This document shows positions 1 through 64,000 of a stretch of DNA of 64,000 bases, in pieces. The notes beneath the pieces were generated by a model. It made no database searches, had not been told where the DNA came from, and worked only from the letters and a program-made list of their open reading frames with translations. Every line of letters starts with the position of its first letter. Position 1 is the stretch's first letter. A program made the translations under genes and the position numbers. Source of the DNA: Paenibacillus hexagrammi (GTDB lineage: Bacteria; Bacillota; Bacilli; Paenibacillales; NBRC-103111); contig NZ_CP090978.1 of the NCBI RefSeq assembly GCF_021513275.1, positions 5,685,247 to 5,749,246 of the forward strand, given 5' to 3'.

Positions 1-1075
1 TCATCTCTCCGATTTCTTTGCGAGAGGTTTGTGTTTTACGCTCTCCTACGGAAATGAAGCATTCTAGCATATGTATAACCTGCTGCTTTTGCTTCTGAAA
101 AGATGCCGCCTGCAGCTTCTCGCCTAACTGGCTTAAACTATGCTGAATCAACAGACCCAAAGCAACGGAGCCTAAGGCAAACAAATGCTTCAGAATAATT
201 GAAAGCACCAAAGCTTCCCGGTCAAGCAGACTACTCGATGATTCCATGAAATTAAATATGAAAAAAATAAACAAAAACGCAGCGGAGGCGTATAAATAAT
301 AACGAAAAGAAGTAATCAAGCTCACGATAAGCGGAATAGATAACAACAAAACCCACATCTCACGGATATTCATCGGATTGTAAACAGAAACGGCCAAAAT
401 AAACAAAAAGGTTCCATAAAGGCCCGCATGCTTGGCTAGCGGATTCACTCGTATAGCCCGAAGCTGCAGCGCATACATTCCCCAAACCAGCAATGACGCG
501 ACCAAAAATCCAGTGCAAAAAATCAGTGAATCCACCGTTCTATTCATGATCCAATACACAGATCCAAGCATACAAGCAATTGTCGCTAAGCTTGCTAGCA
601 TTGCTAGAAATAACTGATGAGCAGACTGGCCTTGCAGCTTATTCAGCCCCAAGGAGATCCCCCTTGAATCCGGTGACTCCACGGAATTGTACTTTGGCTG
701 AAAAATTGTGGCCCCTTCCATAACATGGGCCAGTGTTCGTAGAATCTGCTCCGGCTCCGTATCCTTCATAATATATCCGTCCACTCCTGCTTTCGCTGCT
801 ATATATATATCCTCACTCTCGTCGAAAGCAGTCAAGATCACAATCCTAATATTGGGAAGCTTCTCTTTAATAAACTTAACCGCTTCTATGATCGGGGTGC
901 CAGGCATCTTCAAATCCGAAAGCAGCAGGTCAGGGACAAGCATTAAGCATTGCTCAACGGCTTCGTCTCCATCCCTCGCTTCACCTATAACCTTATATTC
1001 TGCTTGTCCGCTAAGCAGTATACGCAACCCTTGCCTGATCATCCGCCGATCATCGGCTATTACCACCTTATACAT
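1..1075 (-). CDS. response regulator receiver fused to a multi-pass membrane region (partial, runs off left edge)
   Basis: About 358 residues are visible with no stop before the window edge. Residues 1-115 form a CheY-like receiver: acidic pair D8-D9, phospho-acceptor D54 in LLLSDLKMPG, T82 and K104 in GYIMKD. Instead of the usual LuxR helix-turn-helix there follow about five hydrophobic segments (roughly residues 140-280), then a cytosolic helix ending in ERKTQTSRKEIGEM at the edge. That tail could open an HD-type or other signalling output domain, but this is a guess. The ATG overlaps the stop of the upstream kinase gene, so the two are probably translationally coupled and form a two-component pair. 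The fusion of a receiver to integral membrane helices is unusual. Confidence 0.8.
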   Translation of the reverse strand, partial: MYKVVIADDRRMIRQGLRILLSGQAEYKVIGEARDGDEAVEQCLMLVPDLLLSDLKMPGTPIIEAVKFIKEKLPNIRIVILTAFDESEDIYIAAKAGVDGYIMKDTEPEQILRTLAHVMEGATIFQPKYNSVESPDSRGISLGLNKLQGQSAHQLFLAMLASLATIACMLGSVYWIMNRTVDSLIFCTGFLVASLLVWGMYALQLRAIRVNPLAKHAGLYGTFLFILAVSVYNPMNIREMWVLLLSIPLIVSLITSFRYYLYASAAFLFIFFIFNFMESSSSLLDREALVLSIILKHLFALGSVALGLLIQHSLSQLGEKLQAASFQKQKQQVIHMLECFISVGERKTQTSRKEIGEM

Positions 1076-2618
1076 ATGTCGTGCTCCTATCTCTGGGGAT
1101 GAACGCCGTAATTGTAGTACCAGCAAGCTCTTCGGAATGAAAGGAAAGCGAGCCGTTTAAAGCCTTAATTCGATTCTCCATACCATTGAGGCCAAATTTC
1201 CCTTTCGTATCCGCTGCCAGTCCAGGCATCCCTTTACCATCATCTTGAATAATAACCGTCCACTGTACACTTGTTACATTCACTTGAACGGAAAGCCGCT
1301 TAGCCTCAGCATGTTTCACTACATTGTTGACAGCCTCCTCAACCAAGTGATAGATGGTCTCCTCGATCTCAAGCCTCTCATGAGGAATCCATCCGGAATG
1401 CTCAAAGACGGGATGTATACCCGTATTCACTGTAATTCGCTTCAGCAGCTGCTGAATAGCATGATGAAGATTAAACTTTCTCTTCTCATCCTTAAGTTCA
1501 ACAATAAAACTGCGAATCCCCCGATGACTTTCTTTTACCTTCTTCTCTATCTCTGTTAGAATGGAAACCGTTTCGGACGAAATTTCAGAAGACAGTGCGC
1601 TTCTCAATTGAAACAATTGGATGGATATAAAGAACAATTCTTGAGCAATGCCATCGTGAATATTTTGGGCAATATGATCCCGTTCAAGCGTGACCGCGCT
1701 TTTCTGGACATTTCGTAAAATTTCCTGATATTCATAGTGAACTTCATGCTGAGCCAGGATTAGCTTCATATATTTTTTATGATATTCGGCTAACTCATCC
1801 GGCTCAGCTTCGACTAACAGCCAGCCATAACGCTGACCGTTACAGAGACGCAGCGTCTGTATGTACAAGGATACTATTTGCCCTGTCGGCGAAGGCACAT
1901 ACCTATAAGCACTATCCTCCTCCAACGGATGCTGATTGAAATAATTATTGTAGTACGTGTGCGTCCAGCTCTCAGACTTCTCAAATACAGATGAATCATC
2001 CATACACAAGAGGATCGTACGGTTACCTAAAATCTCTCGCAACAGCTCCTCCATATACAGAACCTGTCCTCTTCCCTTATCCTTAGAAAGCTTCTCTCTT
2101 GAAGCATAGATCAGGTCCAGCTTCCTGAAATGAATCTTCAACCGCCCCGCCCAATACTGCACGGTCCCAACAGCGCCATAAAAGAAAAGTATATAAAAAC
2201 CGTATTGCAGTTGTTCCTCGATATATGGTAGAACTGCACGATCATATAAGAGCGCCAAAACAATAGGCAGCGCTGCGAGATAGAGCAGCCAAACCGCATG
2301 GCAAAAGCGCCAGTCTGCATACTGCTTAATTACCAGTAAACCTATCACAAAGTAACAGAGGAACGGACTCGAGAGCCCCCCTGTCCCCCATAAGAAATAA
2401 ACAGATAAGCATAGATTCAGTACATTACATAGGCGTGATATTTTGCTATGGGGATTATTGAGATGAAGCAAACCAAATACAAATTGAATAAGCAGGAACA
2501 TTAATAATAACGCGTCAAGATGCACTCCATTTCTACCGTAGATCAAAAGTCCTAGCAGAAGAGCTGCAAACTGAAAAAGTAAGTACCCAAATAGAGCTTC
2601 CCGCTTAAAATATGACAT
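1068..2618 (-). CDS. membrane sensor histidine kinase, NarL/DesK type (HisKA_3)
   Basis: A 516-residue kinase. Residues 1-160 hold five or six membrane helices; residues 180-290 look like a GAF-like or otherwise unrecognised sensor module; the dimerisation and phosphotransfer region carries H321 in HIAQNIHDGIAQE, the HisKA_3 form of the H box. The ATPase domain has an N box (EEAVNNVVKHAEA), a G1 box (DDGKGMPG) and a G2-like stretch (GLNGMENR). It autophosphorylates and passes phosphate to a receiver, either the membrane-fused regulator it overlaps by a few bases or the divergent LuxR-type regulator about 140 bp away. The signal is unknown. Good confidence in class, none in ligand. Confidence 0.92.
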   Translation of the reverse strand: MSYFKREALFGYLLFQFAALLLGLLIYGRNGVHLDALLLMFLLIQFVFGLLHLNNPHSKISRLCNVLNLCLSVYFLWGTGGLSSPFLCYFVIGLLVIKQYADWRFCHAVWLLYLAALPIVLALLYDRAVLPYIEEQLQYGFYILFFYGAVGTVQYWAGRLKIHFRKLDLIYASREKLSKDKGRGQVLYMEELLREILGNRTILLCMDDSSVFEKSESWTHTYYNNYFNQHPLEEDSAYRYVPSPTGQIVSLYIQTLRLCNGQRYGWLLVEAEPDELAEYHKKYMKLILAQHEVHYEYQEILRNVQKSAVTLERDHIAQNIHDGIAQELFFISIQLFQLRSALSSEISSETVSILTEIEKKVKESHRGIRSFIVELKDEKRKFNLHHAIQQLLKRITVNTGIHPVFEHSGWIPHERLEIEETIYHLVEEAVNNVVKHAEAKRLSVQVNVTSVQWTVIIQDDGKGMPGLAADTKGKFGLNGMENRIKALNGSLSFHSEELAGTTITAFIPRDRSTTYV

Positions 2619-2754
2619 AAAATACCACCACTTCTCAAAAATAAGTAGTCAAAAAGTAATATTTATTATACAATGGAAACTGCAGGAAATTACACCAAGG
2701 ACTAACGAACTATTGTATATTATCATATTTTTCTCGTTAATGGAGGAAGACGAT

Positions 2755-3405
2755 ATGATCAACATGATCATTCTAGATGACCATCCCCTAGTGCGCCAAG
2801 GAATTCGCATGGTCGTGGCTGCGGGACATAACTTGAACATCATTGGAGAGGCATCGAGCGCTAACGATGCTTTACAGCTGCTGGATACAACTAAACCGGA
2901 ACTCGTATTGGTTGATTTAAACTTAGGCAATGATAATGGCCTAGATTTCATACAAGAAGCCAGACGAATGGGGCACCTTTGTAAATATATGATTCTGACT
3001 TCTTCCATAACCCGCGGCGAGCTTCAATTGGCACAGTCCCTGCAAGTAGAAGGAATATGTCTGAAAGAAGCACTCCCCGAGGACCTGCTTTATGCAGTTG
3101 AGGTAGTCGCCCGTGGACGCAAGTATTACGACCCGGTCTTTATGGATACAATCATGGAGCAAGGCCCAGCCAATATGGAAACAGACCTTTCCGACCTGAC
3201 ACCTAAGGAGCTGGAAGTCTTACTAACCTTAGGTAAGGGCAGATCGAACAAAGAGATCGCAACCGAGCTTTATATCACCGAATTCACCGTTAAAAAGCAT
3301 GTTAGCCAAATCCTTGCCAAGCTCCATTTAGCAGACCGCACTCAAGCAGCTCTTTATGCTTATTCCAAAGGCCTGGTCCAATTCGAGCTGCAACGCGAGG
3401 CCTAA
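2755..3405 (+). CDS. LuxR/NarL-family DNA-binding response regulator
   Basis: 216 residues from the ATG at 2755, chosen over an upstream ATG at 2713 because a clear GGAGG lies 8 bases before it. The receiver has D8-D9, phospho-acceptor D54 (LVLVDLNLG), the switch threonine/serine (ILTSS) and a lysine in CLKEALPE. The C-terminal helix-turn-helix reads LTPKELEVLLTLGKGRSNKE and EFTVKKHVSQILAKL, typical of the NarL class. It is divergent from the HisKA_3 kinase and is likely its transcriptional output, so this locus has one kinase and two receivers. It ends just before a terminator shared with the convergent signal peptidase gene. Confidence 0.92.
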   Translation: MINMIILDDHPLVRQGIRMVVAAGHNLNIIGEASSANDALQLLDTTKPELVLVDLNLGNDNGLDFIQEARRMGHLCKYMILTSSITRGELQLAQSLQVEGICLKEALPEDLLYAVEVVARGRKYYDPVFMDTIMEQGPANMETDLSDLTPKELEVLLTLGKGRSNKEIATELYITEFTVKKHVSQILAKLHLADRTQAALYAYSKGLVQFELQREA

Positions 3406-3417
3406 TATATGACGAAA

Positions 3418-3447
3418 GATCCGCGGAAGCCGCCGGATCTTTTTTTA
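3418..3447. terminator. bidirectional Rho-independent terminator
   Basis: An interrupted stem (AGATCCG with CGGATCT, plus an inner CGG/CCG) is followed by seven T on the plus strand. It lies between the stops of the convergent LuxR-type regulator and the signal peptidase gene. The minus-strand side has only a weak T-run, so use for that gene is less sure. Confidence 0.7.
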
Positions 3448-3452
3448 CCTAC

Positions 3453-4009
3453 TTATAATTTCAAAGGCTTGGCAATGCGATACATCGGAAATAGGGAAAC
3501 TGCAGCATAGCCTCTGACTGCACTAATATGAATTTGGCCGATCTGCGGATCCCGGCTATCAAGACTTGCACCTGGCGTACGATTGTCACCGGCTACAAAA
3601 ATGTAATTATTCTTTATGGTTTGCTCTTCCATATCCTGCGATTTTCCAAACGTATATAGCTCTGGAAGCGGATTATCATTCACAAACACTACCCCGTCGC
3701 GGATTGCTATGCGATCACCTTCGACAGCTATCACACGTTTAACGATACTGTAATCCAATCGGCTATCCTTAATAACTACAACATCCCCGTACACAGGCTG
3801 GCTGTAAAACAACGGAATTTTATTTAATAGTACAATACTTGAATTTTGAAGTGTGGGATTCATCGAGTTTCCAGATACTCGGGTCAATCCGATCATATTA
3901 TTAATAAGCATATAGGCTATTCCCAGAAGAACGAAAAACCTGATCCATCCCCATACCTCATTTTTTTCTTAACACCAGGAATTCCATTCTCCAGAGTTGC
4001 TTCCGTCAT
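3453..4009 (-). CDS. type I signal peptidase, P-type Ser/Lys (frame broken near its start)
   Basis: Membrane-bound enzyme that cleaves signal peptides of exported proteins. The catalytic Ser lies in SGNSMNPTL, the general-base Lys in IVKRVIAVEGD, and the GDNR-x-S-x-DSR box in AGDNRTPGASLDSRD. The long open frame starts only at 3911 and would lack the membrane anchor. Upstream, an ATG at 4009 with RBS GGGAGA encodes MTEATLENGIPGVKKK and meets a run of seven A (3961-3967 as T on plus); with eight A the frame continues through NEVWGWIRFFVLLGIAYM, the missing anchor. So the gene is 4009-3453 with a one-base loss, or expression by slippage. It is the last gene of a row of three secreted-protein genes and probably processes them. 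It is not SipW-type, which lacks the Lys. Confidence 0.88.
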
Positions 4010-4037
4010 AGTCTGCTCTCCCTCTAAGTGTCATAAA

Positions 4038-4760
4038 CTATTGTTCACCATATACGTCATCGGTCACAGCGGGAACCGTTTCTTCCTGCGTAGTCGGAGC
4101 TGTTTCAGAATATTCAGGGGTTCCCACAACAGGCGGCGATGTGATTGCATCCGCTGGTTTGCTGTCTTCAGCAGAAGCCGGATCCTGGGAAGGCTCGGCT
4201 GCACTGTTATCCTGAGATGGTGCCGGACCTGGAGGCACAGCTGCACCGCTATCTTGTGCAGGTCCCGCCGGTATGGCTCCAGGAGCTTGTCCCACCGTTA
4301 CAGGAGTAGCAGGTGTAAACACAACAGCCGGAGGTACATATGTAGCAGCCAACGAATCCATAGCAGCTTTAGCGCTATTCTCAATTAACAAAAGCTTTTC
4401 CTCGATTTGTTGACGATCAACTTCTGTCTTTACATCCATTTTATCTACAAGCTCTTGCGCATATTGCTGAATCGCTTGGATGCGGAGCTGCTTCTGTTCT
4501 TCTGTAAATCCTTCCAGTTCTTGAGAGGATCTATTAAGTCGTTGCTGCAGTTCTTTCTTTAACATGTTTTTTTGCTTTTCTGTTTCGGACTTCATGGACT
4601 CGTCTAAGCTTTGTAAAATAATCTCCGTCTTCTTGTTGAACCAAGCATTCAAAGAAGCAGCAATATCTACATCTGCGTAAGAAACACTTGTTGTAGCAGC
4701 AACTATAGCGGTTAAAGAAACAAATCCAGCAACGATTTTTCTTTTTGACTTAAGATTCAT
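4038..4760 (-). CDS. secreted coiled-coil protein with Pro/Ala-rich tail (third member of the triad)
   Basis: About 240 residues from the ATG at 4760 (GGGAGGG 7 bases upstream; an earlier ATG at 4778 has no such site). A signal peptide (KRKIVAGFVSLTAIVAATTS) ends near SYA-DVD. The mature start DVDIAASLNAWFNKK resembles the two neighbouring genes (L-x-x-W-Y/F). Residues 40-140 are charged and heptad-like, predicting coiled coil; the last 100 are rich in P, A, T and Q, like a wall-spanning or linker tail. No catalytic motif is seen. It sits 28 bp before the signal peptidase gene. Function unknown; a surface or fibre-like structural role is an inference. Confidence 0.8.
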   Translation of the reverse strand: MNLKSKRKIVAGFVSLTAIVAATTSVSYADVDIAASLNAWFNKKTEIILQSLDESMKSETEKQKNMLKKELQQRLNRSSQELEGFTEEQKQLRIQAIQQYAQELVDKMDVKTEVDRQQIEEKLLLIENSAKAAMDSLAATYVPPAVVFTPATPVTVGQAPGAIPAGPAQDSGAAVPPGPAPSQDNSAAEPSQDPASAEDSKPADAITSPPVVGTPEYSETAPTTQEETVPAVTDDVYGEQ

Positions 4761-4796
4761 AAATTTACCCTCCCTCATCCTTAATTAAAATAAGCT

Positions 4797-4818
4797 AGAA
4801 GGTCCGAGAGGACCTTCT
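4797..4818 (-). terminator. perfect 9-bp hairpin between triad genes 2 and 3
   Basis: AGAAGGTCC and GGACCTTCT flank a GAGA tetraloop in the 73-bp gap between two secreted-protein genes. On the minus strand it is followed by CTAGCTTATTTT rather than a clean U-run, so it may be a leaky terminator or an mRNA-stabilising hairpin that sets different amounts of the two products. Confidence 0.55.
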
Positions 4819-4833
4819 ATTAGATTTAACATC

Positions 4834-5616
4834 TTACCACAAACGTGTCCCGTCGATATCGTTTACAATGTTATCCAAATCTTTTAGAGCTTTATCTTCA
4901 AGAGACTTACCTTGATTTGTAATGGCATCTTTGTTTTGTTTTTCAAGATCATCAGCAAGCTTTTGAAGTTCAGCCTTCTTATCAATAACTTGTTTATCCA
5001 GGTTTGCCTTAATTTCAGTATCAGCAGTTTCTCTTTCTTTTTGAAGAAGATCTTTCAGTTCACCTTTTGTTTCTTCAATTTTCTTGTTTAAATCTTGAAC
5101 TGCTTGAGTCTGAGCCGTAGCAACCGTTGTGTTCAGACCATTCAAGGAAGCAGCACCTTGCGCGGGAACATCTTTCTTAATGTTTGCTGTTCCAGTATCA
5201 GCAATCCCTTTAACAATACCGTTATTAATACCATTAGAAAACGCTACCGCTGAATCATACTCACCAGGCATATATGATTTTATGTCCTTTGACTTACTGT
5301 CCAATTGACTTGCGTATTGATCAACACTTTTTGTAATATTTCCAGTTACTCGGCTTGTCTCTGTGTCACCAGTTACTTTAACATTTGTTACAGCATTGCT
5401 GTCAATCGCAGCAGAATCTGATTTGAATTGAGCAGATTGATTTTTAACATAACCAGCCACATCACCGGCTATTAGACCTTTAGTAATTGTGGAAGCAGCA
5501 ATATACCAATTTTGAAGTTGTCCTCCTGCATCTTTAGCTGCAAAAGCTGTCCCCATTCCTGCTACTAAACCTGTCGCAATAACACCAACTGCAATTTTGC
5601 TTTTCAAAGATTTCAT
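4834..5616 (-). CDS. secreted coiled-coil protein (second member of the triad)
   Basis: 260 residues. The signal peptide MKSLKSKIAVGVIATGLVAG is cleaved near AFA-AKDAGG. The mature start KDAGGQLQNWYIAAST is close to the SDAGNVLQNWYQAQ start of the neighbouring gene 5738-6202. The middle is Ser/Asp/Asn-rich; residues 165-250 (KIEETKGELKDLLQKERE onward) are strongly heptad-like, with a run of repeated K/E/L/D. No cysteine and no enzyme motif are visible. RBS AAAGGAGA stands 11 bases before the ATG. The family is not recognised; together with its two relatives and a signal peptidase it looks like part of an exported assembly. Confidence 0.82.
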   Translation of the reverse strand: MKSLKSKIAVGVIATGLVAGMGTAFAAKDAGGQLQNWYIAASTITKGLIAGDVAGYVKNQSAQFKSDSAAIDSNAVTNVKVTGDTETSRVTGNITKSVDQYASQLDSKSKDIKSYMPGEYDSAVAFSNGINNGIVKGIADTGTANIKKDVPAQGAASLNGLNTTVATAQTQAVQDLNKKIEETKGELKDLLQKERETADTEIKANLDKQVIDKKAELQKLADDLEKQNKDAITNQGKSLEDKALKDLDNIVNDIDGTRLW

Positions 5617-5657
5617 TGTCGATCATTCTCCTTTAGATTTTTATATGTTTGAACTGT

Positions 5658-5674
5658 GTTCACGAGAAGTGAAC
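5658..5674. promoter_or_regulatory. 17-bp dyad GTTCAC-N5-GTGAAC
   Basis: A perfect six-base inverted repeat lies 42-58 bp upstream of the second triad gene, in the 121-bp gap after the first. Its size fits an operator for a dimeric regulator, for example the LuxR-type regulator at 2755. That link is inference: I did not find the same dyad upstream of the other triad genes. Confidence 0.35.
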
Positions 5675-5737
5675 CCATTAATCCCAAAACTGACTAATCC
5701 GCACAAGCCCTTTTCACGTAAAACCTCTTCAAAAAAT

Positions 5738-6202
5738 TTACTGAACCATACTTGATGTCATCTCTTTAATCGACTTGTCAACCGTTTGATCAAGTTCAAT
5801 ATCGAACTGCTCACTAGTTTCTTTGACATATCGTTCAAATTGATTTTTGGCAGATTGAATTTTAAGTTGCTTACTCGCTTGTTCGATTTGGGCTTGATAG
5901 GAAGCATTGACTGTCTGAATACTACCTATCACTTGCATACCAGCTTCAAATTCAACCTTCTTCAATTTTCCATTTGTTCGTGAAATCATATCTTGAATAG
6001 CATCTTTCAGTTCCTTTACAGAATGGTTGGATTGCTGACGAATCAAGATACCTTTCGCACTGCTTATAGAATCATGAAGTTGTGCTTGATACCAGTTCTG
6101 CAGAACGTTCCCTGCGTCTGAGTACGCATATGCGGTACTCATGGTATAGAGTGTTGAAATCATCAATGAAGCGACAGCAACTTTACATTTCAGACGGTTC
6201 AT
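5738..6202 (-). CDS. secreted protein, first member of the triad
   Basis: 154 residues from the ATG at 6202, chosen so that MNRLKCKVAVAS matches the MKSLKSKIAVGV start of the next gene; a GGAGGAGG stretch lies upstream. Signal peptide ends near AYA-YSDAG. The mature start SDAGNVLQNWYQAQ carries the shared L-Q-N-W-Y motif. The remainder is a helical charged protein (KELKDAIQDMISRTNGKLKK) with no cysteine after the signal peptide and no known enzyme motif. It is first in the row, followed by the larger relative and the Pro-rich one. Function unknown. Confidence 0.8.
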   Translation of the reverse strand: MNRLKCKVAVASLMISTLYTMSTAYAYSDAGNVLQNWYQAQLHDSISSAKGILIRQQSNHSVKELKDAIQDMISRTNGKLKKVEFEAGMQVIGSIQTVNASYQAQIEQASKQLKIQSAKNQFERYVKETSEQFDIELDQTVDKSIKEMTSSMVQ

Positions 6203-6366
6203 TGTGTTCTCTCTACCTCCTCCACGCAACTCCCGCTTACAAAACCTAGTATACCTTCCGATACGTTTTGTGACATTGCCCCTTAGAGTAATCTTTGGCT
6301 GCTCCTATTGAGGGGGTTATGGTATACTTTCGTACCAGTCGCTCCCCCTCGGAAGCAGCACATACC

Positions 6367-6407
6367 AAAAAAGGTGCCCTGCCATCACTGGCAGAGCACC
6401 TTTTTTG
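6367..6407 (-). terminator. terminator of thrC
   Basis: AAAAAAGGTGC and GCACCTTTTTT flank an inner stem CTGCCA/TGGCAG. The hairpin lies directly downstream of the threonine synthase stop and is followed by a T-run on the minus strand; the A-run on the other arm makes it potentially bidirectional. Confidence 0.85.
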
Positions 6408-6412
6408 CTTCT

Positions 6413-7810
6413 TTATCCAATCGTATAAAACTTCTCCAGCCGCTCCACGATCTCTTTTTCCGAATCGTCTACGACGGTTTGGTACTGAGGTTTATCCATT
6501 AATGCGGCGATTTGTTCCGGGAAGGTTTGCTCGATATCGCATTTTTCAATGGACTCGTTAAACTTCGCCGGATGAGCCGTTGCAAGCGTCACGCACACTT
6601 CGTCTTGCGGATTACGCTTCTCGTAAGCCGCGACACCGCAGGCGGTATGCGGGTCGAGCAAGTAGTCATTGTTCTTGTAGTAGCTGCTGATGGTTTGCAG
6701 GCACTCATCCCCGCTAACACCATGAGCCGCGAAGTCCTGCTGGACTTGGCCAAGCAGCTCCTCGCTGATGCGAATTTCGCCTTCAGCTTTAAACTGCGCC
6801 ATATAGGAAGCAACCTTCTCCGCGTCTTCTCCAACCAGATAGTACAGGTAACGTTCAAAATTACTCGCCACCTGAATATCCATGGAAGGGCTGTAAGTGC
6901 TGACGAATTGTCCTGGCTTATAGACACCCTCTTGAATGAAGCGTTCCAGGATGTTGTTTTCGTTGGTTGCCAGGATCAGTTTGCCGACCGGCAATCCCAT
7001 TCTTTTCGCTAAGTAGCCTGCAAAAATATCGCCAAAATTACCTGTTGGCACACTGAAGTTCACAGTTTGTGCGCTTGAAGCTCCAGCAACCTTGAAGTAA
7101 GCGTAGAAGTAATACACCGTCTGAGCCAAAATCCGCACAAAGTTGATCGAGTTGATGGCACGGAGGTGATATTTATTCTTGAACTCCACATCAGCAAACA
7201 GATCTTTAATAATTCTTTGGCAGTCGTCAAAGGTTCCCTTGACCGAAAGGTTGAGGACGTTCTCGTCATTGACAGTCGTCATTTGCAGCTCTTGCACTTT
7301 ACTGACCTTCTGGTGAGGGTGCAGGATACAAATGCGGATGCCTTCCTTGCCTCTGACGCCTTCGATTGCCGAAGCGCCGGTGTCTCCGGATGTCGCACCC
7401 AGAATATGAATGATCGTATTCTTCTTCTTGGACACGTAGGAATACAGGTTGCCAAGGAACTGCAGCGCGATATCTTTAAAAGCAAACGTCGGGCCGTGGA
7501 ACAGCTCCATCACGTGCATATTGTCCGTCACTTTGCGAACTGGAGTAACCTCGGGGTCACGGAAGGTCGCATAGCTGTCGCGAATCAGACTTTTCAAATC
7601 ATCCTGAGGAATTTCATCGTTTGTGTAGAGCGAGAACACCTCATAGGCTAATTCCTGATAAGTCATGGAAGCCATTTGCTGCAATTTATCCTGCGGAATT
7701 TGCGGGATTTGCGCCGGAATCAAGAGTCCCCCGTCATCCGCCAGTCCCATCAACACGGTGTCGATGAACCCGATTTTTTCTACTTTGCCTCTAGTGCTTA
7801 TAAACTCCAT
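6413..7810 (-). CDS. thrC: threonine synthase
   Basis: Pyridoxal-phosphate enzyme that converts O-phospho-homoserine to threonine in the cytoplasm. About 465 residues, the long form related to E. coli ThrC. The N-terminal FISTRGKVEKIGFIDTVLMG and the PLP lysine in HGPTFAFKDIALQFLGN are diagnostic; the phosphate-binding loop is seen in GATSGDTGASA. The ATG at 7810 is preferred over 7816 because GAGGGG then stands at a proper distance. It stands alone, not with hom or thrB, between its own terminator and the group II intron that ends 64 bp upstream of its start. Confidence 0.96.
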   Translation of the reverse strand: MEFISTRGKVEKIGFIDTVLMGLADDGGLLIPAQIPQIPQDKLQQMASMTYQELAYEVFSLYTNDEIPQDDLKSLIRDSYATFRDPEVTPVRKVTDNMHVMELFHGPTFAFKDIALQFLGNLYSYVSKKKNTIIHILGATSGDTGASAIEGVRGKEGIRICILHPHQKVSKVQELQMTTVNDENVLNLSVKGTFDDCQRIIKDLFADVEFKNKYHLRAINSINFVRILAQTVYYFYAYFKVAGASSAQTVNFSVPTGNFGDIFAGYLAKRMGLPVGKLILATNENNILERFIQEGVYKPGQFVSTYSPSMDIQVASNFERYLYYLVGEDAEKVASYMAQFKAEGEIRISEELLGQVQQDFAAHGVSGDECLQTISSYYKNNDYLLDPHTACGVAAYEKRNPQDEVCVTLATAHPAKFNESIEKCDIEQTFPEQIAALMDKPQYQTVVDDSEKEIVERLEKFYTIG

Positions 7811-7839
7811 AGTCATCCCCTCATATGCATATTGAACCT

Positions 7840-7845
7840 ATTATA
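7840..7845 (-). promoter_or_regulatory. -10 element of the thrC promoter
   Basis: A perfect TATAAT lies 30 bp before the thrC start. No good -35 is found at 16-18 bp; TTGCGG is 20 bp away, right at the 3' end of the group II intron. The intron therefore sits just upstream of, or partly next to, this promoter. Confidence 0.5.
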
Positions 7846-7913
7846 ACAGAAAAATGAAATCATCTCCGCAAAAGTAGAGTAAGACGGGGGATTACTCCCC
7901 CGGACTCCTCATC

Positions 7914-7946
7914 AAACCGTGCATGCGGATTTCCCGCACACGGCTT
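7914..7946 (-). ncRNA. group II intron domain V
   Basis: AGCCGTGTGCGGG-AAA-TCCGCATGCACGG folds into the conserved 34-base catalytic hairpin with the AGC triad at its start. It is followed by domain VI (GAGTCCGGGGG with CCCCCG) and the intron 3' end. This is the catalytic core of the ribozyme. Confidence 0.9.
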
Positions 7947-8019
7947 TCCTTCGTCAGTTCCCCATCTTCAGGAGTGAGTCGTCTTCACCCGTCACCGGAT
8001 TGCAAATTTCACTGCTGAA

Positions 8020-9186
8020 TTAGAAACGTGTGGTGAGTAAGTTTGTTAGAAATACCATCCCTGCTTCTTCCAATACTTTGTTTGGAATAAGCCGGTTTGA
8101 AACCGTAGACTTCTTTTTCCGCATAAAAGCTCGCACTCTCATGCGTGTCCATTCGTCTAGGCGTTGAAACTTTTTCTTTACGTTCCCAATCCCAAAATAG
8201 TTACCAAACCCGCGTGACACTTCATTTAGCTTCTTCATCATTTCGTTAAGGTTGTTACCTTGCTGCCTTCGGGTGATCTTGTGGACTTTCTCTTTGTACT
8301 TCTTCACTTTTGCGTCCGGCAAGATGAGATATTCTTTCCAGAAGTCAAATCCTAGAAAACGGAATCCTTCATCGAATTGCACCACTTTCGTTTTCTCTGG
8401 ATGCATTCTCAGCTGAAGTTCCCCTTCTAAGATGGTTTTTGCCGTTTGGTATGCTTCTTCTGCTCGCTCCTTTGTTTTGCAAAGAATAACTGCATCATCT
8501 GCATATCTGACCACAGCAAACCCCTTCTCCTTCATACTCCAGTCGAAATGATTCAGATATAGATTCGCAAGTAATGGACTGATGACCCCGCCTTGTGGGG
8601 ACCCGACTAACGTTTCATGGAACTGATCATCTTCCATGACTCCTGCGGTGAGCCATCCGCGAATGAGCGTCAGCACTTTACCGTCGGTTATTCGTTCACG
8701 AACCTTTTCCATCAGCAGTTCATGCGGAATTTCATCGAAAAAGGATATAATGTCGAGGTCTACCACATAGTCGTATCCGCCGCGCTTTGCTCGTCGAATC
8801 GTGTTTATTGCTTGATGCGCAGAGTATCCAGGTCGGAAGCCAAAGCTGTAGTAGTAGAAGTCTTGCTCAAAGATCGGCTCGATGATTTGACGTACAGCCT
8901 GCTGGCATACGCGATCTCGGATTGTGGGAATGCCTAACGGTCTTAACTTCCCGTTTTCCTTCTCGATGAAATGTCGCCTGACAGGGTCGGGTTTGTACCG
9001 ATCTTGTTGCAGTAGCCTTTGGATTTCCTTTAGGTTGATGCCTATGTTCTTCTCGAACATACCAATGCTTACCCCATCAATTCCGCCACTTCCTTGATTC
9101 TTCTTTACTGCCAGCCAGGCTTCATTCAGATTGTCCATTTGATATATTTTGTCGATCAGGGAGTAGTATCGTCGTTTCGGTTTCAT
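8020..9186 (-). CDS. ltrA: group II intron reverse transcriptase/maturase
   Basis: 388 residues. RT motifs in order: RPLGIPTIRDRVCQQAV, FGFRPGYSAHQA, VVDLDIISFFDEI, GSPQGGVISPLLANLYL and the active-site VRYADDAVI, followed by the maturase X domain (GFRFLGFDFWKEY, then a basic helical region). There is no HNH endonuclease, as expected for class C introns. The protein helps the intron RNA to splice and copies it into DNA after reverse splicing. The gene lies in domain IV of the intron at 7874-10044 and is transcribed with it. Confidence 0.96.
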   Translation of the reverse strand: MKPKRRYYSLIDKIYQMDNLNEAWLAVKKNQGSGGIDGVSIGMFEKNIGINLKEIQRLLQQDRYKPDPVRRHFIEKENGKLRPLGIPTIRDRVCQQAVRQIIEPIFEQDFYYYSFGFRPGYSAHQAINTIRRAKRGGYDYVVDLDIISFFDEIPHELLMEKVRERITDGKVLTLIRGWLTAGVMEDDQFHETLVGSPQGGVISPLLANLYLNHFDWSMKEKGFAVVRYADDAVILCKTKERAEEAYQTAKTILEGELQLRMHPEKTKVVQFDEGFRFLGFDFWKEYLILPDAKVKKYKEKVHKITRRQQGNNLNEMMKKLNEVSRGFGNYFGIGNVKKKFQRLDEWTRMRVRAFMRKKKSTVSNRLIPNKVLEEAGMVFLTNLLTTRF

Positions 9187-10044
9187 TGGTGTTTCACCAC
9201 CTTTACCTGCTACTCACCAAGCTGATCTTGTTCGCGCTACAGATGATCGATTCCTTACTCGTTCTACCTCATGCAACCGCGTGTTAGAAAAAATTTTTTT
9301 TTCAATCGCTCCTGTTGCCTGAGGTGTACTCAGGTCGCCAGTTTGCCTCTATCCCCAAGCGCTATCTCGCTCTCGGCGGGACGCACCCTCTTGGTCATAC
9401 CCTCTCTGGTTTAAGGCGCTTACGATCTCCACTCACTTGAACTCACAGTCTTTGACGAAGCACGTTCCCTTTGCCTCTGTCTTCCCTCTTTTGAAGTGGA
9501 AGCAGGTTATGCGACTAAGAATATTTTTTTCCCCACGCGCATACTCATCCGAGTTTTCCCCTCTAGACTGTTACCAGCTTTCATCGGCTCAGACTTATTC
9601 GCTACTACGGAACGATCCGCCATCTCGCAGTTCATCGATTTGGCTTTCCCCTTAGGGTTATACCTTGCCTACCTCACACGCGTTTGCGCAGAGGAAACTA
9701 CGAGACTTCCCTCAGTTATCTGCACATTCTGTTCCATCCATCCTGACCCTAATCACGTAGATGAGCCTTGCAGGTCATATCCCTTTCGCGCTTTCCTGCA
9801 AGATATGCCTATGGCATAGATTTCCCCGTTTTTCCGGCGGGTCATCCAACATCTCCGCCACCTCTGGTTCACCGCATTCCGGGCTGGACTTTGCCTGCAG
9901 GCCCTTCGGATTCCCCCTCGCGAGAGACACCCTGCCAATCCTTCTCCTACTGGAGTTAGGACTTCTGCTTCGGCTACGGCACTTTAAAGGGTAAAGTTAC
10001 CGAGTGGATTTGAACCACTTAGATTGTGCGACTGTGAGGCGCAC

Positions 10045-10070
10045 GAAAAAGCCGATTCAGAGGAATCGGG
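10045..10070 (-). terminator. terminator of the ykoEDC operon and insertion target of the intron
   Basis: CCGATTC and GAATCGG form a perfect 7-bp stem with a four-base loop, followed by CTTTTTC; the intron starts at the next base. The terminator is left intact, so the ykoEDC transcript still ends before the intron. Confidence 0.88.
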
Positions 10071-10287
10071 GGAGAATGTTGATCAAGTTGGATCCATTAC
10101 GAGCTTCAGTAGATTTTCTCCGAGTGCTGTTGACATTTTGTTATTGGATTGAAATAAGAGCCTTCTAAGGTGATAACAAAACTGTCAAAGGCACCCGCTA
10201 CGCTTCTCCGAAAACTACGGAGCTCTTCATTCCAGTTAATCAACAGTCTCTCCAATTCAAATGAATCGGGCCTTCTTCTTCCGAGCA

Positions 10288-11082
10288 TCAGCGAACGTCC
10301 GTAATTGCGGTGAAAGGCAGGACATGGCCGCATAGATACGAAAGTGTAAGCAGCAGTGCGATACTGAGCGCGTACCAGATATCGACCGGCGAATACCGGA
10401 TATGGTAATAGTAAGTGCGCTGCTTGCCGACCGAGAAGCGTTTGGCTTCCATCGCAACGGCTGTCCGGTGGGCACGCCTGATGCTTTGGGCAAGCAAAGG
10501 GATCGAGTACATACGGAGCGTTGTGTACCAGCTGGTCAGAAGATTGCGCTTCTTACGGCCGCGGACTTTGAGCGCATGTCGCAAGGTTTGGAACTCTTCT
10601 ATTAGAGTTGGAATCATCCGCAAAGCAGCCAGAAAGCTGTATGCATATTTAGGCGGAACCTTCCATTGCTGCATTAGCGAATAAAATAGGGCAACGGGCC
10701 GCGTCGTCAGACTGAACAAAAGACCAACAGATGCTACCTGCAGAGCACGAAAGCCCAGATGAATCCCCCGAAAGAAACTCTCCTCCGTAACATGAATGAT
10801 GCCATATCGGAACCAGGTTGTCGTTCCCTCTCCGAACATCATCATGCCGGTAGCCGACGAGATAAAGATGAGCAGGAACGGTGACGTATAAAGCAGAATC
10901 CGCTTCATAGGATGGCCAGTTAGCAGCAGCAGGCACAGAATCGTCCCAGCCGTTAGGTACATCATGACATTAACATTGTGCGTAAACAAAACCATGGCAA
11001 ACAAAGCAACGGAGGCAAGGAGCTTTACGCCGGGGTTCACCCGGTGCAGCCACGTTTCACGAAATGCAAAGCTCAGTTGCAT
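10288..11082 (-). CDS. ykoC: ECF transporter transmembrane subunit (EcfT, YkoC-like)
   Basis: 264 residues. Cytoplasmic-membrane scaffold subunit of an energy-coupling-factor importer. It begins MQLSFAFRETWLHRVNPGVK, has about five membrane helices, and carries the coupling helices with the ARG-like signatures (KVRGRKKRNLL and AQSIRRAHRTAVAMEAK) that contact the ATPases. The start overlaps the end of the ATPase gene. With the S component and TPP riboswitch upstream it belongs to a thiamine or hydroxymethylpyrimidine uptake operon. The 200 bp between its stop and the terminator hold no convincing gene. Confidence 0.92.
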   Translation of the reverse strand: MQLSFAFRETWLHRVNPGVKLLASVALFAMVLFTHNVNVMMYLTAGTILCLLLLTGHPMKRILLYTSPFLLIFISSATGMMMFGEGTTTWFRYGIIHVTEESFFRGIHLGFRALQVASVGLLFSLTTRPVALFYSLMQQWKVPPKYAYSFLAALRMIPTLIEEFQTLRHALKVRGRKKRNLLTSWYTTLRMYSIPLLAQSIRRAHRTAVAMEAKRFSVGKQRTYYYHIRYSPVDIWYALSIALLLTLSYLCGHVLPFTAITDVR

Positions 11083-12558
11083 AGCAGCACCTCCCCCTTC
11101 TCACTTTGCTCGAATTGCTCCAAGTATTGACCGGGAGTCAAGTCGGATACTTGGCCGCGCTGAACTTGCCACACCCGGTCCGCGAATCGCTGAATGATAT
11201 GATGGTCATGCGTCACCATCATGATGGAGGTTCCTTCTTGCCTTAACTCCTCTAGCATCTCCAGCATATGAAACGTATTACGGGCATCCAGCCCGAAAGT
11301 AGGCTCGTCAAGAAGTAGGATGCGCTGCTTACGCACAAGAGCGGAGGCGACGCTTAGCCTGCGTTTTTGTCCCATAGAGAGTTGAAAGGGATGCCTGCTT
11401 CGGAGCTCAACCAGCTGATACTTTCGAAGCAGCTCTTCGACCTGCCCCTCTTGCCCCTCCTCCAAGGAATAGGCGATTTCCTCCTCTACCGACCCGGTCA
11501 CGAATTGAAACTCCGGATTTTGAAATACAAAAGCGACGTGATCGGCGATGTCTGCTACTTTTTTACCACGGACTCCGGCAATCTCGCAAATGCCCTTCGT
11601 AGGAACAAGCCGCATCATGCCTAGGAGCAGTGAGCTTTTGCCTGCACCGTTATGTCCGGCAACGGCAACCCACTCCCTTGATCCAACGGTCAGCATGCCG
11701 GTCTCCAGCTTCACCTCGCCGCCGCGCAGCGCTTGAAAGCCGTCGAGAGTGATGAGCACCTCACGTTCGGAAGAAGGTGCAGCCGCTTCCTTGCAAATGT
11801 CTCCACGTTCCGTATCGTAATCCTCCCAAACTCCAGGATACCAAATGCCAAAGTCAATGAGTTCCTTCTTATAGGAAGCGAATACCGCTGCAGGCTCGCC
11901 ATCCGCAAGGATTTCGCCATTTGACGTCAAAACAATAACCCGGTCGATCAGATCGAGAATGCCGTGTATCTTATGCTCGACGATGAGCAGCGTTTTGCCT
12001 TCGCTTGTTGCCCGAATGGTTTCCCACACCTGCTGCGTCCCTTCTTCATCCAGAAGCGCAGTCGGTTCGTCCAGGAAGAGCACTTCCGGCTCCAAGGCGA
12101 GGACGCTTGCAATAGCCAACCGCTGCTTCATCCCCTGCGATAAATTTTGAATCGGGGTGTGGATGTCTTCGAATTGAAGCCCGACCAGCTCCAGATAGTG
12201 CCGAATGAGTGCAGGCATTTGCTCGCGCGGCACTTGCATATTTTCCAAAACAAAGGCAATCTCTTCATCGACATAGGGCATGCAGAACTGCGTATCCGGG
12301 TCCTGAAATACATAGCCCCAGCGCTCCGGGGTACGGAGTTCCTCGGCTTTCATCGGGATCTCAATCACACTCGGCACCATCCCGCTCAGCACTTGCAGCA
12401 GTGTCGATTTACCACAGCCGCTTGGTCCGAGCAGAAGCACTTTTTCACCTGGTCTGAACGAAAAGGAAACCCCCTTGAATAACAGGGGGCGTCGTCTCCG
12501 GGATATTTGAGCCGCAAATCAGTCACGGCTGCTGCAACACGGGGGTTATAGTTGTCAT
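11073..12558 (-). CDS. ykoD: ECF transporter fused duplex ATPase (YkoD-like), frame broken near the N terminus
   Basis: Two ABC ATPase domains in one chain. First: Walker A LLLGPSGCGKST, signature LSQGMKQR, Walker B VLFLDEPTAL. Second: Walker A AGHNGAGKSS, signature LSMGQKRR, Walker B ILLLDEPTFGLD. Drives uptake by ATP hydrolysis. The long open frame starts right at the first Walker A, so about 40 residues are missing. They are present in other frames: AVTDLRLKYPGDDAP, then after a C5 run (12485-12489) LLFKGVSFSFRPGEKV. A one-base loss in that run is needed to join them. The likely ATG at 12558 overlaps the ykoE stop, but a second shift would be needed to use it; a GTG start at VTDL is the alternative. 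Confidence 0.9.
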
Positions 12559-13160
12559 ACGATTACCTCAATTGATCGTAGTCTTTTTTGCGATGCAGGG
12601 CGAATGGCATTCAGAACGCCGGTGCGCTCGATAGCAGCCGCCAGGTAGTAGGCGATAAAGCCGGAAATCACGATACTTCCAATCAGTCGGAACCCGATGA
12701 ACAAGCAGTAGTTCCAGAAGGTCATGGATTCAATGTATCCATAGTAAGCGTCAACGAATAAAGACAATATCGCGGAACCGATCGATGCAAGAACCACAAC
12801 ACCAACACTCGTTTTACGATAAAGGAATAATGCAAATATAAGTTCAGCGCCCAGGCCTTGCAGCAGTCCATAAACAAGTGTGGAAATTCCCCACTCCCCG
12901 CCAAAAAAAGTCTCAATCGTTGCAGCCGCAACCTCCGCCAAAACGGCTACCCACGGCTTGCGAATAACCAAAAATGCAAATGTTGCCGCGATGAACCACA
13001 TTCCATAGCTCAGCTGCTCGGCGTGTAGACCAAGCGGTTGAATGATGTCATACATCGGCCCCCATATTTTATAAATAACTCCGAATACTGCAGCAATCAC
13101 AATGGTAACCAGAATATCGGTCAGCTTTAAAGACTTGGATACAGCTTGTGAATTAGCCAT
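12555..13160 (-). CDS. ykoE: ECF transporter S component (YkoE family, thiamine/HMP)
   Basis: 201 residues with five to six membrane helices. The stretch YGMWFIAATFAFLVIRKPWV followed by AEVAAATIETFFGGEWG is typical of YkoE, the substrate-binding subunit paired with YkoD and YkoC. It is first in the operon, directly behind a TPP riboswitch, which supports thiamine or its pyrimidine precursor as substrate. No ykoF-like gene is present here. The stop overlaps the ATG of the ATPase gene. Confidence 0.93.
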   Translation of the reverse strand: MANSQAVSKSLKLTDILVTIVIAAVFGVIYKIWGPMYDIIQPLGLHAEQLSYGMWFIAATFAFLVIRKPWVAVLAEVAAATIETFFGGEWGISTLVYGLLQGLGAELIFALFLYRKTSVGVVVLASIGSAILSLFVDAYYGYIESMTFWNYCLFIGFRLIGSIVISGFIAYYLAAAIERTGVLNAIRPASQKRLRSIEVIV

Positions 13161-13308
13161 CCTTCATCAACTTCCTTTCTTCCCCTTAGTATGTATAGAT
13201 GTACACCTCAGCAAACACAAAAAAGCCCGCCGGGCATGCGGCAGGCATACATACCGCGCAAAAACAATCACGGCATCTACTCGTTGGCATTCCCAGGGAT
13301 TCAATAGA

Positions 13309-13348
13309 CAAAATAAAACCACCTATTGAATGGATCCGTAGGCGGTTG
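13309..13348 (-). terminator. riboswitch-controlled terminator before ykoE
   Basis: AACCGCCTA and TAGGTGGTT pair with one G-T position and are followed by TTATTTTG on the minus strand, between the TPP aptamer and the ykoE start. This fits transcriptional attenuation when thiamine pyrophosphate is bound. Confidence 0.7.
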
Positions 13349-13389
13349 TTAGGTCTATAAGTGAATGGAAAAACACAAACACTTGTAGT

Positions 13390-13487
13390 TCATCATTTCT
13401 CTGCGCAGGCATTATCCTGATCAGATTAAACGGTCAGCGGCACACGCCCGCACTCTCAGCCTGACTTCATCAAGCTCCCGGATCGGC
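13390..13487 (-). promoter_or_regulatory. TPP (thi-box) riboswitch
   Basis: On the minus strand the conserved cores are present: CAGGCTGAGAG (P2/J2-3) and TTTAATCTGATCAGGATAAT followed by GCCTGCGCAGAGA (P4-P5 region). Located about 230 bp upstream of ykoE and followed by a terminator hairpin. It shuts the transporter operon off when thiamine pyrophosphate is plentiful. Confidence 0.95.
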
Positions 13488-13674
13488 TATTCAGTTGTTT
13501 GCTATTGTGACTATATCACCAGAGATATGGAAATGCAATGATTTTTATTTCCACACTCAGCCGTTCCTCAGGAAGCTCTCATGGTTTCTTAAGTTCATAC
13601 TCAGGGGAAATTCAGGAAAGGGGGCTAATATAAGTCTTGTAAACAACAACTCAACTAAAAAGGTGGTAATCATA

Positions 13675-14823
13675 ATGAAAGCAATCAACAAAAAAATCCT
13701 AGCAGGCACAATCGCAGCATCCTTCGTACTTGGCGTTGGCTTCGTTGGTTCTTTACATAATCAAGCCTTCGCAGCAACAGACAGCACCAGCACTACTGCA
13801 CAAACGCAAAAGACAGCAAAAAACGGCAGTTCATTCGGAGGCTTTGGAAACCATGGAGACCGTGGAGGACGTATGGGTGGCAGCAACCAAGGCGCTCCTG
13901 CCGGCAAAGGAATGGGCGGTATGCACGGCGGCAACCTACTAAAAGAAGCGGCTACAATTCTAGGCACAGATGAGAGCTCGCTCCAAACCTCGCTGCAAGG
14001 AGGCCAAACACTGTTGGATCTCGCGACAGCGGCAGGCCTGAGCGAAGATGATTTCGTGGCGAAGCTAGTTGCTGCAGAAACGACTTCCATTAACGCGCAG
14101 GTAACAGCAGGTACACTGACTCAGGACCAAGCGGATAAGCTTACTGCTGACCTAGCGACTCGCATCAAAAATCAGGTGGAGAATAAAGGCTTTGCCGGGA
14201 AAAATGGCGGATTCTCAGGTGCACCCGGCGCCTCTGGCGGCAAAGGAATGGGCGGCAGGAGCGGTGGCAATCTTTTGAAAGAAGCGGCTACCATCCTGGG
14301 TACTGATGAGAGCACACTTCAAACTTCACTGCAAGGCGGCCAATCACTGCTAGATCTCGCAACGGCAGCAGGCTTGAGTGAGGATGACTTCTTGGCGAAG
14401 CTCACAGCCGCAGAAACGGCTTCCATTAATGAGCAAGTCACGGCGGGTACACTAACACAAACTCAAGCTGATCAAATGATTTCTGATCTGTCCACTCGCC
14501 TGAAGCAGCGTATTGAAAACGCAGGAATTCAAGGAGGAAAAGACGGTCAGGGTCATGGAGGCAAAGGCTTTGGTTTTGGCGGATTTGAATCTCTAACAAC
14601 GATTCTGGGCATTACACAGGATGAGCTCAAGACACAACTTGACGCCGGTAAATCGGTCGCTGAGGTTGCTTCCGCGCAAGGTATCAGCGAAGATGACTTG
14701 ATCAGCAAGTTGAAGGACAGCATGAACGATAAGCTGAAGCAGTTTGTAGAAGATAAGCATCAGAAGCCTGCTGCTCCTGCTTCGGGCGCGGAAACCGGCG
14801 ATAGCACAGCAGCAGTAAACTAG
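13675..14823 (+). CDS. secreted protein with repeated helical modules and Gly-rich linkers
   Basis: 382 residues from the ATG at 13675 (AAGGTGG upstream; the open frame runs further up without a site). Signal peptide MKAINKKILAGTIAASFVLG ends near AFA-ATD. Two near-identical modules of about 85 residues (LLKEAATILGTDESSLQTSL, then LLDLATAAGLSEDDF and TAGTLTQDQADKLTADL) are followed by a third, shorter one (TTILGITQDELKTQLDAGKS). They are separated by Gly/Lys-rich stretches (GGKGMGGRSGGN). Such modules occur in exported Firmicute proteins of unknown role. Transcribed alone and ended by a strong terminator. Confidence 0.85.
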   Translation: MKAINKKILAGTIAASFVLGVGFVGSLHNQAFAATDSTSTTAQTQKTAKNGSSFGGFGNHGDRGGRMGGSNQGAPAGKGMGGMHGGNLLKEAATILGTDESSLQTSLQGGQTLLDLATAAGLSEDDFVAKLVAAETTSINAQVTAGTLTQDQADKLTADLATRIKNQVENKGFAGKNGGFSGAPGASGGKGMGGRSGGNLLKEAATILGTDESTLQTSLQGGQSLLDLATAAGLSEDDFLAKLTAAETASINEQVTAGTLTQTQADQMISDLSTRLKQRIENAGIQGGKDGQGHGGKGFGFGGFESLTTILGITQDELKTQLDAGKSVAEVASAQGISEDDLISKLKDSMNDKLKQFVEDKHQKPAAPASGAETGDSTAAVN

Positions 14824-14868
14824 CAGCGCAACAGTGAACGAATAGCGCAGCTGTGAATGAATAGAAAC

Positions 14869-14917
14869 GAAGCACCGTTCTTCTTCCGTTCCGGGAGAGA
14901 GCGGTGCTTTTTTTGTT
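14869..14917 (+). terminator. Rho-independent terminator
   Basis: AGCACCG and CGGTGCT with seven T follow the secreted repeat-protein gene. Confidence 0.88.
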
Positions 14918-14988
14918 TTCAATATTGAGCAGCGTTTCGTAAGAAAGTAGCAGAGTTTGTTGATAAAGCAGTGTTCACCTCTTGACTA

Positions 14989-15510
14989 CTACTTCACATG
15001 GAAATCGCCATAATCAATGAGCATGATCCTATCATTTCTTTTCTTATATCGGATATTATGCCATCTGGGTTCTTTATTTTTCATATTGATGATATCGCCC
15101 GCTTCGATATCCAGCTTTTTAAATTCTTTATACAATTGGTATACCTTGCGCCTGTTCTCTGCGGTATCTGCAAGCATCCTACCGAACTTTTTCATGACAA
15201 TCCATCCCTCTCCATACTCTTTGATCTCGGCCAAGTTTTGTTTGAGAGGCAATGGTACCCTTTCATAGATATCCGTTTCTTTTTGGCAGGATACAATGCC
15301 TTGTCTAATAATAGCGACCTTCAGAATGTAGCCGTTGCCAAGGTCATACACAATGCGGCGTGATCCACATCCAACTTCCTCAAAGGGCAGGTTCAATCCA
15401 GTCTTAGCGGCCTCTCTTTTATTCGCGGGGGCACTGTCTCTCCGCTTTATTTTTTTGATCCATTTATGAATGACAGACCGATATTCAGATTTTAAAATTG
15501 TATCAGTCAT
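14989..15510 (-). CDS. protein-kinase-fold protein, small (YrzF-like)
   Basis: 173 residues. A reduced kinase fold: glycine-rich loop GCGSRRIVYDLGNG, an ATP-lysine in YILKVAI, a possible catalytic loop near EPRWHNIRYK, and a DFG-like metal site in IMLIDYGDF at the end. The C-terminal lobe is largely missing, as in small Bacillus proteins of this type. It may be a phosphotransferase or a non-catalytic nucleotide binder; the substrate is unknown. Monocistronic, convergent with the secreted repeat protein. Confidence 0.75.
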   Translation of the reverse strand: MTDTILKSEYRSVIHKWIKKIKRRDSAPANKREAAKTGLNLPFEEVGCGSRRIVYDLGNGYILKVAIIRQGIVSCQKETDIYERVPLPLKQNLAEIKEYGEGWIVMKKFGRMLADTAENRRKVYQLYKEFKKLDIEAGDIINMKNKEPRWHNIRYKKRNDRIMLIDYGDFHVK

Positions 15511-15701
15511 ACGATCACCCTTTTATTCTTCCATTAACATATCATATGCAAATATGATCAAAGGGTATGGATGTTTGCAAATGGACGATACTACTATTTT
15601 GCTAATCTCTGAATTCAGCCGACTTTCAGTTTGCATTCATTTCTCTTTCAGCTTACGGCTATATACTGAGGTCATGAAAGATTTGGCAGGAGGAGCCCAA
15701 C

Positions 15702-17378
15702 ATGACCATTCGCAAAAAATTACTTACAGGCATTTCTGCAATTATGCTTTTGTTCGTCCTTACGATAGCCAGTACGACATTCTTGCAGATCAGGCTAGCG
15801 GATCTCACGAAGACAATGATTGCCAATAAGGACAAGCTGACCGACATCGAAAAGCTGCATTATCTGGCCCGCACCATTGACGACCGTGCCGCCAGGTACT
15901 TGCTCAGCAGCGACCAGGAATCCCTAACTGGATATGAAAATTCCCTTCAAGTCATGACAGATCAGCTCCAAACGATTCAAAATCAGGACCACGATGATAC
16001 TGAATTACAAGCCATTAACGAATTTCAAGATAATTGGAAACAGTACTTAGCCAACAATGATGCCACCTTCGCTCTTCATAAGCAGGGTTCGATTGAAAAG
16101 GCACAATCCGCGTTCATTCAAAATCCCCTGGACAGCGTACTTGATCCTTTAATTACATACCGCTCCCAAATTACCGACAAGGTGGCGGACGAACAGCAAG
16201 AGCTCGATGCTAAGAATCAACTAGTCGCTACAATCAGTCCGATCATTACGGTCACAGCCATTCTGCTCGGCATCACTTTGGCACTCATGATTGCTAAAGG
16301 CATAGCCCGCCCGATTCAGCTTGTCTCCCGCCAGTTAAAAGAAATTGCCGAGGGTGAAGCCGACCTGACCAAAACCATCACGGTCCGCTCCAAGGATGAA
16401 GTGGGGGACCTGGCTGCATACTTCAACCAAATGCTCGGAAATCTGCGCAGCATGATTGAGCAAATCGGGGATTCGGCCGTTCACGTCTCAGCCTCCTCGG
16501 AACAGCTCAACAACGCTTCGGCGCAAGGACGGAAGAGCAGCGAACGAATGCACCACATTTTGTATGCTGTTGCGCAAGTTTCCCATAAGCAGGTTAGCGA
16601 TCTGCGAAATAATCAAACGACCATTCATGAAATCTCTACGGGCATTCAGCAAGTTGCCGAGCACGTGCAGGAGGTCTCGCAAGCATCCACACAATCTTCT
16701 CAGTTTGCAGCCTCCGGGCATCATGCCATTCAGACAGCTGGCATTCAAATGAAATCAATCCAGCACTCCATTCGGGATTTATCCGATGTCATGCATGTAT
16801 TCGCGAATCGTTCCAAAGAAATCGAACAAATCATCGCCGTAATTACAGAGATTGCCGCACAAACGAATTTGCTCGCGCTGAACGCTTCCATCGAAGCGGC
16901 TCGGGCAGGTGAACACGGCCGTGGATTTACTGTCGTAGCCAATGAGGTGAAGAAACTGGCCGATCAATCCAGTGGATCTGCCGGCCAAATTACACGGCTT
17001 GTCCGAGCCATTCAGAACGATACGGTATCGGCTCTACACTCCATGGAAACTAGCATGCACGAAGTCGCTGCGGGCGAAGCTATCCTTGCCGAGGCCGGAC
17101 TTGCCTTCGGCTCCATTCAGCAATCGGTTGACGGCGTTGCATCCCAGGTGGAAGAGGTATCAGCTGCCGTGGAGCAAATTGCGGCCAGCTCACAGGAAAT
17201 CGTCAACTCCATGTCACAGCTCGCACAAGTGTCGCTAGAATCCGCAGCGGATACCCAGTCGATCAGCGCATCCTCGGAATTCCAGGTGCGTTCCATGGAT
17301 GAAATTTCGCAATCCGCTGCTGCCTTGTCTCAAATGTCCGAGCAGCTCCGCCGCATGGTACAGCGTTTTCGAGTATGA
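15702..17378 (+). CDS. methyl-accepting chemotaxis protein
   Basis: 558 residues; RBS GGAGGAG 8 bases before the ATG. An N-terminal membrane helix, an extracellular helical sensor (residues 30-170, four-helix-bundle type), a second membrane helix ([20 protein letters not shown]), a HAMP domain ([17 protein letters not shown]) and a coiled cytosolic signalling domain whose hairpin tip reads [20 protein letters not shown]. It controls CheA through CheW; the ligand is unknown. No other chemotaxis gene is nearby, as is common for receptor genes. Confidence 0.96.
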
Positions 17379-17481
17379 TCCGACAGCTGGCAGCTCGCAA
17401 CTCCACAAAGCAGTCACCGATACGTTCGCTCCATATAGCAGCCGAATCCTATGACTTGAAAATAAAGTCGTTACCATTATC

Positions 17482-17520
17482 AAGCGCTTCCCCGGCATCC
17501 TAAGCGGGAAGCGCTTTTTA
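17482..17520 (+). terminator. Rho-independent terminator of the chemoreceptor gene
   Basis: AAGCGCTTCCC and GGGAAGCGCTT flank a nine-to-ten-base loop and end in TTTTTA. It also lies close to the end of the convergent GH16 gene. Confidence 0.85.
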
Positions 17521-17536
17521 CCGTCTGCAGCCTGTA

Positions 17537-18343
17537 TCATACCCTCTGATAGCAGCGAATATAGTCGATTACAAACTCAGTGGGATATTCAGGCTTTGCT
17601 GTTGATCCGCTCTCTTGCGGCGGGATCTCATATAGGTTCAGCATAAGCTGCATCGGGTACTGCGGAGATTGCTTAGAGCTATGGATGAGTTGGTTATCCA
17701 AATAAAATTCGACTCCATTCTCCGTCCAATCCACAGCGTACAGATGAAACTGGGTAGGGTCTATGGAAAAGGGCTTTTCGAAGAACTCATCTTGAATAGT
17801 GGGATCACCAAAAGGATGGATACCGAACCCTATGAGGCATCGATCCTCAGCAACATTCCAGCCTTTTAGCTCAAAAGGGCATATTTCAGCTGAACGATCA
17901 GGCTGATCCTCAAAGCCTATCATCCACAACGCACAGACATTATTGGGATTGCTTAATCCTTTGGCGCGAATTTCAAAATAACCGTACTGCTGAATAAATA
18001 GCTGTTCAGTTGCCTGCTCTTCGCGTACCCTACACTCTCCCGAGAAGTTATGCTGGCCCTGCTTGCTGCCTAAAGGACCGGAGAATACCCCCGTCTGAAG
18101 ATTGCTGACTTTAACCCCTCCATTAAACTCCGGGCACCATGGCTGCTGATCCGCCTTAATCTGTAAAATAAGCTCACTGTCCTGAATTCTGTAAGAAGCG
18201 CAGGAATTCTTCCTGCTGCTCCATTGCGGCAAATAGTACGGCAGCCATTTAGCACGGTCTAGCTCAACATCATTAAAATCATCATGAAATGTCACGATAT
18301 AGCCTGGTTTATCTAAATGATTTCTTGGGAAACTCTCTTCCAT
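17537..18343 (-). CDS. glycoside hydrolase family 16-like protein with altered catalytic motif
   Basis: 268 residues from the ATG at 18343; the upstream ATG lies inside the promoter. Beta-jelly-roll features of GH16: HDDFNDVELDRAKWLPYY at the start, YGYFEIRAKG, and at the end FYLDNQLIHSS, MQLMLNLYEI and DYIRCYQ. The usual E-I-D-x-x-E catalytic motif reads EICPFE here: both glutamates are kept, the central Asp is Cys. No signal peptide is seen, so it may be cytosolic. Whether it cleaves beta-glucans or only binds them is open. Confidence 0.82.
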   Translation of the reverse strand: MEESFPRNHLDKPGYIVTFHDDFNDVELDRAKWLPYYLPQWSSRKNSCASYRIQDSELILQIKADQQPWCPEFNGGVKVSNLQTGVFSGPLGSKQGQHNFSGECRVREEQATEQLFIQQYGYFEIRAKGLSNPNNVCALWMIGFEDQPDRSAEICPFELKGWNVAEDRCLIGFGIHPFGDPTIQDEFFEKPFSIDPTQFHLYAVDWTENGVEFYLDNQLIHSSKQSPQYPMQLMLNLYEIPPQESGSTAKPEYPTEFVIDYIRCYQRV

Positions 18344-18382
18344 CCTCACACAACCCCTATTTATCTGGAATTTATTGTATAT

Positions 18383-18410
18383 ATCATAACACATTCCCTC
18401 TCGAAAGCAA
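18383..18410 (-). promoter_or_regulatory. sigma-A-type promoter of the GH16-like gene
   Basis: TTGCTT (18405-18410) and TATGAT (18383-18388) on the minus strand, separated by 16 bp, lie about 40 bp before the chosen start at 18343. This supports the downstream start. Confidence 0.55.
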
Positions 18411-18525
18411 GAACATTTGTTCGTTATTCATTTATGAAAGCACGAATCATCAGTTCCTTTGAACTCAACCGAGTGCAGATGATATTTTGCTAGCGGCTTA
18501 CAATAAGAGCGAACAGCTCATCCGA

Positions 18526-19321
18526 TTATTTGCGTACCGACTCCCTATCGGCCAAGTATGTCGTCGGCACCTCGCCGGTCAGCTTTTTAAATATGCGATA
18601 AAAATAAGAAGGGTCCGCGTAGCCGACAAACTCGGCGATTTCCGTTACATTTAGCGCCGAATGCCGGAGCATATAGATCGCTGTTTTGACACGCAGTGCG
18701 TGTACATAATCACTGATCGTTTGTCCGGTCAGCCCGCGAAACAGGGTAGCCGTATAGTTGGGCGAACGCCCTACCGCGGCGCCGAGCTCCTCCTTCGTTA
18801 CCTGTTCGCGGTAATGGTCCTGCAGGTACTCTTTCATCTGAATCAGCAGCAGCTCCGTATGGCGCGTTCCCGCCCCTTGATCGCATTCCCTCTGCACGTG
18901 CACCAACACCTCTGCAAAAAGGGATTCACACATCACCTCATAGTAGGACTGCTTCTCCTGCCACTGGTCATGCATAGTGCGAAGCCTTTCCAGAATCAGT
19001 TCATATTTAGCGATCCTTCGGTATGTGATCTCGAGAGATGTAAGTATAGGCAGCGCTAAAAGTTTGCTGACGGGAGAGAAGCGGACAACATATTTTTCAT
19101 GCGTCATGGTAGGGACACTTTTCCCATAGTAAAGGGACATTTTTTGGAATCAGGAGCAACTGGCCTTTCTCAAGGACATATTTCCTCTCCTCTACCCAAT
19201 ACACACATTTGCCATAGCTAACCAATACAAGTGTCCATTGCTCATCCTGGCGTTCTTCCTCATACCAGGTGCTGCTTTTGTGATAGGCAAGCTCGCTAAT
19301 TTCCATAACAGTCGCATCCAT
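18526..19321 (-). CDS. AraC-family transcriptional regulator (frame broken)
   Basis: The N-terminal cupin-like part (from 19321, MDATVMEISELAYHKSSTWY) and the C-terminal part with two AraC helix-turn-helices (ELGAAVGRSPNYTATLFRG; VTEIAEFVGYADPSYFYRIF) lie in two frames that meet at an A6 run (T at 19140-19145). Removing one A gives LLLIPKMSLYYGKSVPTMTH, a smooth junction. About 265 residues when joined, the usual AraC length. Probably an effector-binding sugar-type regulator; it stands between the GH16-like gene and pyruvate kinase, either of which could be a target. Confidence 0.88.
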
Positions 19322-19430
19322 TCGTACTATATTCCATATATCATACTATATTTCATAGCCTCTGTTTACCATTCGTACTAAAATGAAGGCATATCAAATA
19401 TGAGCTTGCTTCGAAAGGAAGATCCGATTC

Positions 19431-20843
19431 ATGAGAAAGACGAAAATCATTTGCACCATGGGCCCTGCCTGTGATTCCGTACCTGTATTAAAAGAGCTAA
19501 TCACTTCCGGCATGAGCGTCGCCCGATTGAATATGGCGCACGGCGATCTGGACGAGCACCGCCGCAGAATTCGCAACATTCGACAAGCTGCGGAAGAGCT
19601 TCAAACAACAATTCCCATTCTAATGGACATTAAAGGACCGGAAATCCGCACAGGAGTCTTGGAAGAGTCGGCCTACGATTTAGAAAAAGATCAGACCTTC
19701 GTATTGACGACCCGCCAGATTGCCGGCAACGGCGGCTGTGTATCTGTGAACTACCCGGAGCTGCCCAATGACGTATATCCGGGAGCTATGATCCTGATCG
19801 ACGACGGGACGATCGAGCTTCGTGTTGAAAGTGTCAGCGGTACGGAGATCACTTGTAAGGTGATCAGCGGCGGAACGCTGAAATCCCGCAAAGGCGTCAA
19901 CCTGCCGGGTATCCGCACCTCTCTGCCGGGCGTAACCGAGCGCGATATCATGCATCTGGAATTCGGCGTACAAGAGAATATCAGTATCGTCGCGATGTCT
20001 TTCGTCCGCAATGGAGACGATGTACGCGCAGTTCGCGAAATTCTGGAGAAACACGGCGCGGGGCGCACCCCGATTATTTCCAAAATCGAGAACGAAGAAG
20101 GCATGCTGAACTTCGACGGTATTCTGGAAGCCTCCGACGGCATTATGGTTGCACGTGGAGATCTGGGCGTTGAAATCGCTACGGAAGAAGTTCCGATTGC
20201 ACAAAAAGAAATGATCCGCGCCTGCAACCGCGCGGGCAAGCCTGTTATCACAGCGACGCAGATGCTGGATTCGATGCAGCGCAACCCGCGTCCGACGCGC
20301 GCGGAAGTGAGCGATGTCGCGAACGCCGTGCTAGACGGCAGCGACGTGGTGATGCTTTCCGGAGAAACGGCCGCAGGCAAGTATCCGGTAGAGTCGGTGA
20401 AGACGATGGCGGCGATCGCCGAGCGCATCGAGAAGTCCCAGGAAGGCGAGCGTTCCCTCGGCTCCGCCTCTGATTGCACAGATGACGTCACAGAAGTCAT
20501 CTGTGAAGCGGTCGTATCCGCCGCGCAGCGCCTGCAGGCGGCAGCCATTCTAGCGCCGACGGAGAGCGGCTTCACGGCGAGAATGATCGCCAAGTACAAG
20601 CCTTCGGCGCCGATTCTGGCGATTACCTTTAACGAGCATGCGATTAATCAGCTCAGCATGGTTCGCGGTGTAATCCCGATTCGCGGCGAGCAGCACGAGT
20701 CCACGGATTTGATCATCCGCTCAGCCATCCAGCAAGCGGAGAAGCTCGGGTACGTGAAGTCCGGCGATCTGACCATCGTGTCCGCGGGCATTCCGATCGG
20801 CAAATCCGGCACGACGAACCTCTTGAAAGTGGAGCAAGTCTAA
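19431..20843 (+). CDS. pyk: pyruvate kinase
   Basis: 470 residues. Glycolytic enzyme: phosphoenolpyruvate + ADP to pyruvate + ATP. Starts MRKTKIICTMGPACDS; the catalytic region shows MDIKGPEIRTG, the substrate/metal motif IISKIENEEGMLNFD, and ITATQMLDSMQ followed by ATP-site residues PTRAEVSDVANAVLDGSD. It lacks the extra C-terminal phosphohistidine-like domain of the main Bacillus enzyme (about 585 residues), so it may be a second pyruvate kinase. RBS AAAGGAAG. Followed by its own terminator. Confidence 0.97.
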   Translation: MRKTKIICTMGPACDSVPVLKELITSGMSVARLNMAHGDLDEHRRRIRNIRQAAEELQTTIPILMDIKGPEIRTGVLEESAYDLEKDQTFVLTTRQIAGNGGCVSVNYPELPNDVYPGAMILIDDGTIELRVESVSGTEITCKVISGGTLKSRKGVNLPGIRTSLPGVTERDIMHLEFGVQENISIVAMSFVRNGDDVRAVREILEKHGAGRTPIISKIENEEGMLNFDGILEASDGIMVARGDLGVEIATEEVPIAQKEMIRACNRAGKPVITATQMLDSMQRNPRPTRAEVSDVANAVLDGSDVVMLSGETAAGKYPVESVKTMAAIAERIEKSQEGERSLGSASDCTDDVTEVICEAVVSAAQRLQAAAILAPTESGFTARMIAKYKPSAPILAITFNEHAINQLSMVRGVIPIRGEQHESTDLIIRSAIQQAEKLGYVKSGDLTIVSAGIPIGKSGTTNLLKVEQV

Positions 20844-20866
20844 TATACAGCGAAGCAAATATGAAT

Positions 20867-20903
20867 AAGGCACTGATTCCTGCTCCGGAATCAGTGCCTT
20901 TTC
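20867..20903 (+). terminator. Rho-independent terminator of pyk
   Basis: AAGGCACTGATTCC and GGAATCAGTGCCTT form a perfect 14-bp stem with a six-base loop, followed by TTC. The next 220 bp to 21124 hold no complete gene; a short open stretch on the plus strand (about 20935-21033, ending SSVTMLLVEN) may be the tail of a lost gene. Confidence 0.85.
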
Positions 20904-21124
20904 ATGTTGTCATGTATACAGAAGAATGATAAGTACCCGTTAGTCGATCCGAGCTCTTCGATTGCACTGCGAACGGCGGATTATCCGATGCCGCGCCCGG
21001 ACAGCTCGGTGACGATGCTTCTGGTTGAAAACTGACGTGAGCAGGATACATCGCCTTATTCGTCTGTTCTCAGCCAGCACTCGTCAATCAACAATGAGCA
21101 GGAGAACTTCCCGTTCTCACTGCC

Positions 21125-21943
21125 TTACGCAGCAGTCTTCTGTCTAAGCAAATGACCCATTGCATTGATTTCCCCGCCCACGATAATAAGCAGCGCTGAG
21201 ATATAGAACCATGTCATGAGCACAATGACTCCCCCGAGACTCCCGTACGTAGCGCTATAATTCGCAAAGCTATTCACATAGTACGAAAAGCCCAGCGAAG
21301 TGAGCTGCCAGCCTGCTGCCGCGAACAAAGCGCCTGGAAGCACGCTTTTGCAGGTTAGGCACGTGTTAGGAGCTATGTAGTAGATGCCCAGGAACACCAT
21401 GAACAGGATGACAAAGTTAATCACCCAGCGAAAGATGTTCCACTTCTCGATTTGCGCCAAAGGAAGATGGAAATGCATCTGCATCCAGTCGCCGATCCAA
21501 TGCCCGAATACGCTGAGCAGCAGCGCAGAGGCGATGACGATGAGCATACCGATGGTGAGCATCACCGCCAGAAAGCGGGAATGAATGAAGCTCCTTCGTT
21601 CAGGCAGACCGTAGGCTTTATTCACAGCCAGTACAATGGCATTCATCGCAGCACTAGCACTAACCAAGGAGAAGACAAGCCCGAAGGAAAGCGTCCCTCC
21701 CCGTTTAACCTCAAGAAGGTTCACAATGTTAGCCTCCATCCCTTTGGCTACTTCGCCGGGAATGTACTCTTTGAGCAGTGTTATCACATCTGTAGACTGA
21801 ATCGGCAAGTAGCCGAACAAGCTCATGATGAAGAGGAGGAACGGGAAAACCGACAGCAAAAAGTAGTATGCACACTGCGCGGCAAGTCCCAGTGCATCAT
21901 CTTGCTCGAATTGCCTCCATAACTCTTTGAAGTAGGTGAACAT
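21125..21943 (-). CDS. YihY/BrkB-family inner membrane protein
   Basis: 272 residues. Starts LWRQFEQDDALGLAAQCAYY, the typical YihY entry helix, with FPFLLFIMSLFGYLP and the C-terminal SFSYYVNSFANYSATYGSLG and VLMTWFYISALLIIVGGE signatures. About six membrane helices. The family was once annotated as ribonuclease BN in error; its true role is not settled (transport or envelope). Monocistronic. Confidence 0.93.
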   Translation of the reverse strand: MFTYFKELWRQFEQDDALGLAAQCAYYFLLSVFPFLLFIMSLFGYLPIQSTDVITLLKEYIPGEVAKGMEANIVNLLEVKRGGTLSFGLVFSLVSASAAMNAIVLAVNKAYGLPERRSFIHSRFLAVMLTIGMLIVIASALLLSVFGHWIGDWMQMHFHLPLAQIEKWNIFRWVINFVILFMVFLGIYYIAPNTCLTCKSVLPGALFAAAGWQLTSLGFSYYVNSFANYSATYGSLGGVIVLMTWFYISALLIIVGGEINAMGHLLRQKTAA

Positions 21944-22078
21944 AGCAGGATTCCTTTCAAGAAAGCATAGCGTTTCTTAGTATATGTCAACAGGACCACC
22001 CCCATTCATCACCTGAGGTAGGCTCCTTACATATAGTGATAGCAAATATCTGTGATCCCGCCATAAAGGAGACTTACG

Positions 22079-22471
22079 ATGAATTACCCTGCTCCTGTTT
22101 ATTACTACCCATTTCCCATGGGTGTCATGGAAACGCCCTTATACGGGTATTACCCGCTCTATGCCGATTGGAGGGACTTCCCGCCTATCAACACGGCAAC
22201 ATTGAATCAATCTGTAGCCGCTTATCCTAAGCTCATGAAGGATGCTTCTATGCTGCTGTCCAAGCTGCATGACCCCCATACGGCCCAGCAGCTCATGTCA
22301 GCCGCCCAGTCAGGTAATCATCAAGAGGTTGACCGTATTGTTGCCTCGTTTGGCTGTAACTGCTCCATTGCAACTACATTTTCGCCAAGCAGTGTGAAGT
22401 TTACACTCAACCCTCATACGGCCGGCATACCATGCTGCGAACTGAGTATGTCCTTGAAATGGGGAAAATAA
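22079..22471 (+). CDS. small hypothetical protein, Tyr/Pro-rich N terminus
   Basis: 130 residues with RBS AAAGGAG nine bases before the ATG. The start NYPAPVYYYPFPMGVMET is rich in Tyr and Pro; residues 45-85 form an amphipathic helix (SAAYPKLMKDASMLLSKLHD) followed by QQLMSAAQSGNHQEVDRIV, then SFGCNCS and PCCELSMSLKWGK with four cysteines. No signal peptide. Composition recalls small spore or coat proteins of Bacillales, but this is only a resemblance. Not recognised. Confidence 0.7.
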   Translation: MNYPAPVYYYPFPMGVMETPLYGYYPLYADWRDFPPINTATLNQSVAAYPKLMKDASMLLSKLHDPHTAQQLMSAAQSGNHQEVDRIVASFGCNCSIATTFSPSSVKFTLNPHTAGIPCCELSMSLKWGK

Positions 22472-22481
22472 TTTTTTGCTG

Positions 22482-23222
22482 CTAACGAATCGTTGCCACA
22501 GCATCATCTATGCGCCAGCCCTGACCTTCGATGTATGTCACATGTACGTCCGCTTGCTCAGGGTCCGCATCTCCAACCGGCACGGAAAAGCGGTACTCCT
22601 TTTGGCTGCCGTCGTCTTGTACCAGCGCCGCTTTCGCTTGTCCCCAAGCCATAAGACTGCCTCCGTCGGCATTAGGCTGCGCCAGCTTCCCGTCGATCTC
22701 GACAATGCCTCCCCAGGAGGTCTGCGCCTGCCAGTAGGCCTCTGCGCTTTTCGGAGTAAATACCTCCTGCAAGTAGGCCAGATATTTGGCCTTGGTGTCC
22801 AAGTCCTTCCCCATCCACCGATAGTCCGAGCCTTCTACCGAAAAAGTTTCAATAGGTCCTCCATCAGAAGCGGCTTCGCCCCCGCTAGCTGCATGCCAAT
22901 AATGGCGCTGAGCGGCTGCAGCCAGCTGAACCGCTTTCGCTTCATTCATATCCTCCAGCTTTGCGAAAGGCTTGGTTTCAATGATGACGGTTTGGTTCGC
23001 CTCATCCCAGGTCACCGAAGCTCCAAGAGCCTCCGCTATACCTCTGGCCGGCACCATCGTGCTGCCGTCAATGATTTGTGCGGGCACCTCCGTATGCAGC
23101 TCCTTGCCATCCACGATAAGCTTCAGCGCCTTTGGCGCGGCGTAAGCAGCCGTTGTTAACACGAGCGAGCCCACTACAGCTCCACAGACAAACGACTTCA
23201 CATTTATCGACCACATATTCAA
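22482..23222 (-). CDS. secreted stalk-domain (copper-amine-oxidase N-like) protein
   Basis: 246 residues. Signal peptide (VCGAVVGSLVLTTAAYA) followed by the stalk domain common in Paenibacillus: LIVDGKELHTEVPAQIIDGS and MVPARGIAEALGASVTWDE. Residues 110-246 form a second domain with a lysine/tyrosine-rich core (WMGKDLDTKAKYLAYLQEVF) that I do not recognise; it ends GQGWRIDDAVATIR, which resembles DL-endopeptidase inhibitor or IseA-like layouts only loosely. Exported, probably wall-associated; function unknown. Confidence 0.85.
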   Translation of the reverse strand: MNMWSINVKSFVCGAVVGSLVLTTAAYAAPKALKLIVDGKELHTEVPAQIIDGSTMVPARGIAEALGASVTWDEANQTVIIETKPFAKLEDMNEAKAVQLAAAAQRHYWHAASGGEAASDGGPIETFSVEGSDYRWMGKDLDTKAKYLAYLQEVFTPKSAEAYWQAQTSWGGIVEIDGKLAQPNADGGSLMAWGQAKAALVQDDGSQKEYRFSVPVGDADPEQADVHVTYIEGQGWRIDDAVATIR

Positions 23223-23683
23223 CTCACTCCTTCAGCTATAGTGACTTTGTTTGTTTAACGTCAGCAAATGGAAAAATGTTGCAACACCTACGCGGCCGAC
23301 GAGTTCCGGTCATTCCCCTGTGTTTACATATGCACATAAATCCCCCTCTTCATCGCTTCAAGCTTCGTCATCATAGGTCCCGGGAACCTTTTTTCTCACC
23401 TTGAATAAGTCCATGATACTAATCACTCAGGCGAATTACTGCGAACCTTGTCATATTGTGAAGAATGTGTTTACACACTTTTATCGGATAATCCCAGCTG
23501 TGGATATTTAGGATTGTGGATATGTTGATAGTCTGCTTTAAAGTTATGCACATCAGGACTTTTTACCGTGTGGACATTGTGAATAATTTTGTGGATAAAG
23601 GGGCGCATTTGCAGCAAGCTGCTCTCAACTGAATCCGCCGGATATGTTACTATAGAAGTAGTTTTAGGCAAGGAGAGATGGAT
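23223..23683. other. 460-bp intergenic region with a DnaA-box cluster
   Basis: No gene is seen. The right half (23499-23598) carries a perfect TTATCCACA on the minus strand (23590-23598), a consensus TTATGCACA on the plus strand (23544-23552), two one-mismatch boxes (TGTGGATAT at 23499-23507 and 23515-23523) and a weaker TGTGGACAT (23569-23577). Five DnaA-type sites in 100 bp is far above chance. It could be a DnaA titration or control cluster, or an operator for the AraC gene downstream. The left half shows nothing clear. Confidence 0.6.
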
Positions 23684-24483
23684 ATGAACTTAGAAGCCCC
23701 CATGCCGAGTATGGGAATCCTGCACCTGCAGGAGGGATCCAAAAAGTTTCAACTGACCCGGCATCTTCCCCTGGAAGACTTGGCGTTCTTTATCAAACAT
23801 TTCTGGATCGTAAGCTGGGACTTAACCGGACAACCTCCCCACCCTCAGCATGTCGTTCCCAACCCTTGTGTGAACCTTGTCATCGAAAACAATCGTTCAG
23901 CTTGCTTCGGTCCCAGCACCTCGAAATTTACTTATTTGGTCGAAGGCGCCGGTTGTGTATTTGGCGTAAAATTCAAGCCCGGGGGTTTTATCCCTTTATA
24001 CAGCGCCCCGTTTCGCAGCTCATCAGCCATCCCCTGGACCCTGTTGAGATTCTTGGAATTGGAACAACTCAAATCGAACGCGAGATCCTCTCACGAAGCC
24101 ATGCATCAGACATGGTCTCTTTGATGGAGCATTACATGCTCCCCAGACTGCCGAAACAGGACGACAACGTTACCTTCATCAATCAAATCGTCGACCTTAT
24201 CGCCGAAGACCGCGAGCTAACGAAAGTGGATGATATCTGCAGGCATGTACGAATCCATAAAAGAACGCTGCAGCGTCTGTTCGATCAATATGTGGGCGTT
24301 AGCCCCAAATGGGTTATCAAGCTATCCCGGCTGCGGAATGCCGCGGATACGCTCGATATGGGCGGAACGCCCGACTGGGTGAGGCTGTCCATGGATCTCG
24401 GGTACCATGATCAGTCACATTTCATCAAGGACTTCAAGTCCGTTATCGGCAAAACGCCCGACGAATATGCCCGCAGTATCTAA
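23684..24483 (+). CDS. AraC-family regulator with DUF6597-like N terminus (frame broken)
   Basis: The N-terminal part (MNLEAPMPSMGILHLQEGSK; then HVVPNPCVNLVIENN and GVKFKPGGFIPLY) and the C-terminal helix-turn-helix part (VDDICRHVRIHKRTLQRLFD; SMDLGYHDQSHFIKDFKSVI) lie in different frames that meet at a C4 run (24006-24009). One more C gives YSAPVSQLISHPLDPVEILG, a clean junction. About 266 residues joined. The ATG at 23684 has GGAGAG at the better distance. Followed 34 bp later by a Rieske-type gene, probably in one transcript. Confidence 0.87.
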
Positions 24484-24517
24484 CACCTTCATCTCACGGA
24501 AAAAAGGAGTGCAACGC

Positions 24518-24808
24518 ATGAAAGAAATTGCTTTAGGCCCATTAACGGAGTGGACGCAATTCCCGGTAGAAGTCGAAGTTGAACAGAAGCCGTATTTTCT
24601 TGTTAAGGAAAACGACAAATACGAGCTATTCTCGAGGAAATGTCCCCATGCCGGTGACATCGTAGAGCTTGAGGATGGAGAATTCGTCTGTCCTATGCAC
24701 GGCTGGACATTTGAAGCTCATACCGGGCGATGTCATAACGTTCCCAGCGCTGCTCTTAAGAACTATGAGGTAATTGAACGAAACGGACACTTATTTGTAC
24801 AGATTTAG
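24518..24808 (+). CDS. Rieske [2Fe-2S] ferredoxin-like protein
   Basis: 96 residues; AAAGGAG eight bases upstream of the ATG at 24518. The cluster ligands are Cys and His in RKCPHAGD and in FVCPMHGWTFEAHTGRC: C-x-H, 16-17 residues, then C-x-x-H, as in the ferredoxin subunits of nitrite reductases and ring-hydroxylating dioxygenases. A small cytosolic electron carrier; no oxygenase or reductase partner is nearby, so its job is open. Confidence 0.93.
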   Translation: MKEIALGPLTEWTQFPVEVEVEQKPYFLVKENDKYELFSRKCPHAGDIVELEDGEFVCPMHGWTFEAHTGRCHNVPSAALKNYEVIERNGHLFVQI

Positions 24809-24837
24809 AACAGCAGCCGCGTCTGGCTGCAGCACGA

Positions 24838-24884
24838 AAAGACTGTGGGGAACCCCAAACGGATCCCAACAGTCCTTTTTTTGC
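24838..24884 (+). terminator. Rho-independent terminator of the Rieske gene
   Basis: AAAAGACTGT and ACAGTCCTTTTTTT flank an inner GGGGAACCCC-type stem; a T-run follows. Confidence 0.75.
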
Positions 24885-24938
24885 GCTTATGGTCGTAAAA
24901 TTTTTTACATCATCGTCGAAATTAGCCACATACGGCTC

Positions 24939-25377
24939 CTAGCCGCATTCGAGCCGTTTTTTGATTTTCCTAAGATCCTTGTTGTTTGCCCTGCGCATCA
25001 TCATCGACATGAAGGGAGCAAAGAAAAAGAAAAACCCGGTGGGGGTTACCCCGATTCCTAAGTGTCATTAGGGTTGTACGATCATTGATGGCTTCCCAGG
25101 AATACGTCGTTTCCATCGGAAACGGACCGTCCGCCGTTCTCATGACCATTCGTCTCTGGGGCTTAAATTCGGCAACCTCATACACATATGAGAGCTGCCT
25201 GCCTAAAAATTTCGCTTTAAAAGCGATCCTCGAACCAACCTGCAGGGGTCTGTCCGTTAACCACTCTACCGAATCGATATTCACATACCATTCTGGAGCA
25301 TGGTCTGGGTTCGCTGCATAGTCGGCAACTTTACCGCAGGGACAGTATAGGATGATCTCTGTTTGAACGTCTACCAC
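24939..25377 (-). CDS. SRPBCC-family (START-like) protein (frame broken near the C terminus)
   Basis: About 145 residues from a GTG at 25377, which has AGGGG seven bases upstream and starts VDVQTEIILYCP like its family. Motifs: ADYAANPDHAPEWYVNIDSV, RIAFKAKFLGRQLSYVYEV, TTYSWEAINDRTTLMTLRNR. The frame ends too early because of an extra base in a C5 run (25041-25045); read with four C it continues GNPTGFFFFF, APFMSMMMRRANNKDLRK to a stop at 24939. A cytosolic ligand-binding fold, divergent from the ArsR regulator at 25621, a pairing common for this family. Confidence 0.85.
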
Positions 25378-25620
25378 TGCTTGGCCCCTTTTCTCCATGA
25401 ATTCAATAGTAGATATCATAGCCATGTTTTTCGTTTTTATCAATGGATTCTGAATGATCTGAATGATCCAGAGCTCTGGCTGCGCTGTGCACTCTGACCG
25501 CCTGCACCGGGTTTGGAGGACCTCGCCCTGCCGCACTGCCATTTGGCAGCATTAAGGTAGCGCAGTTCCTTTAAAAATGACCGCTAAACTGGTATATTTT
25601 GAAGGAAGGAGTGCGGTGCA

Positions 25621-25956
25621 ATGGGGATGAAAACAACAACATGGAACGCACTCGCCGAGCCCAACCGCTTGCACATCGTCGAGCTTTTGCGCGAAGGACC
25701 TCTTACCGTAGGCGAAATCACAGAACGTCTTGGGCTGAATCAGCCTCAAGCCTCCAAACACCTTCGCGTGCTTAGCGAAGCCGGACTCGTCGAGGTACAC
25801 CCAAGCGCCAACCGGCGCATCTATACACCCAGATCGGAGCCTTTTATCGAAATGGGTGAATGGTTGGAGTCATACCGCCGCCTATGGGAAGAACGCTTCG
25901 ATCAATTGGACGATTATCTGAAGGAAATGATGGACAAAGAGAAAGACCCCGTCTAG
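25621..25956 (+). CDS. ArsR-family winged-helix regulator
   Basis: 111 residues. Winged helix: WNALAEPNRLHIVELLREG, LTVGEITERLGLNQPQASKH (recognition helix), LRVLSEAGLVEVHPSANRR. No metal-binding cysteines, so it is of the ArsR/SRPBCC-linked type rather than a metal sensor. Divergent from the SRPBCC gene 240 bp away and likely regulates it. RBS AAGGAG upstream. Its stop lies in a terminator hairpin. Confidence 0.93.
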   Translation: MGMKTTTWNALAEPNRLHIVELLREGPLTVGEITERLGLNQPQASKHLRVLSEAGLVEVHPSANRRIYTPRSEPFIEMGEWLESYRRLWEERFDQLDDYLKEMMDKEKDPV

Positions 25957-25968
25957 GGGTCTTTCTCT
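25938..25968. terminator. bidirectional terminator between arsR-like gene and chitinase
   Basis: AGAGAAAGACCCC and GGGGTCTTTCTCT form a perfect 13-bp stem with a five-base loop overlapping both stops. Confidence 0.85.
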
Positions 25969-27665
25969 TATCGCATGCCCTGATAGAGAGCGTCCAACAG
26001 GTCGCGGTTCAAGGTATCCTGGCTGACTGTCCAAATCATAGCGCCGCCAAGTCCGCTGCTTTTTACATAGCCGGCCTTGAGTCCAATAGACTGCGGGTCA
26101 TCGTAGCTGATGAAGCTTGTTCCATTAAATAAATAAGGCACCTGTGAAGCACTGTTGAAATATCTTGTATAGCCTTGATTCAAATATTTCGATACGATTT
26201 CGGCATAGGTGACCGAAGCCCCTCCCGAAAAGCTCTGGTACAAACCATTGCTTGCGTTCGTCACATTATCATATTTGTAGCCGTAGAACGGAACTCCCAT
26301 CACAAGCTTACCGGCAGGCACACCTGCATTCAGATACAACTGAACGGCATCCTTCACACTCGTCTCATAGGAAGAACCGCTCGCAGGATCTTTGTAAAGC
26401 GGTGCATTAAGACCTGTCTTTGCATCCCATGTGCCATGGAAATCATAGCTCATCAAGTTGATGTAATCCGTGGAAAGCTGCAGCTTGCCGAGTTCAATAT
26501 GATTGACATAGCCCGCATCTGCAGCCCCTGCAAAGGTAAGCAAATACGTTTTCCCAGTCACCAGTTTCTGAGCATCAAGCTTCTCTCTCAGCTTCTGCAT
26601 AAGCAAAGTAAAGTTCGTCTTATCCTCCGCTCGATGAACGTTGCCTTCCTCTCCGCCTTCTACCGGATATTCCCAATCGATATCTACTCCATCGAAACCA
26701 TATTTGGTTATAAATGTGACAACACTATCGGCAAAAACCGTGCGGGAGGCATCTGTAAGAGCGACATCCGAAAATTTGCTGGACCATGACCAGCCTCCTA
26801 CAGATATCAACGTCTTCAGTCCCGGATACTTCTGCTTCAGCTTGAGCAATTGATTAAAGTTGCCAAAGAAAGGCTCCGTTCCGGTATCATCAGGAAACCT
26901 CTGTTCCACATCCGCATAAGGATCACCAAGAGCAATTCTCAAATCCGAACCGATGTTGGCAAACGCATAGTTGATATGCGTCAACTTGCTTCCGTCCAGG
27001 TCGGCAATTTGCTTGCCGCTGTAGGTGGACCAGCTTGAGTAATAACCGATCAAAGCCTTGGCTGTTGAAATCGCAGGAGTCGGACTTGGCGACGGGCTTG
27101 GAGCTGGACTCGCTGTCGGGCTTGGTGTGGGGCTCGGCGACGTGCTTGGTGCTGGACTCGCTGTCGGGCTTGGTGTGGGGCTCGGCGACGTGCTTGGTGC
27201 TGGACTCGCTGTCGGGCTTGGTGTGGGGCTCGGCGACGTGCTTGGTGCTGGACTCGCTGTCGGGCTTGGTGTGGGGCTCGGCGAGGTCGACGCTGCCTTC
27301 AGTGTTGTAGCCGTCACCTGATTACTGGAAGCGGATATATTCCCCGCGCTGTCGACCGCTTTGACATAGAATGTATAAGTGCTTCCGGAAGATAGCCCTG
27401 TTACACCATAGGTGAGCGAGGCTGTTGTCGCCTTAAGACTTGTTCCTTGATATACCCGATAGGATGCCACTTTCACATTATCGGTAGAGGCATTCCAGGC
27501 TAGCGTTACCGATGAATCCGTTACACGAGTCACCTTAAGCCCCGTCGGAGCGGTTGGCGCTTTTTTATCTTTGGCTGCATAAGCAGCCGGAGTGAACAAC
27601 GTGCCAATAAGCACAATAATAGCTGCTATCGAAAAGAAGCGGCGAAATAAAGATTGTAAGCGCAA
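25968..27665 (-). CDS. secreted chitinase, GH18, with FN3 and Pro/Ser linker
   Basis: 565 residues. Signal peptide ([21 protein letters not shown] region), a fibronectin-III module ([20 protein letters not shown]; residues 35-118), a tandem Ser/Pro/Thr linker (residues 125-205), then a GH18 barrel. The active-site signature [10 protein letters not shown] carries the catalytic Glu; [13 protein letters not shown] and the terminal [11 protein letters not shown] are also family landmarks. It hydrolyses chitin or chitooligosaccharides outside the cell. Monocistronic. Confidence 0.96.
27081..27287 (-). repeat. 48-bp tandem repeat coding the chitinase linker
   Basis: About four nearly identical 48-bp units, each coding [16 protein letters not shown]. 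The near identity at DNA level shows recent duplication; copy number is likely to vary between strains or to be mis-assembled. Confidence 0.88.
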
Positions 27666-27849
27666 GCTAAACCCTCCTGTCTTGTTGTCGTACTGCTCCC
27701 TGTTGTCTGCTGATCATCCACTGACTAGTTGGATGCTTGTCTAGTAATCGTTCCTGCGCCCCCTCTCTACCCTTTCATATCGGCATAAGAGAACTTCTGT
27801 TCATAGATTCATATGTTGGTAAATTCAAGCAAACCGGAATAAAAAAGAA

Positions 27850-27882
27850 AACAGGCCCTGCCAGTTGGCAGGACCTTTCTGT
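27850..27882 (-). terminator. Rho-independent terminator
   Basis: AACAGAAAGGTCCTGCC pairs with GGCAGGGCCTGTTT on the minus strand and a T-rich stretch follows. Lies downstream of the stalk-domain gene at 27902. Confidence 0.8.
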
Positions 27883-27901
27883 TTCAAGTATTAGATTTAA
27901 G

Positions 27902-28846
27902 TTATTCTTCGTAGATGACAACCGTATCGGACTCATCTTCCCATTTCACAACCGCTTTAAGCGCCTCGCTTACAAAACGAACAGGTACTACCGTGCTTCC
28001 GTCTTCGATAGCGGCAGGAACCTCAAGCGTTACTTCTTCTCCGTTCACCGTAGCGGTTTTACTATCGATGTAGAGCTTCACTGTAACTCCATCACGAGTA
28101 ACCGTAACGGAACGCTCCTCCGCATCCCAGCTCACATCCGCCTTCAGCGCTTCGGAAATCGCACGGAATGGAACTAGAGTATTGCCTTCACGGATGAACG
28201 GCTTTACTTCCATGGATGGCTCTTCGCCATTAACAAACAGCTGAACGCCTGTTTTCCCAAGCTTTTTGTTAAGCTTCCCAAGCTTCTTGTATAGGTCAAG
28301 GTTCTTCACGTTGGCTTGAATCGCTTCCTCTTGCGCATACACTGCTTCCGTCACACTGCCTTGCTGATCCAGCATATCGGCCGCAGCACTAAGGGCTGCA
28401 TCCGCTTCCTGAATCCCTTCTAATTCTGCTTTCATTTCGTCTGTCAGGTGAGTTCCATAGTCTTGAAGCAGGTGATCGGCGATGACCGCTCCCGCCGGTT
28501 TGTCTTTGACGTTCTCAATAGCTTTCAAAAGACCTTTGTAACCGTTTTTGCCATGCTTCTGAGTGGTGTCGGTAGTGTCAGTTGCCTCGGTAGTATCTGC
28601 GGTACCATCAGTGTCTTCGCTATCTACGGTAGCGGCAGTCGTGGAAGTATCGGTAGTTACCGCAGCATCCACTTCTCCGTCCACCTGCACTTGACTAGTG
28701 GTAGTCGAGCTATCCTGCTCCACACTGGATTGATTCTGAGTCGTCTTCCCCGCACCATGCGCATTATCGGACTTCGCGTAAGCAGCCCCCGTCATCAGTG
28801 CAGTAGCGAGCAGGCAGGATGTTGTAGCCAACAATATTTTTTTCAT
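27902..28846 (-). CDS. secreted protein with C-terminal stalk domain
   Basis: 314 residues. Signal peptide MKKILLATTSCLLATALMTG ending AYA-KSD. A low-complexity Thr/Asp/Ser region (residues 40-100), a helical middle (AELEGIQEADAALSAAADML), then a copper-amine-oxidase N-like stalk domain: LFVNGEEPSMEVKPFIREG, LVPFRAISEALKADVSWDAE, TVVPVRFVSEALKAVVKWED. Such domains are thought to serve as extracellular spacers or binding modules. No catalytic motif. Confidence 0.88.
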   Translation of the reverse strand: MKKILLATTSCLLATALMTGAAYAKSDNAHGAGKTTQNQSSVEQDSSTTTSQVQVDGEVDAAVTTDTSTTAATVDSEDTDGTADTTEATDTTDTTQKHGKNGYKGLLKAIENVKDKPAGAVIADHLLQDYGTHLTDEMKAELEGIQEADAALSAAADMLDQQGSVTEAVYAQEEAIQANVKNLDLYKKLGKLNKKLGKTGVQLFVNGEEPSMEVKPFIREGNTLVPFRAISEALKADVSWDAEERSVTVTRDGVTVKLYIDSKTATVNGEEVTLEVPAAIEDGSTVVPVRFVSEALKAVVKWEDESDTVVIYEE

Positions 28847-28967
28847 TGAATTCGTCCTCTTCTTGGATGTAATGGAATGTACAAGCTTTGAAACAGAGAT
28901 TCGAATGTGGGGGCTTATTTAGGTGGGTACCTTCTACTTAAATTATCCCGGCACGTTGTCGGTACGA

Positions 28968-29339
28968 TTATGCATGTATAGCTGTAAGGGCAAAACATAC
29001 GGCCGTAATGAAAGATAAAGGCGTCATTACCCATCTTTCCTTCGGACTTTTGGAGAAGGCATTCATCAAAGTATTGAGCAGTAGATAGGCGGCAAACAAA
29101 TAGCAAATTAACTTATCATAAGGCAAACCGATCTGCAAGACCCGCCCCGCTTGCCATACATACAAAATAGCAATGACTTGAATGATAACGGAAACGCCGC
29201 AGGCAATCCTCATCTGTCTGGGCAATACGAGATATTTCCCGCCCATCGCGAATTCCCCATACGGCAAACCCAGGACTAAAAGCACATACAAGACAGCTAT
29301 CAGCATAAACGCAATACTTCCGATCCAGGCAGTTATCAT
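28968..29339 (-). CDS. small integral membrane protein
   Basis: 123 residues from the ATG at 29339, which has GGGGGGAAG just upstream. Four membrane helices: MITAWIGSIAFMLIAVLYVL, ACGVSVIIQVIAILYVW, LICYLFAAYLLLNTLM, and a last one near the C terminus (LSFITAVCFALTAIHA). A short KSPKERWVMTP loop is conserved-looking. No family recognised beyond a resemblance to small four-helix membrane proteins of Bacilli. Confidence 0.75.
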   Translation of the reverse strand: MITAWIGSIAFMLIAVLYVLLVLGLPYGEFAMGGKYLVLPRQMRIACGVSVIIQVIAILYVWQAGRVLQIGLPYDKLICYLFAAYLLLNTLMNAFSKSPKERWVMTPLSFITAVCFALTAIHA

Positions 29340-29445
29340 ACTTCCCCCCCTTTTTCCTCTCGTATATGGCAAGATTTAAGCCCTACATCTCCTCTCATCA
29401 TGATAGAATAAAAGCAAAACTATCACAATGCGAGGAATGTGACAA

Positions 29446-30216
29446 TTGCATACTATAGATGAATTAATTGCCATTCGGGTGGAGGAGCTGGAGCTCACCT
29501 TGAAGCAGCTGCTTCAGCGGAACAAGCTGGGGACACTCGCGGAGATGATCGACCGTACGAGGAACGCTCTCGTGATTGAGCGCTGGGCGAAGGAGCAAGG
29601 TATTGAAGCTGAAGCGGCCGCTCTGCAACAGCTCATTACTCAGTTCCGGAAGGCTCATGGACTCTTTACGGCTGCGCAGGCCAAGGAATGGCTCGAGCAC
29701 AGGAATATGCAGCTGGAGGATCTGGCAGCCTGTCTTCACCCTCAAGTGCTTCGGCAAGCCTTGACCGATTCCGTTGTTTCGGAGGGGGAGGTCCGGCATT
29801 ATTTTCAAGAGCATATGCTAGATTTTGAAAGAGCGGAGATCTCCAGGATTGTCACGGGTGACTACGGTCAATGTCAGGAGCTCCTGTTCCGCGTCGAGGA
29901 GGGAGCCGACTTTCATGCGATGGCGCGTCAGTATTCGCTGGATACGGCCACAGCCAAATCAGGTGGTTACGCAGGCATCGTTACACGGGACATGCTGGAG
30001 CCCGAGGAAGCAGCCGCTCTGTTCGCTGCAGACAGCGGCACTGTCCTCGGTCCTTTCGAGCGGAGGCGGGAATTCATCCTATTGCTCGTAGAGAAGCTTT
30101 ATCCTGCCGAGCTTGACGAAGAGACAGCAGAGCACATCCGCCAGATACTGTTTCAGCACAAGCTGGAAGCCTACCAAAGCACACTCACCATTAGCGAGGA
30201 TATATGGAATCTATGA
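29446..30216 (+). CDS. parvulin-like peptidyl-prolyl isomerase, cytosolic type
   Basis: 256 residues from a TTG at 29446 with CGAGGA nine bases upstream. An N-terminal helical SurA-like chaperone region (residues 1-115) and a rotamase-like part: VSEGEVRHYFQEHMLDFERA, LLFRVEEGADFHAMARQYSL, AKSGGYAGIVTRDMLEPEEA, GPFERRREFILLLVEKLYP. It lacks a signal peptide or lipobox, unlike PrsA, so it acts inside the cell. The stop overlaps the start of the C39-ABC exporter, so it probably keeps the exporter's peptide substrate in a usable form; this is an inference from context. Confidence 0.85.
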   Translation: MHTIDELIAIRVEELELTLKQLLQRNKLGTLAEMIDRTRNALVIERWAKEQGIEAEAAALQQLITQFRKAHGLFTAAQAKEWLEHRNMQLEDLAACLHPQVLRQALTDSVVSEGEVRHYFQEHMLDFERAEISRIVTGDYGQCQELLFRVEEGADFHAMARQYSLDTATAKSGGYAGIVTRDMLEPEEAAALFAADSGTVLGPFERRREFILLLVEKLYPAELDEETAEHIRQILFQHKLEAYQSTLTISEDIWNL

Positions 30217-33200
30217 GAGGAATGGAACGTGTGAACGAAAACAGCATCGACTATTTACATAACATTGCGCTGTTTGATGTGTTTAGTGTCGAAGAGAAAC
30301 TTCTCTTGGCCCACCATATGCAGCGGGAAAGCTACAAGATGGGCCAAACGATCGTGGATAAAGACGGCTCCTCGGACTCGTTCTATATTATCGTATCGGG
30401 CAAGGCCCGTAAGATCGGTCATAACGCGATCGGCAAAGAGACGAATCTGGGACTCATGCAGCCCGGCGAGCACTTCGGTGAGCATATTCTGCTCCAGGAG
30501 GGGACAGCCCCGCCTTTCCTTATTCGCGCCTCCACCGACCTGGATGTACTGCGGATCAGCCGCGTTCAGTTTCAACAGATGATTACCGAGCATCCGACGC
30601 TGGACAACTATTTTCGCGAGTTTATTTCTTCGGACATATTGCGGTCGTTCCTGAAAAACAATACGGTGCTGACCCATGTCGACCACGCTGCGATTCGCTC
30701 ACTGCTGGATAATCTGGAGGTCCGCACCTATGAAGGGTCCGAGTATCTGGTACGCGAGGGCGATGACGGTGATGCCTTCTACATTCTCAAGTCGGGAACG
30801 GCATGGGTAGAAAAGGGCAGCGAAGGCACCGTTGTGAATCGTCTGTATCCCGGCGATTTCTTTGGAGAGCTGGCGCTGCTTACCGGCGAACCGCGCAAAG
30901 CAAGTATACGGGCGGCGGAGCCTGTAACGGTGTTCCGGTTAGCCAAATCGGACTTTGATGAGCTGATCCGCCGATATCCGGTCATCTTGGAATCCATACG
31001 CCGAATCTCGGCGCATTATACGGCCAATGCCATGCTGATGGTGGATGCCCCGGACGAGCCGGAGTCGGCTGCGGCTTCCGACTATGTCCACATCCCGGAC
31101 GATGACAAGCTCCCATCTCCCTTCCGCATGCCTTCATTTAAGCTTTGGCGCAGGCGGTATCCCGCACTCATGCAGCAAAACGAGATGGACTGCGGGCCGA
31201 CCTGTCTAACCATGATCTCTCGTTATCATGGCATGAAAGCCAGCGTCAACCGGATGCGCGAGAGATGCAACGTAGGAGTCGAGGGGACCTCGATGCTGGG
31301 ACTTATCGAAAGTGCCGACGCGCTGGGCTTCGAGACGAAGGGGATCAAAGCGACAACAAACCTCTTGTCCGAGCTGCCGACCCCCTTCATCGCACATTGG
31401 AACGGCAACCATTATATTGTCGTTTACGAAGTCAGGGGAAATTCTGTAACCATCGCCGACCCTGGAGTGGGCTATCTCGATACGGTGACGATCGAGTCCT
31501 TCGGAAAGCATTGGACCGGTTATGTCATTACACTAGAGCCTACCTCCCGATTTACGAAAATGGATGAGCAGGAATCGCTATGGGGACGTTACATGGCCTA
31601 CTTCAAGCCTTTCAAAAAGCTGATGCTGTCGACTTTGGCCCTATCCGTCATGATTGAGCTGATCTTCTTGATTTTCCCGATTATGACTCAGCAAATTTTC
31701 GACCGGGTCTTGAACGATGTCAACTTGTCGCTGCTGCATGTTTTGTTAATCGCCATGCTTACACTCACTTGTGTGAATACAGCAGGGATGACGCTGCGCC
31801 AGCTGCTGCTCGGGCGTCTCGCTTATGTCATTGATCAATCCATGCTCGAGAACTTTTATCGTCAGTTGTTCCGGCTGCCCTATACGTATTTTACAAAAAG
31901 GACCTCCGGCGATATCCTGACCCGTGTCTATGAGAACGAACGGATCCGCAGTCTCATCACTGACCATGCGATTGAACTGCTGCTTGACGTGTTAACGCTC
32001 TTTGTCTACGGCGGCCTGATGATCTACTACCATTTCGGCCTGGCTTTGATCTCGCTGACGCTCATGCCAATCTACATCGGCTTATATATGTACATGCTGC
32101 CGAAGATGCGCATCAACTTCCGCAAGCAGATGGGTGCGGAGGGCGAGTCGCAGACCCATGTGGTGGAGTCGATCAATGCGATCGCTACGGTCAAAGGGCT
32201 TTCGATGGAAAAAGCCGTTCGCAGCAAGCTGATGAGCAAGCTGCAAGAGCAGTTGAAGCTGCGTCTGCAAGGAAATCGGCTCGAAGCCTACACGAAGACG
32301 GCAGCCACTACGCTGCGCTCGATCAGCAATCTGATTCTGCTCTACTTTGGCTCCAAGCTTGTGATGGAGGGACAGCTTAGTGTCGGTGAGCTTGTTGCCT
32401 ATACCGTCCTGTTCACTTCCTTTATGTTCGCCCTGGAATCCATCTCCCAGCGCAGCGGTGAGCTTTCGGGAGGGCGGATTTCGATGGAGCGGTTAAATGA
32501 TGTGTTCGAGTCCACTCCCGAGCACCCCGAGCCGGAAAAAATGCGCCTGCTGCCTACGATCCAAGGCCATATTCGATTCGAGAATGTCTCTTACCAATAT
32601 TACCGCGGCGGGAAAATGATTCTGCAGAATCTCGACCTCGAGATTCAACCCGGCCAATCCATCGCGCTTGTCGGGCGAAGCGGCTCCGGCAAATCGACCA
32701 TCGCCAACCTGCTGCTCAAGCTGCTCGAGCCCTCAAGCGGGGCCATCTATATCGACGGCTATCCGCTTCGGGAGGTGCACGCCGCATCCATACGCCGACA
32801 GGTTGGTGTCGTGCAGCAGGAGACCGTGATCTTCCGAGGCACGGTCAGGGACAACATCGCGCTGAACAACGAGAACGTCTCGTTCGACGAAGTGGAGCGC
32901 GCCGCCCGCCTAGCCGGAGCACACGAATTCATCGAAGCGATGCCGCTCAGCTACGACACGATGATCGGCGAAGGCGGTATCCGTCTATCAGGGGGCAGCG
33001 GCAGCGGATTGTCATAGCGCGCGCGCTCATGAACGACCCGCGCATCCTCATCTTCGATGAAGCCACGAGCGCCTTGGATACGGAGTCAGAGCGCATCATC
33101 CAGCAGAACATGGATGAGATGCTGCGGAACCGCACCACGCTGATTATAGCTCACAGACTCAGCACAATACGGAACGCCGATTTGATTGTCGTGCTGGATC

Positions 33201-33289
33201 AAGGTACCATCGCAGAGATGGGCACGCACGAACAACTGCTGCTAGAGAAAGGCATCTACCATCACTTGGTGCATCAGCAATCCGTGTAA
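30204..33289 (+). CDS. HetC-like exporter: two cNMP-binding domains, C39 peptidase, ABC transporter (frame broken)
   Basis: About 1,020 residues when joined. Two cyclic-nucleotide-type domains (residues 10-270); the second keeps the phosphate cassette [18 protein letters not shown], the first is degenerate. Then a C39 peptidase (catalytic Cys in [10 protein letters not shown], His in GNHYIVVYE, Asp in IADPGVGY), a six-helix exporter domain, and an ABC ATPase: Walker [12 protein letters not shown], Walker [21 protein letters not shown]. The frame breaks in the signature at a G5 run (32991-32995); with six G it reads [15 protein letters not shown]. It should cleave a leader and export a peptide. 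Starts are uncertain: ATG 30204, ATG 30213, or GTG 30231, the last with the best RBS distance. Confidence 0.93.
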
Positions 33290-33333
33290 AGTCATAGAAA
33301 CTGTAAAAAGAGGGTGACCCAACAGGCACGAGC

Positions 33334-33779
33334 ATGGCTGCCGTACTCCCTTACGGTAGACGAGATGGAATCGTTTATTTTGGGAAGCGCTGACTTCCAG
33401 CCAATACACGGAACAATATTTTTTCGGAAGCCGGATCGAGTCCGATTGGCGGGAAGGCTCTAGCGTAACATACTCGCGAAATGGGGAAGTCACGGACCAC
33501 GGGCACATCATCGAGTGCGAGCCTCACCGCCTCCTGTCCTTCACATGGCAGTACGTAGGGGACAAAACCGAGCGTGAGCGGCCGACGCGGGTGAATTTCC
33601 AGCTAACTCCGATGGGCCAGACGGTCAAATTATCTCTGAAGCATGAGGATTTGCTGCCATCGGATTGGGATGAACGGGATGATACGTTTGAAGGATTCAA
33701 TAATGGCTGGCCAGCTGTGCTTAGTAATTTGAAAACATTGCTAGAGACAGGTAACACACTGCCGCCCATTTCCATTTAG
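33334..33779 (+). CDS. AHSA1/SRPBCC-family protein (N terminus frame-broken)
   Basis: The main frame is open from 33360 and reads ALTSSQYTEQYFFGSRIESD, SVTYSRNGEVTDHGHIIECE, then FTWQYVGDKTERERPTRVNF to a stop at 33777-33779: the usual Aha1-C-terminal-like fold with its W-E-A-L-T and G-x-W-x-E-G type blocks. No ATG, GTG or TTG opens this frame before residue 75; a short stretch from the ATG at 33334 lies in another frame. One or two base changes between 33334 and 33385 are likely. Function unknown ligand binding. It follows the exporter gene closely but no link is evident. Confidence 0.7.
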
Positions 33780-33858
33780 TCGAACAGATTCGTGCTTGGC
33801 GGTGAATTGGAGAAAATCTACGGAAGTTCGCAGTGGACCCTACTTGATCGACAAGCTA

Positions 33859-33893
33859 AAGGCACTGCCCCGAGGGGGACAGTGCCTTTTTAT
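33859..33893. terminator. bidirectional Rho-independent terminator
   Basis: AAGGCACTGCCCC and GGGACAGTGCCTT with TTT following; sits between the convergent SRPBCC and MATE genes. Confidence 0.85.
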
Positions 33894-33905
33894 ACGATCG
33901 CAGGA

Positions 33906-35338
33906 TTATATTTCCTCCGACTCTGATTCAATTAATCGATGCTTATACCATTTCTCTCCACGAAACCTCATGAGGAAAATAGCGCCCCTGACGCCCCACT
34001 CGATATTCATCGCCAGCCATACGCCGACAATGCCGAAATGCAGCACGATACCGAGGATATACCCCAGCACAACCCGGAAGAGCCACATGGAGAGCATGGA
34101 TGTGACGGACGTATACTTAGAGTCGCCTGCGGCCCGAAGCGCTGATGGCAGCAAGAAGCTGATTGGCCATAGCGGGATCTGGGCAATGGCAGTGATCAGC
34201 AGTACCAGGAAAATATCATCTATAATATCCGCAGGAGGATGAAACAAGCCTACTAACGGATGGAACAGCGGAAGCACGATCAGCGACATGATAAGAAAAG
34301 ATAACGACGATAAGCCAAGGAACGATTTTGTCAGCTTTTTGGCGTCACGGATGTTCCTGCGGCCGATACATTGGCCCACTACCGTAATCGCGGTCAAAGA
34401 CAGCGCATTAGAAGGAATCTGCAGTGCGCCTGCCAACGAGGAAGCAATCGCATTGGTCGCCATGGCGTAAGTCCCCAGGCCAACAATAAAGATTTGGGTC
34501 AATATTTTGCCCCCGTTAAAAAACATCTGCTCTGACGCGAACGGAAGACCGATATATAAGATCTTTTTCAGCATCGCGCCTTGGACTCGAATCATATCAC
34601 GCAAGCGGATGTGCAGATTTACATCCATTCGAACCAAGAAGTAAATGGCAAATACAGCTGCAGCGTATCGGGATATGTTAACAGAAATCGTTAATCCGAG
34701 TACCCCCATATGCAGCAAGTGGATGCATACCAGATTGAGCAGTACATAAGAAAGATTCATGATCAGTGAGAGGACCAGAGATGCCCTGGACCTCCCAATT
34801 CCGCGAAGTGCTCCGCAAACCGCCTCAACCACCGCGATCCCTACGAATGACACACTGCTGCCGATTACATAGGTTTTCGCATTTGCGAACACATCCGGCG
34901 AGGCCGACCCGAACAAAATTTGAAGCAGTGGGTGATGCAGGACGAGAACCGCTACGCTGATGCACAGCGCCAGCAAAGATACGGAAGACACGGAACTGGC
35001 AGCCGCTGTGGAAACCATCTGTTCATTGCCGCTGCCTTTGTACTGCGCTACGACTACGGTCCCCCCGTCGATACGGCTACAAATACACTGATTAGAAAAA
35101 TGTTTAGAGAATCGACCATATTGACCGCACTGACGGCCGCAACACCCGACGAGCTAATCATCGCGGTATTCACCAGGTTCAAACAAGCAATAAAGGCCTG
35201 ATCAACCAGAATCGGCAAAAACAAGGCGAAAATCTGACGATAATCGATGGACTCCCCTGACAGATACTTTTCTAGAAAGACTCGCAGCTTCAACACAGTA
35301 TCACATTCTTTTTGTCGTAGTTGTGGAAACCCCTTCAT
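33906..35338 (-). CDS. MATE-family multidrug/cation efflux transporter (frame broken)
   Basis: About 477 residues joined, twelve membrane helices. The N-terminal part (FLEKYLSGESIDYRQIFALF, LPILVDQAFIACLNLVNTAM, SAVNMVDSLNIFLISVF) and the rest (MVSTAAASSVSSVSLLALCI onward) lie in two frames that meet at a G6 run (C at 35061-35066). With seven G the junction reads STGGTVVVAQYKGSGNEQMV, a typical MATE core. Exports drugs or cations against Na+ or H+. The start is uncertain: ATG 35338 overlaps a TATAAT, so GTG 35296 or TTG 35293 may be used. Confidence 0.93.
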
Positions 35339-35376
35339 TATACTACTAAACGAAAGCAAGTACAGGAATCTACACG

Positions 35377-35428
35377 AAAAAAAACAAGAGCGCCTCCCTC
35401 CATCTGCAGACGGATGCGCGCTCCTGAT
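35377..35428 (-). terminator. Rho-independent terminator of the aldo-keto reductase gene
   Basis: GAGCGCGCATCCGTCTGCAG pairs in part with the ATGGAGGGAGGCGCTC arm on the minus strand and is followed by TTGTTTTTTTT. Confidence 0.75.
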
Positions 35429-35432
35429 AGGG

Positions 35433-36296
35433 CTAGAGCCTCTCGGCCCATTCTTCCTGATTGCTCCAATCTTTCGCCTTCCAGCGTAGGACGTCGGGGT
35501 TCGCCATATGGATGATTTCTTTGAAAAACTCAAGCTTCTCCAGATCCGTCATCGGCTTAAAATCCTTGGCGACCCGCAGATTATTCTCCAGCTGCTCCAT
35601 CGATTCCATCCCGATAATCGCTGTGGAGATGGGCAGCGACCACGTGTAGCGCAGCGCTTTTTCATACCACTGAGCCAATCTGCCGAGTCCGATCACCTTC
35701 ATACCAATGACCGCCACACCCTTCTCGTTAGCTTTGGGCAGAAATTCATGAGCGAAGCTGTAAATAAAGTGATCCGCTGCGGATAAAGCGACTAAAGCGC
35801 TGTCGAATGGAAACCGTTCGATCGCTTCCAGCTGTACGTTCGGATTCGTATGGCCGCTTAAGCTGATATGCTTGATGATCCCCTGCTCCTTAGCTTCGAT
35901 CAATGCTTGCAGCGCGCCATCCTTGGCAAAACAGGCATCGAGCTGCTCCATCGTCCGCACATCATGCAGACGCCACTCCTCGACGTGATCGGTTTGAAGT
36001 CGCTTCAAGCTCGCTTCCAGCGAACGCCATGAGCCGTCTCTAGTCCGGTCTATCGTCTTGGTCACAATCCACACCTTCGACCTGCGGCTTCCAAAGGCTT
36101 TACCGAGCCGTTCTTCGGATTGCCCGTTTGAATATATCGGGGCTGTGTCAAAGTATGTAATCCCTTCATCGATAGCACGATTCACAATTTGAATCGCTTC
36201 TTCTTCTGTACAGTTATGCTCGTCAACAATACGCTGGGCACCGAAACTAAGAATCGGGAATTCTTGCCCCGTCCGTCCAAATTTACGTGTTTCCAA
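35433..36296 (-). CDS. aldo/keto reductase
   Basis: 287 residues. NADPH-dependent carbonyl reductase fold: METRKFGRTGQEFPILSFGA, the catalytic Asp/Tyr area GITYFDTAPIYSNGQSEERL, and VWIVTKTIDRTRDGSWR with its lysine. ALVALSAADHFIYSFAHEFL and GVAVIGMKVIGLGRLAQWY follow. The catalytic His of the classical tetrad is not obvious (EEWRLHDVRTMEQLD contains one). It belongs to the group of oxidoreductases near YdhF/YqkF. Substrate unknown. Confidence 0.94.
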   Translation of the reverse strand: METRKFGRTGQEFPILSFGAQRIVDEHNCTEEEAIQIVNRAIDEGITYFDTAPIYSNGQSEERLGKAFGSRRSKVWIVTKTIDRTRDGSWRSLEASLKRLQTDHVEEWRLHDVRTMEQLDACFAKDGALQALIEAKEQGIIKHISLSGHTNPNVQLEAIERFPFDSALVALSAADHFIYSFAHEFLPKANEKGVAVIGMKVIGLGRLAQWYEKALRYTWSLPISTAIIGMESMEQLENNLRVAKDFKPMTDLEKLEFFKEIIHMANPDVLRWKAKDWSNQEEWAERL

Positions 36297-36546
36297 CCTG
36301 TTTCCTCCTTGGGCAGTCTTACCATCATTTTCACCAGTTCGCGATGAATGAGGCTGACGTTGCTGTTTGACTGCATTCTTATCAGAAGCTTGTCACTTTC
36401 ATTGTACGCCATGCAAGCCGGATTTACACGTCAGCAGGATCTGAAAGCATTCACAGTTTTTTCGCAAACTGATACAGTTTGTTGGACATTAGTCGAATCT
36501 CTTTTCTTCCTTGGACATTGTCCCCTGTGATCTGCATGGTTATGTA
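36297..36546. other. non-coding stretch upstream of the AKR and AEC genes
   Basis: No gene or clear motif is seen apart from the leader of the divergent aldo-keto reductase gene. The AEC promoter follows at 36547. Confidence 0.4.
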
Positions 36547-36575
36547 TTGACATCACACCGTTATGCGTATAACAT
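36547..36575 (+). promoter_or_regulatory. sigma-A promoter of the AEC transporter gene
   Basis: TTGACA (36547-36552), a 17-bp spacer and TAACAT (36570-36575): a near-consensus housekeeping promoter about 100 bp before the AEC start. Confidence 0.75.
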
Positions 36576-36676
36576 AACATAAAACAACACGAACGATACT
36601 ATATTTGTTATATTTGCATAGAGTGAGGACGAAACCGTTCCTTTTTATACAAAATCCCCGAAAGGAGTGGGTAACG

Positions 36677-37598
36677 ATGTCCATCCTATATACGTTCTAT
36701 CACATTATGCTTCCTCTCCTGATACCCGTTGGAATTGGAGCCATTCTTCATCGTCGTTACAAGTTCGATTTGAATAGTTTTTCCAAGCTCATTATCCATT
36801 ACTATGTACCTGCTTTAGCCTTCGTCAAGATATATGAAGCGGAGTTGTCAACCAAGCTCATCGCGTCCGTTTTCGGATTTTTAATGATTCAATTTATAGC
36901 TATTGTCATTATTGGATATGCGGTCAGCAGGATCATGGGCTATTCCAAGCCGCTAGCCGCAAGCTTCTCCAACAGTGTCTCCTTAACAAACAATGGCAAC
37001 GTAGGAATACCGATTAACGCTTTAGCCTTCAAGCAAGATGCTTTAGCCATGTCGATTCAAGTCATCGTGGTCGTGTTTGAGCTCTTCGTTACGTTTACAT
37101 TCGGACTTCTTAATGCGAGCAAAACGGTCTCGGGATTACAAGGATCGCTAGTACAGTTTGCCAAGATGCCGGTTCTATACGCGATTATTGCCGGTACGAT
37201 ATTAAAGCTCTGTCACATACAAATCCCTGATCCGATTCTTCTTCCGTTGGATCAAATTTCCAGCAGGAATGTTCGCCTTCGCACTTGTCTCGATCGGAGC
37301 CCAGATCGCTTCTTCCAAGCGGCAGCAGCATACCTCAGCCGTTCTGCTCAGCAGCATCGTGCGACTGATTATATCGCCAATCTGTGCTTATGGACTCATC
37401 ATGCTGCTGCACCTTGACGGCATTACCGCACAAGCCTTGTTTATTGCGAGCGCGATCCCGACATCACGCAATAGTGCCGCCCTCGCTCTCGAATATGGCA
37501 ATGAGCCGGGTTTCGCAGCTCAGGCGGTTCTTGTGTCAATGCTTTTAAGCAGCATCACGCTGACCGTCGTCGTGAATCTTGCGATGGTACTCTTTTAA
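36677..37598 (+). CDS. AEC-family (auxin efflux carrier) transporter (frame broken)
   Basis: About 306 residues joined; ten membrane helices. Start ATG 36677 with AAAGGAG. First part: MLPLLIPVGIGAILHRRYKF, SNSVSLTNNGNVGIPINALA (the conserved gating asparagine region), VFELFVTFTFGLLNASKTV. Second part: MFAFALVSIGAQIASSKRQQ, SSIVRLIISPICAYGLIMLL, IASAIPTSRNSAALALEYGN. They lie in two frames meeting at a CC pair (37260-37261); one C fewer gives QISAGMFAFAL. Likely a carboxylate or amino-acid-derivative permease; substrate unknown. Confidence 0.92.
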
Positions 37599-37679
37599 TT
37601 GAAGCAATAACACCGACCGGAATATGAGGAGCAACTCGGATACTCCTGGTAAGGACCAAACATTTGCGCTAGCATCACG

Positions 37680-37980
37680 TTAAGCGTGATGAGCTTCTCG
37701 CTCTTGACGACGAGCATATCCCATAGGAGCTCTACCCAACGCTCCATGAACAAAATTAATTGTGATTCCTTTCTTACCAAGCTCCTTTGCCAATTGATGC
37801 GAAAACTGTTCCACCGCTCCTTTGGAGCCGGCGTACAAGCTGTAGGCCGGGAACATCCGCCCCGTCACAGAGGTGGAGAAATTGATGATCCACCCGTTCA
37901 GAATCTTCGGCTATCCTCCTGCTGATTCCTCTGGATGCTCCAGTGATTAAAGCGACTTTTCCAGAAAGCCACTTCTCCAT
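37680..37980 (-). pseudogene. decayed short-chain dehydrogenase/reductase
   Basis: The start MEKWLSGKVALITGASRGIS carries the NAD(P)-binding T-G-x-x-x-G-x-G type motif, slightly altered. After RRIAED the sequence jumps to the region just before the catalytic Ser-Tyr-Lys site, in shifted frames: WIINFSTSVTGRMF, then AYSLYAGSKGAVEQFSHQLA with Y-x-G-S-K, and ELGKKGITINFVHGALGRAP, and ends early. About 100 residues of the middle are absent and the C terminus is lost. This needs more than a single-base error, so I judge it a real remnant. Confidence 0.85.
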
Positions 37981-38029
37981 TCATGTCATCTCCTTGTACG
38001 TATTCTAGAATAGCAATAAACGGATGCGC

Positions 38030-38389
38030 TCAAGAAAAAGGGTAGTCCACGACAGCGACCCCTTCCACAAAGGGGCCGACTCCCTGCAATAGGCTCTGAT
38101 GCAACGGATGCTGGATATAATCCCGTCAAGCCTGCAGATTCGTAAAGGTTACCCGAATGCCTAACGTATAACCTTGTGTATGCTCCACTTCTTCTGTAAC
38201 GTTAACCCCGACGATAAGGTCTACAATGCCCGGGATCTTATTCTTGAAGGCTTGGACTTGCGTCACTGCTTCTTCTTGTTCCTCAATCGGAACATCAGGC
38301 TTAAGTTTCAATAATACGATATGTTCATAAAAGTTATACGATTCCTTATGAATACTTCCTACAGTTGCTGCTACTTTCATTTTCATCAT
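38030..38389 (-). pseudogene. Dabb (stress-responsive A/B barrel) protein with an in-frame stop
   Basis: FYEHIVLLKLKPDVPIEEQE, FKNKIPGIVDLIVGVNVTEE and HTQGYTLGIRVTFTNLQA are the strands and helix of a Dabb ferredoxin-like barrel. A TGA at 38126-38128 ends the frame, yet the same frame goes on as RDYIQHPLHQSLLQGVGPFV and EGVAVVDYPF to a natural stop at 38030-38032, which is the expected family ending. So one base change separates it from an intact gene of about 119 residues. Start uncertain (ATG 38389 or 38380). Confidence 0.82.
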
Positions 38390-38743
38390 CTCAATGATAG
38401 TGGTCAGAATGGCTATGAACTGGCTCAACCACTGGTCTCCGTCTCTTGCCATTCTTGCTTTCATCCCGAAGGATGACTTAACGCACATAGCCATCAGGAT
38501 ATGGGCTTTGTGCTTACACCAATATGACCTGTTATGAACCGTACCGCAGCCGTTAACGGCAAGGGAATGTCGCATTTTGTCGAAAAAAAGACGTTAATTA
38601 TTTCCGGTTTATCCTTTAGTTCTGCTAGTGAAAAGCGGATTAGGTCCATGATATAGTTGGACTCACGAAAGGAGGAGCATGTTCAAACGCCTCAATGTAA
38701 ACGCTTTATTTCTAACTATATTCTCTCAGGGGGAATGCATGAA
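38390..38743. other. intergenic stretch before the xylanase gene
   Basis: About 350 bp with open but unconvincing frames on both strands and no recognisable promoter pair. It presumably holds the leader of the xylanase gene, whose RBS AGGGGGA lies at its end. Confidence 0.35.
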
Positions 38744-41700
38744 ATGAGTAGATCGTTCAAAAGAATCACCTCGGCTCTGCTTGCAGCAGCATTACTTGTT
38801 CCAGCAGGCTGGGCATCAACACCGGTTGCCAAAGCTACGGCGCCAGAGATACCCGTCATGTTGTATCACCGGATCGTTGCGAATACGCCGGATGATTACA
38901 GCACGAGTGTGGATAATTTTACGAAAGAAATGAAATATCTGAATGATAACGGCTATCACACGTTGTCTGCCGAGCAATATATCAATATCCGTGAAGGCAC
39001 GGAAACAGCGCCGGATAAACCGATCCTGCTGACCTTTGACGACGGTACGCCCGATTTTGTCACCAATGCTCTGCCGGTATTAAAGCAATACGACATGAAA
39101 TCTGTGGAGTTTATTATCAGCGACTGGATCGACGGCGGCTACAGCATGACCAGCGCCCAATTGGAAGCGCTTGCTTCTGAGCCTAGCGTTAGTCTCCAAA
39201 ACCATTCCAAGACACACAACAACGATACTTCTAAAGGTGGAGTTTGGACCAGCTCGATTACGAAGCAGCAAGCATCTGATGAAATTGCCGCAGCGAATAC
39301 GTTTCTGAAAGACGTAACCGGCAAGGACCCTGTCCTGCTGGCGTATCCGTATGGAAGCTTTAACGCTAACGCGGAAGCGGCCGCGCAAGAGAACGGCATC
39401 AAGTACGCGTTCACGGTCAATAGCTCTAACGGCGCCAACAACTATGAGATGGGCCGTAATATCATGTTGAAGACCACTACGCTGAGCCAATTTGCCTCAA
39501 TGATCGGCGGACCTGCTCCGGTTGCAGATGAAACCGACACGGTAACGGTGTACCATGAAACCTTTGCAGACGGCAACGGGGCTGCTACACAAGCGGGCAG
39601 CGCAAGCTTGACACAGGTGACGGGCAAGGCATTTACCGGTAATTCGGACGGTACAGCCTTATACGTAAGCAACCGCACCAACAACTGGGATGCAGCGGAT
39701 TTCAAGTTCAGCGACATGGGACTGGAGAACGGTAAAACCTACACGGTAACCGTCTCTGTGTATGTTGACGCTGACGCTACTGTACCTAGCGGTGCACAAG
39801 CTTTTCTGCAAACTGTAGACAGCTATGACTTTTTGGCTGGCGCCAATTATGAAGCCGGTAAAGCGCTCACGCTGACCAAGGAGTTTACCGTTGATACCAG
39901 CAAAGACACTGCGCTGCGCGTTCAATCGAGTACGGAAGGTGCGGCTGTTCCTTTTTATATCGGGGACGTGCTAGTTACTGCTAAAAAGGCAGTGCCGGAA
40001 ACGGTAACGGTCTATCATGAAGCCTTTGCAGATGGCCAAGGGGCCGCTACACAAGCAGGCGGTGCAAACTTGACGCAGGTAACTGGCAAGGCGTTTACCG
40101 GTAATTCGGACGGCGCAGCCTTATACGTCAGCAACCGCACCAACAATTGGGATGCAGCGGACTTCAAATTCAGCGATATGGGACTGGAGAACGGTAAAAC
40201 CTACACGGTAACCGTCTCTGTATATGTTGACGCTGACGCTACTGTACCTAGCGGTGCACAAGCTTTTCTGCAAACTGTAGACAGCTATGACTTTTTGGCC
40301 GGTGTTAATTATGAAGCCGGTAAAAGCGCTCACGCTGACCAAAGAGTTTACCGTTGATACCAGCAAAGACACTGCGCTTCGCGTTCAATCGAATACAGAA
40401 GGCGCGTCCGTTCCTTTCTATATCGGGGACGTACTGGTGACTGAGCAAGCCGTTGTAACCAACGGTGGAGGAAGCGGCGGCGATTCCAGACCTCCAGCTT
40501 TACCTTTCAACACCATTACCTTTGAGGATCAAACGGCTAGCGGCTTTGTCGGCAGGGCAGGCACCGAGACGCTAACCGTTACCAACGAAGCGAATCATAC
40601 TTCAGGCGGCTCTTATGCCCTTAAAGTAGAAAACCGCAGCAATACATGGCATGGACCGGCACTACGTGTAGAGAAATATGTCGATCAAGGCTACGAATAT
40701 AAAGTTACGTTCTGGGTCAAGCTGATCTCCCCGGATAGTTCCCAGCTTCAGCTGTCCACACAGGTCGGCGATGCCAGCCCTAGCTACAATAACCTTTCCG
40801 GCCAAACCATCAGTACCGCAGACGGCTGGGTGAAATACGAAGGAACCTATCGTTATGCGAATGCAAGCAGCGAATATTTAACGATTTATATCGAAAGCTC
40901 GAACAACGCTACAGCATCCTTCTACATCGACGATATCAGCTTCGTGCGCACAGATGCAGTTCCAGTTACGATCCAAAAAGATTTAACACCGATCAAAGAT
41001 GCCTACCAAAATGACTTCCTGATCGGTAACGCAGTATCCATGACCGAAATGGATGGAGTGAGACTCGAGCTTCTGAAGATGCATCACAACATTGTTACAG
41101 CAGAAAATGCTATGAAACCGAATGACCTCTATAAGGACGGAGTCTTCAATCCTTCCTCAACGGATATACTAGTTGATCGAATCAAGGCGGAAGGTCTACA
41201 GCTGCATGGTCACGTGCTCGTATGGCATCAGCAGACACCGGCATTCCTGACGACAACGACTGACGGGCAAGGCAATTCCGTGCCTCTCGACCGGACGACG
41301 GCTCTGAACAATTTGCAGACTCATATCTCCACCGTCATGGAGCATTTCGGGAATAAAGTGGTTTCCTGGGACGTTGTGAACGAAGCAATGAACGATAATC
41401 CTTCCAACCCAACGAACTGGAAAGCCGCCCTGCGTCAATCCCCTTGGTATAAAGCCATCGGAGACGACTACGTAGAGCAAGCTTTCTTAGCGGCCAGAGC
41501 TGTGCTCGACGCTCATCCGACTTGGGATATCAAGCTGTTCTACAACGATTACAACGAAGACAATCAGAATAAAGCAACTGCGATCTATAGCATGGTCAAA
41601 GAAATCAATGACCGCTATGCGCTAACACACCCGGGCAAGCTTCTCATCGATGGCGTAGGGATGCAGGGCCATTACAATAGCAATACCAACCCGGACAATG

Positions 41701-43825
41701 TAAAAAAATCCCTTGAGAAATTCATCTCTCTTGGCGGCAAGGTAGCGATCTCCGAGCTAGATATCTCGGCCGGAAGCAACTCGCAACTTACCGATAAGCA
41801 GGCTACTGCGCAAGGTTATCTCTACGCGCAGCTGATGAACATTTTCAAAGCGCATAAAGACAGCATTCAGCGCGTTACCTTCTGGGGACTGAATGACTCC
41901 ACGAGCTGGAGATCGACCACTCCTCCGTTGCTATTCGATAAGGATTTGCAGGCCAAACCAGCTTATTACGGCGTCATCGACCCAGATACATTCATGACAA
42001 ACAACCCGCCTACTTCGTCAACAGCCAACCAGGGTACTGCGCAGTATGGCACTCCTGTCGTAGACGGAACTGTCGATGCGATCTGGAACGATGCACCGCA
42101 GATGAACGTGAATCGTTACCAGCTGGCATGGCAAGGCGCATCCGCAGTGGCTAAAGCTCTCTGGGATAACCAAAATCTGTATGTACTCGTCCAGGTAAGT
42201 GACACACAGCTTGATAAAAGCAATGCGAACGCTTGGGAACAGGATTCCGTCGAGGTCTTCGTAGATCAAAACAATGGCAAAACCTCTTCCTATGAAGCGG
42301 ATGATGGACAGTACCGGGTCAACTTTGACAATGAAACATCCTTTAATCCATCAAGCATCGCAGACGGCTTTGCATCAGCAACTAAGAAGAACGGAACCAA
42401 CTACACCGTTGAGTTAAAAATTCCTTTAAAATCCGTTACACCTGCGATTGATACCAAGCTTGGCTTTGATGTACAAGTGAATGACGCCAAAGACGGCGCT
42501 CGTCAAAGTGTCGCTGCTTGGAATGATACAACCGGCCAAGGCTATCAGGATACGTCCGTATATGGTGTGCTTACTCTTGCGGGCCAAGGAAGCAGTGGCA
42601 GCAGTAGCAAACATACCGGTGGCGGAGGCTCCCCTTCGCAATCAGCTACTGTGGAAACGAAGGACGGCTCAGTAACAGTCAAGCCTGATGTCAAAGTTGA
42701 AAACGGCCGCGCCAAAGGCACCGTTACCAGCGACAGCTTGAAAAAGGCACTAGAGCAAGCCGCTCCAGCAGCAAACGGCAAAAAGCAGTTCACGATTGAA
42801 GTACCTAAACAAACAGACGCAACATCGTATGAAGTACAGCTGCCAGCTCAGAGCTTGAAAAGGTCAAGAAGACTTTGACGTTGTGATGAAAACGGACCAT
42901 GCTACCTTGCAAATTCCAAGTAACATGCTCTCTACTGTCACAGACAGCCCTGAACAGGTATCCATTCGTGTTGAGAAAGCCTCTACAGACGAGCTGGATG
43001 CAGCTACCCGCGAACGCATTGGCAATCGCCCGGTCATCGACCTAAGCTTAGCCGATGGTGATAAGGTGCTTGCGTGGAACAACCCGAATGCACCTATAAG
43101 CGTCTCCATTCCTTACACGCCGACAGCAGAAGAGCTGGGCAATACCGATCATATCGTCATTTGGTACATCGACGGAAATGGCCATGCCACAGCGATTCCA
43201 AACGGCCGATATGACGCAGCAACGGGAACCGTCGTGTTCCAAACAACCCACTTCAGCACGTATGCAGTAGCTTCCGTATCAAGACCTTCGGAGACCTGCA
43301 AGACGTAAGCTGGGCTAAAGCAGCCATCGATGCTATGGCGGCACGCGGCATCATTCAAGGAACCGCAGCGAACAACTTCTCCCCAACTGACTCCATCAAG
43401 CGAGCTGACTTCATTACGCTTCTTGTAAGAGCGCTTGAACTGAAGGGAGCAGGTACGAACACAAGCATGTTCAGCGATGTGCAGCCATCGGATTATTACT
43501 ACAACGACCTGAAGATCGCGAAGGAGCTGGGAATCGCCAGCGGCTTCGAGGACAACACCTTTGGGCCAAGTCTGACGATCTCCCGTCAAGACATGACGGT
43601 ACTAACCGCACGCGCGCTGGCGGCAGCCGGCAAGCAGGTCAAGGAAGCGCAAGCTTGAACGCCTACCCAGATGCGGCAAGCATCTCGGATTATGCGAAAG
43701 AAAGCGTCGCAGCCCTGGTGAAAGCCGGCATCGTAACCGGCAAAGACGACGGCATGATCGCGCCTAGCGATTCACTAACCCGCGCGGAAGCGGCGGTTAT
43801 CCTTTACCGGATTTGGAAGTTGTAG
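38744..43825 (+). CDS. giant cell-surface xylanase: CE4, three CBM22, GH10, CBM9, three SLH (several frame breaks)
   Basis: About 1,690 residues in all. Start ATG 38744 with AGGGGGA nine bases before; signal peptide ends near AKA-TA. Domains: polysaccharide deacetylase/acetyl-xylan esterase ([31 protein letters not shown]); two nearly identical CBM22-like modules; a third CBM22 ([13 protein letters not shown]); GH10 (acid/base Glu in [10 protein letters not shown], nucleophile in AISELDIS); CBM9 ([13 protein letters not shown]); a linker domain; three SLH ([59 protein letters not shown]). Frames break at 40322-40325 (extra A), about 42846-42862 (two losses), about 43282 and about 43640. It would hold xylan-degrading activity on the cell wall. 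Confidence 0.92.
39539..40452 (+). repeat. 462-bp direct tandem repeat coding two CBM22-like modules
   Basis: Copy one starts at 39539 and copy two at 40001, exactly 154 codons apart and very similar at DNA level (for example identical long stretches around GACGCTGACGCTACTGTACC). Such a pair invites recombination and mis-assembly; the A4-for-A3 frame break lies in copy two. Confidence 0.88.
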
Positions 43826-43860
43826 TAGCGTCTCGGTTAACTTAAATTTAACTGATTCAA

Positions 43861-43910
43861 AAAGCAAAGAAGCTAAGCCGCTTGTATGGGCTTAGCTTCT
43901 TTGCTTTTTC
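43861..43910 (+). terminator. Rho-independent terminator of the xylanase gene
   Basis: AAAGCAAAGAAGCTAAGCC and GGCTTAGCTTCTTTGCTTT form a long near-perfect stem with a loop of about nine bases, followed by TTC. Confidence 0.9.
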
Positions 43911-43979
43911 TATCTTTTCCGCTCTCTTTAGGAGGTTATAGTCTAGGCAAAGCTATGCTTCATGTCTGAGTTTTTTTAT

Positions 43980-44375
43980 TTAGAAATGTAAGGAGGCATA
44001 TACTTGCATCTTATTTGTATCAATTATAAGTCCTGCTGTCCGAATGAAATCAAATCCAAGGATACCATCAATTTCTATGCCATAATCCATTGCCCCTATT
44101 TCAACTTTGCACTCCTTGACTGTCCAATCGCCTAAAGCAACAGCATCAAACCACTTTGTAAAAACAATTTCCGTTCCACCAACACCGTGTATAATTGCTG
44201 TTCGATCCGTACCTTCCGGCTTCACTCCGATTTCTGCGACCTTATCTGCATCCAAAATGGTTCCAGAAGAACCAGTGTCCAACAATACATTTTCCAAACG
44301 AAGCCTACGACCCGAGAACACAACGTCAATACAAACGATGGGTAATCCGTGCAACAGCCTCAAAACTATCGCCAT
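43980..44375 (-). CDS. retropepsin-like aspartyl protease family protein
   Basis: About 131 residues from the ATG at 44375. The catalytic motif is LLDTGSSGTILD; a hydrophobic flap-like strand (GTDRTAIIHGVGGTEIVF) and the second conserved block IDGILGFDFIRTAGLIID follow, as in single-domain bacterial retropepsins that work as dimers. No signal peptide or membrane helix. The gene start overlaps the end of the gene at 44366-44623, so the two are made together. The substrate is unknown. Confidence 0.88.
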   Translation of the reverse strand: MAIVLRLLHGLPIVCIDVVFSGRRLRLENVLLDTGSSGTILDADKVAEIGVKPEGTDRTAIIHGVGGTEIVFTKWFDAVALGDWTVKECKVEIGAMDYGIEIDGILGFDFIRTAGLIIDTNKMQVYASLHF

Positions 44376-44623
44376 CTTTTGAATCCTACCCATTTCTCTT
44401 CAATCTTCAAGTCAGGACGCGACGTATGCAAAAAATAAATTTCTTTCCCTGGCTGCTCTTTGTGCAATTGCTTATACCGTTTCATCGCATTCAGTGAGTC
44501 ATCATAACGATCAATAACAGATATCGAGTCAATGAACCGGAATCCATCCTGTGAATGAGCTTCCACAGCTTCGAATACTACCCATTCCTCAGGAAACTTT
44601 TCTTGAACTTCTTCCCAACGCAT
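44366..44623 (-). CDS. small protein paired with the aspartyl protease
   Basis: 85 residues: MRWEEVQEKFPEEWVVFEAV, then IDSISVIDRYDDSLNAMKRY, then PGKEIYFLHTSRPDLKIEEK. This pattern (W-V-V-x-x-x near the start, a central helix, an E-I-Y-F-x-H-T strand) is the one often found encoded just before bacterial retropepsins. Its overlap with the protease gene suggests an obligate pair: a substrate, an inhibitor or a toxin-antitoxin-like partner. Which of these is not known. Confidence 0.8.
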   Translation of the reverse strand: MRWEEVQEKFPEEWVVFEAVEAHSQDGFRFIDSISVIDRYDDSLNAMKRYKQLHKEQPGKEIYFLHTSRPDLKIEEKWVGFKRWR

Positions 44624-44667
44624 TCGAATCCCCCTGCACTCCTGTTGGTACTAATTATAACATAACA

Positions 44668-44698
44668 AAACTCGACCTAATATCATCCAGATCGAGTC
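44668..44698 (-). terminator. Rho-independent terminator
   Basis: ACTCGATCT and AGGTCGAGT pair with one mismatch on the minus strand and run into TTTTGTT. It closes the DUF3995 gene and precedes the small-protein/protease pair. Confidence 0.65.
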
Positions 44699-44764
44699 AT
44701 TATTTGTTTATTCCCCTGTAAATTTTTAACAATGAACCAGCCCTCATTCCGCCTCCCCACACCA

Positions 44765-45186
44765 TCACCTGCCAGCCACCACAAGCAAGCAGACTCCAAT
44801 AAACAGACACAGCGGCGAATAGAGCCGGGTATCCCATTTGGCGAAAAGCGTCCCTCTCTGCTTCTTGAAAAGTCCTACCCAACGGAAGTCTCCAATGGTT
44901 CGCAGTATAAATACCGCGGCTAACAACCATCCTCCGCACATTAATAACCAGCTGGGAAACAGGAACCGATGGACCGCTTCGCCAAGCTCTAACACGAACC
45001 AGCCCGCCAAGGCTAATGCAACAGCGACTACAACTGTAGCCGTTTTCCCCGGCCGAAACAAGGGTTCTGATCCTGTACTGGGGATGGCCGCCAATGCCCC
45101 TTTTCTCCGCCTGCCATCCAGTACAAGTGAATTCCGCTCAACACAAATAACAAGACTCCCACGATCCATGCGAGTACTACCACCAT
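44765..45186 (-). CDS. DUF3995-family membrane protein (frame broken)
   Basis: About 141 residues joined, from the ATG at 45186 with TAGGAGGG upstream: MVVVLAWIVGVLLFVLSGIH, LYWMAGGEKG in one frame, then ALAAIPSTGSEPLFRPGKTA, VVVAVALALAGWFVLELGEA, FPSWLLMCGGWLLAAVFILR and RTIGDFRWVGLFKK in the next. The frames meet at a G4 run (C at 45097-45100) that should be G5. Four membrane helices; the family's role is unknown. The TetR-family gene is just upstream on the same strand and may control it. Confidence 0.87.
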
Positions 45187-45197
45187 GGTAATCCCTC

Positions 45198-45761
45198 CTA
45201 TATTCCTAGTAATTGGGCTCGCAGCATCTCAATATGTCGGTGGCTGTCTTCTTCCGTAATAGATTCATGCTTATGCCGTTCATACCAGCCTAAATAATAA
45301 TGATATAAGAGGCTGGACTTCTGTTCGGCGATTTCAGATGGCATTCCGACTTTTTCAAAAAGCTGCTGGGCGTACTTCATTCTGGTTTGCTCAATAGCTG
45401 CAAGCGTCGGTTCAAAAACGGGGGTTTCCTTGCTTAGCTTCCTGAAGTAAAACAAAAAGTCGCCTTTGCCAGTTGCAGAGAACATCTGTGTCAGCATACT
45501 CGTGATCTGATCCTCTTCCCTTTCATGCAAGGAGGAGTTCTGAATCACCTGCTGCGTGGTTCGCTCTGCCCATTGATGAATGAACCGCGTAATAAATTCG
45601 ATGCGATTTTTGAAATACCAGTAAAAGCTGCTCTTGCTGCAGCCCAGTTCTGTTGACATCTTTTCGATCACTAACCCGTCTATTCCGCTTTGCGCGAACT
45701 GCTCGATCCCTTTCTGGAGCCACTGCTCTTCTGTCACGATAACCTTCGGTATGATGCTCAC
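45198..45761 (-). CDS. TetR/AcrR-family regulator
   Basis: About 187 residues from a GTG at 45761; the open frame extends to 45842 but no RBS is found there. Helix-turn-helix: QKGIEQFAQSGIDGLVIEKM, STELGCSKSSFYWYFKNRIE, typical of TetR. The C-terminal ligand-binding region (MLTQMFSATGKGDFLFYFRK; EQTRMKYAQQLFEKVGMPSE) is unassigned. The gene ends 12 bp before the DUF3995 gene and is probably co-transcribed with it. A fragment of a related gene occurs at 50385-50432. Confidence 0.92.
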   Translation of the reverse strand: MSIIPKVIVTEEQWLQKGIEQFAQSGIDGLVIEKMSTELGCSKSSFYWYFKNRIEFITRFIHQWAERTTQQVIQNSSLHEREEDQITSMLTQMFSATGKGDFLFYFRKLSKETPVFEPTLAAIEQTRMKYAQQLFEKVGMPSEIAEQKSSLLYHYYLGWYERHKHESITEEDSHRHIEMLRAQLLGI

Positions 45762-45889
45762 CTCACTTTTCTGTACGTTAACGTCTAGAAAGATTGTATT
45801 CCATATCCTGTAAAAACACAACAACTGTACGCTGCCGTTCATAAAAATATCACAGGTAAGATCTGCAGAGCATTGATACCACTCCCCGC

Positions 45890-46825
45890 CTAATCACGTA
45901 AAGGATGCAGCAAATCCACTCCAACTGCGTAATGAAACCTTTCCACCTGACCCCTACTATGCAGTTGAAACTCTTGATGTTCGGGAGAATAAGTTACCTT
46001 ATCTCCTTCGGTTGCCCGCAACGCTGCATGGAGACTAACGAACTGTATTTGACCGTTCATATTTTTGTAAATGTACATATTTCCATCATGGGTCAAAACG
46101 ATCGCCTCCTTTACTTTATCTCCGTCCAGGTCTTGCTCATAAATACTCGATGCATCAAGCTGCTCGTAGGCTACGACATTATCTTTTTTTGCATGGATCC
46201 AGTACACACATCTTCTTTCAGGCCCACACGTTCCATTCAACCGATAATCAGACAGCCCAAAGGCATCACTCTTCTGAAAGTTGACATTTGTCATTTTCCC
46301 ATAGCCAATCTCATAAAATTCCCCACTCTTACTATTCGAATCATTAGTGAGTTCAAATCCAAAGTAAGATACAGAATCGTTTCCTGACTTTGTATAATCT
46401 ATATATCTGCCGACACCACCTACTGAGACCTCTTCGTTGATACGCACAGACGCTAACGGCAGCTTCAGCAAGTGTACGCTTCTAATTCCCTTATCCGTAT
46501 CAGGAATGACTGTCAAATCTGCCGCAGGCTCGTAATGTAGGACGATGTCATCCATGGAGGATGCATTCGAACTCAAGGTCGCTCTTTCTAACACTAGACT
46601 CATTTGTCGAATAACCTCTGGGGATCCATCAACACGAGGTAGGATCAACATACAAGCTATGATTGTGAGCAAAGCGGTCATATAAAAGAGTGATCTCTTC
46701 CCTTTCCTTCTCTGTGTCTGTTCAGCCTGAGCAAGTACAGATTGTTTCATTTGTTCTGTGAATGCGCCTTTACCTAATGGGTTTACCTTCACTATGGTTT
46801 CCCAATCCATTTTGTCAGGGCTCAC
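45890..46825 (-). CDS. membrane anti-sigma-like protein with FG-GAP-like outer domain
   Basis: 311 residues. A short cytosolic N terminus (DWETIVKVNPLGKGAFTEQM) that could bind the sigma factor, one membrane helix (SLFYMTALLTIIACMLILPR), then an extracellular domain of about 240 residues with a DLDGDKVKEAIVLTHDGNMY stretch resembling FG-GAP/VCBS calcium-binding repeats. The start overlaps the stop of the sigma-factor gene by four bases, the usual layout of ECF sigma/anti-sigma pairs. No zinc-binding ZAS motif (H-x3-C-x2-C) is seen, so it is of a different class. Release signal unknown. Confidence 0.8.
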   Translation of the reverse strand: MSPDKMDWETIVKVNPLGKGAFTEQMKQSVLAQAEQTQRRKGKRSLFYMTALLTIIACMLILPRVDGSPEVIRQMSLVLERATLSSNASSMDDIVLHYEPAADLTVIPDTDKGIRSVHLLKLPLASVRINEEVSVGGVGRYIDYTKSGNDSVSYFGFELTNDSNSKSGEFYEIGYGKMTNVNFQKSDAFGLSDYRLNGTCGPERRCVYWIHAKKDNVVAYEQLDASSIYEQDLDGDKVKEAIVLTHDGNMYIYKNMNGQIQFVSLHAALRATEGDKVTYSPEHQEFQLHSRGQVERFHYAVGVDLLHPLRD

Positions 46826-47355
46826 TGTTCATTCTCCCCCATTTCATCTCGACTTCTTTTACGCGCTCTGCTTAGTCTGGACTTTACTGTTCCTTCTGGC
46901 ACATGGAGCAGCTCCGCCATTTCCTGAGTGGCCAGATCATGTTCCAAATGCAGAATCAGAACCTCTCTTAGCTTACGGGACAAACTCATGATGATGTTCC
47001 GAAGTTCCGACACCGCCTGATCGGACAGGTAGACAATCTCAGCCGACTGCTCCGTCCGGTTACTTCTCACATTTTCAAACAATAAAATCCTCCGAACGTA
47101 ACTGGACTTCATTTCATTTATTGCGATATTTCTAGTGATGGAGAACAGCCATGTTTTGAAAGAACATTGACCTCGAAAGCTAGACAGTTTCAAGTGAACC
47201 TTAATAAACACTTCCTGTGCAATATCATTGGATTGCTCGTAATTACGGGTCAATGTATAGGCATATCTCCACACGTCGTCGCCGTATTGAGTCATCAGAT
47301 TGTATAGCTCCGTGCTATCGACGCCTTGTATAAATTTTAAATATTCCGATTCCAT
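46822..47355 (-). CDS. ECF-type RNA polymerase sigma factor
   Basis: 177 residues. Region 2: YAYTLTRNYEQSNDIAQEVF and GQCSFKTWLFSITRNIAINE; region 4: SLSRKLREVLILHLEHDLAT, QEMAELLHVPEGTVKSRLSR. There is no region 1 or 3. It directs RNA polymerase to envelope-stress-type promoters and is probably held by the membrane protein encoded next in the operon. RBS GGAGG upstream. Confidence 0.95.
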   Translation of the reverse strand: MESEYLKFIQGVDSTELYNLMTQYGDDVWRYAYTLTRNYEQSNDIAQEVFIKVHLKLSSFRGQCSFKTWLFSITRNIAINEMKSSYVRRILLFENVRSNRTEQSAEIVYLSDQAVSELRNIIMSLSRKLREVLILHLEHDLATQEMAELLHVPEGTVKSRLSRARKRSRDEMGENEQ

Positions 47356-47542
47356 GCAGGCCCTCCTTCCAACCTATTAGACAAGACAACATGTCAAAGG
47401 TTCCCTAAAACATAATATAATGTTTTGTGCAACGGTAAGAAGAGACCCCTTCCTGGATATGGCCTGCAAAGATTAGCACGCAGAAAGACCACCCGTGAAG
47501 GTGGCCTATCCTGTCTTATCCTAAAATATGGAGACATCGCCT

Positions 47543-49678
47543 CTAGTAAGCTACTTCCATGTAATAAAGATTCGCTACGTTATCTTTTGTAATCGTATGT
47601 GTGCCTGAAGCAAGTGGAACGGTGACAATACCGCCTGTCATCGGATAGCTGGTGCCATCCACTTTGATTTTGGTTCCGTCTGGGGAATTCAATACCAGGG
47701 TTAACGTCGATGCTGCGTTTGTCGTAAATGCGATGCTTGTTGAACTCTCCATTTTCAGACATTGCGTAAGCGTTAATCCGTTGTAGGATACGGTTCCTTT
47801 GGTAGTAGATAAATTCCCCTGAATATCAAAGAAGTCGCTTGCTGTTCCGCTTGATGTGAAGTTCTGAACATAGGATGTATCAGTCCCCGGAGTTGGTGTT
47901 GGTGCAGGGTCAGGAGTCGGATCCGGGCTTGGGGTTGGTGTAGGATCTGGAGTCGGTGTTGGCGTAGGATCCGGAGTCGGATCAGTCGAACTGGAATTGC
48001 CCCCAACAGCTACGAGCTTGGTTGTGTAGCTTCTGATTTTGGACATCAGCGGCTGGTTAATGGCATACGACTCGTCATCCACCGAATCATCGAAATTCCA
48101 CTGGAAGTCCCCGTTATTCATGCGACCGGCTTCTGTCGTCACAATACTTTCAACAGAGCCTACCTGATCAATATCGGCTGCGTTCACACCCATATCGACA
48201 CTCGTATCAAAATTGTTATAAGCTGTTCCGCCGACCAACGCTTTATACGAGCTAGGAACGCTTTCCGTTCTCGAAGAAGCTAAGTAGGCATCAAAGGAGG
48301 TTGCATTCGCCGCAGCGGTTCCTGCATTGGAGTTCGCATAGATCAAGCTGTGAGCATCCACAACGCTATTATCGAATGCTTTAATCATACCTCCATTTTC
48401 ACCCGAGAACGTACCTTCACCTAAGGCATCGGTCCCTTGTAAGGAGCTCATCATAGGATTCTTGGCATGTCTAAAATAGTTCGACTCGACGAAGGCCGAT
48501 GCCCCTGTTGTTACCCCTACGCCATATTTGGAGTTGCCATCATAGAAGTTATTATAGATATGAACGGACGCCACTCTGATGCGCGGATGACGCGAATCGG
48601 AATGATCGAACCAGTTATGGTGGAAGGTAATGAAAAATTCTGCGGATTCGCTCAAGCCTACCAAAGCTGCTTTGCCGGAATCCCAGTAGTGGTTATAGGA
48701 GATCGTATTATACGTGGATCCTTTCTTCATGTCGGTGGATCCGTCGCCTTTTGCCTGATCCGCATCCCCTCCTGCCGTTCCATAGAAAATATCGTTGTTA
48801 TGCAGCCACACGTTTTCATTGCCCGTATCCAAAGAAATGCCGTCATCAGGGAATAGCATGAAGCCCAGATTGCGCACTTCCACGTTGCCTACATACCGAA
48901 GGAGCATTCCCCAGCCGTACGCGTACGCATCGTCGCCGATTCCTTCGAGCGTCATATTCATTTCGGCATAATTGCTTTTGCCTTTGACTTGCAGGTAGCC
49001 GCTGCTGTTCAGTTGTCCGCTCAGGTCATCCGCCGTCACTTGTCCAATGAATCGAATCGCAAGAGGCGTCGTATCATAACCTTTCTGCCTTAATGTCAAA
49101 ATTTCACCAAGGCCCACAGCGGTTTGCTTCTCGCCTGAGCTGCTGACTTTTACATCCAGCGTAACGGTTTTGGCCGTTTCAGAGGTGATATACACGACTT
49201 GGGCACCGCTTTTGAGCGTTCCGTTATCGTTGTAAGCACCTGAACCGGTTCCGTACATCGAATCTGATGAAAAAGCGAATCCAGACCGGTCATGCGCTGC
49301 CACAGAGATTACCCCTGTAACCGCACTTGATGTAGAGCCGCCGGCTAGCCTTGCTTCGACTTTCATCACGTAATTTCCCGCAGCAAGCCCGACTGCATCG
49401 GCTCTCCAATTAGAAGGATACTTGCGAATAAGCTCGGTATCGATTTGTTGATACTGGGAATCCGCTGCGCCGCTAGACTTCACATACACATTGTACCCTT
49501 CCGCACTGCTTACAGGCGCCCACTCCACATAGGCCGTCTCATTCCAGCCTCCACTACCGGTTATTGTAACACCTGCAGCGTCTGCTTTAGCCGTACTCAC
49601 GATTCCGCAAACCATGATGGACAAAACAAGTGACAACATGACCACGATGTTCGTTAACTTGGCTGCTTTTTTCTTCAA
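47543..49678 (-). CDS. secreted pectate lyase (PL1 family) with C-terminal module
   Basis: About 711 residues from a TTG at 49678 with GGGAGG five bases upstream. Signal peptide (KLTNIVVMLSLVLSIMVCGI) ending near AKA-DAAG. An FN3-like entry (AYVEWAPVSSAEGYNVYV), then the right-handed beta-helix of PL1: EGIGDDAYAYGWGMLLRYVG, VEVRNLGFMLFPDDGISLDT, the calcium/catalytic region WLHNNDIFYGTAGGDADQAK, FITFHHNWFDHSDSRHPRIR with the catalytic Arg and VHIYNNFYDG. A Pro/Thr/Asp linker and a C-terminal beta domain (ITKDNVANLYYMEV) that may bind polysaccharide follow. It degrades pectin by beta-elimination outside the cell. Confidence 0.95.
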   Translation of the reverse strand: MKKKAAKLTNIVVMLSLVLSIMVCGIVSTAKADAAGVTITGSGGWNETAYVEWAPVSSAEGYNVYVKSSGAADSQYQQIDTELIRKYPSNWRADAVGLAAGNYVMKVEARLAGGSTSSAVTGVISVAAHDRSGFAFSSDSMYGTGSGAYNDNGTLKSGAQVVYITSETAKTVTLDVKVSSSGEKQTAVGLGEILTLRQKGYDTTPLAIRFIGQVTADDLSGQLNSSGYLQVKGKSNYAEMNMTLEGIGDDAYAYGWGMLLRYVGNVEVRNLGFMLFPDDGISLDTGNENVWLHNNDIFYGTAGGDADQAKGDGSTDMKKGSTYNTISYNHYWDSGKAALVGLSESAEFFITFHHNWFDHSDSRHPRIRVASVHIYNNFYDGNSKYGVGVTTGASAFVESNYFRHAKNPMMSSLQGTDALGEGTFSGENGGMIKAFDNSVVDAHSLIYANSNAGTAAANATSFDAYLASSRTESVPSSYKALVGGTAYNNFDTSVDMGVNAADIDQVGSVESIVTTEAGRMNNGDFQWNFDDSVDDESYAINQPLMSKIRSYTTKLVAVGGNSSSTDPTPDPTPTPTPDPTPTPSPDPTPDPAPTPTPGTDTSYVQNFTSSGTASDFFDIQGNLSTTKGTVSYNGLTLTQCLKMESSTSIAFTTNAASTLTLVLNSPDGTKIKVDGTSYPMTGGIVTVPLASGTHTITKDNVANLYYMEVAY

Positions 49679-49983
49679 TTGGATCCTCCCAGGTTCTATT
49701 GAACTAACTTCTGAAATCGCTTGCAAAAAGCTGTGACTACTCCCCTCCTTATCATGAAATGGGCTTTCAGGTGAAGCACCCTAAGCTTATCAACCCCGCA
49801 ATCGGTTCCGAAACAATCATTACCTCACAATCGCCTACGTCACCCAGGTATTTCCACCATTTCTGAGTTAATGATTATTACTGGAAGAAATGATACGATT
49901 AGGAAATAAGCAAAGAAACCTTCACCAAGACTCTTGGTGATGGCCTACGATTTAGGAGGGCTCTTAAGAACAAGACGAATGAG
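49679..49983. other. intergenic region between pectate lyase and a small membrane gene
   Basis: About 300 bp, no gene seen. TCACCAAG-ACT-CTTGGTGA (49924-49943) is a hairpin without a T-run, possibly a terminator remnant or leader structure. Confidence 0.4.
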
Positions 49984-50373
49984 GTGAGATTCCTGTCCAG
50001 AAAAAAACCGTGCTGGCAGCTTTCATTATCCTGATCTGCTCCTTACAAGTCCTCGCACACTTCAGATGGAATTACAGTACTTCCATTGATGAGAATGGTT
50101 TTAGGTACAAAACGGACCGCTGGACCCATCAAGCATGGGTTGAATATTTTCCTCCACTTTCAATTGGAGATCCTGGAATATCCGATGTTATCCAAATCCA
50201 AATTCGATTCATTTTCGCAGTTAGAATCCCACGTTAAGAAAATCGCTATATCCGGATATTTAGGGGATGAATGGATAAAAAAGAGTGCGATTGGCCTACC
50301 TATACTACGGCATTAACGCAGTTCTTATTCTTCTTATACTTAGATTGCTTATAAGGTTAAAGCTAAGAAAATG
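49984..50373 (+). CDS. small two-helix membrane protein (several frame breaks)
   Basis: Three successive frames give one plausible chain: VRFLSRKK, then TVLAAFIILICSLQVLAHFR and WNYSTSIDENGFRYKTDRWT, then FDSFSQLESHVKKIAISGYL and GDEWIKKSA, then LAYLYYGINAVLILLILRLL, IRLKLRK and a stop at 50371-50373. The first shift is in an A7 run near 50001-50007. The result, about 125 residues with a membrane helix at each end, resembles a small exported or sensory protein but is not recognised. Start (GTG 49984) is uncertain and has no good RBS. It could equally be a decaying gene. Confidence 0.45.
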
Positions 50374-50384
50374 AATGCCTAGGC

Positions 50385-50432
50385 ACTTCTGGGCGTACTT
50401 CATTCTCGTCTGTTCCATGACTGCAAGCATTT
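50385..50432 (-). pseudogene. fragment of a TetR-family gene
   Basis: On the minus strand LAVMEQTRMKYAQKCLG matches LAAIEQTRMKYAQQLFEK of the TetR regulator at 45198-45761, with clear DNA similarity (GAATGAAGTACGCCCAG in both). Only about 16 codons remain, with nothing recognisable on either side. A leftover of a duplication or of an exchange event. Confidence 0.6.
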
Positions 50433-50503
50433 CACATATAACGAGTAGGAATAGAGATCATACTAAGAGAAGTTATAGGAAGGCCTAACCTAAGGAGGGA
50501 ATT

Positions 50504-50899
50504 ATGGGAAGACTCGTTCATTTTGAAATTCATGTTGATGACATGGATCGTGCTAAAACATTTTACGGTGAAGTATTTGGGTGGAAGTTCGAGGATTGGA
50601 GCAGCTATGCGGGCATGCCTTATTATGGCGCAGTGACAGGTAATACCGATGAACCTGGGATTAACGGAGCGTTGATGCAGCGCCGCGGACCTTCTCCGCA
50701 GCCAGGACAAGCTGTAAGCGGCTATGCCTGCACCATGGGCGTGGAGAACTACGATGCTGCGGAAGCCAAGATTCTCGAGCTTGGAGGCAAGGTCGCATTG
50801 CCGAAGTACGCTTTGCCGGGGATGGCTTGGCAAGGGTATTACATGGATACGGAAGGCAATATTTTTGGCATCCATCAGCCCGACCAGAACGCGAAGTAA
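50504..50899 (+). CDS. VOC-superfamily (glyoxalase/bleomycin-resistance-like) protein
   Basis: 131 residues, RBS AAGGAGGG seven bases upstream. Two beta-alpha-beta-beta-beta modules: MGRLVHFEIHVDDMDRAKTF, YGEVFGWKFEDWSSYAGMPY and GYACTMGVENYDAAEAKILE, LGGKVALPKYALPGMAWQGY, YYMDTEGNIFGIHQPD. His7 and Glu (TEGNIFGIHQ) could bind a metal. The exact reaction cannot be read from sequence; many such proteins have none assigned. Followed by a short terminator-like hairpin at 50908-50932. Confidence 0.93.
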   Translation: MGRLVHFEIHVDDMDRAKTFYGEVFGWKFEDWSSYAGMPYYGAVTGNTDEPGINGALMQRRGPSPQPGQAVSGYACTMGVENYDAAEAKILELGGKVALPKYALPGMAWQGYYMDTEGNIFGIHQPDQNAK

Positions 50900-51168
50900 G
50901 GGTTTACCGGCTTAGCCGGATCCATTTTTTAAACACAGCATGCTCCTCATATGGGTAACAGGTGAGATCGTGAACGCCTGAGAGCCGTATGGGGAGCATT
51001 TTTAGTTCTTTCGGTAGAAAACTACCATTTTTGATCAAATGATAATTATTTACCAAATCTTGAAATTCCGTTAATACCGCTCTTACAAACCCCCTTTACT
51101 ATAAAAAGCAGTGAAGAGGACAAATTGTCCACAAGGTACCAGACTATGTAGGAGGGGGGATTTGAAGC

Positions 51169-52389
51169 ATGCGAAGCAATTGGAAGACCATCGGCAGTTT
51201 GTTGAGTTCAACGATGTTGGCAGTGACACTCAGCGCTTGCGGCAGCGGCAATAACGGAGGAAGCGAGGGCGCAGCAGCAGTACAGAGTTCGGCAGCGGGA
51301 GAGGCATCCACAAGCCCGGTCCTAACAACCACGGCCCCAGCGGCAACTGTGTCAGCGAGTCCCGTCGACGCCTTGTATGAGCAAGCGAAGAAGGAAGGAA
51401 AAGTCATCGTCTACTCGACATCAGGTCGCGCCAACGATGCTGCAAAGACGTTCATGAAGCAATACCCGGGCATCCAAGTCGAGGTCAGCAAAGTGAAGTC
51501 GGATCAAATGATGGATAAAGTCGCGCGCGAGCAAGACGCAGGTCAATTTAACCCCGATGTGCTCGTCACCAAAGAAGTCAGCGGTGCTGTCGATTTCGAG
51601 ATGGTCAAGCAAGGCCGTTACCTCAAATATTTGCCGGAGGATATCGCGCCGCATGAAGACGAGCCGTTCCGCACACAAGCGGAAAGCGTTGCCGGCTACG
51701 CAGAATTCCGGACACTTTGGTACAACAGCGACCATTATGATAAACCGCCTGTTACGAACTGGTGGGATCTGACGACGCCGGAATGGAAAGGGAAAGTATA
51801 CACAGCCGATCCGGTTGGTGATCCTTCCTTCATGAACTTGTTCAGTACATTCGCTGTCCACGCGGACGACATGGCGGCGGCTTACAAGATGAAGTTCGGC
51901 AAAGATATCGAACTGCACGGCACGGAAAACGCCGGCTATGAATTTATCAAGCAGCTGCTCGATAACCAGCTTGTAACGTTGGACGGCAGCACAGATGTGC
52001 TGGACGCGATCGGCAAAAAGGACAGTGACGCTTTGGCCATTGCGGTTACAGGCGAGGTGGCAGACCTGAAGGAAGAAGGTTGGCACGCGAAGCCAATCTA
52101 CGACTTGAAGCCAAAGACGTCGGTTGTGGATGCGGGATATTTTTTCCTAGCCAAAAATGCGCCGCATGAAGCTGCTGCCAAGCTGTTTATACGCTGGATG
52201 CTCGGAGAAGCGGATGGCCAGGGCGCAGGAATCGAACCTTTCAATGAAGTTGGCTCATGGGTCCCGCGAGACGATGTAAAAACGAAGAACGAAATCGCCT
52301 TCGACCAATTGAACTTGTGGAATTATGACGGTGAGGCCCTATACAAGATCGAGCCTAAGGTTCGTGACTTCTGGATCAAAAACAAATAA
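51169..52389 (+). CDS. ABC transporter substrate-binding lipoprotein, FbpA/AfuA-like
   Basis: 406 residues. Lipoprotein signal with lipobox LSAC, then a Ser/Ala/Thr linker. The binding domain opens ALYEQAKKEGKVIVYSTSGR and continues NPDVLVTKEVSGAVDFEMVK, FRTLWYNSDHYDKPPVTNWW, DLTTPEWKGKVYTADPVGDP, as in the FbpA/AfuA group (ferric iron, phosphonate or hexose-phosphate binders). First gene of an importer operon with a fused permease and ATPase and followed by a PHP phosphoesterase and an RpiR regulator, which favours a phosphorylated sugar or similar ester over iron. That choice is an inference. Confidence 0.92.
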   Translation: MRSNWKTIGSLLSSTMLAVTLSACGSGNNGGSEGAAAVQSSAAGEASTSPVLTTTAPAATVSASPVDALYEQAKKEGKVIVYSTSGRANDAAKTFMKQYPGIQVEVSKVKSDQMMDKVAREQDAGQFNPDVLVTKEVSGAVDFEMVKQGRYLKYLPEDIAPHEDEPFRTQAESVAGYAEFRTLWYNSDHYDKPPVTNWWDLTTPEWKGKVYTADPVGDPSFMNLFSTFAVHADDMAAAYKMKFGKDIELHGTENAGYEFIKQLLDNQLVTLDGSTDVLDAIGKKDSDALAIAVTGEVADLKEEGWHAKPIYDLKPKTSVVDAGYFFLAKNAPHEAAAKLFIRWMLGEADGQGAGIEPFNEVGSWVPRDDVKTKNEIAFDQLNLWNYDGEALYKIEPKVRDFWIKNK

Positions 52390-52409
52390 AAAGCAAGGAG
52401 AGCCATGCT

Positions 52410-54241
52410 TTGAACCGAACGAAACAACTCTTACTCCCCATCGTTTTGCCGATGTTTCATCGTACGGCGAACAGGCTGCGTAGTCCCGTCTATTGGCTCC
52501 GGATACCGGCCTTGCTTTTTTGAGCTATGTCGTCCTATGGCCGGTGTTTATGATCGTCAGCTCGACGTTCCGTTGGAACCTGCAGGATTTGCGATTAAGC
52601 GACCAAGCGATTCCCGGACATTTCACCTGGTTCCATTGGATTCGCGTGCTGGCCAGTGACACGAGCTATGCGCTGTTTTATCACCCTGTGTTCCACTCCA
52701 TTTGTGTGGGTGCAGCAACCTCTCTCCTATCCATGGTCATTGGATGCGGACTCGCCTGGTTGGTCACTCGTACCGATATGCCGTTGAAGCGGACGATCAC
52801 CTTTCTAGCGGTGATTCCGTATTTGCTGCCGGCTTGGGTATTGTCGCAGGCTTGGCTGATGTTTTTTAAGAACGAGAAAATCGGCGGAGTACCGGGCTTT
52901 ATACAATCGATCTTTCATATATCGCCGCCGGATTGGCTCTCTTACGGGTTCGTGCCGATCGTGCTGACACTCTCGCTGCATGACTGCGTGTACTTCTTCC
53001 TGATCGTCGGAGCGGCATTAAGTACGATTAACCCGCAGTTGGAGGAAGCGGCCAGCCTGGCTGGGGCGAGACGATTTACCATCCTTCGAAGGATCGTGCT
53101 GCCGGTTGTGCTGCCTTCCATCCTGTCCGCAGTGATTCTCGTATTTACAAAAGCGCTAAGCTCCTACGGCGTCCCGCAATTGCTTGGCACTCCGGTCGAC
53201 TATCAGATGATCGCGACTATGCTTTATTCGAGCATGCGTTCCCGCATGACGTCGGAAGCGAGCGTGCTCAGTATTTTGCTGCTGCTGATCTCCGTGGCGG
53301 CGATCGCATTTTATTTCCGGGCACTCGGAAAAAGGCGCAGCTTTGTCACGGTATCCGGCAAAAGCGCAGGAGGAAGCGCACAGGCGCTCGGCCGTTGGCG
53401 AAATCCTGCGGCGGTTGTCGTGCTGCTGCTTATGGCTGCTATGGCGGTGCTGCCCCTGCTCGTTTTACTCGCGCAAACGTTCCTGCTGAAGGAGGGGGCA
53501 CCGATCGGGCCGCAAAACTTCACGCTTCACTATTGGATCGGAGGCTCTGACCCGGACATCAACAGCGGGGAGCCCGGCATCCTGAAGAATCCCATTTTCC
53601 TGCTTGCTCTGAAGAATTCGCTGAAAATCGCCGGCATCTCGTCCATTCTCGCAGCGGCAGGCGGTCTGCTGCTCGGTTACGTCACCGTTCGAAGCAAGAG
53701 GTCATGGCTGGGACGATTGATTGATAACGTTTCGTTCTTCCCCTATCTCATTCCGGGGATTTCACTGTCCGCGATGTACATAACCATGTTCGCCAAGCCG
53801 GTTCTGTACCTCCCAGCCTTATACGGCACGCTGAGTCTGCTCGTTCTAATTACGGTGGTCAAAGAGCTGCCGTTCACGGTCAAAGCAGGCGGCGCTGCGA
53901 TCATGCAGCTTGGCGAGGAATTAGAAGAAGCAGCGGTCGTCGGGGGAGCATCCTGGCTAACTAGCTTTCGGCGTATTCTGCTGCCGCTAACGAGGAAGAG
54001 CTTCGTTTCTCTGTTTTTGCTCGTGTTCATCGGTGCCATGAAGGAGATGGAGCTGATCATCATCCTGGTGACGCCGCGCACAGAGACGCTCACGACACTG
54101 ACATTCTTTTACGCGGAACGCAATTATACGCAGCTCATGAACGTAATGCTGATGATCATCATTGCAATCGTGCTGATCGTTTATGCGCTGAGCGTCAAGC
54201 TTGGCAAAGCGGATTTGACACAAGGAATCGGAGGGCAATAA
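52410..54241 (+). CDS. ABC transporter permease, fused two-domain (FbpB-type; frame broken near N terminus)
   Basis: About 610 residues from a TTG at 52410 (AAGGAG nine bases upstream). The first 35 residues end at WLRIPALLF; a T6 run (52516-52521) should be T7, after which LSYVVLWPVFMIVSSTFRWN continues in the long frame. Two permease halves with about twelve helices; each carries the coupling E-A-A motif (LEEAASLAGARRFTILRRIV; LEEAAVVGGASWLTSFRRIL). Fused permeases of this kind are typical of the ferric/phosphonate/hexose-phosphate group. Stops one base before the ATPase ATG. Confidence 0.93.
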
Positions 54242-54242
54242 G

Positions 54243-55413
54243 ATGCAGGCTATCGAATTGGAGGACATACATGTATCGCTAAGCGGCAAGCCCGTGCTCC
54301 GCGGCATCGACCTGACGATTGAGCCGGGCGAGCTGATGACATTCCTGGGGCCGTCCGGCTGCGGCAAAACGACCCTGCTGCGGGTCATCGCCGGCTTGCA
54401 GCAGATCGACGGAGGCACCGTATCCATCCTCGGCCGAGAAGTTGCGAACGGCAGCACCCGCTTGCATGCGGACCCTGCGCGGCGCGGCGTCAGCCTGGTA
54501 TTCCAGAGCTATGCGCTTTGGCCTCACATGAAGGTGCGCGATAATGTAGCCTTCGGCCTGCAGGTGCAGGGAATGAAGAAAGCAGAGATTGGGGAGCGCG
54601 TTCATCGTGTGCTAAAGGTGATGCGCATCGAAGAGCTGGCGAATCGTTATCCCGGTGAGCTGTCGGGCGGACAGCAGCAGCGCGTGGCGCTTGCCCGGGC
54701 CATCGTAACCGAGCCGGGAATTCTGCTGCTCGATGAACCGTTGTCCAACCTCGACGCCCGCCTGCGGGTAGAGATGCGCGAAGAGATCCGCCGCCTGCAC
54801 AAGGAGCTGAAGACCACGATCATCTTCGTCACCCATGATCAATATGAAGCCATGACGCTCTCCAATCGCGTAGCCGTCTTCTTTGACGGGCGCATTGTCC
54901 AGACAGCGCCGCCCCGTGAGCTGTACCGGCATCCTGCCACCCTGCAGATCGCCGATTTCATCGGGCATACCGGATTTCAAATGAATGTTCTGCAAGGCCA
55001 AACGATCGAGGAAGAAGGAATCCAATGGCTGCAAACGCCAGCCTGTCGCTTCCGCATCGAAGGCGGGCAATTACCCGCAGATACGAATTGGACCGTCCTG
55101 ATCAAGCCGGAAGACGTGCTGCTGCATGACCGCCCGAACGGACGGAGCGTAACGGCTGTAGTTACAGAGACCATCAATTCGGGCTCGGAAACCTTTGCTG
55201 CGCCTTCAATTCGGCGAAGCTTCACTGATCGCCCGCGTGGCGGGGGATATCGATATCTCCCCTGGTGCTATCGTACATGCCGACATTCGCTGCGAATGCG
55301 TGAACATCTACGACCAAGCGACCGGTGTTAGACGAGCGGTTCGCTTGCATGCAGCTGCAGCCCCTTCCCTGGATGCTGCCCTACTCACCCACAAACAGGA
55401 GGTATTCTCATGA
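54243..55413 (+). CDS. ABC transporter ATPase (FbpC/AfuC-like; frame broken near the C terminus)
   Basis: About 390 residues. Walker A LGPSGCGKTT, signature LSGGQQQRVALARA, Walker B ILLLDEPLSNLD, H-loop VTHDQYEAM, then a C-terminal TOBE-like region (VLIKPEDVLLHD; VTAVVTETINSGSETF). The frame goes wrong near 55189-55195; with one T fewer it continues LRLQFGEASLIARVAGDIDI, GAIVHADIRCECVNIYDQAT to a stop at 55411-55413 that overlaps the PHP gene start (ATGA). Powers the importer encoded before it. Confidence 0.94.
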
Positions 55414-56168
55414 GAATTGATTTTCATATTCACGCCAAGCTTTCGAAAAAAACCGAATTTAACGCCGAACATTTTCGGCAAATTGTGGAAGAGGCACGTG
55501 CAAGAGGGCTCACAGCCATCACCTTGACGGAACATTTTAACACGCATCGCTTTGATGACGTCTACAGTTCACTGGATGACTTATATCCATATAATGGACA
55601 TTATTATCTGATTGACGGATTCCGTGTATTTACCGGTATGGAGGTTGACGTAGCCGAAGGCGGACATATCCTTGTCAGCGGGCCCAAGGACCGGTTGTTG
55701 GACATCCGCTCGGAGCTCGAGCCCCATGTGTCATTGGAACGGTTCATCCCGCTTGCCAAGCTGTTCGAGCTCTGCGATTCACCGGAGATGATGGTCATTG
55801 GCGGGCATCCGTTCCGCGAATCCAACCCGCTTCATCACGTGGATGAGAACCTGCTACGGAGATTCGACGCCTTTGACCTGAATGGCAAAGACCTGCACGA
55901 AATCGGAATTGAGGCCAACAAAGCCAAAGTTCTCGGTTTGGGCCAGCGTCTTAACGTACCTGTCGTTGCAGGCAGCGATGCCCATCACTTGCTGCAAGCC
56001 GGATGCGTCTACAACGAATTCGACCAAAACTTCGAAACCATCGCCGAATTGAAGCAAGCGGTTCGTGCAGGAGCGTTTAACCGTGTGCTGTCACCTGAGC
56101 TGGACCTTCAGGTGCGCGCAGCCCAAATGGTTAAGAAGCTGTTGAAGCGAACCATGGAAGTGGCGTAG
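55410..56168 (+). CDS. PHP-domain phosphoesterase
   Basis: 252 residues. Metal-binding PHP motifs: DFHIHAKLSK, TLTEHFNTH, FTGMEVDVAEGGHILV, MVIGGHPFRES, and VVAGSDAHHLL. These ligate two or three metals in phosphoesterases such as histidinol-phosphatase and YcdX. It overlaps the ATPase gene, so it is the fourth gene of the importer operon. It may remove phosphate from the imported compound; this is inferred from the gene order and fold only. Confidence 0.93.
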   Translation: MRIDFHIHAKLSKKTEFNAEHFRQIVEEARARGLTAITLTEHFNTHRFDDVYSSLDDLYPYNGHYYLIDGFRVFTGMEVDVAEGGHILVSGPKDRLLDIRSELEPHVSLERFIPLAKLFELCDSPEMMVIGGHPFRESNPLHHVDENLLRRFDAFDLNGKDLHEIGIEANKAKVLGLGQRLNVPVVAGSDAHHLLQAGCVYNEFDQNFETIAELKQAVRAGAFNRVLSPELDLQVRAAQMVKKLLKRTMEVA

Positions 56169-56213
56169 TATTTCGTTGAAAGACGTACGGAAGGTATTGT
56201 AAATCGCTTAAAC

Positions 56214-56450
56214 GTAGCAGGCAGTAGGAGTAATAAGATCTTGGGATCTCTCGGAGAGAGCGGCAGTTGGCGTAGTGAGATTCCTCAAAGATAGCAGGTG
56301 ATTAGCTTAACGAGATCCTCTCGAAGTTAGCAGACTGCTAGCGTGACAAGCTCCCTCAAACATAGCATGTAGTAGGCTTAACAAGATCCTCTCGAAGTTA
56401 GCGGACTGATAGCGCGACAAGCTCCCCCAAACATAGCAGGCAGGTGATAC
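56214..56450 (+). repeat. imperfect 71-77-bp tandem repeats upstream of the rpiR-like gene
   Basis: Units begin near 56214, 56291, 56362 and 56433 (partial) and share TAGCAGG, TTAACGAGATCCTCTCGAAG-like and AAGCTCCCTCAAAC-like blocks. The second and third units are 71 bp apart and most alike. The region is 286 bp long, has stops in all frames and lies directly between the PHP and RpiR genes. Could be repeated operator sites or a recent duplication. Confidence 0.8.
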
Positions 56451-56454
56451 ATCC

Positions 56455-57291
56455 ATGAATTTTGCACTAGAAGACACGAAGTTGTCCAAAGGACATCAAC
56501 GAATTGCCGATTATATTGCCAAAAACCCGGAAAACATCCCGTTCATGGTCGAAGAGGACCTCGCACAGGCTTGTGGAGTCAGCACCTCAACCGTCTCTCG
56601 GTTCTGGGGAGAAATCGGCTACCGCAATTTGCGCGAGTTTAAGCAGCAGGCCAAGGAAGAATGGCTGCTCTCCCCTTCCATCAAGCTGCAGTCCGCATTC
56701 GGCAAGCTGGAAGAAGCCGGCACAGCCGCCTCAGGTGTACTCCAACTGACGGAGTATTTGCAGAAAACAGCGGAGCGCTTGGATCAAGCAGCATTCGAGC
56801 AAGCCGTGACTGTCCTGCATGAAGCCAGCACCATCTATCTATACGGGCCGGGATCGGCCGTCTGCTTGACTGCGCTCATGGAGTTCCGTCTGTCGCGGTT
56901 CGGAGCGAACGTCAAAACGTTCTCACGTGGCGGTCATGAACTCCTGAACACGTTAATTCACGTGGGACCAAGCGACGTGATCGTCATCTTCGGCTTTGTC
57001 TCGCAATCGCCGGAAATGAAGGCGCTGCTGGAGTACGCAGCCGATTGCGGCTGCAAGACGCTCTTGGTCACGGACCTGGCCGTGAACGACATGCTGGATC
57101 AAGCAGACATCTTGTTGTACACAGAGCGGGGAGAGCTCTGGGAGTTTCACTCCATGACCGCCCCGATCGCCTTAATCGAAACCCTTGTCGTCGCCGTCGG
57201 CAAAATGCAGGAACACTCCGCTCTCGAGAATGGAGAGAAGCTCCACGAGCTGCGGCGCAAGTTCAAGCATCTACTGCCGAAGCGAGTGTAG
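56455..57291 (+). CDS. MurR/RpiR-family regulator with SIS domain
   Basis: 278 residues. N-terminal helix-turn-helix (SKGHQRIADYIAKNPENIPF; QACGVSTSTVSRFWGEIGYR) and a C-terminal SIS domain (TIYLYGPGSAVCLTALMEFR; PSDVIVIFGFVSQSPEMKAL; CKTLLVTDLAVNDMLDQADI) that binds phosphosugars. Follows the importer and PHP genes after the tandem repeats and is likely their regulator, which argues for a phosphorylated sugar-like substrate. Confidence 0.93.
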   Translation: MNFALEDTKLSKGHQRIADYIAKNPENIPFMVEEDLAQACGVSTSTVSRFWGEIGYRNLREFKQQAKEEWLLSPSIKLQSAFGKLEEAGTAASGVLQLTEYLQKTAERLDQAAFEQAVTVLHEASTIYLYGPGSAVCLTALMEFRLSRFGANVKTFSRGGHELLNTLIHVGPSDVIVIFGFVSQSPEMKALLEYAADCGCKTLLVTDLAVNDMLDQADILLYTERGELWEFHSMTAPIALIETLVVAVGKMQEHSALENGEKLHELRRKFKHLLPKRV

Positions 57292-57362
57292 CGAGGTGCA
57301 TAAACGTTAGTACACTGTAATCAAATACGGCGGCGTTCTTCAAACTATGCGATTTCATAACG

Positions 57363-57469
57363 AAAAAAACCTCTTGATCCAAGCCCTTTCTCAGAACGAC
57401 AACGAATAACCCCCTGGTTATTTCATTGAAACTCTAAGGAATGCCTCACACAGGATCAGGAGGTTTTTC
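57363..57469. repeat. long-range inverted repeat with T-runs
   Basis: AAAAAAACCTCTTGATCC (57363-57380) and GGATCAGGAGGTTTTTCT (57453-57470) are inverted copies with one mismatch, about 72 bases apart. Each arm gives a T-run in its own direction, as in a bidirectional terminator, but the loop is far longer than usual and could hold a small RNA. It lies in the 250-bp gap between convergent rpiR-like and membrane-protein genes. Confidence 0.6.
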
Positions 57470-57545
57470 TGTATACTTCCGGACACTGACATCCGTTTAT
57501 GATTTCCTTTCCGGGCTTACCGAACCGCTCGAAAGCTCATCCTCC

Positions 57546-58091
57546 CTACAGATTTAGTCGATTTAGCACCTTGGCGCTCTCCCTCGATTTTCGCCGCACA
57601 GGAACAAGAAACAGAATCGACCAACAGATGCCGTATGGCAAGGCAAGCCATGACCGCCAATCGAGCTCACTTAGAAAGGCAAAACACAAAGCCGTTAATA
57701 AAATCAAAGCCCTGCTCCAAAATGTATACGGTTTCCCTAAGGTCATGCTGAATACCAGCATGCTGAGCACCGTCAATATCCATCCGATCGCCACAGTAGG
57801 CTGAGGATCCCCGCCCAATGATTGAATAAAACGACCAATCGCCATAAGCAAAATCGCTGCACTAACGACAGCCTGACTAATCAAAGCTGCGGTTCCGACA
57901 TGCGCACGCTCAGCCCTTATCCAGAACACCTGCCCTATCACCAATAACAGAATAGCGGTAATCAATAAACCATGGACATCCTCACCTTCCCGATATCCCC
58001 CCAAAGGAGCTGGAGGATACATAGAAACCTTCGTCCAGCATACGATCCACAAGAGTCCTCCGAGGACTCCGATCCATTGCATTTTTTTCAA
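57546..58091 (-). CDS. integral membrane protein, unknown
   Basis: 181 residues, five to six helices: MQWIGVLGGLLWIVCWTKVS, HGLLITAILLLVIGQVFWIR, AALISQAVVSAAILLMAIGR, TVAIGWILTVLSMLVFSMTL, LILLTALCFAFLSELDWRSW, CWSILFLVPV. No charged residues in helices that would mark a transporter. Not recognised. Ends close to the inverted repeat that may serve as its terminator. Confidence 0.78.
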   Translation of the reverse strand: MKKMQWIGVLGGLLWIVCWTKVSMYPPAPLGGYREGEDVHGLLITAILLLVIGQVFWIRAERAHVGTAALISQAVVSAAILLMAIGRFIQSLGGDPQPTVAIGWILTVLSMLVFSMTLGKPYTFWSRALILLTALCFAFLSELDWRSWLALPYGICWSILFLVPVRRKSRESAKVLNRLNL

Positions 58092-58327
58092 TAGAGTACG
58101 CCCCCCTTTGATCTAGTTCAAGATAACAAAACTCCCCCTTATTTTACCATATGCCCTTTTGTGGGTAAGTTAGCTTTTGAGTGAAAATCCATATCAAACA
58201 TCACATAAGTGCAGCCTATAAAATAATAAATCAAGAAGAGAAAGCACCCAAATTTTAGCCAGCAAATGATACCGTTCGTTCTACTGCTACTCAAAATCCC
58301 ATATCCTTTAACGAAGGGGGCCTGTCA

Positions 58328-58783
58328 ATGTGGAAAGAATTTAAAACTTTTGCCTTAAAAGGCAACGTTCTCGACCTTGCGATAGGAGTCATCATCGGTG
58401 CGGCGTTTGGACAAATCGTTACCTCTCTAGTCGATGATCTCATCATGCCTCTCATTGGTTTACTTATTGGCGGGGTCGACCTGCACGGACTACACTTCCA
58501 ATATGGAGAAGCCGTCATCAACTACGGAACATTTCTTCAGACCGTGATTGATTTTGCGATCATCACGCTGTCCATTTTCTTCGTTGTGAAAGGAATCCAC
58601 AGATTCAAGCGAAAAGAAAAGAGCAAGGCATCCGAATCACCCGCTCCTAAAAAAGAGGAAATATTACTTTCTGAAATTAGGGATTTACTCGTACAAAGAT
58701 ATCGAAATCAAGGCGCGGCCGAGACCAAAATAACTCTCCGAGGAATGGCTCCACGGGACGAAAGAAGGCACCGATCCAATTAA
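58328..58783 (+). CDS. mscL: large-conductance mechanosensitive channel
   Basis: 151 residues. [20 protein letters not shown] then [20 protein letters not shown], the hydrophobic gate helix, an outer loop, [20 protein letters not shown] and the C-terminal helix LLSEIRDLL are diagnostic. A homopentamer that opens under membrane tension in osmotic downshock. The tail beyond LLVQRY (about 25 residues) is longer than usual and runs into the terminator hairpin, so the natural stop may have been lost to a base error. RBS GGGGG region upstream. Confidence 0.95.
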
Positions 58784-58801
58784 ACAGGATGGGTGCCTTT
58801 C
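58764..58801 (+). terminator. Rho-independent terminator of mscL
   Basis: GAAGGCACCGATCC and GGATGGGTGCCTTTC form an imperfect stem followed by a short T-rich end; overlaps the annotated stop of mscL. Confidence 0.7.
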
Positions 58802-58854
58802 ATTCAACATAATCCACAATTCGCCTCAGCTCGCAAAAATTTTCCCGTTCGGCT

Positions 58855-59096
58855 CTACAGCCTCACGGAAAAAACAAATTCTTCTTTCAGAAAGTACCCA
58901 CCTTCAATATATACAGCTGCTTCGTCGTGCTTGGTCATTCTCCCACCAAAATCAACTTGCTGATTCTCTTTCCAAACGGATATTGGAGTTCTGGTAAATA
59001 CGGCATTGTCAAAATCCACCTCATGCAGCAGCAGCTGACGATTGATAAACAAATCAAACACCTCCCAATGAATACACTGACCTCACGAATTGACAT
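58855..59096 (-). CDS. possible small protein downstream of ydjO-like gene
   Basis: A frame from a GTG at 59061 reads VFDLFINRQLLLHEVDFDNA, FTRTPISVWKENQQVDFGGR, MTKHDEAAVYIEGGYFLKEE and ends at 58855. Composition looks coding. The GTG touches its GGGAG with no spacing; an ATG at 59096 (MSIREVSVFIGR) would join it if one base changed at the G3 run (59064-59066). About 80 residues. Family not recognised; 12 bp after the ydjO-like stop. Confidence 0.45.
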
Positions 59097-59107
59097 AGTG
59101 GTCACTC

Positions 59108-59346
59108 TTACGGCTGAATCCGAACGCCTCTCTTAAGCGCCTTTAAATCGTTGTTAGAATTAATAAGCTGCGGCAGCAGCTTCATATTCCTAACCATAGG
59201 TGATGAGCATAAACAGCAGAGTGGTTGGGTTTCAAATGCAAAATTATCCCGCATCCATCCCTTACACCCTTCCTTCGTACAAGACCAAATTTGAATATCT
59301 TCAACGGGGAGTGCTTCAAAAACTTATTGCGAGCATTAAAATACAT
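59108..59346 (-). CDS. YdjO-like cold-inducible small protein (frame broken)
   Basis: About 79 residues joined. ATG 59346 with AGGGGGAT upstream gives MYFNARNKFLKHSP; a C4 run (G at 59307-59310) should be C5, after which VEDIQIWSCTKEGCKGWMRD, NFAFETQPLCCLCSSPMVRN, MKLLPQLINS follows. The C-x4-C-x-G-W-M-R and C-x2-C pattern is that of YdjO-type proteins, likely a zinc ribbon. Encoded directly behind the cold-shock protein gene, a pairing seen in Bacillales. The precise role is unknown. Confidence 0.85.
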
Positions 59347-59380
59347 GTTTATCCCCCTATTTATCATTTTTATTAAAAAA

Positions 59381-59414
59381 AGAAGCTGCTCTTGATAAGT
59401 TAAGAGCAGCTTCG
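59381..59414 (-). terminator. Rho-independent terminator of the csp gene
   Basis: GAAGCTGCTCTTAACTT pairs with CAAGAGCAGCTTC on the minus strand and ends in TTTTTTT, between the csp and ydjO-like genes. Confidence 0.88.
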
Positions 59415-59421
59415 CGTGCGT

Positions 59422-59625
59422 TTAGTAAATTTTTGTAACGTTCTCAGCTTGCGGTCCGCGATTTCCTTGAACCACATTGAATTGAACGGACTGGCCTTCG
59501 TCCAACGATTTGAAGCCGTCGCCCTGAATCGCACTGAAATGTACGAATACATCGCTTCCACCTTCGACTTCAATAAATCCAAAACCTTTTTCACTGTTGA
59601 ACCATTTTACTGTACCTGTTTGCAT
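59422..59625 (-). CDS. cold-shock protein, CspA family
   Basis: 67 residues, one OB-fold: [20 protein letters not shown] with RNP1 (KGFGFI), and [10 protein letters not shown] with RNP2 (VFVHF). Binds single-stranded RNA and DNA and acts as an RNA chaperone after cold shock. Good RBS (GGAGG). The long leader upstream (about 100-150 bp, A/T-rich) fits a cold-regulated 5' region. Confidence 0.97.
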
Positions 59626-60089
59626 GATAAAACCTCCGCTACTATTTTTTTAACATGTTCATTTTCCGTGTATAAAAAAATTCACACATTGGAAAAAGTA
59701 CCATCATAAAATGAGACCTTTTCCAATATGCGAATTAGTTTCCATTTATATAATTAACTTCATTATAACACATCCATCTTCTAAAAGCCAGCTGGTAATG
59801 ATGCACAGCGCCTCTAGAAGATACACTCCACTTAGATTGGATTTTAGATATGTATCTGTAAATTGAAGCAATTTTGTTTTATGAAATTAGGAAATTAAAA
59901 GCTACTTTTCACAGTTTTCTATGAGGTAGCTTTTAAATTTCCCCTTAGACGCTAATGTCAGAGCAAACCGAGGAATACCTTGCCATCCATTAAAAATTAC
60001 TGCTAATTTCCCAAGCATGTTTTGGCTTTAATAGTGTTATTCCCATTATACCGGAATCAGTTTTTTTGAGTGTCTGCATGTCCTCCCTT
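59626..60089. other. 464-bp intergenic region: csp leader and a strong hairpin
   Basis: No gene is seen. The right part of the csp leader is A/T-rich. At 59889-59938 GGAAATTAAAAGCTAC and GTAGCTTTTAAATTTCC form a 16-bp stem with one bulge and a loop of about 18 bases. It could terminate the jet operon reading leftward or be a small mobile or RNA element. Confidence 0.55.
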
Positions 60090-61541
60090 CTACTCGCTTC
60101 CAAGCCCGAGCATCCATGTTTGTGCCAGCGGAACAATAAACTGCTCTTGAAACAATTTATAGCCCCTTGAACCCATTGTTACACAAAGTGATTCGTCCCA
60201 CTCGGCTTGCGTCCTCGCAAGTCGAGCTTTCTCCTCATTGGAGAACGGTACAAACATTTGACTACCAATCTCAACGCGTTTTCTATAATGATCCCCATCA
60301 AAAAACCACGGAACAAAGCGTTCAGCGTACCGCAGAGCTAGAACATTACCAATCTCAACACCTTTAATATCAAAATCTCCTGAATAGTACAAACTGCCCC
60401 GCATCCGGCCTTCTTCGATATATCGATCTAGTAACCGCAGTGCGGCAGCGCTGGCAGGACCGCTTGTACACATCAGCAAAGGTCCGACAGTATCTTGATC
60501 TTCTACTGACCCGACAAACGAACGCTTATCCGCCGCATCTACAAGGGTAGAAAATACAGCAGGATTTTCTACAACATAGATATGCTGAACAAGCGGCAAC
60601 ACAGGGGCGGCATCCACCTGTCTAAGCGTCATCACATACGGGCCTTTCATAGCTCCCCCGCTAGGATGATAGAGATGAACAGATGACGAGATATCATCAT
60701 CCAGGAGACCAACGCTGCGATAAATGCTCCTGGCGACCAGGCTGTCAATGCCAGAGGCTACGTTTGTGATTTCTCCGGGACTTGAGGCATCCGCTTCGCT
60801 GAGGGATTGTCCTTCCTGCAGTGCCGAACGCAGTGCCTGAAAGAACAACCGGCCTGCTGCTTGGTTCCGGTCCAGCGCGTGAGGCTGTCCCGCCGCCAGA
60901 GCAGCCAGCACTGGAATTCGGATCGCCGCCCGCGCTTGATCCCCTACTAATCTTCCCGCTTCTCCTGTGAGCAGCAATTGCCAAGCCCTTACCGCAATCC
61001 CCAGTTCTCGCTCAGCCGCCTCAGGGGAACTTCGCCATAGTTCCCGAAGCGTTCGGTAGCCGCCCGCCGCACCAGTTTTTAACCCGGCGAGCCAGTCCTG
61101 AACAGCCTGTGCGAGGTGTACAGGCGCATCCATATATGCTTCTTCAATCTTCCCGAATAAAGAATGCCACTCGGTTTCCGCTAGCAGCTTCAAGTCTGAT
61201 TTCGTCAACAACGGGCTCCCCGTCATGATCTCATGCAGTTCAGTAATAGTAAAAGGAAATGCTGATTCCTGTAGCTCCGTCTCAAACTGCGCCAATGAAA
61301 TTCGGATATCAGTTCCAGGCCGCTTGTACCAGCCAAAGAATGAATTAAGCGCCTCGCATTCCTCGGCTGTCGCTCCTCGCACAACAGCATGCCCCTTCGC
61401 TTCTTCCAATCCCGCATACCTTTTCCACACCTCTCGCAGCATCCGCTCGAACCCCGGCAGCGAGAAGTACCTTCTTGCTCTCTCGATCCGAGTCACGTCT
61501 GTTCCAACGGCTACGTGAATCACTCCCTCCTGCTGACTCAA
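60090..61541 (-). CDS. jetD: Wadjet type II nuclease subunit JetD (TIGR02679/DUF2399)
   Basis: 483 residues. N-terminal ARYFSLPGFERMLREVWKRY is typical of TIGR02679; the C-terminal toprim-like domain carries SLYYSGDFDIKGVEIGNVLA with D-x-D and LLMCTSGPASAAALRLLDRY before it. JetD is the topoisomerase-VI-A-like nuclease of the Wadjet system, which cuts circular plasmid DNA after the SMC-like motor has extruded it. Starts with TTG at 61541, overlapping the stop of jetC; last gene of the operon. jetA and jetB should lie beyond the right edge. Confidence 0.9.
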   Translation of the reverse strand: MSQQEGVIHVAVGTDVTRIERARRYFSLPGFERMLREVWKRYAGLEEAKGHAVVRGATAEECEALNSFFGWYKRPGTDIRISLAQFETELQESAFPFTITELHEIMTGSPLLTKSDLKLLAETEWHSLFGKIEEAYMDAPVHLAQAVQDWLAGLKTGAAGGYRTLRELWRSSPEAAERELGIAVRAWQLLLTGEAGRLVGDQARAAIRIPVLAALAAGQPHALDRNQAAGRLFFQALRSALQEGQSLSEADASSPGEITNVASGIDSLVARSIYRSVGLLDDDISSSVHLYHPSGGAMKGPYVMTLRQVDAAPVLPLVQHIYVVENPAVFSTLVDAADKRSFVGSVEDQDTVGPLLMCTSGPASAAALRLLDRYIEEGRMRGSLYYSGDFDIKGVEIGNVLALRYAERFVPWFFDGDHYRKRVEIGSQMFVPFSNEEKARLARTQAEWDESLCVTMGSRGYKLFQEQFIVPLAQTWMLGLGSE

Positions 61542-64000
61542 GCCCGTATACCGCCTTCCACATATTCCTTCCGACTGCCGTTCCAGCGATAGCGGAAGAG
61601 CGTGACGAAGTCAACATCCTTTGGACGGTAAATTTCGTAGATCGCAAGCTTCGGCACCGTGTCAAAACACCCCCACAGTACCTGGGAAGTCATCATATAG
61701 TCAAAGCCCATGTCGGTCAGCAACTTAAACATATCCCGCATGTTCTCTTCATCTACTCCAGCAAATGCTTCATCCAGCGAGATGAGACGCGGAGCGTCCG
61801 AGCGCGCATCGGAATAACGGGACCATGTAGCCGCGAAAAGCGGAATGTACATCGCCATGGCCTTCTCGCCGCCACTCAGCACGTTAAACCTTGCATCGGT
61901 CAGCGGGCGGTATCCTGTTTGTTCCCCCTTACGATATTTAAGCTCGAATCGGAACCAACTGCGGTAATCAAGAGCACGATACAGATGCTGACGAAGCGAC
62001 TCCTGCTCCTCCTGCGCGGACTGCTTGGCGCTGGTGATTTGCGCCCGGAAATGCCCAATCATCGCATCAATCTCGTCCTCCCGAAGCCGTTGCGAGTCGC
62101 GTTTGAGTAGTTCCACCAGATCGAAGACATCCAACTGTTGATCCCCGGACGCCGGCTTCGGCTCCCATTCCAATTTCAAGCGCAGGCCACTGGACGTATC
62201 GCGCTCCTCCATCAGCTTGTTCATCTGCCTCACCCACTGCTCGGCACGGTGAATCCGTTGCCGAATTGCTTTCCCCTACACTGCGTAAAATAATTTCTTC
62301 ATACAGTTCGCGGTCCTTCTCGCTTAATAGAGAACTCTGCTCCGCTTCCTGCTCCTCCAGTTCCTCAAGCAGCGCTTGGGGCGGCAGAGGTTGCTGAACA
62401 TTGCGCATCGACAGCAGCAATAACCGTCCAGATGCCTCATCCGTTAGCGTCTCCAGCACATATTCAGTTAACAACATGCGCGCTGCATTAAACTGCTCCA
62501 GCAATCGATTCAGGATATTCTCGGCGTTACGCGCTGCGAACAGAGTCTCATATTGTCTCCTGATGTCCTTCGCTTGTGCAAATGTAGAAGCCCCTGAACC
62601 GTCCGGGTCGCCTGTCTCGTCTGCCCTGGCGCGCCAATCGGCCACCAAACCACGGCGATATTCGCCTTGCCACAGCCCCCTCGCACGTTCCAGCTTTGTG
62701 CGAAGCTCTACCTCATGCTCATTCAGCAGCACCAATTGAGCCTCCGCACGCGCCTCTTTGCTCTTCGCTTCATCCAGAAGCGCTTCCTGCTCCTTGCTCC
62801 GTGCCAGCAACCCTGTGAGCTCGGTGCGAAGCTCCTGGAGCTTGCGGGCTACGTCGGCGAGCCCCAGTTCCTCAATGAGTTGTCTTAGCGTTTCAACCTC
62901 TGCCCGATACTTCCGCCGCCGCTCATCAAGCTCGTCAGCGAGTATCTCCTCGTCTTCCAACTCAGCAACAACAGATTCCAGTTCATCTTGCAATCTCTGC
63001 CACGTTGTCTGAGCATCCTGGTACTGCCGCCATGCAGAGTGCAGCTCGGAGAGACAGCCTTCATAATCGCGAAGGATCGCGATAGCCTCCGCCAACTCCT
63101 TCTCCCTTTTTAGCCGTGTCCAGCCAGTCGTTAGTCCATGCAATTCACGCTGAAGCTCTCGCCACTCGGCAGACTTCGACTTATACCGCTCGATGGCCCG
63201 CTCTTCCTGATGGGCAGCAGCTTGCAGGCGATAAGTAGCAGCTTGCCAATCGCTGGCGCTCTGCAGCAAATCATCGCCGCTCGGGAACGCATCGCGTTCC
63301 TCTGCAAGCTCACGCTCAGCGTCCAGCTGCTTAACAACTTGCCGTTCTACTTCGTCAATTCTACTCGTCAGGACAGCAATCGCCTCTTCCAATCTGGAGA
63401 TTTCCATGAGACGCGTACGCTCGCGGGTTTCTTTGCCAATATACTCCGCGCGCGGCTTCACACTGGTTTTACCTACCAATGGTCCCAGTCGATAAGAGCC
63501 GTCGGCAGCAATCACTCCATGCCAGTCACTGTCCCCAACAAAATGCCCTTCCTCATCCCACAGAAAGCTTCTTAGCACCCTGTCCACGGCATCCGAGGTC
63601 AATCCACTGTTCTCCGCGGGGGCAGCGACCAGTAAGTCCGCAAGAGTGAAACCGAACTCCAGTGGATTCGGCATAATCCACATCTCTTCCTCACCCGTGT
63701 CGCATGCGCCAAGCTGACCCTCAGGTGATATCCAGGCGTCCAGAAGACCGGAGCGTTCCAATGCCTCTTCAATACGAGCCTTTGCTTCATCCGTCACATG
63801 CGTTCTAAAATCACAAGCAGCGAACAACGGTGCGCCTTCGCCTTGCCCCTTCCTGCTGCGGGCCGCCAAGCGCCCCGCATTGCGCTTAGGCTCCGGCTCG
63901 CGGCTTTGTTCCCAGCCGAGCTTTTCTTGACGCAGCACATCTTGCTCGGTCAGATAAGCCTGTCGCTCGTTCTCAATCCTTATTCGCTGCGCGACCATTT
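61538..64000 (-). CDS. jetC: Wadjet type II SMC-like ATPase JetC (TIGR02680; 5' part missing, frame broken)
   Basis: At least 820 residues visible; the start lies past the right edge. Long coiled coils (for example RRKYRAEVETLRQLIEELGL) flank a central region; the C-terminal ATPase half has the signature FNVLSGGEKAMAMY and Walker B PRLISLDEAFAGVD. This is the MukB-like motor of the system. The frames part at AGCAATT (62266-62267); with one A fewer it reads SIRQRIHRAEQWVRQMNKLM and joins smoothly. Coupled to jetD by a four-base overlap. Confidence 0.88.

Follow-up and report, generated by a model that had tools for sequence, protein, structure and literature searches.

A candidate signal-peptidase-coupled matrix operon with helical substrates of no described family in Paenibacillus hexagrammi and other Bacilli

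Introduction

To our knowledge, very few designs of protein matrix are known in Gram-positive bacteria (i.e. TasA/BsaA, sortase pili and S-layers). The signal peptidase SipW, which is of the ER type, lacks the catalytic lysine. Two described systems come closest to the locus analysed here. In Clostridium perfringens, sipW-bsaABCRSD combines a signal peptidase, a secreted polymerising protein, a two-component pair that binds the promoter and an internal terminator; the regulator acts on the operon promoter and the terminator sets the proportions (PMC7395162). In the tapA-sipW-tasA operon of Bacillus subtilis, a dedicated signal peptidase gene stands beside the genes of exported proteins, the N-terminus freed by cleavage is an assembly element, and the jelly-roll protein TasA polymerises by a donor β-strand (PMC9674648). 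Non-heptad repeats of 11 or 15 hydrophobically patterned residues are found in the stalks of ATP synthase (b2) and A-ATPase (EG), where subunit G forms a right-handed coiled coil with a 15-residue repeat (PMC6131620), and trimeric autotransporter stalks contain pentadecads (PMC5297931).

Here we analyse a 64,000-nucleotide stretch of the Paenibacillus hexagrammi genome (contig NZ_CP090978.1; hereafter the window), which holds three genes for secreted helical proteins followed by a signal peptidase gene. Like sipW-bsaABCRSD, this locus encodes several small secreted proteins along with a signal peptidase and a two-component pair, and it shares with tapA-sipW-tasA a dedicated peptidase gene beside the exported proteins. 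Action of the regulator on the operon promoter and adjustment of proportions by an internal hairpin would be further likenesses to the Clostridium locus, and assembly through the N-terminus that cleavage frees would be a further likeness to the Bacillus one. By contrast, the substrates of sipW-bsaABCRSD are BsaA/TasA-like and its peptidase is SipW-type, while the present locus has a P-type peptidase, unrelated helical substrates, an extra receiver, an HD-GYP-like protein and a convergent regulator gene; helices with a tryptophan motif stand in place of the TasA jelly-roll and its donor strand. The logic of the locus is that of sipW-tasA and sipW-bsaA, and it belongs to neither by peptidase class and substrate fold. 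We file it as a candidate signal-peptidase-coupled matrix operon of known logic that is new in its substrates, which match no described family. Our survey of open-licence papers on this system and its analogues yielded no description of it.

Gene content and organization of the locus

The three exported-protein genes with a shared N-terminal motif lie where the preliminary description had placed them, all on the minus strand, and the operon reads ORF1, ORF2, ORF3 and signal peptidase gene (Table 1). Each of the three signal peptides is of the ordinary Sec type with an A-x-A end, and no transport machinery is encoded at the locus, which argues against the dedicated export system that had been considered. 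The adjoining two-component genes were noted correctly, with RR1 and the kinase next door. The RR1 gene is convergent with the peptidase gene and is not co-transcribed with it; the kinase gene comes next beyond RR1.

Table 1. Features of the locus, in the direction of the operon; positions are those of the window
Feature	Position	Strand	Remarks
Palindromic operator GGTACGAAAGTATACC, 16 bp	6321..6336	−	presumed response-regulator site
Sigma-A-like promoter, weak, ATGTCA-17-TATACT	6248..6276	−	downstream of operator
ORF1	5738..6202	−	154 aa; Sec signal peptide and helical secreted protein; motif SDAGNVLQNWY behind cleavage site
ORF2	4834..5616	−	260 aa; signal peptide and helical secreted chain; motif KDAGGQLQNWY
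Intercistronic hairpin, 10 pairs	4796..4819	−	between ORF2 and ORF3
ORF3	4038..4778	−	246 aa; signal peptide, helical domain 38–146, disordered Pro-rich tail; motif DVDIAASLNAWF
P-type signal peptidase I gene	3453..4009	−	open frame from ATG 3911 without membrane anchor
Hairpin and T-run	3418..3447		between convergent RR1 and peptidase genes; read from sequence, putative shared terminator
RR1, NarL/LuxR-type response regulator	2713..3405	+	Pfam Response_reg and GerE; neighbour conserved
Membrane histidine kinase	1068..2618	−	HisKA_3, HATPase_c
RR2 receiver domain, then in frame membrane HD-GYP-like protein	1..1156	−	extends past window start

The fusion of RR2 and the HD-GYP-like protein forms a 540-codon frame (L045:11781-13403). 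Its HD part keeps the motif HHExxDGTGYP and has lost the aspartate of the HD pair (HF instead), and may therefore bind rather than degrade a cyclic dinucleotide.

Distribution and conservation of the gene set

We searched 61 genomes of near relatives, followed by sets of about 400 from the order, the class, one sister family and the phylum, respectively. The set is present, whole or in part, in 48 genomes across several families of Bacilli (Oceanobacillus included in the count), among them P. alginolyticus, P. phytorum, P. alba and other Paenibacillus as well as Oceanobacillus massiliensis. A single-sequence scan of genome contigs gave no match, and an alignment-based scan found 16. Profile annotation of the fetched loci placed ORF1, ORF2 and ORF3 next to one another in 45 of the 48 genomes, always with the same order and strand. 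The exceptions are (i) a genome with the trio split over two places (L077 and L090); (ii) a locus without ORF2 (L089); and (iii) a locus with an interrupted ORF2 remnant (L091).

Immediately behind the trio stands a signal peptidase gene in 39 of the 45 complete loci, as also in the partial loci L077 and L089. This recurrence, together with the lack of a matching described family, bears out the view of a coherent and undescribed set of secreted proteins that has a signal peptidase of its own and two-component genes next to it. Six complete loci of two families (L155–L160) have no peptidase gene. About 18 loci carry the trio without an adjoining kinase of this kind, and outside the genus to which the window belongs roughly half of the loci are without one; in L152–L154 a kinase–receiver–HD group is also beside the trio, differently arranged. 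Because of these peptidase-less and kinase-less loci, neither peptidase nor kinase is indispensable to the trio. Outside the Bacilli, the only matches were C-terminal and composition-like, apart from one small secreted WF-motif protein that is probably unrelated. Plasmid and phage collections gave no match to the set, which is therefore not known to be mobile.

The signal peptidase

The preliminary description was right that a P-type signal peptidase gene follows the trio on the same strand, and that neither this enzyme nor its substrates match tasA/sipW. The window peptidase scores far better with the P-type model TIGR02227 (1.1e-29) than with the archaeal/ER-type model TIGR02228 (5.5e-5). 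The Ser/Lys dyad boxes of Peptidase_S26 are present in it and in its relatives, with the catalytic serine in SGNSM and the lysine, kept in all aligned relatives, in VKRVI. On the substrate side, Peptidase_M73 (PF12389) matches neither ORF1–3 nor anything else in the whole window genome, and the ORF2 and ORF3 models are helical rather than β-sandwiches.

The start that had been assigned to the gene, ATG 3911, proved internal, and the gene begins at about 4009. Compared with all relatives, one base is missing from the window frame beside the A-run at 3961–3967, so that the N-terminal anchor, in frame in the relatives, has been shifted out of the reading frame here. The window genome contains another S26 gene that is likewise split between frames, and RR2 and the HD protein, fused in the window, are two overlapping genes in relatives. 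This suggests that the missing base is an uncorrected assembly indel; the alternative is real decay of the gene.

Housekeeping type I signal peptidases of the SipS/SipT and LepB kind are also P-type Ser/Lys enzymes of Peptidase_S26. In a maximum-likelihood tree with 23 other peptidases from eight of these genomes, however, the 23 locus peptidases sampled, from Paenibacillus to Oceanobacillus, form a separate clade with a 100/100 split, one aberrant fragment having been left out; with this fragment included, the grouping needed two changes. The enzyme thus appears to have travelled together with the trio.

Relatedness, N-terminal motif and helical periodicity of the three proteins

Profile comparison establishes clear homology between ORF1 and ORF2 (hhalign E 2e-14 over 125 columns); ORF3 lies further away, with an hhalign probability of 71% to ORF1 and 22% to ORF2. 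One ORF2 profile nevertheless matches all three proteins at the window locus and at many others. The likeness of the three proteins, first noticed in their mature N-termini, therefore exceeds chance, part of it residing in their signal peptides. In the wide alignments, ORF1 has a single invariant residue, the tryptophan that closely follows the cleavage site (24/24); 28 of 29 ORF3 sequences keep this tryptophan, and in ORF2 both residues of WY are invariant (31/31). The consensus of the three families is D-x-[AG]-x-x-L-x-x-W-[YF]. The motif had been proposed to be a recognition or assembly signal. Its retention in the six peptidase-less loci speaks against a mere recognition mark for the peptidase, and a role in assembly fits better.

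The ORF2 leader is itself unusual. Identity is 0.96 in the signal peptide against 0.54 in the mature chain among nine genomes, and 0.55 against 0.28 over 31 sequences, while in these genomes an ordinary secreted protein, the deacetylase PdaA, has the reverse pattern (0.64 against 0.90). The ORF2 leader may have been matched to the dedicated peptidase, or it may have a function of its own.

Scans of ORF1–3 against Pfam, NCBIfam and PHROGs gave composition-level matches only, and profile searches of the PDB gave none that convinced, the apolipoprotein and ATP-synthase b' matches appearing compositional. The proteins thus stand outside any Pfam, NCBIfam, PHROG or PDB family, as the preliminary description had expected. 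AlphaFold2 predicts helices at 30–113 and 162–255 in ORF2 with low confidence (pLDDT 51), and at 38–113 and 119–146 in ORF3 (pLDDT about 90 over residues 41–150) before a disordered tail. Fold searches with both models gave no solved fold at E under 0.001, the ORF2 model being too poor for such use. At about 130 to 230 residues, the mature chains are short; they have no cysteine and no transmembrane stretch (highest 19-residue Kyte–Doolittle mean 1.34). No wall-anchor, S-layer or sortase motif was recognized.

All three chains have a hydrophobic period of 3.73–3.75 residues, or 96.0–96.7 degrees per residue, with a power of 4.5–8.7 against 1.1–1.3 in shuffles (four to seven times). At the heptad angle of 102.9 degrees (3.5-residue period) the power is only 0.37–0.70; as controls, a synthetic heptad sequence peaked at 102.6 and a synthetic hendecad at 98.1 degrees. 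Of the two right-handed periods, 11/3 and 15/4, the observed one lies near 15/4. Such a period is typical of right-handed coiled coils, and we predict a supercoil of this kind. The stalks with comparable repeats are parts of enzymes or autotransporters and show no homology to ORF1–3, which are a stand-alone Sec-secreted trio.

Regulatory elements

When 20 upstream regions were aligned, a palindrome stood out in front of ORF1, GGTACNAAAGTNTACC. The 6.6-Mb window genome contains a single exact copy of it. In all 24 kinase-bearing loci the palindrome is perfect or has one mismatch, while among loci without the kinase a near-match occurs only in L085 and L086. The simplest inference from this pattern is that RR1 binds the palindrome and that the operon is its only strong target. 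The sigma-A-like promoter does not score above shuffled expectation, and its position is aligned in relatives.

Between ORF2 and ORF3, a stem of at least 8 perfect pairs is present in 32 of 37 loci with differing sequence (shuffled mean 2.4, largest 7). Such a hairpin is found in only 2 of 31 ORF1/ORF2 gaps. It is presumed to be a partial terminator or an RNA-stabilizing stem, and its placement fits unequal product amounts, with ORF1 and ORF2 as bulk products and ORF3 and the peptidase as minor ones; ORF2 is probably the major product of the operon. In an Rfam scan, the operon gave no RNA element, and the only matches were pieces of group II introns.

Discussion

In Paenibacillus, a genus of soil bacteria, and in scattered relatives, the gene set looks like an undescribed route to a surface coat or fibre, as predicted from its genes. 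We give about an even chance to the reading that the operon, under two-component control, makes a polymer of three secreted, all-helical subunits for the cell surface or the matrix. In this scheme, the membrane kinase would phosphorylate RR1, which would bind the one palindrome ahead of ORF1 and so switch on the operon. The HD-GYP-like membrane protein may link this switch to the level of a cyclic dinucleotide. The three proteins would leave the cell through Sec and be trimmed by the operon's own P-type signal peptidase; where a lineage lacks this enzyme, a housekeeping peptidase would presumably take its place. Cleavage would free an N-terminus whose tryptophan motif begins a long helix, along which hydrophobic residues form a right-handed stripe (about 15/4), and homo- or hetero-oligomerization through stripe and tryptophan would yield rods or fibres. 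The hairpin behind ORF2 would hold ORF1 and ORF2, the bulk subunits, above ORF3 and the peptidase, and ORF3 may use its Pro-rich tail to span the cell wall or attach to it. Observed are the linkage of the genes, the motif, the periodicity, the palindrome, the ORF2/ORF3 hairpin and the peptidase clade, while binding by RR1, processing, polymerization and a place at the surface are predictions. Counting against the scheme are the poor ORF2 model, the lack of a solved-fold match for either model, the lack of a recognized wall-anchor, S-layer or sortase motif, the restriction of the operator to kinase-bearing loci, and the loci that have no peptidase or no kinase. More tentatively, and with somewhat more doubt than belief, the trio could represent an unknown class of Gram-positive fibre, in which three Sec-exported subunits pack in right-handed helical fashion through a tryptophan motif exposed by their own peptidase; it would be the helical counterpart of the TasA donor-strand fibre.

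Long amphipathic helices free of cysteine and transmembrane stretches could also lie flat on a lipid, air–water or hydrophobic-substrate interface as apolipoprotein-like surfactants, forming no coiled coils. The ORF2 profile does weakly match apolipoprotein A-IV chains in the PDB (E 1.7e-5), and the Pfam Apolipoprotein model is touched by 6 of 19 members (best 5e-5), the window protein not among them. Matches of this kind are typical of composition, however, and the observed 96.0–96.7 degrees is nearer to 15/4 than to the apolipoprotein 11/3 (98.2 degrees), at which the power falls to between about a quarter and 60% of its peak value. This explanation, which leaves three co-ordered paralogues and the ORF2/ORF3 hairpin unaccounted for, is in our judgement unlikely. 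A three-part secreted pore former akin to alpha-helical tripartite toxins would account for three tandem helical secreted paralogues. Yet the chains are short and match no family, and we know of no dedicated peptidase in tripartite toxin operons. With no hydrophobic segment in the mature chains (see the Kyte–Doolittle maximum above), we rejected a pore-forming toxin and regard this possibility as extremely remote.

The conservation of the ORF2 leader keeps a different rival in view, namely that the cleaved leader is released as a pheromone, with the peptidase as its maker and the kinase as its reader. The reversed pattern in PdaA, the dedicated peptidase and the adjoining kinase agree with such a signal, but trio and leader also occur in L155–L160 without a peptidase gene or adjoining kinase, no peptide-sensor domain was recognized in the kinase, and neither the tryptophan motif of the mature chain nor the helical periodicity is explained; we consider it improbable. 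We assign a similarly low likelihood to envelope-stress accessories, i.e. small helical chaperones or kinase modulators like CpxP, Spy and DbfQ that would detect misfolded proteins and feed back on the kinase. Small secreted helical proteins do stand beside a kinase here, and the ORF3 motif [FY]TEEQK resembles, by eye, the LTxxQ of CpxP/Spy. However, the trio lacks this kinase next door in the roughly 18 loci mentioned above, Pfam and NCBIfam gave no CpxP/Spy family match, and the palindrome puts the trio downstream of the regulator, as product rather than sensor.

A helical matrix polymer remains our preferred reading. The gene set is widespread and has its own protease, a candidate operator and a candidate stoichiometry hairpin, and its parts lie outside described families. 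It offers a one-operon candidate for a helical matrix in genomes like that of the window, where no TasA-family gene was found. If this reading is true, the locus would also provide natural signal peptidases evolving with their substrates, useful for studying the origin of enzyme specificity.

Locus layout and reading frames

In 14 loci of Paenibacillus (L029, L039, L044 and 11 more), the gene after that of the HD protein encodes a PdaA-like polysaccharide deacetylase; this search showed no such gene downstream in the genome of the window. One genome has a split set: ORF2 and the peptidase lie at one site (L077, L090 for the two sites), and ORF1, ORF3 and the NarL-type response regulator RR1 lie ∼600 kb away.

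The receiver-domain protein RR2 and its membrane HD-GYP-like neighbour are encoded by two overlapping genes in relatives; in the window they form a single open frame, which could be either a true fusion or an indel error. The locus signal peptidase gene lacks one base, another S26 peptidase gene of the window genome (L173) is broken across reading frames, and completeness is 97.35% compared with 99–100% for most relatives. Together, these observations hint at uncorrected indels in the window assembly. A threonine synthase gene adjoins the group II intron.

Positions of features in the window, L045 and L206
Feature	Position	Strand
RR2/HD-GYP-like frame	1-1156 (L045:11781-13403)	
A-run beside missing peptidase base	3961-3967	minus
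ORF3 tail	about 4038-4330	minus
ORF2/ORF3 gap hairpin	4796-4819	
ORF2 signal peptide	5616-5539	minus
Group II intron	7874-9927	
Reverse transcriptase frame of intron	8020-9186	minus
WF-motif protein	L206:1381-1719	minus

Conserved and variable parts of the secreted proteins

Conservation of the ORF2 signal peptide exceeds that of the mature protein, a reversal of the usual pattern. The hairpin in the ORF2/ORF3 gap keeps its position in the window and across L029-L165, while its sequence varies by lineage. A small secreted protein from outside Bacilli, reminiscent of DUF2680, carries a WF motif just past its cleavage site and is probably unrelated to the trio. The ORF3 tail is proline-rich and highly variable in length, and V-[TS]-x-D-V-Y often closes it near the C-terminus.
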